Shown: piece by piece, positions 1 through 64,000 of the stretch
Layout: every line of letters begins with the position of its first letter
How positions within the stretch are numbered: position 1 is the first letter of the stretch
Assembly (NCBI GenBank): GCA_021234155.1
Contig: JAJEKV010000027.1
Location: 4,464,623-4,528,622, forward strand
Origin: Isoetes taiwanensis
Lineage: Eukaryota; Streptophyta; Lycopodiopsida; Isoetales; Isoetaceae
Direction: 5' to 3'
DNA: 64,000 nt
Translations under genes and position numbers: made by a program
Notes under the pieces: generated by a model
The model's input: the letters and a program-made list of their open reading frames with translations, nothing else
What the model was told of the DNA's origin: nothing
Databases searched by the model: none

Positions 1-7
1 CACATGT

Positions 8-811
8 ATGTTTACGAAGTGGGTAGAAGCAATTCCAGCAAAGCATGCTACAGAAAATACCACAGTAAGCTTTCTTTATCACAATTTGATTTCTCAGTTT
101 GGTGTTCCAACCATTCTTTTGTCTGCTCGGGGAACTCATTTCATGGGGAAAGTAGTAGCTCAGTTAACAGAAAAGATTGGTGTTCAACATGTACAAGCTT
201 CTGCTTATTATCCACAGGGGAATGGGCAAGCTGAGTCTACTAACAAAATTTTGAAAGCTATCTTGGCTAAAACAGTGAAGGATAATCAAAGAAATTGGCA
301 TGACGCCTTGACAGGTGCCTTATGGAGTTTCAGGTGTACTTACAAGTTGGCTACAGGATTTACACCATTTGAATTGGTTTATGGAGTGCAAGCTGTGATG
401 CCTATTCATTTGGACATTCCTTTGTGTTCATTTGTGGAGCTACCTTATTATGAGAATTTAGGAGAAGTTCCAACTCCAAATCAAGTGCATAATAGGATGG
501 ATGATTTGCTGCAATTGCAAGAGATGAGACAAGCAGTAGCAGACTTCAATATGAGGCATAAACAGAAAGTAAAGCTTATCAAAGACAAATTACAGGTTGT
601 CAATCCATTTGAAGAAGGGCAATTGGTGTTGTGCAGGACCACTAAGCAACATCTATCTAAATTTCAAAGCCCATGGGAAGGCCCATTTCTCATTGATAAA
701 GAGGTACCAGGTGGGGCTTTCTACTTGATGACTCCAGAAGGGAAATTGTTGCCTAATCCCAGAAATGGCAAGGATCTCAGGCCTTATTTTGAAAGAGAAG
801 TGCTATTTTAA
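8..811 (+). mobile_element. Ty3/gypsy pol fragment: integrase core and C-terminal part
   Basis: The open frame runs in from the window edge and covers the later half of a Ty3-type integrase: the core region around the second acidic residue, the NGQAES block holding the catalytic glutamate (about residues 73-78), the conserved FTPFELVYG segment, and a chromo/GPY-like tail with SPWEGPF. It would insert retroelement cDNA into chromosomes. The place of the second catalytic aspartate reads SARGTHF instead of the usual S-D-x-G-T-x-F, so this copy is probably inactive although its frame is open for over 260 codons. The upstream protease, reverse transcriptase and RNase H lie outside the window. Family assignment is firm; activity is doubtful. 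Confidence 0.88.
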
Positions 812-1740
812 GGGATTCAGATTTGGTATAGCTCCAATTACAGAAAATTTGTGGAGAACTTTTGGGTTACAGCAGGTCGTTTTTCTATAAAAATAGATGG
901 TGACAGTTCCATAATACACAATCTACCCAACATCAAAACGTGTGTTTCGGCGATACAAATCCAACGAGCTATGGTGCAGGTCAAACGGAGGTCTGGAACT
1001 CAAGATATCAGCTTTCAAAGTTTGCCACAGTTACAGAGGCTCTGTTTCGTCACTGTCATTTTGGACCAGTTTGTTTGTATCAGTAATTTGGATTTGAGGA
1101 GGGTATTTTCTTTCTAAACATACATGTAAATGTGTCATTTGGGGACATGTCCCAAGGACCATATTAGTATTTTTGTTGTTGTGGGTTCTCCGCCACGGAG
1201 TGGCATATTTTCCCACTGTGGTCGCCACTGTTGGGGTGGTCACCACTCACCACACTTTTCGCCATTCACCACTCACCACATTCGTCACCACTCACCACAC
1301 TCACCACTGTTGTGGTGGTAGAGGAGATAGTATACTGTATATGGAGGGAGATACGCACATGCACGCGTGCAGGATATTTGCACGTATGCATTGTGGGATG
1401 ATCATGACTGTATTATCTGAGCAGAGAGTAGAGAGAAGCGAAGAGAGAGGCGGTGTATTAAGAGAGAGTATTTTTGCTTGATCTAGCTATGGAGATGATG
1501 ATTCTGTGTGTTGTGCATTGCCTTGATTTGATAGATTGAGCTTGGATTGTTGGGTTTTTCATCCTTCTTGCAAGGTTAGAGTTCAGGCTCTAACAGCTGT
1601 AAGCTTTGGCACTTACCAAAATCTATTATTACTATGGCCTATAGCAGAGACCTGTAAGCTCTGCCTAAAAAATAGGGAATGCAGGAGCAACGAAAGTTCT
1701 GGTGGGAAACTTAGAGGCACTGCTCCATAAAACCTGGAAT
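812..1740 (+). repeat. 3' untranslated and probable LTR region of the Ty3 element
   Basis: No gene is visible after the pol stop. A purine-rich stretch (GGATTTGAGGAGGG, near 1091-1104) could be the polypurine tract, which would put the 3' LTR start shortly after it, around 1110-1140. The interval 1200-1320 is a run of CACCACTCACCACA-like units, a degenerate simple repeat, and GA-rich DNA follows near 1420-1470. I cannot fix the LTR end because the partner LTR is outside the window. Confidence 0.45.
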
Positions 1741-2231
1741 GTATTCTGCCTTAAATTAGACAGATTTTAACATTAATTTGAAGCAAACATTTATTATTTT
1801 TGGATGATGTGTAATGGCAAGTGCACAAGCTAGAATTCCTTGAAATGTTGTACCTCAAAAAAGGCACATGTGTTGATGCAGAGCCTAATAAATGCACCCT
1901 AAAAAATGCAGTCGCAATGAACCTCAAAAAATGCAGTGGCGCATGAAGACTCACCCTTAAAGAGAGTCTCACAAGGAACCTCAAAAAACGCAGTCGCACA
2001 TGAACACTGGTTGAATGAAGTTTCCTTCAAAAGATGCAATGCAACAACATTGTAACCTCCAATCGGCGCCGACTAGCCATCTTTGGCAAACCTTGAAATG
2101 GTTCCTCATTGTTCCTCCTTGTTCTTTGTATCAACCTGTTTTTAATTTTATTTTATTTTTTTGCATCAATGTAAAGCAAATATCTAAAATATCTTGGTGT
2201 AGAATTCTGTAAGAACACACTTTAGGAACAG

Positions 2232-2510
2232 TATATTACCAAGCGGGTGGCTGCTGGATGGAGAGCACTCTATGCAATGCAAAATAATTGTTTTCGCGCA
2301 GAAATTCATGATTGGCCACGGAAAGCCCACTTGTTTCGGGCTTTGGTAGAGCCTGTTTTACTGTATGGTTTTGAAGTATGGGGGCCTGCCATTAGTGCTA
2401 GTGCTTGGGAGAGCTTGGAGCAGGTGCAAAAGTCCTTTCTCACTTACAGCCTCGGAGTTAAAACAACGGTGCCCTATGCTATTCTTTTACGTGGATCCTC
2501 CACTTCTTAA
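2232..2510 (+). mobile_element. LINE (non-LTR retrotransposon) ORF2 fragment, post-RT region
   Basis: About 90 codons match the region just after the reverse-transcriptase fingers/palm in plant LINE ORF2 proteins: a basic segment ending WRALYAMQNNCF, then the hallmark VLLYGFEVWGP block, then EQVQKSFL and an LGVK segment leading to an abrupt stop. The parent protein nicks target DNA and copies its RNA in place. This piece lacks endonuclease and catalytic YxDD parts and is a truncated relic; the usual 5' truncation of LINEs would explain its shortness. No poly(A) tail is obvious after it. Confidence 0.7.
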
Positions 2511-2519
2511 TGGTAATAA

Positions 2520-4300
2520 CACAAAGTACGACTAATGCAAATTCAAAAACACAATGGGCTCATAACCTGTTAGAACTAGACATAAATGGATCAAAAACAA
2601 TAACAATACTGAACTTGAACAAGAGTAATGAAACGCATATAATATTCAAGCTCAGAAACTGATATTTGATTCATCTCAAAAATGGGCTTAAAAACATTGT
2701 TTTCCATGAGCTAGGCTTAGATTAAGCCTAACATCCATACCCTTAACTTGATCCTCACCTTGAGCTATAAGAAAAAATAGTTGTTTGATTTTAGCAACAA
2801 TTCTAACATATCATAGAATCTGGTTGCTTGGTGGTGCAGACATAACTCGTTTTCATTTTCTTAGGCCTCAATTTTTTAAAAGTTCAGTTCCCTACCAAAT
2901 TTGGCATTGTGCTGTATCAATTTGCATTCGAGAGCTCTTGAATTTTTCAAGCAAAAAGAGCGTCAAAGAAAGGTCTCTTCAAATAGTGCAAGGATTGCAC
3001 CCTTTTGCAAATATGCAGTAGAATGAAAGACCTAGAAGATGGAAGATGGGTGTGGTTTCTTGTAACAACTTGTGATTTTGGGCTCTCAAGCCTCTTTATT
3101 TCATTATTCACTTCGCATGGATCTTTGTTTGGGAGCAAGCTACACATTTTATAGGATATTTGCAGACACAAATTCGATTGTGGGACTGCGTTAACCTTGC
3201 AATAAATTGATTTGTTTCAGTCTTGTGTAGATTGATGCTTTACTGCATTTTCTAGATTGCAATCCAAACATTACTCTTTACGGATGCAGAGACTTGGTTT
3301 GAAGCCAATATAAGACCAGTAGTTCATATTTAGATCAAAATTACAGGAAAGAGAGTATGTTCTTGATAATTACTTCTTCTACAATAGGGCTTTCTAGGAA
3401 AGTCTTACTGTCCAAGAATGGATAGCATTAGCAAGCCTATATATGAGCTAATAAGATGCTATTAACGGCTGCAAAGGTCTGTTTACGTTGAAGCAACTTG
3501 GAGTATAAGCAGGATTAGATTGCATGTCGGATTTATCCCTTTTGATGATTTGCAATCTTTAGAATGGACCCATCGTACTACAAGCACTAGAGACCGAAAG
3601 CATTTAGTCATAATCTTCTTCTACAATGGGGTTCAAATATTCTCAACGTTCCAAATTTGTTATCTGCGCTACTAAAGCATAATTATAAAGGGAAAAAGAA
3701 GAAGGTAAATTATCTTAAGTTGCTAGCTGGATCCACAAGCAGTGGGATAATAAAACTAGAGAACCTAAAGATGTCTAAATGTTTCAATTCTAAAACGAGT
3801 TAGATAAGTACCAACAACTTGTGTTAGACTAACATGTAACATTTTGTATATAAATGCACTAGAGATTGAGTCATAGTATTTGGGTTTGTTTTCCATCTAA
3901 GTCACAAATTCAAAGCCATTAAACTCAAAATTCAAATCTCGAAAACTGGCTTGGGCATTCCTTATTTTGACTCTCGAGAGAGAGAGATAGTTAAGATGTT
4001 ATTGACAGGGTTGCACTTTATTGACGGACCCTAATGAAGCATAATGCTCCATTCTTCTTTACTCTGATTATAAATTGTGGCAATTGAGGCTTGGTATGGT
4101 ACTTGTCATCTATCACTAATGGTTGCATTTTAATAGTTCATTACGCCCAACCCACTTTGCATAAAGTTGTATGCGCCATAGGGCAGCTTAGATAAATTTT
4201 GAATTGAGGTCATTCAAATCAACAAATTTCTTATTTTGGCCACATGCCCTTGTGCCTCAAATTGAACAATATTTGAATCTATATTTTATACAAGGTTTTA
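2520..4300. other. No gene seen; AT-rich intergenic DNA
   Basis: Only short unconserved open frames. A GA run lies near 3975-3990. I see no RNA gene or transposon terminus. The segment precedes the 3' end of the minus-strand rbcS gene. Confidence 0.5.
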
Positions 4301-4360
4301 ATATGTACGATTGTTTGCCAAACTCTTTGGCTATTACCAAAAGGATGCCACTTTAAGAGA

Positions 4361-5226
4361 TCATTTAGGCGGACGGTGGACCAGGAAGGCAGCGCATTGC
4401 ACTTGTCTCACATTGTCAAATCCAATAATGCGAATGAAAGCCTTGGGGTATTCCTTCTGGCATTCTGCAATCTCCCTCAGAACCTGGGCCGAATCTGTGC
4501 ATCCAAACATCGGCAACTTCCACATAACCCAGTAGCGTCCATCATAATATCCAGGGCTTTTGTTGTTCACCCTAGAGACGGTCCCAACCTACAAAACCAA
4601 CTTCATCTTCAACATATATATCAACATAATTTAGAATGAAGGACAAGAATTCAGGCTCACGTTGTCAAACTCGATGCAAGGGATCCAGCCGCTGCGGAGA
4701 ACATAGTCGATTTGCTTGGCGATGGCATCGCTGCTGAGTGGAGGAAGGTAAGAGAGGGTCTCGTATTTGTCATTATTGTAAGGGTTGAGAGTCTGCAAAT
4801 AAGTGGAGAAAATTCAAAAAATGAAGGCAATGTTCCCAATACCATGGTTCAACACCAACAATGGGGCAAGTCCTTCATATGTTAAAACTGAGCAATAAAT
4901 GGTTGATATTTTAGACCTAGTATAATGGTTAATATTTTAGACCTATAAATGAACAAATTTTCATTTCAAACTTAGCAGTTTAGGACTAAAACAAAGAAAT
5001 GAACGATTTTAGGACGAAGAATAGGTACCTGCATGCAGTGAAGGCGGCTTCCATTTTGGACAGATCTGGAGGCAAATTCAGAATCAACACTAGAGCCAGA
5101 AAACAGACCGCCAGATTTAAGGCCAACAAAAGGCTTGATCCGGCTGGGCTCAGCGGCTTGGAAAGCCTTTGAAGAAAAGGCAGCAGGGCCGGAGACTGTA
5201 GCCGAAGCTGTAACTATGGCTGCCAT
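4361..5226 (-). CDS. rbcS: Ribulose-bisphosphate carboxylase small subunit, chloroplast precursor
   Basis: Three exons on the minus strand join in frame: 5226-5029, 4792-4661 and 4588-4361, giving about 185 codons, the normal precursor length. The first exon is a serine/alanine-rich chloroplast transit peptide starting [11 protein letters not shown] and ending at the Met-Gln that begins the mature chain; an intron exactly there is typical of land-plant rbcS genes. Exon 2 carries the ETLSYLPP motif and [10 protein letters not shown]; exon 3 carries [17 protein letters not shown], the helix with [11 protein letters not shown], and [14 protein letters not shown] near the end. The product assembles with RbcL in the stroma to form L8S8 Rubisco. 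Splice sites are all GT-AG. No lesion is seen, so it is probably functional. Confidence 0.95.
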
Positions 5227-5266
5227 TTTTCTTTATGGGCTCTGTGGAAACGGAAGGAAATGCAGA

Positions 5267-5274
5267 TTTATATA
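5267..5274 (-). promoter_or_regulatory. TATA box of rbcS
   Basis: Read on the minus strand this is TATATAAA, about 40 bp upstream of the rbcS ATG, within the range expected for a short 5' leader. Confidence 0.7.
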
Positions 5275-5384
5275 CAGCTCTGGCCCTTTCTCAAAACCAC
5301 ACAACCCAAATCCTTTGCGTGAAAGAGAAAATTGGAGCACAGATATGCCCTGTTCGTATTGTGGCTCCTAATTAACTTGCATCA

Positions 5385-5642
5385 GATAAGCTTCCTTTTA
5401 GCCACTCGTCCAAAAGTTCTGTCACTTTACCTTTGAATTCCTGCGTTAAGTTGAAATTTACCCGATGTTGTCTTTCTATTTGTACAGTGTAGTGTACAGG
5501 GATTTTTTCGCAAAATGGGCTACGGCAGACAAGCTTGAAAAGGATAGATCTATAAAGGAAAATATTCCGGTCTCTGTGGAGGCTAAAATTTGGGCTAAGC
5601 AGAACCCTCAGAGCACTGACCATAACGGTTGGCACACGTGGC
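5385..5642 (-). promoter_or_regulatory. Candidate light-responsive unit of rbcS (I-box plus G-box)
   Basis: A GATAAG I-box lies at 5385-5390 and a CACGTG G-box, in the context GCCACGTGT on the minus strand, at 5635-5642. This pair is the classic light-regulatory module of plant rbcS promoters, bound by MYB-related and bZIP/bHLH factors. Here they are 160 and 410 bp upstream of the start codon and 245 bp apart, wider than the compact arrangement in many seed plants. The motifs are seen; function is inference. Confidence 0.5.
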
Positions 5643-5732
5643 AATATATTTACAACTAATAAATGTGTGCCCGACGATGTCTAAAAATTACAGTGGCATG
5701 ACACGTTGTATCCATCGCATTTATGGCAGACA

Positions 5733-5790
5733 CATGCATTTATTGCGGCCATTAATCTGCCATGCATTTATTGCGGCCATTAATACACTG
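5733..5790 (+). repeat. Two 28-bp direct repeats upstream of rbcS
   Basis: CATGCATTTATTGCGGCC followed by ATTAAT occurs at about 5733 and again at 5761 (28-bp period). The unit includes an RY-like CATGCAT core. It could be a promoter element or simple slippage. Confidence 0.6.
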
Positions 5791-5799
5791 CATTTAATA

Positions 5800-7570
5800 C
5801 ACGCATTGAAGCAGAAGAAGATGTGGGCACAGCAACCGGCACCGGATTTGAAGAAGCTGGAGCTGGAGAATGGCGAGGAGAAGAACCCACACTATGGGTC
5901 TCTTGGGGCCGCTTAAAAAACGCTGCAGAATCAACAAAACTATGAGGAAAAGCTTCCCAGAATGCCGATTTTGAACGGAAGATTTTTGTTACCTGACAGC
6001 AGTTTTCTTGGCACAACAGGCAAAAAATAGGGTGCTGGATTGAAAAAAAAAAGAAAAATAGGAGCCGTATGAAGCTAAACAACTGTCGACCGAAGATACG
6101 GTAGTCGCAAATTTGTTTAGGCATGGTAGGAACCTGTTCTTGAAAGGATTGAAAAGAGAACACATTGATCTTCTCCTTTGTTTCACCCATTTCAAATCAT
6201 TTTGCTTTTCAAGCAAAAATTACAGGAAGTTTATGCCAATGCTTAGATCTCAGAGATAAGCTTTTGACCGATTTCAGCAGGAAAGGGAAGAAAAGCTTAC
6301 CTTCTGGTCCCTAAAACTCGTAGGCGCCGCAAAGCTCAAGTTTCTGGCGGATATGGTGCCGGGCAAACTTTGCTTGCTTTTCTCTAGCACCTCCGGAATA
6401 GGCCATGAACATCTTACAGCGCACGAAAATCAATCAAGAAATCAAAGTCCAGAATATAATAGAAACATGCTATGCCGGAATTCCGGGCTGTTTTCGCCAC
6501 TTCTGGGCCCTGCGCCAAGACCGTAAATCCAAAAACTGACGACCCAAAAACCGAAAGCCCAACTTATGTAGGACCCAAGAATCAAAAGACCAGGCTCAAG
6601 CTGAGGACATGGGCAGCTGAAAAATGGATCCGCCAGAATGAAAAGGCATGCCTGGGCAGGAAAAATATATCGAGATTAGCAAGCATTTGGGTACAATGGA
6701 TGCATCCAGGAATCTACCAGACCTGCCGACAGACTGGATTATCGAGAGATAAGGGTTAGGCTTGGGCTACGTGGTCTTTGAGCCTTGCCTTCATTTATAA
6801 ATGTAGTCTTAGTGATGTCAACAAATGAATTTTGCCACTTTGTTTTCAAACATTGGGGTATACACTCAAGCACTTTATATTTGGTGCTAAAATGACATAT
6901 AAGGACTTTTTCAACCATTTCTCAGTTTCCAACTCAACAATTGGCGGTTTAACTACTACAAGTCTTCAATATTGTGCTCACATATTAGAACACTGTGAGA
7001 ACACTCATTCTGGTTGCAACCTTGGACCTTGAGTCTACTAAAAGTACTCTGCAATTTGCAATTTTAATGTCTGCAAATGTGCTCCGCATGTCGCTCATTA
7101 ACAGCACTCGTGTTCAAAATCATTTCGCTTGCAACCTTGGCTTGCCTACCAGGATTATTCCACATTCGCATCATAGGCCTTATCAACATACTAAATTCAG
7201 GTGTATTTGGAAGGCGAAACTAATGAGCAGACTTCGAATGAGCGTATTGTATGCTCACAGCAAAAAATAATACTCGGCGAGTTCATTACCTAATTATTGT
7301 TACTTCTCACCTATTTGTTCTGACGCTTGATTTTGATGAAAGGCTTGATTGAAAGGACGAATATTACATCATAGAAAAATATGCACCTAATAGTACTTAA
7401 GGAAAAGTCTCCTCTTGACATGTGTGATCTTTGTAACAAGATTGTGATAAGTATGATGATCAACTACGTCCCAATGCAGACTATAATAAATCCATTGCTA
7501 CACAAAACTAGAACATAGACTCGGGCCAACTTTATAGGGTTAGGACTAAAGAAATGTTCGCGGCGGCCTT
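5800..7570. other. No recognised gene
   Basis: A minus-strand open stretch around 6190-5780, with a Pro/Ser-rich tail, and another around 6410-6310 both have possible splice sites and might be leader exons of an unknown gene, but I recognise no domain. The plus-strand frame at 6472-6759 is rich in Pro-Lys repeats and looks non-genic. Confidence 0.35.
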
Positions 7571-7639
7571 GGCCGCTGCAATAAATTTCTTGTAATTTTA
7601 ACGTGGATATGTGCAACTTTCGACATTCCATGTTGATAT

Positions 7640-8230
7640 TGCAAAGAATATTAACCTATCCACATTAACCGATGTCCACATTAAACCACTTCCCTTGTGG
7701 TTAGTGTGGCCTATCCACACACATTAAACCATTTCCCTTGTGGTTAGTGTGGCCAATGTCTAAATGTGGCTAATGTGACTATGGATACTTATGTCCACAT
7801 TAACCTATGGCCTTACGGCAACATTAACCTATGGCCATATCCACCTATGTCCACACTAACCATTATAACCTATAGCCACATTAACCGATGTCCACATTAA
7901 TCCATGGCTACATTAAACCACTTCCCTTGTGGTTAGTGTAGCCACATGTGGTTAATGTGACAGTGGACACAATAACCCCCTATAGCCACATTAACCTATG
8001 GCCCTATGGCTATATTGGACCTAACCTATGTCCACCACATTAACCTATAGCCACACTAACCACTATAACCTATCCACGCTAACCCTATGGAGACTCTAAG
8101 GCCACATGGCCACATTAACTTATGGCCGCATCCACCTATAGCACATTCACCTATGGCCACACTAACCACTATAACCTATGACCACATTAACCTATGTTCA
8201 CATTAACCCACGACCACTTCACAATAGCCA
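7640..8230. repeat. Degenerate CCACATTAACC(TATGG) minisatellite
   Basis: About 600 bp consist of variants of CCACATTAACCTATGG and CCACACTAACCACTATAACC, together with the inverted form GGTTAGTGTGG, packed head to tail with irregular spacing. The same motif family reappears at 14320-14490 and near 14755. It is non-coding. Mixed orientation of units suggests repeated local rearrangement rather than simple slippage. Confidence 0.85.
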
Positions 8231-8817
8231 GACTAGCCACAATAGAACATTTGGCCGCATCCTTCATTCCTGAAGATTCCCTTCGCATTCCCACGAAAAC
8301 GCACTAGACCCAACGGCCTTCTTTCGCTTCTTCCCACACACCACAAATGGAACTGGCCTAACCAACATTTTTACATTTAAGTCCTCCACAATGGGTAGGT
8401 CAGGTGCAGCAATAATGTTTAATGTGTAAGTGGTTAGTCTCTCCAACTTCAAACTAAGTCCTCGTAGTAGGAAGTCAGCCTCCAGTGCAATCTAAGGGTT
8501 ACTAGCTCTGGTCTCCTAATGGGGCCCATGGTGGCACGTATACTAGCCTCAATTTTACAGAACTGTTCTTCTTTGAAGCATGAACATATTACTAGACCTT
8601 GCTGCCTGCATGAACACAGTATCACAGCTTACTACTCGAACATAATAAGCTATATATGTATGAACCGAGGATTTGTGAACTCTAGCTCTCATACAAACAA
8701 AGCTAATCTGCAAATTTACCGTGGAGATGAATGTTGTATGTCTCTTATGTGAAAATAGGCCACAAAAGAAAGTGAGTAATGCGCCTTGCATAGTATTAAG
8801 TACTAAAGGGACTCAAT

Positions 8818-8932
8818 ATGCATGCATTGCATGGTATGCATGCACTGTGTGCATGCATTGCAAAGTGCATGCATGCATAGTATGCATGCGTTGTGTGCAT
8901 GCATGCAATCCATGCACGCATGCATGCCAAAA
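8818..8932. repeat. GCATGC/TGCATGCA alternating purine-pyrimidine cluster
   Basis: Within about 115 bp there are roughly ten GCATGC cores, many extended to TGCATGCA, interrupted by ATTGCAT and GTGTG. The tract can form cruciforms or Z-DNA and is also a dense array of RY motifs, the core bound by plant B3-domain factors. No gene is obvious on either side. Confidence 0.8.
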
Positions 8933-9120
8933 CCATAGGTTGGGAGTGCAAACTAACAAGAAATACAACACCCGCTCTATAAATACTGTTGGTATACCCT
9001 CACACAAATACAACAACAGAATCATATGCAAACCATAGCAAAATGGTCGTATAATTATACGTTTTGTGCGACGAATGTGTGAAGCTTGGGAAGGTAACAT
9101 TTGGGTTTTAATATTTGTTG

Positions 9121-9280
9121 TTTTTGGGTTGCCCCTAGGGGGGCAATCCCTTGTTTATGTGGGTTTTTGGCATGTCTGAGTATATGCTAGTATATACTTA
9201 GAATATGCTGAAAACTGCTCCAAACTCCCTATCGGCTGTAAATTGGCGGTCGCCGGCCGTATGCAAACCGTCTAACCGGC
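9121..9280 (+). repeat. Dispersed repeat family, copy 1
   Basis: Starts with GGGTTGCCCC, then TGTGGGTTTTTGGCAT, then tandem ATATGC-type words ending TAGAATATGCTG, then AAACTGCT, CAAAC and a GGCTGTAAATTGGCGGTC block. Related copies lie at 16905-17108 (minus), 21718-21890 and 43672-43770. The type of element is unknown; it could be part of an LTR or a non-autonomous DNA element. Confidence 0.75.
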
Positions 9281-9738
9281 AAGAGCTTGCCATATCCACC
9301 AGTGCAGGTCTGGTCGTCGGCATTGTTTCTACAGGGAATGAAGAGACATTCCCTTATACGAAAATAATATTCAAATTCAAATCCAAACCCTAATTCAACT
9401 CATTTTCCTACAGCTTGCTTCTCAATCAGATTTGTGAGGTTTTGGGGATGCTTCGAGACGCGTCGCGAATTTGTGACTTCAAAATTTGTTTGCTCGTCTA
9501 TTTATATGGCCTCAACGACCTGACCTTGAGCAGAGGAAGAGCAAAGGTACCCGATTCCTCCATCACTTTTAGGCTCTTTAAATGATTTAAGAAGCGAAAC
9601 GATATAGAAGAAATTCATTTCTGCATGTTTCTGCAGTTATTCAGCTAATAATCTCTAGATTTAAATATCAGATGGTCTTATTGTTTGATGCGAGAATTTA
9701 GTCGTTATTGATGTTTCCATGGGATTATAGAAGCCAAG

Positions 9739-10906
<1,168 letters not shown>

Positions 10907-11039
10907 ACACCAGCTAAGTATCTTGCATCACAACAAGCATGCTTCCTTCACATAGTTGCCTGATGAATTAAGAAAAAGACATCCATCATAACATGGACTT
11001 ACTTGGAGATATTGATCCAAACGGAAGGCTCACAAGTAG

Positions 11040-13560
11040 AATGATGGTAAAGGAAAATACTATGTTTGTCAATACCTCCAACCATAGACATATCCATTCC
11101 ATTGCTGCAAAAGTGTGGAAAAGAGTCTTCTCTGTTTTCTTCTAGATTGTTCTCTGTTTTCGCAGTCATAAGACCTTGATTCCATAAATCCAGCATTAGT
11201 TACAGAGCTTTCCTTTGCTATGGACGAAGAACTGAAAAAAAACAGACTGCCACCACCATGCTGCTTTAAATTCATTCGTAGACAATCTTGAAAAGGGCAG
11301 CCTTCAAGTGTTCTGAAAATGGTTCGTTTCTTCAGCCTACTCATTTATTGACATTATTCTTTTTGTATGAACTCAAACCATAGATAAACTCTGGAATCAT
11401 TCTTTCTTTCTCTGCTTCTTCTTGAGCTCGCCATTTTATTGAATAGAATTTCTGTCATCATGGCTGTGCCATATTTTTTAAAGGGCTAATCAGTGGAAAT
11501 ATTATTGCAATGATTGAAAGGATACCTTCTAGGTTGCTTGTTGTAGCTCATGGCATTAGCCTAGTATCAATGTGGCCATGCCCAAGCTCTAATTCCTTAG
11601 TACTCCGTCAGGGCTTTCTAGCAAAGTTCAGAGATTTCCCAATACTGAGGTCATATAGCACATTCATTTCAGTGGAAGACTGGATTTTTACAGGCACTAT
11701 GTCCTATAATTCATCCAAAGAAAATGGGAACACTTTTATAGAGTTCCATTTATAGTTTTGCCTGCACACATTTTATGCTGGTTTCAAAAGCATTTGCATA
11801 CTGTTTCGGCATCGCATAAACAAAAGGAAGTCAGCAATTATTATTCAGCAATTATTATGGTAGAGTCCACTGGCAAAACATGGGGGCCATGCGTATTTGT
11901 TTGAAGTAGTCATGAAAGGAAGATATGTTGTATCTAACTGTATATGTGGCATTCGGAATTCGGATACTTTTCATATCTATGCGGAGAAACTTAAAGTCCC
12001 CTTTTCTTTTGTGTTAGTTACAGAATTTGTAAAAATACACTTTTAAATTCATGTTGTATCCTGATGTAGTTCTCCACTTTCCCAAAATATGGAAAAAAGG
12101 AACGTTGTTCGTTACAAAAGGTTTCTCCAACTTTGGACTAACGAATGGTTGCACTATATGAAGTTCATTTTCAATCTTTCACCAATTACCATGTTCAATT
12201 CATGAATGTCGCGGTGTCCTTCTCTTCATGTGCCATGTTAATTCTTTGAAAAAAGTCATGCAGTAAATATTTCAATGGTTTTTACATGATACAATTTGAG
12301 TTAAAACAAGAATCTAGGCGAACTTTACAGTTAGGTCTTAGTCCATATTCTCAACTCTTCTTTCTTCGAGTAAATATGGTTATATGATGATTGAAGTTGG
12401 TTGTATGCTTTAAGAGATCAAAGATGAGATTGGATCTCATGCAATTCTTTTATACAAATTCAAGGAGTTTTGTGTGTTCATAAATTCTAGTCAATATGTT
12501 CTAGAGATACCACCGATTAGCAGTTGTGCAGGTTCACACATATGCATCCAGTGCAAAATTGACCATTTTCTTGTTGGCTGGTTTTAAGCCTTTAGAAGCC
12601 ATGTCTAAGCCTCTGAGTTTGGACTGATGACCTTAAATCCAATCTGTGTTTGCACCCAAGAAAAAGAACATTTATAGTTTTGGCCAGCTTCAACCCTGCA
12701 CACACACCCAACAAAGTGAGCATCTATGAAGGGGCTAGTCTTTAAGGAGGAGATGGAGCATAAGTTTTAGATGGTAGAGATTCTATAATCATGTGGCGTG
12801 TATTATAAATTTTTTTGGCCATTGGATGGAGGCATATTACACAAGATATTCCACCTCATGAAATTTGGACCCTCCAATGCAAGTCAAGATGGGGTCAAAT
12901 CCATCCTATTTAACTTGCCCCTTAGAGCCATCCCATGGTTCTATATCCTATAAGCATATTTCAAGCAGCAGCCATTAAATTACAATGAGCCCGGGGAGTT
13001 GAACCCCAGTATAATTCCCATGCTCATCCAAGCATAGCATGCATCCCACAAAAGGGATGCCTGCTATGCCCAGGGGCCGAAGCCCACTAACACGTCAAAC
13101 AAGTTAGGCCTATTTATGTAACATAAATAAAAAGTGACCTCATAACGGTCCCTCACCAATTTCAGTTTAATCACAATCATTAACAAACCATTTCCCATAA
13201 TCAGCATCACCACAATTATACATTAACTCAAAACACTTTACAATGTTGAAGGACACTCGACTAAGCGAAGGAAGTTGAGCTCCCCAACACCGGGTGCTCC
13301 TGCAAGCACTACAACACAAATCCAGATCAACCTCCATCAACCTCCATCAACCTCACATACAAATAACAAACTAACAAAACATAACCACCAAAACATATAA
13401 CAGAACTAGTTCATAGCCGAGCCACTTTGTGCATGCCTTATCACCCGCATCTCGACTTGTTCTGACTTCGCTTTGCCATTCCGGCCTTGTCTTCACACAA
13501 ATAGAATCTTCTGTTATGTTTATTTGTGTCTTTTTTTTACCATTCTTATTAGATCTTTGG
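11040..13560. other. No gene recognised
   Basis: AT-rich DNA with short frames only. At 13010-13100 there is a GTTGAACCCC box (a B-box-like sequence on the minus strand) and an imperfect inverted repeat, CATAGCATGCATCCC against GGGATGCCTGCTATG, which might be a decayed SINE or a small foldback element; I could not confirm either. Confidence 0.4.
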
Positions 13561-13574
13561 GTTTTGCTTCGTTA

Positions 13575-13700
13575 AACAGCCACTAGGCTAGTTGGTTTAA
13601 CCATAGAGGTTTTTATTCTAGAGACCCAGGTTCGAACTCGGGCGAGGGATTGATCATTCCTGGATAATATTAACTGATGAAAATTGTGTTGTGATGTTGT
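13575..13700 (+). repeat. Probable tRNA-derived SINE
   Basis: An A-box-like TAGTTGGTTTAA at 13589-13600 is followed about 30 bp later by a B-box GGTTCGAACTC at 13629-13639, the spacing of a pol III tRNA-type promoter, but the sequence cannot fold into a normal tRNA. That combination is typical of a plant SINE head. Its tail is not delimited. Confidence 0.55.
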
Positions 13701-13877
13701 GCTTCTTTCCAGATTATTTGGACCTAGGTGATGGTTGCCCACTTAGTCCTTCCCTGGACTAACACCCATCTCTTCATTCTTATTAACCCGAGTTTATGAG
13801 TTACGAATTCTTGTTACTAATTTTTTATAAAGAAAGATATTTATTATTTGAGTCCCACTTATTTCTCTGTTTGATTT

Positions 13878-14080
13878 CAAGTGTTAAACGCCTTAGGAGC
13901 GTTTCAACAGCATTTGATCAGGTTTTTGAAGATGAAGTGGACATCATTTCATTGTCCGTTGGCGGTGATGTCATGCCTTATTATCTCGATAGCATTGCTT
14001 TGGGTGCATTCGGTGCCATGAGACATGGCATTTTTGTTGCTACTTCTGGAGGTAATCAAGGGCCGAGGGAGCTACCTTGA
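13878..14080 (+). pseudogene. Subtilisin-like serine protease, isolated exon
   Basis: After a TTTCAAG acceptor, about 65 codons match the catalytic domain of plant subtilases between the His and Asn residues: a DVDIISLSVGG-type strand, YYLDSIALGAFGAM and GIFVATSGGNQGP. The catalytic His and Ser regions and the signal peptide are missing, and the frame ends RELP-stop with no continuation. It is therefore a lone captured or left-over exon. A SINE lies 200 bp upstream. Confidence 0.8.
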
Positions 14081-14144
14081 CAACCTACATTTATATCATT
14101 TACACAACTCAACAAACAAGATCCAGAAAAACGAAACATGAAAA

Positions 14145-14195
14145 CACACTTTCGGGCCACCGGAGGGCAGCCCGTCGTGCGCAGCACCTTGTTAT
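14145..14195 (+). repeat. GGAGGGC...CACCTTGTT terminus, copy 1
   Basis: CCGGAGGGCAGCCCG followed by TGCGCAGCACCTTGTTA. Related sequence occurs at about 29790, 55510 and 59765 (minus). A short GC hairpin followed by a fixed tail suggests the end of a dispersed element. Confidence 0.55.
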
Positions 14196-14317
14196 TTTTT
14201 AATAGGACTTATGGCTATTTTGATGATGCAGGGTGCTATGATAGCTCCAAATTATTTTCACAATAGTCACCAAGTCATCTACATTTATGTTGAGGTAAGC
14301 TCAAATAAATCTTCTCC

Positions 14318-14490
14318 TCACCACTAGAACCTATGGCCACATTAACCACTAGTTACCTATGGCCAGATTAGGCCTACCTTGTGGCGAGATTAACCGTGTG
14401 GCCATATTAACCAATGGTCAGACCTTGTGGCCAAATTTACCACGGCTATTTATTGGCCATACTAACCACTTTGGTCAAGTTGCATTCATG
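14318..14490. repeat. Second field of CCACATTAACC repeats
   Basis: Variants of GGCCACATTAACCACTA and GGCCATATTAACC recur about eight times, matching the 7.6-8.2 kb field. Non-coding. Confidence 0.75.
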
Positions 14491-14839
14491 CAACTACTCC
14501 TACATGGTATAGGACTAGGGACAAAAAGTCTATCGCAACTTGCCCTATATAATAGAAATGATTGAAGTGGAGATTCGTAGGTACGGTTGCAGGCCCCATA
14601 AATGGGTGAAGGGCATGCATCAATGTCTTCACATGGCATATGCATGGGGTTTGATATACCTCGACCCATGCATGGGGCATGATAGCATAGCCACGGGGAT
14701 CAAGCAGGATGATGGGTTGGATGGGGATGGAGCTGGTTGATCACGGCTTTCTGACCACATTAACCACATCTCGCTTGATATATACAGACTTCCTACCTTT
14801 GGTCTCTGAACCAAGCATTTTGTAGAGAAAAACTACAGT

Positions 14840-16900
14840 AGAATTCTATGCTTTATTTTGCATCTTCGGCAAAATGCTCCCACTTTCTAGTATCCATAGA
14901 AAATACCTACTTCTGGAGGGATCTACCAAATTTTCCAGAGCAGGTGTTATGAATTTTGTTCGAGTTATTCTTATGTAGCACTGGAGAGGATACATAAAGG
15001 CTCAGAGCTGACGAAGAGGTTCCGGAGAGGTTTGAAGTTGGACGAGCGCTTCTGATTGCAAAAAAAAGTCCCTCTTTTGCCAATGGTTCGTGGCCCTGTA
15101 TTTGCCATTCCTATACGTATTTTCATATGTATACAAGAATTTGGCCCGGGGTTTGTGCACCCCCTCGAGTCGAACCCAAGTCACGACCTTGGTCTGGCGC
15201 CCATGGTGTAGAGGGAGCATTGATCTCCGAGGGGATCGGTGTTCCATCTACATCTTGGGCATGAGATTGAGGGAGTGTTTTTTTTTTTTCCTTCCTTTTT
15301 TTTGGGGCACGTACCTTGTTTATGGAAGTAGTTCCTTGTAGACGACGACTGTTGTGGTCTTGCTTGTATTTGATTCGTTGAGAAGGATGAGCACGTCTTC
15401 TTTTTTTCGCACCCGTGTGAGTGCTGTGTATAGCGACACAGATCGTACGTTGGGGCCTGTGGCACCTCTCGTTTCGCTTATCGTCATTTATGATTGGAGG
15501 CGCCTATGATTTTGAAATATAAAATACGATTTTGCCCTTTATCATAGGCATATTGCATTCATTTGCAAATGGCGCCGAAGCCATGACCATAACACATACA
15601 AGATAGGATCCCGGAATAGTTCAGACTACATAATTGAAAAAAAAGGGGGCACTTTCTACAACAGTGTTCTTGCATTTGAAGTCTTTTCTGATTGTCAAGC
15701 TTCAGGATTGTCTTTTGTTTAGCTAAGTATAGTTAAAAGAAGTAATTAAGATTTTGTGAGTATTACTTTTGAGTTTGCACCAAAGTAGCTATTTTACAAC
15801 TGTGCTTGTTTGAATGAAATACAAACATCTGCATTGTAATAAGTTTGGACTATTGTGAAAGCCGGAGATCCTCTTGTCCAAATAACTGCAGCATACTGGT
15901 ATCCATATCTCCTTCCCATAGACAAGTGTTGCAGCACCTTTCCTCATCCTCAGGTAATTAACATCAAACGCTCTAATCCCATATGAGAGAGTATGACCAT
16001 TTACATCAGCACGGCTCTCAAAAATTGAGCATTACCTGGATGGGCTGAATGGGAATATGCAATATCGAAAATGTTTTAATGACTATTCTAATAATAAGAT
16101 GTTGCTCTCAGATGACTGAAACTCTTGTTTCACCTTCCTTTCTTCTCTTTTTACTCCCTTGTAGGCAATGTGTTCATTCTAGTATTTCAAATACTTCAAC
16201 TAATACCTACAGGATAATGCTCAAGCGGCTGTGAAGTTCAGACAAAATAGATAGATTGAAAATAAGAAGGATAACAAAACTGGAAGAGGAAACAAATTTG
16301 TTTATTTGCATTGAACCAGAACAGTAACCACACTACGTCATTTATACTATTCCGAGTACCCTCTTTGTTAGTTGAGATTAGCCATGGAAACCTGAACAAA
16401 TATGCACATATAAAGCAAAAGCATGTGATCTACAGCTAAGGAAATAGGTAGTGAAGAAATATACCCAGTTGTCTAATCTAGAAGCTAATAACAACATAAT
16501 TTGGCTGCAGGTTCCCCACTTTGTCTATAACTGAATGCTGCGCTGGCTTAAACGTTTCACAGAACAAATATGCTCCATAGAGCTATAAGGAAGCTGCAAA
16601 AAAGCATTTGAAGATATTGCAAAGAAGCTGCAAGTAACTTATCCGCTTATCATACTTGTAAAATAACCAGAGACCGACCCTCGCAAATGCTAGTGTAACT
16701 CGAATCTTTGCCCTTTGTTCCAGCAATGGGTACTGAAGAATGAATCCCAAAGGCTTCAAAAAGGTGTCGCATCCTTTCCAAATCAAATCGAAGGTGCTAG
16801 TTGGTTTGCCAAAACAGAAACTCCTTGTAGAAATATTGATTTCGGATCTACTAGTATTCGCATGAACTGCAAAAACACGCTATGGAACTCCAGCCAGAAC
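14840..16900. other. No gene recognised; possible minus-strand SINE near 15100-15250
   Basis: A minus-strand B-box GGTTCGACTC lies at 15167-15176 within a GC-richer patch (15130-15260), which is suggestive of a SINE; the A-box is not clear. The rest is AT-rich with short unconserved frames. Confidence 0.35.
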
Positions 16901-16904
16901 CCTA

Positions 16905-17108
16905 GTTGCCCAAAGAAGGCCTCTCCGGTTAGCCGATTTCGAGAGTGGCTGCCCAACAATGGAAATGACCGATAGTTTACAGCCAATAATGGGTTTGTAG
17001 CAGTCATTGGCATATTCTAGACATATACTGACATATACTTGGAACATGCCACAAACCCACATGAACGAGGGTTTGCCCCCTTCGGGGCAACCCAAAAAGC
17101 CAACATCG
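16905..17108 (-). repeat. Dispersed repeat family, copy 2
   Basis: Minus-strand reading gives TTTTTGGGTTGCCCC, GTGGGTTTGTGGCATG, an AGTATATGTC-type tandem, TAGAATATGCC, CTGCTACAAACCC and a block ending CGGCTAACCGG. It is the same order as copies 1 and 3, including the CGGCTAACCGG end. Confidence 0.72.
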
Positions 17109-17881
17109 TGCATTAAGCAACATCAAAAATTGGCTGAGACGTCGAACACTTTGGATAGGCTAAAAATTCGAGAATCCTTGTAACCCAAGTTAGGGAAGCC
17201 TGCTAATAAGTAAACATAGGCATCATCAATAAATGGATTTCATTGTGCAGACTTTCGTGGGTCAATACTAAAGGTCGTCACAACATACAGAAGCAAATTA
17301 ATACGTTAGTGGCCCAAGGTATATACCAAAGGCCTTCACAGCAGATTGAAGCAATCCAATCTGTTAGAATGGCAGAATCCACACCATTCACAAGACAATA
17401 GTACATTTGATGTTTTGGCAGTAACAGGGCTAATGGCACAACATTGATTCACATAAATGGCATTATCTTCAATAGTCAAGAAATTCATAAAGGAAGCAAA
17501 ATTGTCATCTATGTACTCTTCAGCAATCATAAAACACCTATGAATGGGCTGTAGAGAACTAATGAGAATCTTCCACATAATGTCCATACCTAAGGGCCCA
17601 AAATCATTGAACTGGTCTGATCACTGGTACAGATAATTGAACACACACAAAATCTAGATGCAGCCAAGGCAAAACACTCTTTGCCAGATGAACACGGGTC
17701 CCAGATTTCGGAGATTCTGCAGTTGGTCTCAGTGTTATCTGCAGTGTCTATTTTATCTTTACATCTCCACAACATTCTAAGATTTAACTGCTTCATAGTA
17801 ACGTTCCCAAACCCAAGCTAGAGGACACAGAACGACACAGACGCCTGCACATCATTTATCCTCCATATGTAGGAAATATGG

Positions 17882-19208
17882 CTAGTCATTTTCTGCTTCC
17901 ACCATATCCTCTTCATTTTGAGCCCCATGTTCTTCTCGGACAGGAGGTGGTGGCAAGTTTTTTTCTATACATTGGAGAAAGCCATCTAGTCTTTCTCCCA
18001 ACCTTTGCTCACAATCTTCAATAATCTGCAGGGACAAGAAAAAGTTTAAAATCTGGTAAATTCCTCTATCAGACAAGCAATAAAAGGCACTAACAATCAA
18101 ATATGCAAGTCAAAGACCAGTTAAATGAAGCTTGTATTGCATTTGATGACTTTAATGTTCCATCTGAATTTTGAAGATGATATTTAATCTGGTCATCTGA
18201 TTGCTGCATCCTAATTCTTTCCAAAGCAGATTCGAAAAAACTGCTAACCTTGCTTGTATCTCTCTTCGATGCATTCTGATTCACTCTATAGCAATTTGCA
18301 TTGTTATCGTGACTTTGCATCTGTTTTAAAGCAGCACTACTTGCATATTCTTACACTTTTCTCCTAATTAGCTTCCACTTTCCAAGTTTACATAGCAATC
18401 ACATTACTACATGAACAACAATCACGTTACCACATGAACTTCGACCTCTGCTGTTGGTCTCAAGTTTGCTACTTGAACACGCTCTGCCTTTGTTAACGAA
18501 AATGGCATTACATCCTTGTTGAAATTTTCCAGAAGTTGGCGGGATTGTGTCCCAGCAGGTGTTTGTATAAGATATTCATACACCTGGTACTAACAACCAT
18601 TAGAAAATTATAACAATTAAATATATCAGCAAGGCATTTCGAGGAAATTGTGGCACCACGCATGGATAATAAATAGCAATGCATTGCCATCTCCCCAAAG
18701 AGACATTCTACATCAAGGAAGCAGGAGAATGAGAGTAAGACATTGGCTAGTAACATGTGAGGTTTTCAACCCCCAACCCTGGACATAGTGAATGTGCTAA
18801 TAGTGGTGGGCAGGACCTTTTAGCAACTTACCCCGAACATAAGATACGTTTAGCACCTTACTAATGCACCTATACAATATGCTTTGCATATGGTTCTGAG
18901 ACAGCTGAAGACCTCGCTACTTTATTTTGGAGTACTGCTTCAAGCACGTGGTGGAGCAGAGCCATAGTGCAAAGAGAAAGGTTAGTTTTCTCTGAAGCTA
19001 TTGGTTTAGAATTGACTCTATAGATTAACTATTAATCAGCATCAAAATAAAAAAATAAAAAATAAAAAAACAGCACAGATCAATTGTAACCTTGCATTCT
19101 GATGGCGTTACAGATTTGACGGCTGCAATGATGCCCTTGTCTGCTCCACGTGATTTCAATAAATCCATTACTTCGAAGTTTGATAGAAATCCTCCATTTG
19201 CTTCCAAT
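17882..19208 (-). CDS. RPC9: DNA-directed RNA polymerase III subunit RPC9 (CRCP homologue)
   Basis: Three coding exons join in phase on the minus strand: 19208-19091, 18583-18431 and 18025-17882. Exon 1 here gives GFLSNFEVMDLLKSRGADKG and ends at SECK, which continues directly as VYEYLIQTPAGTQSR in the next exon; then a KAERVQVANLRP segment typical of the Rpb4/RPC9 HRDC-like fold, and an acidic C-terminus ending EEDMVEAEND. With Rpc8 the protein forms the stalk of Pol III, which transcribes tRNA and 5S rRNA genes in the nucleus. All splice sites are GT-AG and no lesion is seen. The first visible exon begins in mid-codon, so a short upstream exon with the start Met must exist; I did not find it. 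About 138 residues are visible. Confidence 0.85.
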
Positions 19209-19299
19209 CTGCAACCATATTATTGTGCATATAAGAATAAAGTTCCCTTCTCAACCACCTAATTTATTAAGACTCGGGATCTTCCACTTTCTTACGTTC

Positions 19300-21700
19300 C
19301 TGGTATGACAGTTGACATACAGACACTAAGAAAAGCAGAGGAGATTTTTACATACACTTTCATGGCACCAGCAGCCTCAACGGATAAAGCTCAGTATAGG
19401 TACCTAGCATTAGAGAGATGACGTTAGACAAGTACAAAGCTTAGTTTAACGATGTTAATCATATGATGGGAAATATAAAGACATTCAGACACGCATAAAA
19501 CTCTGCTGACAAAAGGAGCTGTTTGAAAATACAAAGAATATGCTCGACTTGTACCTAGATTGCTGCAAGGAGAGAACTGTAAAAGACCACAGATGACCTT
19601 TAAAAGAAAATTTCAGCACAGGCAATAAAGGACCACAGACAACCTTTAAAAGAGAGAAAAAATGACCTTTTAAAGGAGAGAGTAGCAGGTCGGATTAACC
19701 AATTGACACAACAATGGCGGGATGGATTAATCAGTAAATGAGCTGCAAACCAAGACAGAGAGGTTGAATTACCCGTTATAGCTACTTAACCGGCGCAACA
19801 ATGGGTTGCCCTTGGGAAAGTAAGTAAGATATTTGATCTGTTGGATACTTCTTTGAATTCAAGGGCGTTTTTATTAATCCAGCAATGGTTGAGCCTTTTG
19901 GCTTAACATTTATTGAGGTGATTATATGGTTCAGATGCAACTCTATTTGTCATATGGTTAAACAGGCCTTCCTTGCTTTTTCCAGCCTTACTATATGCTG
20001 CAATCATGGCAGTCCATAAGACTAAAGTAGGCTGACATATTTTGCACGAGCCTGCACGACAATTCCATACATAGTAACAATCACATTTCCTACAACAACA
20101 TTTAACTCCAATCTTGCGTGAACCACATAGGCATGCACCGTTTCCAAGATTTCTAGGTTAACACATGCATTTAATACACGGATATAGCTCACCTCTTCCA
20201 GAATTCAATCATCTGGCCTACCTTGTAAAAGCTGACAGAGAACTTGATCACGACAATTAGCTTGAGCATATCCATATATGGTGGCTGCATATGACTGCAC
20301 ATTCCTATCTTGCACTCACTCAAAAACAAATAATGCATCCTCCATAGACATACACTAGGCATGCATGTTAACTAATGCAGTTAACAACATCATAGGAACA
20401 TTTTTCCAATAAAATGAAACCATAAACCCATTTTCCTGCTGCTACATTGAATATATTACTGGATGCAATGAGAACGTTGACACAAGTCACTTTATCTGCA
20501 ATGAAGCCTTCTAACTGCATACGTGAAACCAACTAAAGTATCCTTATAATAACTATCTCTGTATGGAAAAATCACGGTGTTCGATGAGATCACATCCTGC
20601 GCTGCTCTATTTTGTTTTTTGAGATGATGATGACCCTGCCTATTGACATTGAGCAAGGACCTTGCACAATGCAAAGTTAATGAGTACAAGTTAGGAAGAT
20701 GGATGCGTCATTGATGAATAACCAGTGGGGACAAATTATAGGCGAAGTTATGCATCACAAGGTTATTCCGGGCAACAAAGAATAAATTTAGCATATATTC
20801 GCAACACTGAAATCAAACGGATTCATCACTCGATTGTGGTAACAGGTATGAAAATGGAAGAGCTCTCCCATAAAGAAAACTTAAAATCTACAACCGGCAT
20901 GCAACTTCTTGCGAATGATAAAGCAGCAAAAGAAAACATACCTTATATGCTCGTGTTTCGGCTAAAACACTCAGCGACCATCGAGCTGCAAATCGATTCG
21001 TTGGCTCTGCTTCCTTTTACCAAAGGTTTGGGCTAGAAAATAACAAACATTGCAAACACATGCTTATGTTAGAAGACCTTAGGATCCTCAAGGTCTTTTA
21101 ATGGTTATTTTTTTCATCTATTATCCTGTGCAATTGTTGGAGGGCCCAGATATAACATCAGGTTTTGGAAGGTTGTGAGTGGCGGTTTCGGCTGCATCGT
21201 TCTTGAGGAGGAATTGTGTGAATTCGGCTTCTTGAAGATAATCTTCATTTGTTTGCTTTTGAAATTGTCTTGTGCAATTACCTTCTGCAATTGTGGTTTT
21301 TGGCTTGCAGCTGCGTTTGCAATTCAAATAATATGATGAAGAGGGCAGCTAGGTGTATGATGCAGGCTCTTCTGATGCAAAGAAATTTGCCTTTGGGGCA
21401 TAAACATGCGCTTTTTCCATGTGGGCAAAGCAGTATACCATTTAGGCTTTAATAACCCTTTAGGGATCATATTTCGCGCTATTTTACAGTCTTTATCGAA
21501 CCAGCTCTTATTTTGTCTTAGCTTTTTGCCACCACTTGTCAAACCAAAAATAGTGGTTGTTGCCCATAAAATTCTGGTTGTAAAGCAAGTAACATCATCT
21601 TAGAGAATTCCTGTCCATTCGATCCCTTGTAGAGATGCCTCTTAAGTGTTTTCTATATTCAACATGTAGGTCGTAATTTAGCTTCACCCTAGGAACATGA
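19300..21700. other. No recognised gene; would hold the RPC9 first exon and promoter
   Basis: The missing RPC9 start exon should lie in this stretch on the minus strand, but no convincing ATG followed by a donor was found. Otherwise short frames only. Confidence 0.35.
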
Positions 21701-21717
21701 TATGTTTCAATGTCACT

Positions 21718-21890
21718 TTTTGGGTTGCCCCTAGGGGGCCTTGTTTGTGTGGGTTTTAGGCATGAATATGATATATGCCAGTATATCCTTAGAATATGCA
21801 GAAAACTGCTACAAACTTGCTACTGGCAGTAAATTGGCGGTCACCCTGTTGCTGGGGCCGCTGTTCGAACCGGCTAACCGGCTGTATGAA
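21718..21890 (+). repeat. Dispersed repeat family, copy 3
   Basis: Order of blocks as in copy 1: TTGGGTTGCCCCTAGG, TGTGGGTTTTAGGCAT, GCCAGTATATCC, TAGAATATGCAG, AAACTGCTACAAAC, GTAAATTGGCGGTC, ending CCGGCTAACCGGC. Best preserved of the four. Confidence 0.78.
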
Positions 21891-22500
21891 AGCTACGAGC
21901 AATGGTTTTTAGCTGAGCATGGCATCACGGGCAACTCAGCTTCTACTTCTTCGCATCTTCAAGATTTTGCTAGATTCGTTTGGTTTTAAGAGTTTGTCTT
22001 TCCTTTTTGCAATGCTTCTCGGCTGAGCATGGCATCAGGGCAAAAGGGTTCTTAATCTACAAACACAATCCGGCAATGCTTTTAGAGTCAGGTGAAGAGA
22101 ATGATGAGAAAGCTTTGTCACAAGTAGAGCCTCTGTTTCAAATGCTTCTTCGGGCAGAGCCATTAGCAAACAAAAGGGGTTGATCATATTATATGCATGA
22201 CATATACGTTGCATATTTGTTCTTCACTTTGACTGCGTTTGTTTGCAGTAAACGATCCATTTTGTGAAGAGTTAAGCTCTTTTTTGCTGTATGTAAGCAT
22301 AACTGTGGATGCTTTTTGAGGCCTTTGAGGCCATCATTTTTTGTTCCTGCTAGGATGACTCTATCAAACAAGAATACAACGCAATGATCATATATAGTTG
22401 GCCACGAATGCTTGGGCAGAATGCTAGATTCTTACATTGCATTTCAGGTAAATTGGCCATTTATCTACAAATTATTTCTGAATGGATAATATTGTTCCAG

Positions 22501-23079
22501 GATGAAGTAAGTGTGTCACAGCAAAGTGAGGATGCTGCAAGATTTAGTAACAGGCCTTTACAGAATTCTGCTCTTAATTTGTCATTGGAACAACCAGGAT
22601 CACTAGCTATAGATAATGCAAATCGCCATGTCAGCCATGGGCGTATTGTTAGTCAAAGAGATGAAAGTATATTGGGGAGGAAAGGAGCCCAAAGAGGTTT
22701 GCCGCTGATAGTGAAAGGGGCCCACTATTTGCACCCCATGAGCACATGGAACGTCTTGCAATTAATTCCTCTACAACAAACACAAGGTCAGCCAAGCTCA
22801 TCCTTCCCAAGGTCTGTACACATTTTAAAGCTCTTTGTATGTATAGGTGGCATAGTTGTAATGTTTGTAACATGCAGGTAGATGCACTTCCGAAGCCATA
22901 TAATGCGTTACCTTCTACCCATTCTACATTAATGAGAAAGGTTGAGGTAATATGCCATAGATCTTTATTTAATATTCTTGATAATGCTATTATTACAGTT
23001 TTTAAACTTGCTGATCGTACATTAACAGGAGACTCAGAGGCTTATTTCTATTACACAAGATGTGGACGAATTGAAAGTG
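22501..23079 (+). pseudogene. Unrecognised spliced gene, exons A-C (copy 1)
   Basis: Exons 22501-22811, 22878-22940 and 23029-23079 are bounded by good AG and GT sites. Exon A encodes a Ser/Gln/Asn-rich low-complexity chain (NRPLQNSALNLSLEQPG, then HGRIVSQRDES); exon B gives LPKPYNALPSTHSTLMRK; exon C gives ETQRLISITQDVDELKV, a probable coiled coil. No known domain is recognised. Relative to the second copy, copy 1 lacks four bases (GAAG) near 22668, which shifts its frame. Confidence 0.5.
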
Positions 23080-23410
23080 GTGAGTCAATGTGTTGAAATT
23101 TGCAAGTGTTAATTTCAGCTCTTCTTTTGCAATCCTGGTGCCTGACTTGGTTTATCCTTTTCCAGTTATGTTGCGCGAGATGCTCTTCATGTAACTATCA
23201 CTGGCAGTCTTGAAACCATGTCTTCTTTCCTGATGCTTTCTTTTCTGAATCTGTCCGCAAGCCTGTCGAATTCTTAGTTGGTTTTCTAAAACCTAATAGT
23301 ATCTCTTCAGACATTGGTTTTTGATGCAGAAGTAAAGTCAGTGTTGAGGGTAGAAATGGCAAAAAAAATCTTGATGTAAAACGAGGTATGTTACTGTTAT
23401 ATTTACTTGC

Positions 23411-23609
23411 CTTGACATTGTCTATACTGCATTTGTGGAACTTTAAGTTGTCTGCTATTATTGCTTTTCTAATTGGTCTTTGTAAAATCATATCATTCTG
23501 TCCTCATTGCCTTGACATTGTCTATACTGCATTTGTGGAACTTTTAAGTTGTCTGCTATCATTGCTTTCTAATTGGTTTTTATAAAATCATATCGTTCTG
23601 TCCTCATTG
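23411..23609 (+). repeat. 100-bp tandem duplication in an intron
   Basis: CTTGACATTGTCTATACTGC begins at 23411 and again at 23511; both units run on through GTCTGCTAT and TCTGTCCTCATTG with a few differences. It falls between probable exons of the unrecognised gene. Confidence 0.9.
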
Positions 23610-23617
23610 TTCTCTAG

Positions 23618-23978
23618 GTGTCACGGGAATAAACAATGAAGGAGCATATGATCACAGCAAAAGGATGCGGATGGGAGGTGATTCCAATCCTGCTGCATAT
23701 CCTCCTCCTCTAGCACTTGTTTCCCCACCTTCACCTGCATGGCCACCACAAAGGTGTTCTACAATTCCCAACTGTAGTTTGAATTCATACCAAGACATGT
23801 GCATTGACAGTTATATGCATGGGTATGCAGCTTCGTGGCGTCAGGGACTCCATACGATCGATATGGCTGCTGGATATGCCATTGCACAAGTGCCCCCTCC
23901 TGTTGTTCCACCAGTACCTATGGCCCCTGCTCGATATATGCTGTTTGGGTATGTTTTACATCACCCAGATGGGGCATG
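23618..23978 (+). CDS. Unrecognised gene, downstream exon with Pro-rich C-terminus
   Basis: After a CTCTAG acceptor a frame reads GVTGINNEGAYDHSKRMRMG, then a proline-rich part (PAAYPPPLALVSPPSPAWPP), a SYMHGYAASWRQG segment and PPPVVPPVPMAP before a stop at 23977. Composition resembles the disordered tail of a nuclear regulatory protein, with SKRMR as a possible basic nuclear signal. It probably belongs to the same gene as the exons at 22.5-23.08 kb. No function is assigned. Confidence 0.45.
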
Positions 23979-24338
23979 AAATTATGCGAACTGTTGTTTT
24001 AGAAGAAACTCGTCTTAACTCTAAACAGTTAGACACTGTTCAAAATTTTCCTGTTAGACAGTAGATTTTGGTTGGTTAGTAATAGCAAAAGCAGTCTGTA
24101 ATTCTTATACTTCCCTAATCCTGTAATCTACATAGCGCACAAATAATCTGAAAGTCGATCATTTTAAAATCAAGATTGAAACTTGTCTAGTGTGCATAAC
24201 TACCCCACTCATGAGAAACAGGTATGGAATGTTGTAAAATTGCCAAAGATGTTGCAACTCTTTGTCAGCTTGATTTTGGTCTGTGCAGGCAGAAACGGGT
24301 GTTCTCTGTAGCCTGCAATCAATGGATATTGTTCCAGG

Positions 24339-24829
24339 ATGAAGTAAGTGTGTCACAGCAAAGTGAGGATGCTGCAAGAAATAGTAACAGGCCTTTACAG
24401 AATTCTGCTCTTAATTTGTCATTGGAACAACCAGGATCACTAGCTGTAGATAATGCAAATCGCCATGTCAGCCATGGGCGTATTGTTAGTCAAAGAGATG
24501 AAAGTGAAGATATTGGGGAGGAAAGGAGCCCAAAGAGGTTTGCCGCTGATAGGTAAAGAGGCCCACTATTTACACCCCATGAGCACATGGAACATCTTGC
24601 AATTAATTCCTCTACAACAAACACAAGGTCAGCCAAGCTCATCCTTCCCAATGTCTGTACACATTTTAAAGCTCTTTGTATGTATAGGTGGCATAGTTGT
24701 AATGGTTGTAATATGCAGGTAGATGCACTTCCGAAGCCATATAATGCGTTACCTTCTACCCATTCTACATTAATGAGAAAGGTTGAGGTAATATGCAATA
24801 GATCTTTATTTAATATTCTTGAGGTGCAG
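24339..24829 (+). pseudogene. Duplicate of exons A-B of the unrecognised gene (copy 2)
   Basis: A direct duplicate of about 22501-22979. It keeps the frame where copy 1 has lost four bases, but has a TG-to-GT change near 24555 that makes a stop after the SPKRFAAD segment. Similarity starts within the intron just before exon A (ATATTGTTCCAG) and ends near 24825, after exon B, so intron DNA was duplicated too. Confidence 0.8.
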
Positions 24830-24849
24830 CTCAGACATGGATAAGGGAA

Positions 24850-25850
24850 AGCAAGTATCAGAGAAGCAGTCTCAAAGAACAATAACCTACCAAAAAGACA
24901 GATGATGACAAAAGTGCCTGGAAACCCGACAATTGCTTATGAGCCAGAGTTAGAAAAAATTGGGCCATGGTATATTTGCTGTGAAGAGTGTAGTGCCGGG
25001 CCATGCACAAATTGAGGTAGAGTACACTGCTTGTTCTGCAATCGACACGCACAAATGATGAAAGACAATGGGCGCAATTTAAAGATTTTTGAAGATAAAC
25101 GAATGATAAAATTAGAGGCGAGAATGCAGCAAGGGTGATGCAATGCTACAATATGCTGCAATGTGTGGGAGCAATCCAAAACTTGGAGGAATATAACTAC
25201 AGCTCGAAAATTGGGAATACAACCAAGGCGTGCCAGTTTTGCTGTGAGAAAAGTCCTACGGAATACAAATGTAAAGCTCTAGCAGCAAGAATCGAGGAAA
25301 AAATTTGGAAAGCCGGGGAAACTTCAAGCAAAAAGGCACGCAAGACATGAAGAAAAATTGTCGGCAGCCCAACTATGTTCAATCTCCAGTCTGCATCTCA
25401 AGCTCCATCTGATTTCAACCATGATCTATATCTTCTAGGATAATTAGAATGTAATCGCCCTTTGAGGGAAATTTTGTATAATTGTATAAATTTTTTGACC
25501 GACAAATAAATATATAGTTCAAGGCATCAAATTTGCAAAGGATCTTGGAAATGCTTGAAGAAGTGAATGTCAAACAAAGGATAAAAAGAGAAGGCAACAA
25601 AGCGATATTGTGTAGCTAATATATGATTATAACATAGGGACTAGAACATCATCTTAACTCCTAGTAACACAATATAAAGGTCGTTAGAATTTAGCAGAAT
25701 TTGGTAGATATTTGTTACTACTCGGATGCAAATAAAACTTAGGAAGGGCATGCGACAAGGAGGAGGCGGGCGCAAAGGAACAAAAAGGAAATAGACAGAC
25801 ACAAACAAAATGGACGAGGGATGCAGGATTATAGGACAACGAAAACATCG
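24850..25850. other. No recognised gene; cysteine-rich open stretches
   Basis: At 24960-25140 and 25140-25350 on the plus strand there are frames with spaced cysteines (ICCEECSAGPC, CLFCNRH, CQFCCEK) that could be remnants of a zinc-binding domain of a mobile element, but one contains a stop and neither matches a family I know. Confidence 0.3.
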
Positions 25851-25936
25851 TAACCAACGGGACCTTAAAATTACTTAAGATTATTCCTTCTTTTGTTTTC
25901 AGGTAATTCTTGGGTGATTATTCCTTGAAAGTTTCT

Positions 25937-25960
25937 GGCGGCGCTCTGGTGGCGCCGCCA
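25937..25960. repeat. GC-rich hairpin inside the 3' end of the Crypton-like element
   Basis: GGCGGCGC and GCGCCGCC are separated by a 7-8 base loop in otherwise AT-rich DNA, about 65 bp inside the left inverted repeat. It could act as a transcription end structure or recombinase-binding site. Confidence 0.6.
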
Positions 25961-26169
25961 TGTCCCATTATACACCAAAAAAAACATTAAATCATTACAT
26001 CAGAAAAACAGATCATTAAATCAGAAGATCATTACATCACAAAAACATCAGATCATTAACAGAAGATCATTACATCAGAAGATCACTTCCAAAATCACTT
26101 TCAAAAAAAAGTTTATACTTCAGATTTCACATCAGATTTCATCATCAGATTAGTTCACAACAAATGAGA

Positions 26170-28357
26170 TCAAGGCGCCTTTGGTATAGCGGCGAACACA
26201 TTCTCCACTATTGCTCCAGCCTGCGAAGGATTGCATATTGAAATAGAAAGAAAGACACAATTTTTATTTGTAGCTCCCATGAAAGATTGTCCTCCACTAT
26301 TACTCATTCTCGAATTTGCAATATAACTCCCACCACCTTCCAGCTGAGGACAAGTCTGAAGACACTTCTCCCACACATCGTTCGTGATATCAAGTTGCTT
26401 CAAATCTGTAACAGCAACACTTCCAGAATTCACAGCAACATCTTCAACTGCGACAACATCTTTAGTAGCAGCTTCAGTAACTTCACTAGCTGAACCAGCA
26501 GGAAGAACAATTGGAACCTGGAAACAAACAAAAGTTACTAAACCAAATAAACAAAATAAAACCCAGAAACTAGAACTAAATAATTAAACTAAAAGACAAA
26601 CTAAAATATAGAAACATACCTGATCTGCAACTTTTCCTTTCTTGTCGTCAAGACTTGGCAATCCAACTTTCTCACCACTAGAACTTGCGCCAGGATTAAA
26701 TGCTCTCATAATTGCACTCTTCTTACTTTTTTGCTGTTGAAGAACATCACTGTAAACCTTCAATGAACCATCGTCGTTATACGGACAACCTAGAATACTC
26801 ATTGCAGCATCAACCTGCATTTCTTTCGTTCTATCATACCTAGAAAACATAAACAACAGTTAATATCAATACAGAGAAAGCAAACAAATACTAAAATAAA
26901 ACAAAGTTGCTTACTTTTTATATGAATCAACGTTGCGATGACCAGTAATAAGCATCCCGATCTCAGGTGGAACTCCAGCCATTGATAACCTTGAAACCAG
27001 TGTCACACGACCGCTCTTGTTAGTTATTTCTACATCACTCACCAAACTGCCCATACACTGCAACCATGTACGAATTTTGTTCACACCCATTGGTACCTTC
27101 TGGTACCATGCCTGCAATAACAAAAATAACAGAAATATTAATGACTATTATTAAAAAAAATCAGAAATACAATAAACTTACAAAACTTACATTATATCTT
27201 GGATTACAAATTGTTTGCAGAAAAAAAGCCCGTGGCTGATCATTATCCTTCTCCGACAAATGCCTAACATACTGCTTGTATGTGTCGACAAAGTCTATTT
27301 CATAACTCCAAATTGGCGGTAAATCACGAATCATCAAACTGTTCATCTTCTTTGTGCCAATTCTTTGAAACTCGCTCCCTGTACATCACAGCATCTCCAT
27401 ACTCATCGCTGCGAAGACTGACATCACAATCAAGCACTCCATGCAGTTCTTTATACCCGCGAATCCCAAACCTAGAAACCATGTAATGCATAAAAGCGTT
27501 TCGACAACACAAAAACATAATTTATTAGAAAAGAAACGAAAGAAACAATTCAAACTAAAATTTAAAATTACATGTATTATGTGTGATCTGGTGATCGCGA
27601 TCTGCTAGTAATTCACATTCCAATTGAAAACTTATCTCAGCTGCCTTCTTCTTTGTTGCTGCACCAACTCTAGCACGTCGTGATCGCTCTGCAGCACCAA
27701 TAAACGCCTTGCAGCTCTACCAAATAGCGGATGGTGCAAAATATTAAATCGTGGACGATCAATTCCAGTTTCTTCGATTATCATATCCTGCTTTTTCCTG
27801 ATTATTCGACCAATGGTTCTGAAAAGGTTATTTAAACTGCAAAAACAATAAAGAACAGTTACAATTAAAACACAAAAGCACAAAAAAAAAAACAGAAATA
27901 CATACCTGCTAGCAGGAAACATCTTGCCATTATTTTTCTTCACTTGGAGAATAAACATGACAAGCATTTCTCCCAACTCGAGAGAATGGAATGTCTTCAA
28001 TTGGAGCGGAAGTATCCATCTTCACGAATTCTCTCCACGCATCAAATTTCTTCCTAGCCCAATTGGTTACCTTTGATGAACCATCTCTTCCACCATGATA
28101 TACATCATGCATTATTTTCTGATCAAGAGGGGAAACGATCACTCCCGGGTTCTTTTCTTTGTGTCTGGCGGGAACCCTAAACTCTTGAAAAACCATGGCT
28201 CTTTTTCAACTTCCTCCATGAACTGAGTAACCTCATCATTGACATTTGCTTCCAAGAATTTGTCTACGTCTATCACTTCTTCCTCACAGGCAACAGAACC
28301 AGTCAAGTTCAAGGAAAAAGATGGAGTCTCCATTTCCTTACCTCTAGAATCCACCAT
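26170..28357 (-). pseudogene. Crypton/DUF3504-type tyrosine recombinase
   Basis: Six exons on the minus strand (28357-27906, 27836-27572, about 27518-27191, 27111-26915, 26839-26620, 26517-26170) with GT-AG sites; exons 1-2, 3-4, 4-5 and 5-6 join in phase. The N-terminal helical domain has SSKVTNWARKKFDAWREF and VMFILQVKKNNGKMFPAS; the catalytic domain has Arg-I in FGIRGYKEL (about 27460), FFLQTICNPRYN, PMGVNKI, the box-II NKSGRVT (about 27010), ITGHRNVDSYKKY with the box-III His and the presumed nucleophile Tyr split by an intron at 26915. Such enzymes cut and rejoin DNA through a phosphotyrosine. Four single-step frame changes (near 28150, 27985, 27705 and 27335) mean this copy is decayed or the assembly has indels. 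The C-terminal exons are Ser/Gly-rich and unrecognised. Confidence 0.72.
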
Positions 28358-28726
28358 ACTAAACAGAGAAACATTAGAAAACCTAAAGAGCAAAACAAGC
28401 CACAAAAGACCTGCCATTGCAACCTGCAGACAATAAAAAAATGTTAGATAAATATATTAAGAAGAACCTTAAAAACTACAGCTTAAAACTAACCTTAAAA
28501 TGTTGAGCAAACGCAGAACTTGATCTTTTATCAAAATAACTCTCCACTTGCTGCATGCATGCAACTGGAAATACCTTAAAAAACATCCCAGACTGAACCA
28601 GCACGCTCACAGCCACAAAATCTCGACTAAATGCCACTAAACCTCGACTCACAGCCACGAACATATCCAAGAAGTTGATTACCTCCACCAAAACACCTCA
28701 AGCACAAGTTATCTCGACGAAATACC

Positions 28727-29200
28727 TGCAAAGTTCACAAGAAAAAGTCTGTAAGAAAGAAACAAAAGAAAAATTACAAAAACTCAAAAAAAACTCCACA
28801 AACTCGAGCAAAGAACACGTCGTCTTGAAGCTCGTCTCCTAGCGCCTCCGAAAACAACCTCCAATCCAAAAAAATGGCTGCCGATCGAGCTGGCGCCACA
28901 AAAAAGAACCTCGGATGAGCTCTGCCGGAATAGGACGTCAACAAAAAGTTGATTACCTCCACGAAATACTTGCAAAGTTCACAAGAAAAACTCTGTAAGA
29001 AAGAAACAGAAGAAAAATAACAAAAACTTGAAAAAAACTCCACAAACTCGAGCAAAGAAGACGTCGTCTTGAAGCTCGTCTCCTAGCGCCTCCGAAAACA
29101 ACCTCCAATCCAAAAAAATGGCTGCCGATCGAGCTGGCGCCACAAAAAAAGGAGCTCGGAGGAGCTCTGCCGGAATAGAACGTCAGCAAAAAGGGGCGAC
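28727..29200 (-). repeat. 244-bp tandem duplication in the leader of the Crypton-like gene
   Basis: The unit beginning TGCAAAGTTCACAAGAAAAA at 28727 recurs at 28971 (period 244). Each copy contains AACTCGAGCAAAGAA, CGTCGTCTTGAAGCTCGTC and the GC-rich ATGGCTGCCGATCGAGCTGG block. Identity is high, so the duplication is fairly recent. It lies between the TATA box and the probable start codon. Confidence 0.9.
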
Positions 29201-29215
29201 ACAGTCAGCAAAAAG

Positions 29216-29248
29216 GTATTATTTATACCCCTGCTGACGTGGCAGGGG
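29216..29248 (-). promoter_or_regulatory. Promoter of the Crypton-like gene: TATA box and ACGT hairpin
   Basis: On the minus strand GGGGTATAAATAATACC carries a TATA box (about 29219-29226). Directly upstream, 29228-29248 is a near-perfect inverted repeat, CCCCTGC-CACGTCA-GCAGGGG, whose centre is a TGACGTGG-type bZIP-binding ACGT core. The whole lies directly inside the 21-bp terminal repeat. Confidence 0.55.
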
Positions 29249-29279
29249 TAATTTTAAGGTCCCGTTGGCCACGTCGGGA

Positions 29280-29377
29280 GAATGCACGCCACCTGGCGGT
29301 TTCAGTGGAAATCCCAGCGGCGCGCCCGCCCGGCTGCCGCTGCGGTTTCCACTGAAACCGCCAGGTGGCGTGCATTT
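29280..29377. repeat. 98-bp GC-rich palindrome (31-bp perfect arms)
   Basis: Arms at 29280-29310 and 29347-29377 are perfect reverse complements (AATGCACGCCACCTGGCGG... and back), and the centre pairs again through CAGCGGC and GCCGCTG. Imperfect pairing extends outward by about five bases. It lies 11 bp outside the right inverted repeat of the Crypton-like element. It may be a small foldback element or part of the target locus. Confidence 0.9.
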
Positions 29378-29774
29378 CCCCCTACTAACCATACGGGTCA
29401 AGATAGCAGAGGTACACGATCAAGACAAGAGCCAAACAAGATCAAGGGCATGATACTTAACAAAAAAGTTGTTTTTCCTTGCCTGGAAGTTTTGTGATGC
29501 AGAGCTAACTTACGAGGATGGGAGTACAAACTTATCTAATATGGTCAATCCAGTTGTTGACCAGATGCCACAGAGACATAAATTCAAAATTCTATCCATG
29601 AAAACACTAAACTACTCAGTTACATAGACAATTCGATTGAGGGGCACTTGTGGACGGGCTTGTACATGAATATAGGGGAACTACAAACTGATTGTAAGAA
29701 CATGGTAGGGGTCTACTTTAATTTAAATATAGATTATTGAATACATAACTTCACGTTTAGATTTAGGCCATCTC

Positions 29775-29815
29775 ACCCTCAAGAAACTGGAGGGCAACCT
29801 GCGCATCACCTTGTT
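29775..29815 (+). repeat. GGAGGGC...CACCTTGTT terminus, copy 2
   Basis: CTGGAGGGCAACC followed by TGCGCATCACCTTGTTA; the palindromic half of the hairpin is partly lost compared with the 59.77-kb copy. Confidence 0.5.
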
Positions 29816-30153
29816 ATAATTGCACCTATAACCTTAAGGAAAAGTGGCGAGTGATCAGACTCTGGTGCTTTATCTCCAATTCTGAAAGCATGGATCCGAT
29901 TGGAATTGCTGGTGAGCACGTAGTCTACAATACTAGCTCCAGTATGCGTAAAGCAGGTAAAACCCTTAGAGAACGGGTATGTGGTTGTGCCAATAAGAAT
30001 CTTTAGATTGCATATTGTGCCAAAATCCAGAAACAAGTTGTTCATGCAGTTTATCTCACGATCTGCAGATTCTCTTAAAAAGAAGGTATCATTTGTCTCC
30101 CTGAGCTGAATATCATGTGGCCTTTCATATGTTACATCCATGCAAGAAAGCAT
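29806..30153 (-). mobile_element. LINE endonuclease domain fragment
   Basis: The minus-strand frame gives the C-terminal half of an exonuclease-endonuclease-phosphatase domain as in plant LINE ORF2: NNLFLDFGTICNLKILIGTT, FTHTGASIVDYVL and DKAPESDHSPLFLKV, where the SDH at the end holds the catalytic Asp-His pair and VDYVL is the conserved late strand. In the parent element it nicks target DNA to prime reverse transcription. The N-terminal half and the reverse transcriptase are absent. It sits between the Crypton-like element and a copia relic on the same strand. Confidence 0.8.
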
Positions 30154-30174
30154 TAGTTACATCCATTTGATGTA

Positions 30175-31245
30175 CATAAAATGATTCAATGTGCCATAGT
30201 CAAGGAATGTTCTTCTAGATACCACTCGAGCAACTAATGCTAAAGTTTCTTCATAGTCTACACCCAGATTTTGTGTAAAACATCTTGCTACTAGTCTGGC
30301 TTTGAAGTGATCAATGCTGCCATCACTCTTGTGTTTAAACTTAAAAATCCATTTTGGCCCAATTACATGCCTAATTGTAGGTTACAACATCTGTGATTTT
30401 ACTTACAGATAGCAGATTTTTGTGTAAACCAGGTATATACAATGCCTCCTTCACAATCTTCATCATTCCAGATGGAAGCATGATAGTTATATTTCCTTTT
30501 GCCACAACATTTTGATAATTGTTGTCGCATATCTTTACGATCCTTTTAATAGCCAAGGGCTCATAGGTGCTGAAGATGTTCCTTTGGTAAGTCATGTGAC
30601 TTGTGGCTCTTGAGTCAATGTGATAGGAAGACCATTTTCTTTAGCAGCATCAAGTGCAACAAGATAACGATAATCTGCAATGGACAAAAGATATTTTGAA
30701 ATTGTATTATCTTCTCCAATGGCAGCAGATGTCTCTTCTTCAATGGTAGCAGATGCAGATTCAATCTTGAATTGATTCTTGGGTATATTAATTGCAGCTG
30801 GAGCACGACATTTGTTTGCTACGTGCTTAGTCTTTTGACACCAGTATCAAGTAATTTTGCTACGATCAAATTTGTTTCTTGTAGAAGGAGTATCTTTGTT
30901 GGGTGTGATCTTCAGTCCTGTAAACATCAAGAATTTAAACTATCAAAGCATTTTCTTTAATGTTGATGCACATCCTCATTCTTACACATTCCATAGTAGA
31001 TTCAAAAGTATGACCTGCAAGTTGCTTTTTAAGGTTGATCACCAAACCTTCAAATATCTTTGGCAGCATAATGCAGGCCTTTTCATCCTCAGTATTAGTA
31101 AAGCCACTTGCACATAAATCTTCCACTTTTTCTTTATGACATCGCCCCCTTCTTGAAGATGCAGTTCATGCAAATGTTTTCGCAAAGCCAAATGGTTTCT
31201 AGTAGTGTTTGAGTAAGGACTGCCAAATTTCCTTTGCAAATCTGG
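30175..31245 (-). mobile_element. Decayed Ty1/copia element (gag, protease region, RT start)
   Basis: Reading the minus strand from 31245 down: a UBN2-type gag segment (EDEKACIMLPKIFEGLVINL), later the prot/GAG-pre region (HMTYQRNIFSTYEPL, YIPGLHKNLLSVSKI at about 30595-30390), then straight into the first strands of a copia reverse transcriptase (KWIFKFKHKSDGSIDHFKAR, then VDYEETLALVAR, 30365-30190). The integrase between them is deleted. Frame changes and substitutions such as a Cys in the usual VARGFTQ block show it is dead. It ends at the LINE relic. Confidence 0.82.
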
Positions 31246-31249
31246 TTCC

Positions 31250-31678
31250 CTTCACTAAACATGCGGGTGCATCATCCAACAATACACAAAAAAATTAATC
31301 TTGCCTTTTGGTGTGCGTGTATTTCGCCAATTCTTCTGCTCAAAGCGTTGTTCTTGCCAAGAACTTTTCTACTCTCTTTGCCAATCGAGACGACTGATTT
31401 CTGTGTGTATGTTTGGCTCTATTATGTAAAAGAACACTATACAAAATATTGCCTAAGCTAGTCAAGGCTGCATCAGTGCTCTGGACGGACTATAAATATG
31501 GAAATGGAAGATTTAATCGAGCAAAGGGGCCTAAAATGTTGAAGAAACCTTTACCTTCCTTGAGTATCCAGCCAAAATTTCTAGCAATTTCCTTGCAATC
31601 TTTGCAGCAATTTCTTTTGTGTAGGCTTTAAAGGAATTTTTAGCAATGCTAAAGAAAGATTACCAGGGCCGATTTCTC
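31250..31678. other. No gene; flank between two copia elements
   Basis: This could hold the 5' LTR of the minus-strand copia relic, but there is no second copy in the window to define it. Confidence 0.35.
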
Positions 31679-31812
31679 TAGCTGTTGTTCCTTTTCTATT
31701 TAAACCTGCTGAATGATAATCTCGGCCGTGCATTTCATTGTATGGTTTTTCTTCTCTTTATTAATGAAATCACCCCCTTTGTGATTCCTCCCTTGACATC
31801 CTGAGTTCTTTA
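31679..31812 (+). repeat. 5' LTR (134 bp recognisable) of the copia element
   Basis: TAGCTGTTGTTCCTTTTC... to GAGTTCTTTA matches 36025-36158 with two differences in 134 bp. The immediately following TGGTATCA marks the primer-binding site and hence the LTR end. The ends are not TG...CA in an obvious way, so the exact 5' boundary is uncertain. Confidence 0.85.
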
Positions 31813-31825
31813 TGGTATCAAAGCC
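31813..31825 (+). other. Primer-binding site (initiator Met tRNA type)
   Basis: TGGTATCAAAGCC differs at one base from the usual plant copia site TGGTATCAGAGCC and lies directly after the LTR. Confidence 0.85.
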
Positions 31826-31843
31826 CAGGTCCCTTTCCAAGAA

Positions 31844-34800
31844 GATGGAAATCAATTCTGCAACTTCCTCCAGATCACTGCCGGTGTGTAGCATCGCTGG
31901 ATTCCCTGAAACCTTCGACCCAACCAAAGGATTAAAAGACTTTGGCATTGAAAGGTTCAGAGGTGATAACTTCCCCATGTGGAAGTACCGGATCGTCACG
32001 TATTTTTAAAGCGGTACCGGGTTATGGGAGGTTATAACCGGCGTGAGATCAAACACGTGGGAGATCAAAAGCCTTGAAGAAATGGGTGGTGAAAGACTCT
32101 CGAGCTCATTCCCCAGCTTATTTCTTGCATTCACCATTCTGCAGGCTTAACAGTTGAAAGTATCTCATAATGCCCATGAATGTTGGTCCAAATTGTTTGC
32201 ATTTATTTGAATCCAAAACATTGGCGTCTCAAGTCATCTTTGAGGCATCGACTTTATGCCGTTAAAGTCCAAGAGGGAGAATCCATGAGTCTCCACATTG
32301 GCAAAATCCATAATATCATGGATCACTTGAAGAAGCCGGGAGATCAAGCTATGTGATACGTCTTTGCTGCTATATGGATCAACACAATTGCCTCACCTTA
32401 CTCTCTAGTCCGCCTCCCCGCATATGGGAATCGGTGGTAGTACTTTCAAAACGGTCCTTCCACATTGACATGGGAAGAAGTCGATGCAAAAATCCTGCAA
32501 GAAGAAGTCCGGTTGCAGCAGCGGGGATCTCTGGATCCTCAAGTAGCCCCTGTTTACTCAAAACAAGGCGCCCGAGCAGATTATGGCACGAGGGAACATG
32601 ATTCTAAGGAATCAAAAGGCCTCGATGCACTCATTGCCGGAAAAGAGGGCATATCAAAGAGAAATACTGGAAATTGCTTGTTGAGCAAGCTCGTAATGCA
32701 AAGGCTTCAAATGGAAGTACCCCATCCGCTCAAACCGGAAATTCCGGTTTCACTAATCTTGAATCTCGGGTTCAACCAACGAGGAGCCTTCATGATCGTG
32801 GCCACCCAATGCCCTTGGACACAACTTGGTGGCTTGACAGTGGAGCATCTCATCACATGACCGGGAGAGCAACAGTTTTTCGCTCGGTTAAAAGTGCTTC
32901 ATCCCCCAATCCCATATCCACGAGCAATGGGAGCAAACGATTGCAGCCCACACCGAGAAGTCCGCATCACTCTCAACAATGGTAAAAGTCTTTCCATTGC
33001 AAATGTACTTCTTGTACCTGGTTTGGATCAGAATCTCCTTTGCGTGGCTCAACTCACTGACCTTGGCTTCAACGTGGCATTCTCACCAAATCATGCAATG
33101 CTCTTGGATGCAAATACCAAGAGGGTTATGGCCACATGCATCAGATATGGAAATCTCTATAAAATGGATACTTTTCTCGAAGGTTTTGCACTTCATACTC
33201 AGGTATCTGATGAGCTATGGCACCATAGGCTTGGTCATGCAGGCTTGGACAGCGTTCAGCATCCAAGGCCGTCACTGGTTTGCCTTCACAGTTGTTGTTC
33301 TCTCGCTCTTGTGAAATCTGCACCATGGGCAAGCAACACAAGCATCCTTTTCCAAATGAAGCAAATCGAAGCAGCCTTCCAGGCCACCGAGTACTATATT
33401 TCCGGAGCGCATCCTCAATCACTTGGTGGATCTCTCTATTTCCTCACATTTATAGATGATGCCTCCATATACACTCAGGTATTCTTCATTCATAAGAAAT
33501 CTGAAACATTTCAATACTTTCAGCAATATGTGTTTTTTGTGCACACTCAACTTGGGCGACCTCTTCAAAGTCTAATGCGTGACAACGGAGGGGAATATAC
33601 TTCTATACAGATGGCAAAATTCTGCCAAGGCAATGGGATCGAGCACCGCACTTCAGTGGCTGGGAACTCTGAACAGAATGGTCTTGCTGAACGCATAAAC
33701 CGAACCATCAAGGACATGGCCCGATGTCTGCTTATCCAAGCTCACCTTCCAATCAAATTCTGGGCTGAGGCACATCTGTCTATCTCAGAAACAAGCTTGT
33801 CTCTCAGCGATCTAGCTTCAAGCAGACCCCATTTCGGACAGGAAATTCTCCAGATCTTAGCCATCTAAGAGTCTTTGGTTGTTTGACTCATGCTCTCAAT
33901 CTCCGGCAACAAGCTGGCAGTTCCTTTCAATCTCGAAGCATTCCAGCCATCTTCGTCGGCTATTCCACCACCAAAAAAGGGTACAAATTATATAATTGTT
34001 CCAGCAGGAAGATGTTTTACAGTCGAGATGTGCACTTCTTTGAAGATAAATTGGGAGCCTCGTTACTTTCCCCTGATGAAGGTCCAGCTTATACTTCCCT
34101 GCCCATGCCAGTTCAAGATCTGGAGTCTTCTCCAGCTGGTCCCCCAGCTGCAGACACTGCCATTGATGCACTCTCAAGTGGCATTGATCCAGCAGATGAT
34201 CCATTCATGGAATTCCAAGATGGACCACCAGAGATCCCTGCTCTCCCTATTACAGAACCTCCTCAAGTGCCTTCTGCTCCAAGACGTTCTAGCAGGCCAT
34301 GGAAACCCACAACACCCATTTTGGAGTACCATCAAGCCATGTTCAATGCAAAAACAGTGACTGCTCCCACAAATTTGGCTGAGGCTCTCCAAGACCCCCA
34401 TGCTGCTGAATGGCAACATGCCATGGATCGAGAGATTGCTTCACTCCATCGCAATCAAACATGGACATTGGTCCCGCTTCCATCTGGACGTCGCCTCATC
34501 TCCTCCAAGTGGATCTATAAGATCAAATTCAAAACTGATGGCAGCCTCAATCGATTCAAAGCTCGCTTTGTAGCTCGAGGATTCTCACAAATAACAGGAG
34601 TAGATTTTGGAGACACTTTCTCCCCCGTCATAAAAATGGCATCCATCAGAGTGCTGCTTGCTTTTGCAGCCCAGAATGATCTGAAAGTCCATCAAATGGA
34701 CGTGGAGGGCGCTTTCCTTTATGGAGAACTCACAGAAGATGTGTACATGGAGCAGCCTGAAGGCTACATTCAAGCTGGCCAAGAGAAGCTTGTCTGCAAA

Positions 34801-35964
34801 CTCAAGAAAGCACTTTATGGCCTTAAACAGGCTCCAAGGGCATGGTACCAAAAGATGCATTGTTTTCTTCTGGCACAAGGCTTTCAGAACGGAGATGCTG
34901 ACACCAACCTCTATATTCAACTTTGCGGATCCACCTTTGTGCTATTGGGCTTATACATTGATGATATCGTGCTTGTAAGCAACTCCCTTGCTCATCTCCA
35001 AGCCGTGAAGCAAGCTCTAGCTCACACTTTCTCCACGCATGATCTCGGTGATATTAGCAGCTGTTTGGGCCTCCGAATCACCTGCAACCGAGCTCAACAC
35101 CTCCTTTGCATTGATCAAGCACAATATGCCCATGATATCCTAGCCAAATTTTGCATGCGGGACTGCAATGGCTCTTCCATTCCCATGGAACCTGGCTTGC
35201 TTGTTTCTTCTGCTGACTGCCCCAAATCCCCTTCACATGCTTTGGCTATGCAGGATATTCCATACCGCAACTTGCTGGGTTGTCTCAATTACATCATGGT
35301 TTCCACCAGGCCAAATCTTGCATATTCAGTAAGCTTCCTTAGCTGGTTTATGGCCAATCCTGGCATTGTCCATTGGCAAGCACTCAAGAGGGTTCTTCGC
35401 TATCTCAAGCAGACTCAAGATTATGGCATCATATATGGCGCTGATTCCCGGTTTCCTCCCAACCATTTCATTGGTTACACTGATTCTGATCATGCAGGGG
35501 ACCATGATGAGAGTAAGTCCACAGGAGGTTACTGCTTTCTTCTTAATGGAGGTGCAGTCACATGGAGCTCAAAGAAACAGCAAGTCACAGCTCAATCCAG
35601 CACTGAAGCTGAATACATTGCCGCTGCTGAAGCTGCCAAGGAAGCTGAATGGATTATCAAAATCACCAAGGATCTTCCACTGCAGCAGGAGCTTCCTCTT
35701 ACACTCTTCTGCGACAATCAAAGCACCATTGCCCTTGGTAAGGATTCCAAATTCCATACTCAGAACAAATACATTCGTGTTCGCTTTCACTTTCTTCAGG
35801 ATGAGGTCCAAGAAGGGCGCATCACCATGCCTTATTGTCCCTCCAATGATATGCTTGCAGACATACTTACCAAGCCCCTGCCCAAAGCTAAGTTCGAGGG
35901 GCATCGCGTTGGTCAAAGCGTTCACCCATATTCCAGGAAGAGGTCACCTTCATTCCAGGAATAA
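31844..35964 (+). mobile_element. Ty1/copia gag-pol, decayed at the 5' end and nearly intact at the 3' end
   Basis: Gag begins near 31844 with FRGDNFPMWKYRI but meets stops by 32010 and is broken to about 32460. The zinc knuckle (about 32617) has C-x2-C-x4-H but a Tyr at the last Cys. Protease has WWLDSGASHHMTG (about 32830). Integrase (33200-33868) keeps its DDE residues, in FIDDAS, MRDNGGEY and NGLAERINRT. One frameshift near 33868 leads into a 693-codon frame with reverse transcriptase (KFKTDGSLNRFKARFVARGF, YIDDIVL catalytic box near 34960) and RNase H (TDSDHAGD, STEAEYIA, TKPLPKA). It would copy itself through cytoplasmic particles. Gag damage makes it non-autonomous. Confidence 0.93.
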
Positions 35965-36024
35965 TTGACGGCTTAATCTGGGCAACCTGATATTTAGGCC
36001 TAATCTAAGACATGATTCCTTAGT

Positions 36025-36158
36025 TAGCTGTTGTTCCTTTTCTATTTAAACCTGCTGAATGATAATCTCGGCAGTGCATTTCATTGTATGGTTTTTCTTC
36101 TCTTTATTAATGAAATCACCCCCTTTGTGATTCCTCCCTTGGCATCCTGAGTTCTTTA
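36025..36158 (+). repeat. 3' LTR of the copia element
   Basis: Matches 31679-31812 with two substitutions (about 98.5% identity), so insertion is fairly recent. The LTR holds TATTTAAA near its start and an AT-rich TTTATTAATGAAATC region. No clear target duplication was found at the outer edges. Confidence 0.85.
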
Positions 36159-36159
36159 A

Positions 36160-38560
36160 AAAACAAGCCAACATTTGCGTAAGAGTTTTACACGTTTTAT
36201 GTTTCTTACTTGACATTCAAGTCTTTTACTTGCTTTTCCACTTTTTAATATGTCATATTTTTGTTAATAATCTTTGCATGCAAGACACGTGGCAGGGTTG
36301 GATTGGGTCCTACCATTTTCTATGTGCTAGATAACCTCACAGTTCGGGGTTTCTGGTGGTAAACTAGGGAGGTGAACGACACCGCTGCTTGCCCAGTTTA
36401 CCGTAAAAAATCCCAAAAATCGGGCGATTACCAAACATAATAAGGCCCTTTTTCCACAATATTAATGTCTTATATTTATCAAAATATCATTGGGCCACCT
36501 AAGCAAATAGGACATGCTGGTTTTTTCATTGGAACTTCTAAGACATGTCTTAAAAGGAGGCCGTACAGATCTGGAGTCTTATTTTCTTCCGGGGGAAAAC
36601 CCCCGCCATAAAATAAGACAAGCAAAGCTATCTAATCATAGCATTTCTAGGATGGGTCCTAGGACATAACCAAGTGAAGTGAAGTGGTGTTCTCATTGAG
36701 CTTTGTAAAATCGTTGAGTACAAAATGATTTCCCTACTTAGGGTAGAACATTTGAAAAACTTGAAATTTAAGTGCTTCGAAACTAGACAATCATCGAGAG
36801 CACAACAAAACTAAGGAATACATGATACAGAAACGGTCGCCAATGCTCTTGAAGAATGCCGCTAGCATATGTCCGCTAAGAAGTGAGCTGATATCCAACC
36901 TGATGGCGCTAATAACTGAAAGAACTGCAAGAAAATGACCTGCAATGGAAAGTTTGAAAAGGAGAATGAACCGTTAGAAAGTTAAAAGCTTCAGGCGCAG
37001 GCACGTGCCAAAGCGCAAATATCAGGAATATAATAGCATTCGGAGGCTCCAGGGCCACGCCAAGGAAGAGACGACAACCGACCAATCGGGCACCATCCGC
37101 GGAAAAAACCGTCGCGGGAAAGAACATTCGATTAGTGCTGCCTCGGAGGCTACAATGCCACGCCGAGGAGAAAAAGAATAACAAATACTGTTTCAAAGGC
37201 TACGCCACTGCCTAGAGAGAATGAAGAAGCAGAATGTCTCGGAGGCTACAATGCCATGCCGAGAGAAATGAAATTATAAGCATACCTCGGGGGCTACAGT
37301 GTCACGCCGAGAAAGAATGAAAGGACATATGCCAATTGCAGAAAATATGAAGGACATTGGAAGCTGTAGAGCGACCTGAGAAGAATAGAAACACAGACAA
37401 AAACTGAAGATGACCAACCAACCAATAGAAAATGGAGCAACTTCAACAAGGGAACAGAATAATGGAAATGAGATCAGATATAATCTATTGCTGGCGAAAA
37501 CCAAGGGAGGGAGGGTGAGGGAAACTGGTAGGATAGAGAAGAAGGAGAAAACTAGCTCAAGAGAACGACGATGAATGAAATGAGAGAAGAGGCAGAATAA
37601 ATAGAGAAGCGAGAATAGGCGTCCCCATTCAAGGAATGTCGGTTCTATTGCTATCGCAATAGAACCGTAGCATTTCTTTGCCTAAAATTTAGGGTGTCGT
37701 AAAAAAGAAAGATCTGGACAGAAATCTCTGGAATCTGCACACCGAACTGCAATCACTGGAATGGAATCGACATCTGATTGTGCTTTCATTGCTGGAATGG
37801 CACGGTGGCTGTAGGTTAGAATTGGTTGCCACAGAAAGGAATTTCAGGTCAGATTTGTTGCCAGAGGTCGACTCTTTTTGCAGGTCGATTTTATTGAGCT
37901 TCATTTTTTGCTTTTGTTGCTGCTCATTGTTATTGAACTCGATTTTGTTGTTGCAGGTGGACCCTTAACAGGGAGATTTGCTGCAGGTACATTTTGCTGT
38001 GGTCGAAATTGAAGCAGGCAGAATCAAACAACGCAAGAAGTGAGTTGTACTCAGTAGGCATAGCCCAAGTGAAAATTTATGCAGACATTAAGAATACCAG
38101 CATGATCAGGGCCACATGTTTTTTAGAATGCATTTTGCTTCCAATTCCAATTTATTTCAAATTTTTGTTGGCATTTCGTTCAATCAATATGAAAAATCTT
38201 TCAATTCCCTTGCATCTTCTTCTTCTCGTCTTCTTAGTAATCTTTGCAAATTGTAATTTTGTGTCTTCTCGATTTTGTGACTTGCAATTTTTAGAAGATA
38301 CTTGCAATCTAAAGCTCCAAGGTAGAAGGGAGGTCATGTTGAGAATATAATAAAAAGGTCGTTTTGAAGAAATATAGGGTTTTGTTGCTTATAATATTGC
38401 ATTTAAAATAATAAGACATGCTATTTTTGTAACTATGAATATAAGACACATCTTATATCAATAAGATGTCTTATATTAAAGTAATGGAAAACTGATTTTC
38501 TTACAACATGTCTTATGTATGACATGGAGGCCAAAAGGATGTCTTATAAAAATATGATAG
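36160..38560. other. No gene; repeats and hairpins
   Basis: Around 36577-36620 an imperfect hairpin pairs GTCTTATTTTCTTCCGGGGG with its complement across AAAA. At 37000-37320 units of about 30 bp (CTCGGAGGCTACAATGCCACG) recur four to five times with variable spacing. A perfect 11-bp stem, GGTTCTATTGC with GCAATAGAACC, lies at 37641-37666. TAAGACA/TGTCTTA words cluster at both 36440-36620 and 38400-38560. Confidence 0.6.
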
Positions 38561-38570
38561 CCATAAAATA

Positions 38571-38593
38571 AGATAGATAGATAGATAGATAGT
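38571..38593 (+). repeat. (GATA)n microsatellite
   Basis: About five and a half ATAG units. Confidence 0.9.
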
Positions 38594-39098
38594 ATTTTTA
38601 CGTCATGCCACATTGGCAGCGTCCATGACCACTTACATTATATTTTGCTTCCTAGTCTAATTGTATGTTGACACATGGCAGTGATTCTTTTATGGAATGG
38701 TTAGTAGATTTTGCATTCAATATTTTTAGACATTTCCCTAACATTCCACACATTTACTCAATATTCTACCCACAAAATGTAATGTAGGTGTTTTTCACAT
38801 AACAAAGATGTCACTTTAGGTGACATTCTCATGTGTCAACACCGCCTCCGTGCATCAACGATGTCTCAAAATGAGAATCTACTTACGTAAAATGTTTTTG
38901 GGTTTCCTGTTGATGCCGGTGCCCTTTTCCGGGGATGACTTTTGTTATCGGAAAATGTTTTTCCTGTTATTTTCTCTGTTTTTTCCGGCTAACTTTTCCC
39001 CTGCCTGATGATTTTGGGGTATCGCTCTGATGATGGCATATGGCAATCATGGATTTACGTTAGGGTTATTTGGTCGCTTCCCGCTTGCACAATACCTT

Positions 39099-39139
39099 AG
39101 CTTATCTTATCTTATCTTATCTTATCTTATCTTATCTTG
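39099..39139 (+). repeat. (TTATC)n microsatellite
   Basis: Eight uninterrupted five-base units. Confidence 0.95.
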
Positions 39140-41100
39140 GCAGTATCATGTTTTCCAAGCTTATTTCTGGCATTCTTACAGATCCGGCATTCTTACAGAT
39201 CTCAATTCTTTTGTTAATCGCCGCATATCAGAAGGGTTGAAGCTTTATGAAGAGTATTCTACTTCAAAAAAAAAAAGCTAGGATTAATCCACAGGAAGTA
39301 GGTAGATGTGGATTTTAGGATCCTCCTTAAGTTTCTTGCCGATTGTGGGTACAATATTTTCTTCTCTTTGCACCTGCATTCGGCCATCTTTGCATTTGCA
39401 TCTGCATTATTTCGCTTTTCGTTTCTTAACTCGTGGCTTATGAAGCTTGACTATGGAATAGACTTGGAGGCTGGAGCTAGAATTCGATAATAGTTGGAGT
39501 TTTGATTTTGGACTTTTTTGTGAGCTCTGATTGTGGGATGCTGTTGTAGCCAGTTTAGGTTTATGGGTATGGAATGGGGGAGCTCCAGATATGGGCACTT
39601 ACAGCGATGGAGTTGTAAGCTGTGGATTTGATTAGGGTGATGTTAAAAGGTCAAGTTTCGGCAAGCCTTCAAGTTCCAAATATAGCTTCAAGTAAATTTG
39701 AGTTTCAACAATCCGAGCGGTACATTTCAGTGTGAGTGGTACATGTCTTTATTTTTGTGACAAAAAAAGGGCCATTTTTCCATTACGTCTCTCCTCTTTC
39801 ATTTCGTTCAGATGAATGGGGGCAGACAACACCATGGCTAACCCGATAGCTGTACCTGCTCAGGCCTCTCAGAACTCAGGGCTTAGTAATTTTTCCAAAT
39901 GATTTAAAATTTCGTTGCAAGGTGTGGATTCGTGATTTTGCCAAATAGTCTTCTATTGCAGGAACTTTGGCCTTGATCCTAAAGGGGACGTTGTAGGCCT
40001 ATTCCAGGTAATTCAAGCATTGCAGGTAAACTGAAATTTGGCCAGAATATTACTATAAAGCACAGATTACCTAGCCATCTTTGTTGGTCTTTGTTGCTAG
40101 AATCCAAGGTTTTGAAGATCCTCAAGCTGGAAAAATAAGTATCTGAAAATGTTGTGGCAGATCGTGGCTTGGATGGCCCTTTTTTATTATGGTATGCACA
40201 TATCAAATAGGGTGGAAGTAGTTTCTTAGATTCAAATAGCTTCGGGTATTTCGACACAACTAATGCTTAATTCCTTATTATGGTATCCAGGTCTTGAAAA
40301 AAGCCGCAGCATGACAACATGCTATATAGGCTCTAGAATGTGGTTTATTTCTAACGGGTACAACAACAATTGTGAAGGTGTATCAGGTTATATTATATGC
40401 ATTGATTAACATTGTTGCATGATAAGATTGTGCAGGGTTAGAAGCTGAGGCAGAACACAAAGTTTAGACAAGCATATTCCTGAAGGTTGATCCATGCAAG
40501 CTGCTAAAGGTAATAGATTTAAATTTAATGGTCTTTATTCACATTATTTCTAGCAAAGGGAAAATACCAAATTCAATGGTCGACCAAAAGGCCGTTTTCC
40601 TGCTATTAGCATGTGGGATATATGCTACCAGCTGAAATACTATTCTAAGTTACTTGGATCTAGCCGAAACCGTCGGTTGAAGCTATATAGGAAGAATAAG
40701 CAGTTGTATATGGTGCCGAAGTAACTGTGAACAGAGAAATTGAGGTCGATACATGCCAGAATGGTGGATATAAGCTCGGTCAAATGTTAAACAGTGTTTC
40801 AGTCAATACTGGATGAACAGTGTTATTCCAATGGTTAAAATAATTATTGGCTATGTCTAGGTGATAACTATTGAGCTTAATAGTCAATAGTGATTGATCA
40901 TTACCTTGAAATTGTTGTGTGAAGTTCATAATTGCACCAAGGAATTAGTGACCACAACTTGGCTTCCTTGGTACTAGATTTTTCTTGTAAAATCTTAAGA
41001 CATATTTGATTATTGGAAAATTGCTAAGGCTACAACTGTGAGTAGAAGGTGTATTGAACTTTACAAGTAGTTCTGTCATCCTTGCTAAAGGAATTTGTCT
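39140..41100. other. No recognised gene; end of a copia LTR at the right edge
   Basis: Short frames only. The last bases before 41121 (ending TCTAACA) must be the end of the 5' LTR of the following copia element because a primer-binding site comes next; the LTR start is not defined. Confidence 0.45.
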
Positions 41101-41121
41101 ATCTATTGATTAATCTAACAG

Positions 41122-41134
41122 TGGTATCAGAGCC
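41122..41134 (+). other. Primer-binding site of a second copia element
   Basis: TGGTATCAGAGCC, the exact plant copia primer site complementary to initiator Met tRNA, preceded by an LTR ending in CA. Confidence 0.9.
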
Positions 41135-41189
41135 TTAAAATTCCAAGTGCAGGATGTCAACACGGTTTGGGGCAAATCTTCTTAATTCC

Positions 41190-42046
41190 ATAGACATTCA
41201 AAGGAGATAGTGGTTTTCAGTTATGGAAACAAAGCATAAAGGAGGTATTGGAATTTGAAAATTTGTGGTATTTATGTGATACAACTGGTGCAGGAGCAGG
41301 CATAGAGGGCCCTGGTGGTGATTGCACAGGAGGATCTAGTGCCAGTGCTAGTTCTGTTGTAGGTGGTGCACAGACAGGATCTCCAAGTGCAGGAGGAGAT
41401 GCCAGCGCAAGTGTTGGTGGAGGTACAACCTTGAGGACAAGTGCAGATGAGAAAACAAAGATTATGGAGGCTCAATCAATAATTAGCAACAAGGTTGGTA
41501 CTGTAATTAAATTGAAACTAAGAGGTAAATCTCCAGCAGACATGTGGAAGTATATGATTGAAAATTATGAGATTAAATCCTCATCTCAAATAGATGTTTT
41601 GGAAAAACAGCTAAGAAGGTTAAAGCTCTATGAAAAGGACAACATTACAGAATTCTTAGAGAAATTTGAGTCCATCATTGCTGATCTTGAGGGTGCAGGG
41701 GTTGTTCCTTGTTCTTAATGAGGACTATCAATTGTTAGCTATATCTAGAGCTGTATCTCATAATGCACAACTTGCTACTCTCTTAAGAAATGTTGCCAGA
41801 TCCAAGGAGCATGCCATCAAGATGATTCGTACAGAGTTTGAGAAAGGGAAAGATGCTGGTGATGATGTGGCAGAAGTTTTGTATGCTGGTAAAAAAGGTA
41901 AGAAATCTTATGATAAAGGGAAGATAGGTCCATGTTGGTGGAGCAATCATTTTCTACCAATTGTCAAATTATTCTCTCTTCTTCTAGAAAATTGTTTTGC
42001 TACAATCAGCACAAAAGGCGTGTGCATATGCAATAGAGCTCAATAG
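41190..42046 (+). mobile_element. Copia gag fragment with Gly/Ser/Ala-rich insert
   Basis: After the primer site a gag frame reads GDSGFQLWKQSIKEVLEF-like sequence, then a 45-residue Gly/Ser/Ala-rich stretch (about 41285-41430), then the UBN2 core with KAKEIMEA-type helices: MWKYMIENYEIKSSSQIDVL and LRRLKLYEKDNITEFLEKFE. A frameshift near 41695 switches to a frame with ISRAVSHNAQLATLL and a Lys/Gly-rich tail. There is no zinc knuckle, protease or pol; the element is truncated near 42050. Confidence 0.8.
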
Positions 42047-42424
42047 AGCTCAAAGATAGCAAAATATTAGTCATATGCTCTTCCAGTATTTATCTTTCTG
42101 CAATTATAGAAGAACCTCCATAGTACTGTCAAAACGGTTTTTAAATACTTAGGTGAAGTATTCAATTATGGTCCTCATATAGCTGTCTACATTTGATTTC
42201 TAGCTGGCATGGTATAGAAGAGGTTGTATTTGAGCTTACATATTGGATTACTATGGAATATATAAGGACGTGGAGATGACTGACCATGACCCTTGAGACC
42301 TCATGACCGTGACCACTAATAAAGCATCTATGCATGTGGGATATTTGTGCATGCCCTAGATTCTAGAACAATCATAAATGTTCTAGAACCATGTGGTGCT
42401 CTTAAGTATATATGATTGTAATTA

Positions 42425-42500
42425 GTCCAAGACTTGGTCCAGTGGTTAGAATACGGGGTTTGGGAAGCAATGACTAGGGTTCGAATCCCCTAAACAATAT
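42425..42500 (+). repeat. Probable tRNA-derived SINE
   Basis: A-box TGGTCCAGTGG at 42435-42445 and B-box GGTTCGAATCC at 42478-42488 have tRNA-like spacing, but no full cloverleaf forms. Its body and tail are not delimited. Confidence 0.55.
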
Positions 42501-42599
42501 GAAATTTTTTAAAAGCTTTTTCTTAAGGTCTCAACATACAAAGTAAACTGTAGTGATCTGATCAAGAGCCAAGAGCCGAGAACACATTACGTGGCATAT

Positions 42600-42775
42600 A
42601 TCTAAATCAACATGAGCCGTAGGATCGTGGAACACCGATTATCTAAATCAACATGAGCCGTAGGATCGTGGAACACCGATCAGAGATCATGCCACGTGAT
42701 GAATCTCACAGATCAACAATCAAGATCAAAATCAATGTGGACCGTAGGATCAAATACAATGTGGACCGTAGGATC
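42600..42775 (+). repeat. 41-bp tandem duplication and related GTAGGATC units
   Basis: ATCTAAATCAACATGAGCCG at 42600 recurs at 42641 (41-bp period), and the shorter ATGTGGACCGTAGGATC follows twice (near 42735 and 42758). Confidence 0.85.
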
Positions 42776-42859
42776 TTTGTTTCTCATTCAAAACCTTTCA
42801 CCCATTGTACCCTTCTGCCCTTGGTCACTTTTAGCATAAGAATAAATCTTGCATTATTT

Positions 42860-43670
42860 TGAGTGTTAATTATTCACTACTACAAATAGAGAACCAACAA
42901 TCATCTACTATATGATAGATGCCAAATATCCAAATTCTAACCAACATATTTTTACTGATCATCTGAGACATAAAAATAAATGCCAAGAGACCTTCTATAA
43001 TGCTAATACAGATGATGAATCACCTTGTCCGATCAAGATAAAGATTTTTATTGTATAAAACATTTACCTTCAAATTTGTGAAGCTGCGAGTAGAGTTATC
43101 ATCTGAATCTTATCTCATTACTTGAGACTACTACCAAAGCCATGTCCATCAACAAAGGAATGGATGTAATTCACATCAAGGAATGGATGGTTGTATTCCG
43201 CAAAAGAACTTGCCTTCACGTTTTTGGGCTTTTGCCCCAAATTACAATTTAGTCCAACAAAGAACAATACATATATTTGGTCCAAAATGTCTTTGAGCTT
43301 TCCAAAAAAAAAAAAACTTTAATACATGCATTTTCAATTACTCTTGCTGAGCGCCTGCATTATAAAGAAAGCTTTGACCCATAATTGCATACACTTCAAT
43401 ATTATTGATTGAAATGACATATCAGGTTCATTTTTTTTTGGAAAATACAATTACCCCTTAGTTATTATTTTGGGGTGTCTCAAAATCAAATTAGTCCTCA
43501 ATATTAAAAGCTGGGTACTTAAAGGTAGGCCTACACAACCTAGAGTATTGACCATATGTAATCCATCCTAGACCATATTGCCTAGCAAAATCATCAAGGT
43601 TCCGAGCGTCTTAAATATCATCCACTGCCATGTTTGAGCCGGTGTAAAATCTGAAGAACTCGGTTCGTTG
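42860..43670. other. No gene seen
   Basis: AT-rich DNA with homopolymer runs; no motif recognised. Confidence 0.45.
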
Positions 43671-43671
43671 A

Positions 43672-43770
43672 TGTGGGTTTTCGGCATATTCTAAGCATAT
43701 GCTAGAATATGCCTAGAATATACTGGCAACTGCTCCAAACTGGCTGTTGCCTGTAAACTGGCTGTAGGGC
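43672..43770 (+). repeat. Dispersed repeat family, copy 4 (short)
   Basis: TGTGGGTTTTCGGCATATTC, GCTAGAATATGCC, TAGAATATACTGG, AACTGCTCCAAACTGGC, then GTAAACTGGC. It lacks the GGGTTGCCCC head of copies 1-3. Confidence 0.65.
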
Positions 43771-44083
43771 AAAAGTATGCTGGTGGGTATCAAATAAACG
43801 CGGGCCAGCACCCAGCACCAGCACCCTTCAGACTATTTTTCCCACCCTTCACCAATGATAGTCTAACCTATTTGATGCCCGTCACTTCAAATAGACTGTA
43901 TCTGTTCTAATCATCACCTGTTTACCGCCCACCGCAATGAATGTGACCCCAAGGAAAACGAAGTTTTGAATTTGTAAATTGCAACCGTCTGTCCCCAACT
44001 TTTGCTACTCCGACCAAAAAGCCCCCGGAGAAAGCTCGAGAATTTCCACACTCAGAGGTCTAGCATTCCAAGAATCAAACGAC

Positions 44084-47000
44084 TATGGTGAAGAAGGTTA
44101 TTAATCTGCCGGCTCAGCCAGTAACTCTAACGGATGCCATGCGCAGGGTAAGCACAATGCACTGCCAAATTTGATATGGGCTTAGTGTGCCCTGTTAATT
44201 TGTTTTTCTTGCTTTCTTCCAGCCCAGAAGGAACGTGCTCCTGAGACCGGACCTGGCTGATTGCCGGACAGAGGAGGACTTTCATGCTTATGCGGGTCTA
44301 CCAAACGATGGCGTACATCCCTCACAATTTCGAGCGGATGTCATTTCTACTGCAGAGTATGATGAGGTTTGGGATACAAATGGTATCATTCCCAACAAAA
44401 CTTCAATTGACAAGGTAAGGCCAGAGCATGAAGAAGCTTTAATTGAATTGCTGAGCAAAATATACCCAGAAGGGTTGAAGAATAGACAAGTAAGGAAAAC
44501 GATTTCCTATCTATTTGCATACAACAACTGCCAGAGGGCCAAGCAGAATCCAGAAAATTTCAAGGTTAACTGGGCAGCAGTGGCAGCAAAAAGTAGGGCC
44601 TATTCGAGCAAGGTTAAGAGTGAATTCAGCACCAGTGGCCCTGTGAGCATACCAAAGCCCAGCAAATCTCAACAGACAACATCACCTAAAAGCATAGCAG
44701 AAAGGCCAGTCTTAGCAGGCACTGGTGTAAAATTAGAAGGGAGGTTGTCCTTCAGGAGTAATGCAATGTGTCCAGCAACATTTTCAGCTTATGGGGAAAA
44801 CATTGCTCGCTTGGAAAGCATGATCCAAGGTGTGCAAGATGCCCTAAAAATGCAACAGAGTGATCTAGTGTCCAAGAAGGAACTAGTTGCACAATCTCAG
44901 GCTACGGGCACCTTCTTTTCGGCTGCACAGCAGAAGTTGCAGACAATAAAGGATAATCTTGCACGTCTTCAAGCCCTCTCAGATCCTAACGCAGGTGCCT
45001 CTGCCGAGATTCAGAATTTGGAGAGGGAGAAAGATATGGCAGAGTATATGTTGAAGTCCCTCCTTGAAATGGGGGGTGGGCCAATAGATGAAACCATGGT
45101 ACAACAGGTGGCTGCTCTAACTGCTGAGATTGCCAATAACGAGTCCCTCCTTGCAAAAGCCCAACAACACTTATAGAATGTCACCAGGCTGAGGGAAATG
45201 ACCAAGAGAAATGATCAGCTGATCAGCATTACTCCAATACCATTCAGATTGCCAATTGGAGATGAGGAGAGATGCTCCACATGTGGTCTTGCATTCTAGG
45301 ATGATTACACCCTCAGCCTGCGGACGAAATGTGGACATCATTATCATGTGAGTTGCCTCAGTTTGCTCATGGAAAAAACATGCTGCCTCGAGTGTTCAGA
45401 GACTATTCCTACAGGGTTAGTGCAGGAATTGGGGAAGCAGGGAACAGTAAAGCACGAAGTGTTCTATGCTGGAGCATCTCACAAAATTGGGAATGAGATA
45501 ATTGATGTTGATGAGCATGTAGCCATAACTCTCGACAGCAACAGGAAAAGGAAATAAGTTAATACACCAAGAAGTAAAAGGACCCTAGGATCAGCAAAGC
45601 ACAATTCTACAAGGGTTCAAACTCCACAGGCAAGACATGGAAAAAAAGGTACATGCCTATTTTCAGGGTCTCAATTTGAATTGGTAACAGTAGAAGATCC
45701 TGTAGACATTGGACAGCAAGCTATTAGCAGTCTGCGGCACATTGCAGCACCTGACAGTACAGTGCTAAAGACACCAACCCATGCAGAATCTAAGGGAGAT
45801 TTAAGTAGTACTGATGATGCTGCCAATTATGTTGTAGTTCCAAATTCTGCAGCTGCCTCTACAAAGGCCTCCTCTAACACGGTTGCTGCAGGGAAGGAAA
45901 ACGATGGCGAAGATGTCGACAAGCAGGTTCTTAAAGTCGTTTCCAAGGTCAACAGGTTGACAAGGTCAAGGACCAAGAAGGTTATGGAAGAAGAGAATGA
46001 GGGTGAGTCAAAAGTTGATTTTGATGAAGACGCCCCTATAGAAGTAGCATTTGGAAAAAAAACAAGGCTAATGTAATTTTGCCATATGTACCCTAAACCA
46101 TCAGCCAAAAGGTTTTTGTTTAAACAATTAATATATTCATCCCTGTTTTCTTCCACCACGAATGTGTAAATTTTGTTTGGTTAATTCATTCAACTTAGGC
46201 TCGAGTAAAACTTGTCTGCAGAAAAAGAAGGCATCTAAGGGTTATACTTAATGAATCTGATGAAGAAGACAATGCCACTAATGGAGTGCCAGCACAACCT
46301 CTAACATACAAAAGGTACCATCCAGGATTTAGGGTTTAGGATTGTTTTCTTGTTCTATTTCACCTTGTATTTCAGTTGGTAATTGGAGCACCACCCTTGT
46401 TTGCAGGAGAACAAGGCAGGTTGTTAATGATGAAAGGGAGGATGAAGCACGGAAGGCCACTGCAACGGTTACTGATAATCAGAAAATGCCAATACATTGG
46501 GGGCAGGGAGATACTAATACAGATGTATCTGACTATAGCTATCAGCACTCTCCATCATCGGGTAGCAAATCTAAAGCAGAATGCCGCAGATCTCAGCAAA
46601 GTCCAGCACATCTCGACAGCACAGTCCAGCATAGCATGGCAGCACAGTACCGCAGAGTCTAGCACAGTTCGTAGCACAGTCCAACACATCTCGACAGTGG
46701 GTGCAAACGTTGAGGGATGGGGACACAGACGGAAGTTGATGGTGCTGGACATAAATGGTGTACTAGCACACACAACAGAGGAGAATGGGCCAAAAAATCT
46801 TGCCTCCACCTCAAGGAACCATGTTATAAAAGAAACTGCAAATAAGTACCTCATTTGTAGACCAGGTATCATGAGTTTGTGGAGTGGGCACTGAAGAGGT
46901 TTGATATTGTGATCTAGAGTGCTTCTCTACTTCGGAATACAAGGGATATGGTGGATGCATTGTTACCAGAATTGCGGACCAAATTCTTAAAGATATATGG

Positions 47001-47365
47001 TCAAGAGCAATGCTATGCATGCGAGCATCCAACCAATATAACAAAGCAACTTTTTTTCAAGGAGTTGAAGGTTGTACTTGATGATTTTCCTGAATATCAT
47101 GGTAAGAAAGGACAATTTTTTGCAGAAGTTTGTGCGTCCAACATTAGATTACTTGTCTTCCCATACAGTTGAAGAAACAATCTCATAGTTAGACATCACT
47201 GATGCATGGTTGCAAAAGGAGACAGTTGATGTGCTGGATTACTATCTCAACAACTATCTTATCTCGGCCTATTATGTCCTCAATGCTCCAGAAGAGGTAC
47301 AAAGGCAATTGCTGGGCACCACTCCTGAAGAGTCTCACCACTCTGAAAACTCCAAAGACTCCTGA
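44084..47365 (+). pseudogene. Large coiled-coil, RING-like and FCP1-like phosphatase protein, decayed
   Basis: Exon 1 (44084-44149) starts MVKKVINLPAQPVTLTDAMR and splices cleanly to 44222. The following frame has an unrecognised N-terminal domain (about residues 25-130), a coiled coil (about 200-320), then C-x2-C, a CGHHYH core and CCLEC of a RING-like zinc finger (45275-45405), and a Ser/Lys-rich acidic stretch. Further exons lead to an FCP1/NLI-type HAD phosphatase: KLMVLDINGVLAHT, EFVEWALKRFDIVI, SASLLRNTRDMVDALLPEL. The HAD motif reads D-I-N-G-V, so the second catalytic Asp is Asn. In-frame stops at 45174, 45297, 45555, 46915 and 47186 and a frameshift near 46869 make it a pseudogene. 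Possibly transposon-borne; function unknown. Confidence 0.6.
46565..46705 (+). repeat. Degenerate CAGCACAGTC repeat
   Basis: Units such as CAGCACAGTCCAGCA and CACATCTCGACAG recur within about 140 bp. A similar CAGCACATTACAG run lies at 48220-48300. Confidence 0.7.
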
Positions 47366-49650
47366 AAATACCATTGTACGCCTTTTGTACTACATATAAC
47401 TTACTTTTTGTAATCTTGAGTATTCATTCTAAGTAATGTATCTAATACGACATCAAAATTTAAGATAAAGGTCTTCAAAATTTAAGATAGATGAAATAAC
47501 TAAGTGAAATCATTTTCAACTTTCATATGGTAGGCTGTCAAGGATCATCTAATGAGTAGCCTCCTCAAGGAAAAACCTGTTGATGTCGGGAATTTGATTC
47601 ATCTCAAACTTGATTGCTGTGACATGATGACTGTATTGATAAGTAAGATCTTTGTTTTGAAGTCGCTCCAACTACCATCGGGTTGGATAGCCAACATAAC
47701 CAGCCAACACATGTTCATCGACATTAAAAGTCTGACCCCAACTGTCATGTACAATTTTGTCAAGAATATGCATCGGCTTAACACACTTCACCACATAGAA
47801 GTCTGCATTCTCTTGATTGCCCTCCTCGGCTACAACTGTAAAGTTATCACCTTCCTCTATGTTTCCACTAAGCCATTCCCATCACCTTCAAAAAATGCCT
47901 CGTCAATTTTGTTATCAAGTGTTTCGCCAGTAGACTTCATAGGCTTCAGTGTCACATACTTTCAATTTTTCAACCTGTGCCTATTCACACAACATACCAG
48001 TTTCCCTTCAAACAGTTACCACAGAAACAACTTAAACCTCTATGAGCCACCCTTGTGGTCGATTTGGCCCTATATGTCCTGATGCTGTGTATTTCTTTGG
48101 TCCCTTCCACCCTGGCACAGTCCAGCCAGTCTGTCCTATCAACATCATCTTTTCCAATAATCAGAAGTACCTACAAAGAGACAGCAACAAGTATTGCAGT
48201 TCACAGAAAGCACTACTCAACACATTACAGCACAATACAACATTACTCAGCACATTACAGCAGTTCACAGACAGCACTACTCAGCAGAATACAGTAGATG
48301 AAAGCATAATACCCTTTGATGTCCCCGTTGTTGGTACCTTCATTCCAACGAGTTGCGAATTCACAGGCATCAGCAACACCTAAATCTCACTCCATCATAC
48401 TTGAGTTGCTTGCTCTCTAGCGAATGCCCCCTTAAGGACTGCCCCTTTCCATCGTGCTCTCCCTTATCATGGGCTGGCCCAAAGAAATTCCACACTATTT
48501 CCTTCCCTAGCTCATTGTAATATCTTGGCAGGAAATAGAATGGCCGGGCAGATTTGAATTGGCTAGAACAACCATCTGACTAAACTATATGCCAATTCTA
48601 CTCCATTTGATACCAGCCATGAATTGTGCTTTCTAAAACAGTGCTGCACAAAAAGAGTGTCATGAATCTTGTCATCACTTAAGTAAAAATGGGTTTCCTT
48701 CAATAGCTTTCTGATCCCAGAGCTTTTGTCTATCCTATACGTGATGTGGACGAGAATTGTTATCTGGTCATTGTGCCAGTGCTGGCTCTGAGTCTCCCTT
48801 TGTATTTTTATACTGTAATTCTCTGCAAAATCAATCACAGAAATAACGGTGTCATCTTGGATATTATCCAGGGAACTCCTGAATTGCAGGGCCTGCCATC
48901 TAGCCCTGTAATTATGTGGCACAAATATCTTCAATGTGGAACAGAGATAGGAAATGAAATCATTCACTGCTATTCTCTTATAAGACAATCTAAGAACTGG
49001 CGTTGGTTCTTTCTATTTTTTTTCCTTGCCAGTTGAGATCTCGTCTTGTGCTGTAGTTTTAGAATGTGTTCCACCAGCTACCTTAGATTTCTTACTTTTG
49101 TTTCCCTTCTTGGTCGCATTGGATCTTTTCTTTCTGCTGCCACCTGGTACTTCCTTGGTAACATAGTCTGCAACTCCACCAGCATCGTCTGTCTCTACTG
49201 GAATCTGTAGCAAGGTTTGTAGCATAAAACGGAAGATTCATTAGGGCGGATTTGGGGTCTCAAAATGGCCTCGTATCAACCATTCCACGTCATATTTCAC
49301 TCCTTTTTTCCCATGCCACCTAGGATACCAAAATCTCATCATTACAGATTTACTTGGAATATTCTCCCGGAATAAGGGGGATCGCGCACTCATGGCGCCA
49401 TATGTATTTAATTCTGTTGGTTGTCAGATAGACTGATGCAACACGTGCCGCTTCTAAAAAGCCACTTGCATTATAGCATACCGGCAACTCATGACGGTGC
49501 CTCTTGGTTTGTCAGATACCAAGCGTGCGCGTCACCGATTCTTGCGCTATTTTCATTTAGAGGCCATGGCCATACAAGCTTCCCGCCTTCCACATTTCAA
49601 AATTTGAATGTGTAGGTTGAAGCTTTGTATCAGACTTCGGTTGCGCCTTA

Positions 49651-49856
49651 TGGGTGGTTCACATGGAGAAGTTTAGGCCCTCCGCTGAGTTCTAGCGGAG
49701 TCAGCACTAATTAAAAAATTCAGTGCTATATCAGCTACGCAAGTTGGATCTTGCGAGGGCTGATTTTCCAAAACGGGGCTGAATTTTTTTGCCTCAGCCC
49801 AAGTTCAGCAGGTTTTAAGCCGGTAACCCGCACCATTCGTCCATGTGAACCCAGCA
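49651..49856. mobile_element. Tourist-like MITE (206 bp) with TTA target duplication
   Basis: Ends are TGGGTGGTTCACATGGA and the mirror TCCATGTGAACCCAGCA (14 of 17 bases pair), and TTA flanks both sides (49648-49650, 49857-49859). A three-base TTA duplication is diagnostic of PIF/Harbinger-type elements. It is nested inside the 3.84-kb element. Confidence 0.65.
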
Positions 49857-50839
49857 TTAACCGGGATCTTTACTTCATCCCAATACAGGCTTCCAGCCCC
49901 CCTACAATTCGAAATTTGAATTTGCTTAATGTATAAAAGCATGGATTGTAGGAGAATGGACTTTTCGATTTCCATATGCACGTTGCAAATTTCAAAAACG
50001 AGGTTAGTACGGACGTTCGGCTCACACGGCGAATTGTCTTTGGGGCATACAAATTGTACACCTTCATTTCGCCCGTCGCGATCCACGCAGTATGGAAGCT
50101 CCAAATGATGTGTGGATAAGGATCCAACTGACTCACGAATATGCTCCAGTCTTCAATCGCAAAAAAGGAGGTCTAAAAAATAAGAACTTAGACCTCGACG
50201 TGTTGCGTCTTGCAGGCTCAAAAGATGTCGACATCTGGGCGGATGGCAGTTTATATGCATTGGATCCGTTGAAGGCATTCGGAATCAAATACAGTTCCTT
50301 GAGATGAGCTGCTTCCGATAAGGAAGGGGAAATGTCCGTGAAGATGTTAATAAATGATATTATACTTTGCAATGCGAAGGGTTTATACATTCTTGAAGTA
50401 CAAAGGTTATGGTGTTTGTGTTTAGATACCTCTAATACAAGAAGTCTTTGATTACTTTTCACAATAGATTCCTTTAAAAATCTATTGCTATTTAAATTAT
50501 AGCAAAAATGAGTCTTGAAACTCTTTAAGTAGTAGAAGAACTCTTTGACTAGTTATCCATTTGATGACCATTTTTTAAGAAAATATGATATGTGACATTC
50601 TTATATGCAAACATTCATAAAATTTATGAACATTGAAGGTCAAAGCCATCCTTGTTTAAAGAGGATTCGCCTGGTGTGATCCTTGTGTAAAAAAGTAAAT
50701 AGAAACACAAATATTGAACTTACAACTTAGCGTAAACAAATAGTATTTTAATAAACCAACACTTTACATACTTACACTTTACACTTTAAATATGATATTT
50801 CTTTCTTTCCTTTTACTTGAAAGCTATTTTTTTTTTCAA

Positions 50840-51510
50840 GATGGATCACACCAAGCGAATAATACATATGCAAAAAAAAGGGACACACTAAATTCGCATG
50901 GTGTGATCCACTTTCTTATTTGTTGTCAAATTAAAATTAAACACAAGTACTCATTCCTATTTGTATCTAAAATGCTTTACCACTCTTAAGTACATAAGTC
51001 ATTATCCCTTTTCAAAGAGCATATTATTTTTCAAGAAGGATCACACCAAACGAATAGTACATATGCAACAAAAATGGAACACACTAAATTCGCATCGTGT
51101 GATCCACTTTCTTATTTGTTGTCAAATTAAAATTAAACACAAGTACCCCTTCTCATTTAATGCTTTACCATCCTAAGTGCATAAAGTTATTAGTCCTTTT
51201 CAAAGAGCATATCTTTTTTTAAGAAGGATCACATCAAGCATCCTATTTGCATCTAAAATACTTTACCAACTCTAGTAGTACATAAAGTTATTAGCCTTTT
51301 TCAAAAAGAAAACACTTTATCAATAAATGAGCACGTCACATATTATCCACACTTAACTTCAAATAAGACACATATATATTTCTTTTATTAAAAGATAATC
51401 AAAGTAATTTTACTATAGGAAGTCATCTTTTTCCAAAAAGATCACACCAAGCGAATTTTGTATAAGCTAAAAGGTTGGAATATACTAAATTCGCATGGTG
51501 TGATCCACTT
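50840..51510. repeat. Array of hairpin-bearing repeats (about 195-bp period)
   Basis: Each unit has GGATCACACCAAGCGAAT, 30-35 bases, then ATTCGCATGGTGTGATCC, an 18-bp stem with one mismatch: 50843-50909, 51038-51105 and 51439-51506. Between units the text CACTTTCTTATTTGTTGTCA and TTCAAAGAGCATAT recurs. Partial units lie at 50655-50690, 51222-51242 and 52200-52271. The array is AT-rich apart from the stems. Confidence 0.85.
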
Positions 51511-52495
51511 TCTTGTTTGTTGTCAATAGATAATAACACCAAGTCCCTCATCAATAGTCTCCCATTTGCATATAAAATATGTATCATTCCAAGTTATATT
51601 ATGTTTTATGAACTAAACTTTTTCAAAGAGGGTCCCAAAGCAAAATACAAACACTTAATCAATAAGCCACCACTTTACCAACAACCAAAGCTTTATTAAA
51701 TAAGATTTTTATGTTATTTTATCAAACCTAACAATGCTTCCATATGTGACACTTTGAGTTAACTGATCCAAAGGCTCATGAAAGCGACATTTTATACAAT
51801 ATATCTTTGGAGCTTTTGTGTCGTGGCATTAGTAAACACCTCTAATGGAGCAAATATTTTGTAACTCATTTTTTCAACAACCCTGGATGCACGTCTTATC
51901 AAACATTTCTTCATTGCAAGGACACCATTCTCATAAGGCTTGCACAATTCGCTTAAAAGAGGTCATGGGACGACTTTCAAGCTCGGCTCCCACAACTTTA
52001 CAACGTAAAACTAGATGCACATTGCCCTGAATGTATATCTTGGAAAAGCATGTCTCTTATGTCCATATGTTAGACAACAACGATGCTAGTAATGCTTTTC
52101 CCTAGTCTCAAATCCCCGACATCTGATAAATATAGCCCAAAGAAAAATATTTGATTCAGTGAGTGAATATAAATCAAGAAGAGGGAAGAAAAAAGAAGCA
52201 AGGATCACATGACGCCGAAATCTCACTACACATTTACAAAGTGCATATGCATTTTCGCATGGTGTGATCCATGTATTATTGAGGGTGCAAATTTGCAAAT
52301 ATCCTCCTCTTCAAATCCCTTCCCCCCTCCATTCCCTTTTTTTTTTTTGCAATATACTATCCATAGCATTTATTTTGAACCCTATAGTTCTACCTATTCA
52401 TTATGTATGAATGTCGCCCGGTGATGTAACTCCATAGTTACCCTTAGTTAAGGATAGCATTCTCACCCACGAGCCTATGGATAGATATCCTTCCA

Positions 52496-52509
52496 CCGTC
52501 GATCGACGG
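52496..52509. repeat. Perfect 14-bp palindrome CCGTCGATCGACGG
   Basis: Self-complementary and contiguous; a possible protein-binding site within the 3.84-kb element. Confidence 0.85.
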
Positions 52510-53419
52510 TCGTTGAATTGTAAGAATGAATGGCGGGGAGCAATACGATGAATGGGAAGAGCTGAAAAGTAGGAAAACTTCAAATGAAAATTTGGGTAGT
52601 AAAACATGGCATGTAACATACGTTTGCTTGTCCGCACATCCCTCGCCGTTGTTGCTTAACTCTATGCTCGCCCCACAAAAACACGCATTACTATTGGAGA
52701 CTTGGATTCCAAATGAAGAGCGGCGGAGAGGATGCACGTAGCGTATGTAATGTGAACAATGGAAATCTTGGTGCCAAAATTTGATAAGGTGGTTGGTGCA
52801 TGTGGGCATGTGCACAGTAGGCGGGAAAAGTAGCCATTATTTTGGTCCGCGATACGATTTTCGAAAAATGCGGGCCATTAATGTGGTTGCAATGAATGCA
52901 CAAACATGTCCTATGAAATTTCGCCATGTGGATGCCAAGTAAGCCTGCTCCTCTTTCTACTTGCCAACTAATACTGACTTTGGAAAAAAATGCGCAAACA
53001 TCATTGGTCGCGAGAAACATGACGTGGAATTCTGGCATCCAAGATATGGCCCATTTTGAGACCCCAAATCCGCCCTAATGAGTGCAAGTTGAAAGCAGGA
53101 AAGCAGGATTCAGCGGATGCCAGCACATCTTACATGTTGCAGCATGCAATAAAGAGAGTATTACCTTTTCAAATGTTTTCCATTCAAGCAAGAACATGAT
53201 CCTCTCTTTCTCTTGGACATATAGGAAGACCTTTTATGCCACAGCTCTGGAATTTTTGCATCAAGCAGTCATGTTTATACCATTCTTCACCCTCGCTCTT
53301 GTTGCAAACCACAGCCCTCCAGAGCTCGCTACTTGAGTCATATGTATGTTGGCTGGCCAGACAATTCTCACCAGGTCCACAAACCTCACAACAGCCATGG
53401 AAGCAGCAGCCCAACTCTC

Positions 53420-53985
53420 TCTTAGGGGTAAGCTTTGTATTATAAAGAACAACATGAGTATAACTGTTTTAGATGTTGCAAACACTATTGTCTCGTGGGG
53501 CTAAGCTTCGTATTATAAGAAACAACATGAGTATAACTGTTGTGGATGTTGCAAATGCAGATCCATCTAAAAAAGGTCAGTTATATGAAACTATTGTTGG
53601 AAAGGGCTTATTTAAAACATTCGTTACCAATTTCTGATCCAATATTGCTAGAAGAAGTTGAATTATAGAAATGGATATAAACTGCCGGTTTATAATCTGA
53701 AAATGGATTCATGGAATAGTGTAGTGGATAGCACGCTGCATTTAGGAAATTTATGGGCCTTGGAAGTAGTAGTGCTACTCTCTCTTGGGGGTAAGCTTTG
53801 TATTATAAGGAACACATAAGTATACTTAACTGTTGTGGATGGTTGCAGCTGCAGATTATCCATCTAAAAAGGATCAGTTGTGGGAAACTATTGTTGTAAA
53901 GGGCTTATTTAAAATGTTCGTTACCAATCTCTGGTCCAATATTGCTGGCAGAAGCAGATTGAAGAACCATATCGTGCATTGCCAA
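53420..53985 (+). repeat. Local triplication of a GTAAGCTTTGTATTATAA unit
   Basis: GCTTTGTATTATAAAGAACA, then GAGTATAACTGTTTTAGATG near 53430-53480; a fuller copy at 53505-53680 (ending ATCCAATATTGCTAGAAGAA); a third at 53785-53965. Each longer copy has CCATCTAAAAAGG, GAAACTATTGTTG and GGGCTTATTTAAAA. Copies differ by several percent. No coding potential recognised. Confidence 0.8.
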
Positions 53986-53999
53986 GTATTACAAGCATG

Positions 54000-56900
54000 A
54001 TTTGTGTACAAGTGTGCACCTTCATTTTGCTTGTTATAGATTGATCCCATAGTCTTGTCTGCAGTTTATTGTTGTGATTTCCTCAGACAAGTTTATTCAC
54101 AGGCATCATAAATCCTGCTCCTGTAGACATACAACAATTTTGTATGTGTGGTATTGCGCTGGAAATATTGTCAGTGTAGTCTTCAGTGGTTTTAAGGATT
54201 TCTTTAGATCCTATTGTTAATAGAGAGTAATCAACATCCTTCCAATATTCAGAATTGTTGTCCCATTGGCTGGATATAAATTTTGTGGCATTGGCATTGA
54301 GATTTCTTACTGTTGAGGTAACTACAGTTCAACCAATGACTTAGATTTGGATTTCCAGTTATTGTGCTATACTTCTTTTTCCTACATTCATTGAGCTTTT
54401 ATGTGAACTCCAATTTATTATTGGCTTATTGCCTCGGACATGCGAGTTGTAGCAGCTTTATAGCTTTGAACCAAAACAACAAAAGAGAATAAACCAAAAG
54501 CACCCAAGCAAAACATTCAAGAAAATATGGCCAATGGATTAAACCTTGACTAATTCACATGATTTATGCCATTGATTGATATATTGTTATTTTATTCTAA
54601 CCAGTCTTACCATATCTCCCTTATTTTACTGATTGATTCCTTATGCCAATAATTTATAGCTCTAAAAAATTGTAACGTAGATATATTAGAAGGAATAAAC
54701 AAAGGAGCCAAATTGTTCCTTTGTTTACTTTCTAAAATACTTAGGAATCAAGACGTTTTGTCATATGTGAGACATGATTAGTATAAATGTGGCATAACAA
54801 TTATGAGGTTATGATATGTGACATTGCAGTAGAAAAATGTGGGAGATTCACAATCATCAGTTGCTTTCACAACCTAGTCTATGAGGAAAAAATATTGTCT
54901 AAAATTTCTATAGAAAGTTTGATGCTACCTTAAGATTTTTTGTGATTCAGTGGTTTCTAAATTCTTCAGCACTCAAATGCAACCCTAAAAAGTAAGGAAA
55001 TGAGAGTTGCGCACCTAAGGGATGTCCAAAAACACAAGAAAGGTCATAGAAGCACCATACTTAACCAAAAGGATCTACCTATTTGCTCTAGAAAAGATGT
55101 CATCTTCTTCTCAAGGACCACCATGTTATTGTTGAAGATCATTCTTCTTGTGGAGTTGAAGTTTGTCGGTCATTATTTTAAAGTTTCATAAAAAATGTTC
55201 TTTTTGCTAGAAATACTATGCTACTTGATATTTTGTTTTTAGGTGCAAATGATAAAAAATGACCAACTGAATATTTTGTATTCTAATGCATGAGGGCCAA
55301 TGCAGGCTTAATCACGATGAAGTTATCAGTACTTTCTCTTCCCTTTTCCTCTTTAGTTGTATGAATTAACCTCAAGTTGTGAAATCCAAGAACTTTTGGG
55401 CTATGAAAACGAATTCCTATGTTTGTAGCATTCAGAAGGTTTGATATTAAGCAAAGAAGATCCAGTATGAAACAACAAAACAAAAAGCATGCAAACACCC
55501 TCTCCAAACACAGAAGGGCAACCCTTCATCGCAACACCTTGTTTCCTTAGCTTTAACATGACAACACAAGAAAAACTTGCTAAGTCCAAGAAAACACCAT
55601 GTATTTTAACAGTGGATGATATTTAAGACGCTCGCAAGTGTTCATGTAAAATAAAATGCCACTAGCCTAAACTAATAGCCTAAACATTAGTTTAGGCCAT
55701 ATTAAAGCAAATGCTTAAACACGCTTGTAGTATAGCTTTTCTAGAGTTTGGGAATAAAATACCCATTTTCTTATTGTTTTATATATCAACAAGTATTTTT
55801 CCATATAGAAATGGACATTACTTATCATACACAAAACTTACTTATCTAGGTAGGAAACCAAACAACTATATGACTCTTTTCCATGTTCATAAACTATTGC
55901 AACTGCCATGTTTCTTTAGCTATTATGCAATTTCATGTTTAAAAGAAAAACAAAATAGCAATTTCCTTCGAGTAATATTTTTTATTTTATTTTGGCAATA
56001 CTTTGTATAAGCATATGGGATTTGTATATACATTTGTACAAGAACATGAACTATGCAAAAGGAAGATAGCCAGATAAGCATGTAACAAGAAGAACCTATA
56101 TATATATAAGCATACAACAACAAAGAATATGAGCTTCATGAACAAACATCTTTCATGCTTTCTATTATGATATTGGATCCTTGATGTTTGAAGTTCAAAC
56201 AGAAGTGCAGCTGTGAGAAAGGGGGATTTGATTCTTAAGATATGAGCATTATTTTGGAAAAACAAAATTGTGGACTTACCATTGCCTCCACTATCACAGC
56301 TTAGTTCCTGCCCAATGGATTTTACTTTTGTTTCTTGCAAATTGTCACAGGACATTTTTACTGCTTTGAATGTGTACATCCATGTTTTATCTATAGACAA
56401 TGGTATGTGGTGTTCTCGACTAGGTTTTTCAATCACTTTAAGTTTGTTAAATATGTTGCTGGCAATTTTCAAGACATTAACTCATCAAATGTCCTCAAAA
56501 AAAATCTTTGTGTGATTTGGGCTGCAAATCTCGGGGGTTTAGAAACTTCAAATGGAAGAATCCCAACAGTACAAATGGTAGAATCCCAGCAGCACAAGTA
56601 TCTTTTGAGTCCTCTTGAAGCAGTTCTAGTTGCGTAAGGAGCCTGTATGCTTATAGTTTTTGCAGACAAGGAAGAATAACTACATGAACAAATTGTGATG
56701 TAATTTATGTAGGTGACGGCTAGCTTGTGCTTGAACCCATCTTCTGAAGCACTTCTTCCCAATCTAGACTCATTTGAAGAGCATGAGGTAGAATTGGTTG
56801 TAGAACTGGCTGCTGCTCTACTGCTAGAGGCTGTTCTCATTGATTTAGCATGTGAATATGATCTGCTTATGCTATGAAACTGCATAAGAACAAAAACGAA

Positions 56901-58350
56901 AAAGCCTTATCTTGGGCCGCGCTGCAATGCAAATAATAGAATGTGAGCTTGAAATCTTAGAAGCAAAGGCATCTGTAAAAGAACTACGTCGTTGTTTCCA
57001 ATCTGTAAATGGACTGTAGATGGGACATGGCAAAATCAAAGAGTGCCTTTACTCACCCCAGATTGATAAAATCTCCACCGTTTTACCTTCGATGGCAAAA
57101 ATCTCCATCAATAATAATATTCGCAAGAAGGCTGCTTGACAAAAAGACTGATATGTCCCGAAATTAGACTGTTCTGCTTCCATTTCCACATATAAACCTA
57201 CAACCATTTTATCCCTTTCACTTTTAATATGCATAGCTCAATTCCATCGGATCAGTTCTTCCCTCAAACCATAAGCCTTAAGTTGCTCGGGGTCCATTTT
57301 TTTGTGCAAACGGCCCGGTCTTGGCGTTTAAAAAAAAAGATCACTAACTCGCTAATCGCCATTTCCAGCTACAATCTCTTGGGGTTTCTACAAATCACCC
57401 AGGCAATAACCTGTAAAGCATGGATCCGCTTCTGAGATCCATTATCCTGATTGATAGACTCGGCCTTCATCTCGTGGCGTTGATGTGAAGCCGATTGCCA
57501 AGAAGCTCAATTAACCCTAAAATAAACCTAATCTACCTTTGTTCGAAACCCGCCTCCCCCTTCCCTTAACCGGCAGGCTTTTGGATCTAACCGTTGCCCA
57601 CCGTTGATTGCAGCCCTGGGATAGGGCATAACAGGCAGTTAACAGCAGAAAACAAGCAGCCTCATCTCCCAATTCAACCGAACCTGTGATAAACAGGCTG
57701 AATTCAGCCTCGGATGCCGAACCTATGATAAACAGACTGAATTCAAGTGCCGAGCCTGTGATAAACCGAGCTGCGGAGTGATAATCGAAGCTGTGGGTGC
57801 AGGTTTGGATGAGGCTGCCTGCACTGCGTTAAAGGGTCAATCCCCTTTCTGCCATGAGATAAACAGGCTCGCCCTCCCGGGCTCGCCTATTTATCAGCCA
57901 TAACAGGCTCTCAAGGGGGATTAACCCCCTCATCCCCAAGACCTGCCCTAAAGTATCCTTCTTCGATTAACCCTAAAATATCCTTCTTCGACCCTTGCAT
58001 GCTTCCATTGGGGATATCCTAAAAAATCATAGGTGTAACCATTAACAAGTGTCGTAAAAATTAATGTGACTATATGCACAATCTAGATGTATGCATTAGT
58101 ACGTCCTTAAAATACGGCGACCAAATCTTAGCAAAACCATATGAAAAACGTATAAAAATATAAAAATAACCCCTTATTGTGCTATATATACATTACAACT
58201 ATGCACATCCTTTGCCGATTCTACCTCTGATTCACTGTCTATGTTGATCACATATGATGCATCAATGCATTCCCATCATCCACAGCTTGAGCATCCTGAT
58301 CCCCTATGATGCCTACAAAAACAACAATATGTAACTAACAAAGAACCACA
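54000..58350. other. No firmly recognised gene
   Basis: A minus-strand open stretch at 56885-56700 (Ser-rich, SRAAASSTTNSTSCSSNESR, then LGRSASEDGFKHKLAV) and another at 56470-56279 with a GTAAGTCC donor look like exons of an unknown gene, but I recognise no domain. At 57660-57800 a 40-bp unit, CCTGTGATAAACAGGCTG plus AATTCA, recurs about three times. Confidence 0.35.
55500..55550 (+). repeat. GGAGGGC...CACCTTGTT terminus, copy 3
   Basis: AGAAGGGCAACCCTTC forms a short hairpin and is followed by ATCGCAACACCTTGTTT. Confidence 0.55.
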
Positions 58351-58359
58351 CGGGACTAC

Positions 58360-59500
58360 CTAATCAACATGAAGACTCTGATTGCCTATATGCAACGGTA
58401 TGAATTCTGGCCAAGGCTCATAAGGGGTATTAACAGGGGCACTAGTTTCCTCAAAGGCCGCTCCAAGCCGCTTCCACCTGTTGCTGCGATATGAAGGCGC
58501 AAATCATGGGCAACATCCATGCACTGTTCAAAATAAACTTATGTGTGCTCAACATGGCAGTCACAGCTTGCTCCAACGATGCACTAATTTGCCTCTTGCC
58601 ATGATACAGAACAAAGTGGCAAGCTCTAGCCAATAACTTCCAGTTATCCAACATCACACATGATTTGATATCTCTAGTGCCATATAACACATACAACTCT
58701 CTCCCCCTTTCCATCTGCTCTGCAGTGACATTCTTCACATGCTGCCTAAAATACATCTTCTTCAAGTCTTTCATGCACTACCCAATCATACCCTCGTAAC
58801 AGTGCAACTTCTTGTCCTTCAAAGCCTTGCATACAGTAATTCCCCCAGCAGGCTTGTGACTGTCCCAACCAAGATATTTCTTCAGCTTCACGTTCATTGT
58901 GGCTGGATTGCTAAGTTTGCTCACATCTTCGAAGAACATATTGGATTGCAAGTGATCTAATTCGAAGCCAGGTTCCTGGCTCACCATACCAGAGATGCAT
59001 TCTTCATCTAGGAATTTGAACACAGACACATACAATGCTTCCCAAACATCTAAACCACCTATAGTTACTGTCACACTAACATCAAGGGAACAAGGCTCAT
59101 CTAGTGCCTGACCACAGCTCATCCTTGGCCTCTTGTTCTTGCCTCCCTTGGCCACCATCCTCTTGACCAGCCGAGGTTTCTTCCCTCTAAAATCCTCCCC
59201 CTCCCGGCCCTCTATCCTCGAACAAACGTAATGGCTCTACAAACCGCCATCCCTGATCCTAACATGCCTCCTTCCCACCTCCTCCATCCACTTTATTCCC
59301 CTGGGCTGCATCTGGCACAAGAGGTTCTGGCTGCTCCACGAGCGTGCCACCATGAGGGTTCTCATTCTCAGCAAGCCTGAAGCCCTCCCAGAGGGCCTTG
59401 CATTCTGCAACAGTACCACTTTCAGGAGGGCACCCCTCTGCATCCACGCTACTCCTGCCCGAGACCATCCTGACCAGCCTCCTTAAGAACATGATAAGGT
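58360..59500 (-). pseudogene. Replitron-like HUH replicase fragment, decayed
   Basis: Minus strand. From 59158: a region ending ELDHLQSNMFF, where a His-x-His type HUH motif would stand but reads DHLQ, then KLKKYLGWDSHKPAGG, ALKDKKLHCYEGMIG, a TAG where Tyr is expected, then CMKDLKKMYFRQHVKNVTAEQ, GRELYVLYGTRDIKSCV, RACHFVLYH and MLSTHKFILNSAWMLP. The order HUH strand, G-L-H-x-x-x-G-x-I-G-Y-C-x-K-D, then G-R-x-x-Y-x-x-Y-G is what I associate with the Rep protein of Replitrons, eukaryotic transposons that use an HUH endonuclease. The N-terminal part (59492-59240) is Gly/Glu-rich and broken. Assignment rests on motif memory. Confidence 0.45.
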
Positions 59501-59754
59501 TTGCAATTAGATAGAATCAAATACCTGTGGGAGGCCTAGAGATCGCTGCCATGACTGAGAGATGGACAAGGGGATCTGCAACAGGGAAATTTATACACTA
59601 CAAGGCACCAATTTTTGGAAATAGAGAATCTGATTTTAGAGCAGTATGTGTGAGGAGCTGCTACTCGCATGAATCAGGAGCTCAGTCTCGCGACCATTAA
59701 GGAAGGAAAAAAACATATCGAACCATTAAAGGCCCTTTGCAAAACATTAGCAAA

Positions 59755-59815
59755 AAAGAAAAAAAAAACAAGGTGCTGCGCACGGAGGGTTGCCCTCCAT
59801 GGCCGGAGAGTGAAG
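59755..59815 (-). repeat. GGAGGGC...CACCTTGTT terminus, copy 4
   Basis: Minus strand: ATGGAGGGCAACCCTCCG, a perfect 6-bp stem with a short loop, followed by TGCGCAGCACCTTGTTT. It is the clearest copy, 260 bp upstream of the Replitron-like gene. Confidence 0.65.
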
Positions 59816-59819
59816 TGGC

Positions 59820-60470
59820 TTAAGTTGTAGTTGTAGAGAATAGAGTGTTTGAGTCGAAATTGCTATTTTGAAACATTCACATTTTGTGAAGGTGATGGTA
59901 CGCATTTGCATTACTAAGTTCTGCTTAGGTGTTGAGGTGTTGTTGGATGTTGGAGTAGGATGCAGTTGGACATATGGACTTTGGGGTTTGAGTGCAAGGT
60001 ATTGGCGTTTGGTGTTTGGTATGGAACTAGGATGGCAGAGGCATAAGGAGAAGTGTAATAAAGGAGAGAATGGATGTACATGTTTTGTGAAGTGGCTTAA
60101 ATCGTAGTTGAAAGTTATGTTTTGACATTTTATTGAAATTGGTACTTTTAGACAATAGAGTACTTGAAACCATGATTTTATTAATAGGATGATATACATT
60201 GGAGTACTTGATAGTTGATAACATACGAAACAATTTATGAAGAATCGAAATAGAGGAAGAAGAGGGGGGTGTGCAAAAGATGTTAAGATTTATAAATTGT
60301 TTTGCACGTGAATTTTGTTTAGGGCATGAAGGAAGAATTCAATACTTTAAATTGAAGAGGGTTGCTAAGAATTTAATAGCATGGAATACATGGAAGTTAC
60401 AAGCAAAGTAAAGCTGTTTAAAAATATGAAGGGATGTCTTTTGTTGTTCTATAGTTATGGATCATGTTTG
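59820..60470. other. No recognised gene
   Basis: T/G-rich on the plus strand; open frames on both strands lack known motifs. Confidence 0.4.
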
Positions 60471-60473
60471 AGC

Positions 60474-61345
60474 CTAGATCCTGTTGAAGGCAATAATTTG
60501 GAGTCCGTGGTTGAGTTGAAATGTGCATTTACTCCGGCTCTTCAGTATGCTTTGGCGGAATGATCGAGGATCTGCTTTCATTGTAGCTAATGCGCCTCCG
60601 AATGGGTAATCGAGAAATTTATCAAGCAATGCTCCTACCATTGTGACATGTAGCGTGTTGGATCCAGTGTCGATGTCGCCGAACATTGTTAACTCTTCTG
60701 TCATGTCGTCGTTCCTGCACGTGTCGCAGAGATTGTCCGGCACTACCTTGTTGCAAGCATTGCACGTCTTGACAACCTTGTTTTCGCCAGTTATATTCAA
60801 TCTTAATGTGCCTGTGATCTGTACATGCAAGGATGTTTGATTAATGGAGAGCTTATGAAAGAAGGTAAAAAGCGAAGACAATTTTGGCTTAGTTTTAGTA
60901 GTAGAAGATATACATTGGTATTTTGTAGAACGTGTGCTGCGAAGACTTCATTTGTGAGTTTTGCTACTACATCATCGTCTGGGAACCATAATTCATCCGG
61001 AAACCAACTTGACACTGCGTCCTCGACAATCTTGAATGCCATTGTAGCTTTTGTAGATGTTAAGCTAGTCTGGCCACGGAACGTACTTGCCTTTAGGGTC
61101 TTGAATAAGATAATGGGTTTACGTCCTAAAAGAAACAAGTCTTTGAGCTTGTCAAACACATGTGCTTGTTCAGGCCAGAACTTTAATTCTGCGACATCCT
61201 TTTTGTCGCATCCATCTGCGATCAGCAAACAAGGGAATATCGTATGTTCTTTGACCCCGACAATAGCAACTAGCAGGTTGACGTGTATGGGTTGGTCATG
61301 GGTCGCGTTTAACAGTGACTGTATGTTTGCACTGTCTGTGGGCAA
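60474..61345 (-). CDS. OB-fold single-stranded DNA-binding protein (RPA70/MEIOB-like), 5' part unresolved
   Basis: Two exons join in phase on the minus strand: about 61345-60914 and 60818-60474, roughly 258 codons. Exon 1 has VNLLVAIVGVKE, KKDVAELKFWPEQAHVFDKL and ILFKTLKASTFRGQTSLT, the strand order of an RPA-type OB-fold. Exon 2 opens ITGTLRLNITGEN and has a C-x2-C-x8-C-x2-C ribbon (CNACNKVVPDNLCDTC) followed by a second OB-like part with MFGDIDTGSNTLHVTMVG. RPA70 and its meiotic relative MEIOB bind single-stranded DNA in replication, repair and crossing-over. No lesion is visible. A stop lies just before the first visible codons, so exon 1 must begin at a splice acceptor and upstream exons are missing or elsewhere. 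Confidence 0.55.
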
Positions 61346-61479
61346 TCATACTATCAAAGGAAAAATAAAGAGCATGATGCATGCATCTGAATTCACCATT
61401 ACAAAGATCAAAATAAACGGTTGCATGTATTTGTTACGTATATATTTCTTTCTACCCACAAGAAGAATTGCTTTTTAGC

Positions 61480-62540
61480 ACAACCTGTTTGGACTTACTA
61501 ACTAGTGAAGTCATTATCCTGAAAAGAGTGGTTGAATTTAGACTTGAATCAGCTAAAAACTGGCCAAACAAGAACTTGTCTACATGCATCAATTAATGCA
61601 ACTGAATAAGAATCTTGCATCATTATGTATTTACCCTACTAGTAAGTCTAGGCCTGTGAAGGCAAGCTGCAATAATACATTAAGTAGATCTCATAGCAGA
61701 CCCACACTTTACTTGCAACATGGCTACAACATAATGTTATCTCAATGAGAATTTAATAGAAGATACTGGACATAAGAAGATGAGATGAAATAATTATTCA
61801 TCCGAGTAGTTCAGGATTTGATAGTGGGAAAAAGTGATACTACGAGGTGACAACATCTAAGTTTAGGAATGATATACCATATTACTCTATATTATATGCT
61901 TTCAGCTGCTAAGTGAATCAAGAAAAACACGCAGTTAGGACGCCAATTTACCATAAACTGTCATGCAACTAGCCAAGTAGTCTTGTCAAAATATCTTCAT
62001 TACAATCCATCCTGACTTTCTTTTTTACACAAAGTTGAGTGACTTCTTCACACTTCACACTTCGTGACACTATAGAGTCTGGATTGAACCCATACGTTGT
62101 CTTATTTAACTCTGTCCGTCAATACTCCCTCTGTAATGGGCCCATTCTCTACAAACTACGTGAACTATGATATTGACAACACGAAAGCTGGGTAACAGAC
62201 ATTTGAAGAGCTCAAGCATCAACAATACAAAGAAAACAAAGAAATAGACATCATATATTCACCTCTCTTACCTTAATGTGCAAGCCTTTTTCATGCATTC
62301 AAAGCAACAACTATAGCGCATAAGCTAAAATTTTTGATGCCCTGCTCTATTTTCAAACTTATCATATCCTTCAATCTTTCCACCAGAGTGGCCAAAGAAA
62401 AACTAGTGTATGAGAGTGTAGCCCATCTTGGGTTGATTTTCCTTAGTTAAATCCACGCCCTAGGCATGTCAACAAAAATGGTTACTATCCCAAGTACCCT
62501 ACTCCAAGATCGAATAGAGACCAAAGCATACCTTTGCAAA
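61480..62540. other. No gene seen
   Basis: Upstream flank of the OB-fold gene; AT-rich, no convincing exon found. Confidence 0.4.
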
Positions 62541-62559
62541 AGAATCATGCGCTTATAGT

Positions 62560-63200
62560 TCTCTGTACACATCCTTTTCAAGAAATTTAAGAATCAATTT
62601 TGTTTCTTGAACATCAAAGATTCTCACTTGCCATGCCATAACGTGTATTTGATCAACGGCATTAGGTAAACTATTATAGACTAAGCATAAAATTCTCATT
62701 TTCCATGCCACGTACCCGTTAAGCAAAAGCTGAAGGAAAAAAATGCATCCCGTGCAATGAAATGATGGAAGGCCTTCGGTTCCAAAGTCCCTGCCGACAA
62801 TGCAACTATGAGGGGATGATAAAGGGCGCGAATAGGTTTTACATTTGGTGCCCAATCATGCCACATATTTTCATAATGCTCGAGAAAGGTGGCTCCTCGC
62901 TGGTTTTATGCCCTCTTGTTTGCATGTTTTCAAAATACTTAAGGGCAAGAATCATCACACAATGTTTTGCATATCGGCAATGATAGAACCACATGGCAAT
63001 TTTAAAATATTTCATGTGCCTCCTCCAGTGTGACATTTCACATACATATCAACAAGAGTGTTACCCACAACAATGTCTAGTTGAACTCCATTTTCAATAG
63101 CCCTCATGTTGCATATGTGCAATTGCAGACAATGCGCTTTCACCAAATACCCACGAATTCATCACATTGTCTTTAGCAGTCATAGTTCCCGGATTTGGAT
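62560..63200 (-). pseudogene. PPR (pentatricopeptide repeat) gene remnant
   Basis: Minus strand: GVQLDIVVGNTLVDMYVKC (about 63090-63030), then after a stop and a frame change ALKYFENMQTRGHK and FSSIMKICGMIGHQ (62970-62840). These are successive units of a plant organellar PPR protein of the PLS type, where the S and L motifs read VGN-x-L-V-D-M-Y-x-K-C and A-L-x-x-F-x-x-M-Q. Such proteins bind organelle RNA for editing, splicing or stability. Several stops and frame changes make it a pseudogene; repeats on both sides are unrecognisable. Confidence 0.65.
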
Positions 63201-64000
63201 TTAAGCTCGAGCAACCTTTCTTGTAAAGTCAATTGCTCTTCTTTGTTTTGCGCCCCAAAATAGGTTGCTTGCATTCTGTCTGAGCAATACAATTACAATG
63301 GAAATGCATAGAATCATGGAACAAAACCCCGAATGACCTACTTTAAAACTCTATTTCCTTCAAGAATTTCTAATACGAGAAAAAGCGGTCAAAGCATTGC
63401 ATAAGAACAATATTAGGAATTGTGTTATGATCAATACTATAGAATTAATTGACCCCATGGTCCATAAAAGTTCATTTCCTACAAATCAAAGGTTTCACCT
63501 CGAGTTCATATAGTTCCCCTGGATTACCTCTCATAGTCCGCTTTGATGAGTTTGTTTGCAACTAGCGATTGCTGGCCTCTTAATATCTCCGACTCGATTA
63601 ACTGCTTTAGCAAGGTTTTCCAACAAGCTTGCGGGGAGAAGCACCGTGTCTAAGGCGAGAATCTCAATGAATCTACAACTGCTACCATGCCAGGACCAAA
63701 TACCCACATTCCTAGGAAAAAGAAACAAAAATGATGAGACCAAGTTGCATCAACAGTAATTTGTAGAAGCTGGATTTGTTAAAGTAAATTCGAACATAGA
63801 GGGTTTGATTAGACAGTTTCTCCTTGTTCACATCACAGAAGCGGCAAGATCAACCACGAAGAGTAGTGTGAAGTTGCTATTATTCTACAGATTGATGGTA
63901 CTGCAGACGGATCCCCTGCACCAGCTCGTACAATGTATCAGTCTGGCATTGTGCTCCTTTTGGCTAGGTGAAAATAATCTGGCACCCGTTTTTGGCTTTT
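63200..64000. other. No further gene recognised
   Basis: The region may include upstream, more decayed PPR units on the minus strand; I cannot assign any. Confidence 0.35.

Follow-up and report, generated by a model that had tools for sequence, protein, structure and literature searches.

Introduction

Cryptons have been described from fungi, oomycetes, a diatom and animals (PMC3212892; this and all other sources given by PMC number are cited from excerpts). As in the element reported here, a tyrosine recombinase (YR) is their main coding content, they often occur in low copy number and they give rise to non-autonomous deletion derivatives (PMC3212892). YR transposons are likewise said to make no target-site duplications (TSDs), and in a general statement transposons using a YR are characterized as lacking both terminal inverted repeats (TIRs) and TSDs (PMC3627910). 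In the excerpts, Cryptons are without TIRs or long repeats and often have short terminal direct repeats (PMC3212892), whereas the element described here combines an asymmetric inverted repeat of 26 bp with a terminal hairpin, and its flanks show no direct repeat beyond chance (n = 10).

Helentrons, Helitron2 and DINE-1 elements resemble it in another respect, namely a 5' arm, a subterminal inverted copy of this arm at the 3' end, a 3' palindrome and the absence of a TSD (PMC4067079), but their coding content is Rep/Helicase and their preferred targets are TT or T-rich, while the element here codes for a YR. Tn916 and Tn1549 also use a YR, and their inverted-repeat ends are joined via a 5-7 nt crossover with no clear insertion homology (PMC5871717); however, they are bacterial conjugative elements with truly terminal repeats and without a hairpin end. 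MarCry-1_FO combines a YR with 16-bp TIRs, but differs by its DDE transposase and TA TSDs, and Tec1/2 code for a YR but also for a DDE transposase (PMC3212892). Therefore, a recombinase with inverted ends is not a new arrangement, as a sequence-only reading of this locus had proposed, since both MarCry, with its DDE transposase (PMC3212892), and Tn1549 (PMC5871717) precede it. The fungal Starships, which carry a DUF3435 YR, likewise use a YR to move as DNA elements of eukaryotes, but are large, cargo-bearing and flanked by direct repeats (PMC12506042). In the literature we found no described recombinase element with ends built like the two reported here. The nearest precedent for the hairpin end is the integron attC site, where a YR acts on a folded single strand; the two are likened by description only. 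Tec elements have inverted repeats.

For land plants, a survey places Crypton among the superfamilies present in all taxonomic groups studied (PMC4438587), a machine annotation of soybean counts 535 'Crypton' entries (PMC8729191) and a rapeseed annotation has a Crypton class (PMC8245426); in the parts examined, none of these labels comes with sequence detail. The statement that Cryptons are not a recognised component of land-plant genomes was thus too strong. In the open-licence literature, no paper was found that recognisably describes a land-plant YR DNA transposon with its sequence. Plant ALOG proteins arose from the YR domains of DIRS1-type retroposons (PMC3537659). Here we describe an element of Isoetes taiwanensis that is best read as Crypton-like in its protein and Helentron-like in the layout of its ends. 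We consider it rather probable that this is a frameshift-broken copy from a low-copy DNA transposon family of the plant, whose own protein is a DUF3504/Crypton-type YR.

Results and Discussion

Dispersed copies share two unequal ends

The window, i.e., the whole stretch of DNA analysed, comprises 64,000 nucleotides. LTR elements are also present in it, and a subtilase exon (13787-14077) has three PDB matches at E <=0.001, led by cucumisin, presumably that of melon, and a subtilisin-like protease, presumably that of tomato. Both features are in keeping with a plant genome.

All copies come from this one genome, which was searched over 1.66 Gb in 1,110 contigs. At least 83 matching stretches were detected including the window's own, a lower bound obtained with 40 of 311 candidates scored, and four other near-full-length copies are 92-94% identical to the window element. 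Twenty places were extracted with flanks for comparison. For mapping of the ends, copies were aligned to the window element with 1.5 kb flanks and then read base by base, which gave the following features:

25849..29385: whole element, 3,537 bp, CGTAACC...CCCCCTAC; similarity among copies begins and ends here, with unrelated flanks
25849..25874, plus strand: left arm of the inverted repeat, CGTAACCAACGGGACCTTAAAATTAC, at the left terminus
25936..25960: short palindrome, rich in GC and close to the left end, with a 10-bp stem and 5-nt loop (fold of the window copy only)
28709..29193: two tandem copies of about 241 bp each, 94% identical, upstream of the recombinase gene
29248..29273, minus strand: right arm of the inverted repeat, CGTGGCCAACGGGACCTTAAAATTAC on that strand, subterminal, 112 bp inside the right end
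29276..29381: GC-rich hairpin, 106 bp, with 46-nt arms (91% complementary) and a 14-nt loop
29382..29385, plus strand: right terminus, CTAC

The exact 21-bp inverted repeat that had first drawn attention to the locus, CCAACGGGACCTTAAAATTAC, was confirmed at 25854-25874 (plus strand) and 29248-29268 (minus strand). Allowing up to three mismatches, there is no third match in the window, and none of 100 shuffles produced any match. With two mismatches the arms reach 26 bp (25849-25874 and 29248-29273).

In copies with a whole left end, similarity sets in at 25847-25849. On the right it passes through the 21-bp repeat and the hairpin region and stops at 29385-29395. Base by base, CGT(A/G)ACC, equivalent to window 25849, starts 9 of 14 left rows examined, with unrelated flanks; the remaining five comprise L003-L005, in which an inverted copy adjoins the left end, the truncated L046, and an internal fragment from a second L046 row. 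On the right side, 15 of 17 rows run through the hairpin region to a closing CCC(C/T)(C/T)TAC, equivalent to window 29385, and L042 and L043 are truncated. Because similarity is limited to 25849 and 29385, the left arm of the inverted repeat is terminal and the right arm subterminal. The proposal that the repeats are both ends of the element therefore holds for the left arm, and is ruled out for the right one, beyond which the element continues for 112 bp. Likewise, alignment of the flanks, suggested as a check of this proposal, refuted the right boundary, as copies extend past the repeat, and left mobility standing. Since the hairpin region belongs to whole right ends, a separate MITE at this position was also ruled out. 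A direct repeat across the window copy (TAACCA-ACGGG/TAACCATACGGG; p 0.0275 by shuffles) lies partly outside the ends common to copies and is thus taken as chance. A strong hairpin is present in the window copy, L031, L032, L036 and L048, while L002, L039 and L044 have a much reduced one.

The window element, L002, L031, L032 and L036 have both ends in common, 3.0-3.6 kb apart, with the YR gene between them. A YR together with inverted ends is also found in DIRS elements, and the locus could be read as a DIRS/Ngaro tyrosine-recombinase retroelement reduced to its YR end; a distance of 3.0-3.6 kb that also holds the YR gene leaves little room for a reverse transcriptase, and we regard this origin as very improbable. 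Two internally deleted copies keep both ends (L044, 1,012 bp; L048, 1,786 bp). A genome-wide search for the right-end sequence, allowing up to two mismatches, gave 20 matches, at least one of which (C996) represents the opposite arm of the hairpin; the reversed sequence gave none. The right end of C199, situated about 6 kb past its YR match, was taken as belonging to the same element with an insertion. Five further right ends have no YR match nearby (3.1-3.4 kb extracted for each). One of these is L048, with both ends and no recombinase, and the remaining four are end fragments or doubled ends; on inspection by eye, no recognisable Helitron gene was seen among the long frames of the five.

The gene between the ends has six exons and four frame breaks

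As read from the sequence beforehand, a six-exon gene with GT...AG introns and the quoted recombinase motifs lies on the minus strand:

27906..28357, minus strand: exon 1, start codon and N-terminal part; frame breaks near 28160 and 27985; open throughout in L046
27572..27836, minus strand: exon 2, frame break near 27701
27191..27471, minus strand: exon 3, box I Arg at 27459-27461; frame break at 27373-27345; acceptor TTTCTAG|G
26915..27111, minus strand: exon 4, box II K-S-G-R with Lys at 27016-27018 and Arg at 27007-27009; T-G-H-R with His at 26938-26940
26620..26839, minus strand: exon 5, starting with the predicted nucleophile Tyr at 26836-26838
26170..26517, minus strand: exon 6, C-terminal tail and stop

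The chosen reading path covers 591 codons without a stop, compared with 34 and 56 stops in the other two frames, and base use along it depends strongly on the position within the codon (chi-square 105, p 2e-20). Owing to the four frame breaks inside exons, the window copy is not intact as assembled, and these breaks reflect either a damaged copy or an assembly fault at those sites.

The encoded protein appears related to tyrosine recombinases

Searching profiles with the spliced protein, as had been recommended, recovered the expected families, DUF3504 (1.3e-3) and Phage_integrase (0.063), with all Pfam scores below the curated cut-offs. The window copy further matches the GmtY recombinase of NCBIfam (0.013, far below cut-off) and a PHROG integrase (9.9e-5). 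When six copies were scanned singly, DUF3504 matched two (best 7.7e-5, L046) and Phage_integrase two (best 0.0015), both below the Pfam cut-offs, while PHROG 9208 matched four (best 3.2e-4) and phrog_1 two (best 6.9e-6). The N-terminal half of the window copy gave Pfam matches below cut-off to THAP9_C (0.028), a DNA-transposase domain, and to QRICH1 (0.12); THAP9_C had no match when L046 was scanned. The QRICH1 gene is itself Crypton-derived (PMC3212892). In the PDB, no recombinase was matched by sequence or profile, no relative was found in viral, prokaryote and phage collections, and a single-exon structure model was unusable (pLDDT 51.6).

The active site comprises a box I R and, starting from the box II Lys, the series Lys-3-Arg-23-His-9-Tyr, which has the canonical YR spacing. 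It equals that of H344/R347/H370/Y379 in Tn1549 Int, where Y380 performs strand exchange (PMC5871717). The box II His position is occupied by Lys in the window copy and by Arg in L046. Overall, the protein appears to be a tyrosine recombinase, an assignment made weakly from sequence, with three libraries in agreement and matches that are weak but consistent. Together with the dispersed copies, these matches are in line with the earlier view of a DUF3504/Crypton-like YR gene in a mobile multi-copy plant element. Animal DUF3504 genes are domesticated (PMC3212892), and by the same route the gene could be a Crypton descendant turned host gene, beside which the repeats occur by chance. For the family this is refuted by the dispersed matches, among which those examined with whole ends share both termini. 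In addition, the nucleophile Tyr and the second Arg are kept, whereas domesticated DUF3504 genes have lost both (PMC3212892). A host gene is therefore hardly credible.

Constraint on the recombinase and co-variation of the arms

Of 33 loci compared with the window copy as common reference, all but L044 have coding overlap, and several are overlapping extracts from a single place. In 27 of these 32, divergence is higher at third codon positions than at either of the first two. Per-position divergence amounts, for example, to 0.097/0.102/0.317 in L037 and 0.118/0.115/0.315 in L035. The five exceptions (L003, L004, L005, L007 and L015) are all located on contig C952 and show 0.016-0.055 changes per position. 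This codon-position pattern indicates that the recombinase is constrained between lineages, and not among the youngest copies.

The arms were compared in 11 elements compiled by hand, leaving out one-arm elements, the C952 copies and the odd L050. In ten of these, the dinucleotide following CGTRRCCAACG is identical in both arms (GG in six, TC in three, TG in one). The mismatching element, C199, has TC/CC, yet TTCAAA is present on both its arms. Ten arm matches were reached by 81 of 200,000 permutations, with kinship controlled by the tree alone. In this tree of the right subterminal region (15 of 17 rows used), TC, TG and GG form successive groups, an order that points to two or more changes shared by both arms. 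Arm positions 4-5 are AA on the left (GA in C199) and GG on the right (TG in L018; L002 is truncated there), and thus the two sides stay distinguishable.

Insertion sites and the comparison with other transposon classes

Ten copies having both ends were assessed for target duplication, and its mean length is 1.0 nt, compared with 0.78 nt for swapped flanks; L044 alone has a 4-nt flank match, and 4 is also the maximum among swapped pairs. Direct matches between flanks show no clear excess (own versus swapped mean, 3.6 versus 3.8). For inverted matches the corresponding values are 4.1 and 3.9, and the maximum of 9, a 9-bp palindrome in the target flanks of C199, was dismissed as no signal at these means. 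The insertion dinucleotide is T|T in four of ten copies and A|T in two, with no fixed target dinucleotide. A genome search with the flanks of L032 revealed no empty site, the right flank having a relative and the left flank remaining unaligned, and no circular form of the element was seen.

The absence of a target duplication beyond chance argues against DDE transposition. A cut-and-paste element of this class, i.e., a MarCry- or Tec-like composite that carries the YR and has lost its transposase, would be in line with the joint occurrence of YR and DDE in MarCry-1_FO and Tec1/2 (PMC3212892), and the THAP9_C match in the N-terminal half of the window copy, below cut-off and absent with L046, points in the same direction. 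However, no TSD of fixed length was found in the ten copies and the ends are asymmetric, which makes such an origin very unlikely.

More weight has to be given to a Helentron- or Helitron2-like element with Rep/Helicase acting in trans, in which the YR would be a passenger kept for another reason. Its layout of 5' arm, subterminal inverted 3' arm and 3' palindrome without a TSD equals the one found here, and Helitron2 is described with asymmetric TIRs and a palindrome at either end (PMC4067079); in the window element, too, a palindrome lies close to both the left and the right end. Moreover, Helitron_like_N is abundant in the genome, with at least 150 matches (150 scored of 1,813 candidates). 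However, where one of these 150 scored matches shares a contig with any of the 20 right-end matches, the two are separated by about 83 kb or more, as judged by eye. The element ends are CGTAACC...CTAC and not the TC...CTRR of Helitrons, at the mixed dinucleotides given above, and the constraint on the YR speaks against a passenger. No Rep/Helicase was seen in the main gene of the element. Taken together, we consider a Helitron passenger unlikely, though an account to be reckoned with.

A possible mechanism and its implications

Under the preferred reading, in which the family moves by its own Crypton-type YR, the recombinase would bind the 26-bp arms as two half-sites. The ends would then be joined into a circle, which may insert elsewhere with little or no homology in the manner of Tn916. 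A usual YR site consists of inverted 11-13 bp repeats around a 6-8 bp spacer (PMC3212892). Because the right arm is not terminal, a simple YR picture requires folding of the hairpin: if extruded, it would bring the right arm within 6 nt of the end (TC + CTAC), and closure of the circle after folding would create the order arm - TCCTAC - inverted arm, a 6-nt spacer in the layout of a YR site. The copies with a much reduced hairpin (L002, L039 and L044) speak against this folding. That the family represents a new eukaryotic superfamily, in which a YR recombines a folded right end, the hairpin must extrude and the arms flank a 6-nt spacer, is a distinctly doubtful proposal. It makes sharp predictions on spacer length and on the need for the hairpin, and, if true, would mean that a plant transposon makes use of DNA folding much as integrons do.

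The joint presence of a YR and a Helentron-like layout would allow one to test directly whether such a layout goes with the enzyme or with the processing of the ends. In summary, a YR family long maintained in a plant genome would provide a worked example of plant Crypton-type elements with defined ends.

Other repeats in the window and in the genome

Beside the putative tyrosine-recombinase transposon, the window holds further repetitive features:

22489-22981 and 24326-24822, two copies of a stretch of nearly 500 nt, 97% identical
31679-36158, copia element whose 134-nt direct repeats are 98.5% identical
50874-51559, an 89-nt repeat present three times, with 92% (second copy) and 72% (third copy) identity to the first copy

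The two copies of the longer stretch are spaced 1.84 kb apart. The long open frames of the copia element are interrupted by shifts; either this element is young and damaged, or it was hit by assembly indels, which may also matter for the broken reading frame of the recombinase gene. In the genome assembly, Helitron replicase domains are very abundant, with at least 150 matches (150 scored of 1,813 candidates).

Paired copies and extra end pieces

On contig C952 (L003, L004 and L005, 10.53-10.80 Mb), copies of the element are paired head to head, with adjoining left ends and an inverted 54-bp left-end piece between them. L003 and L004 have one right flank in common, and therefore the head-to-head arrangement is partly a duplication. 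Extra end pieces were also observed at other loci: the right-end hairpin is repeated at L051 (3000-3100), the right end adjoins an inverted right arm at L050 (2990-3050), the left end is doubled at L031 (1500-1560), and an inverted piece of the left end lies within the copy at L046 (4620-4653). Potentially, these four extra pieces are traces of the transposition reaction.
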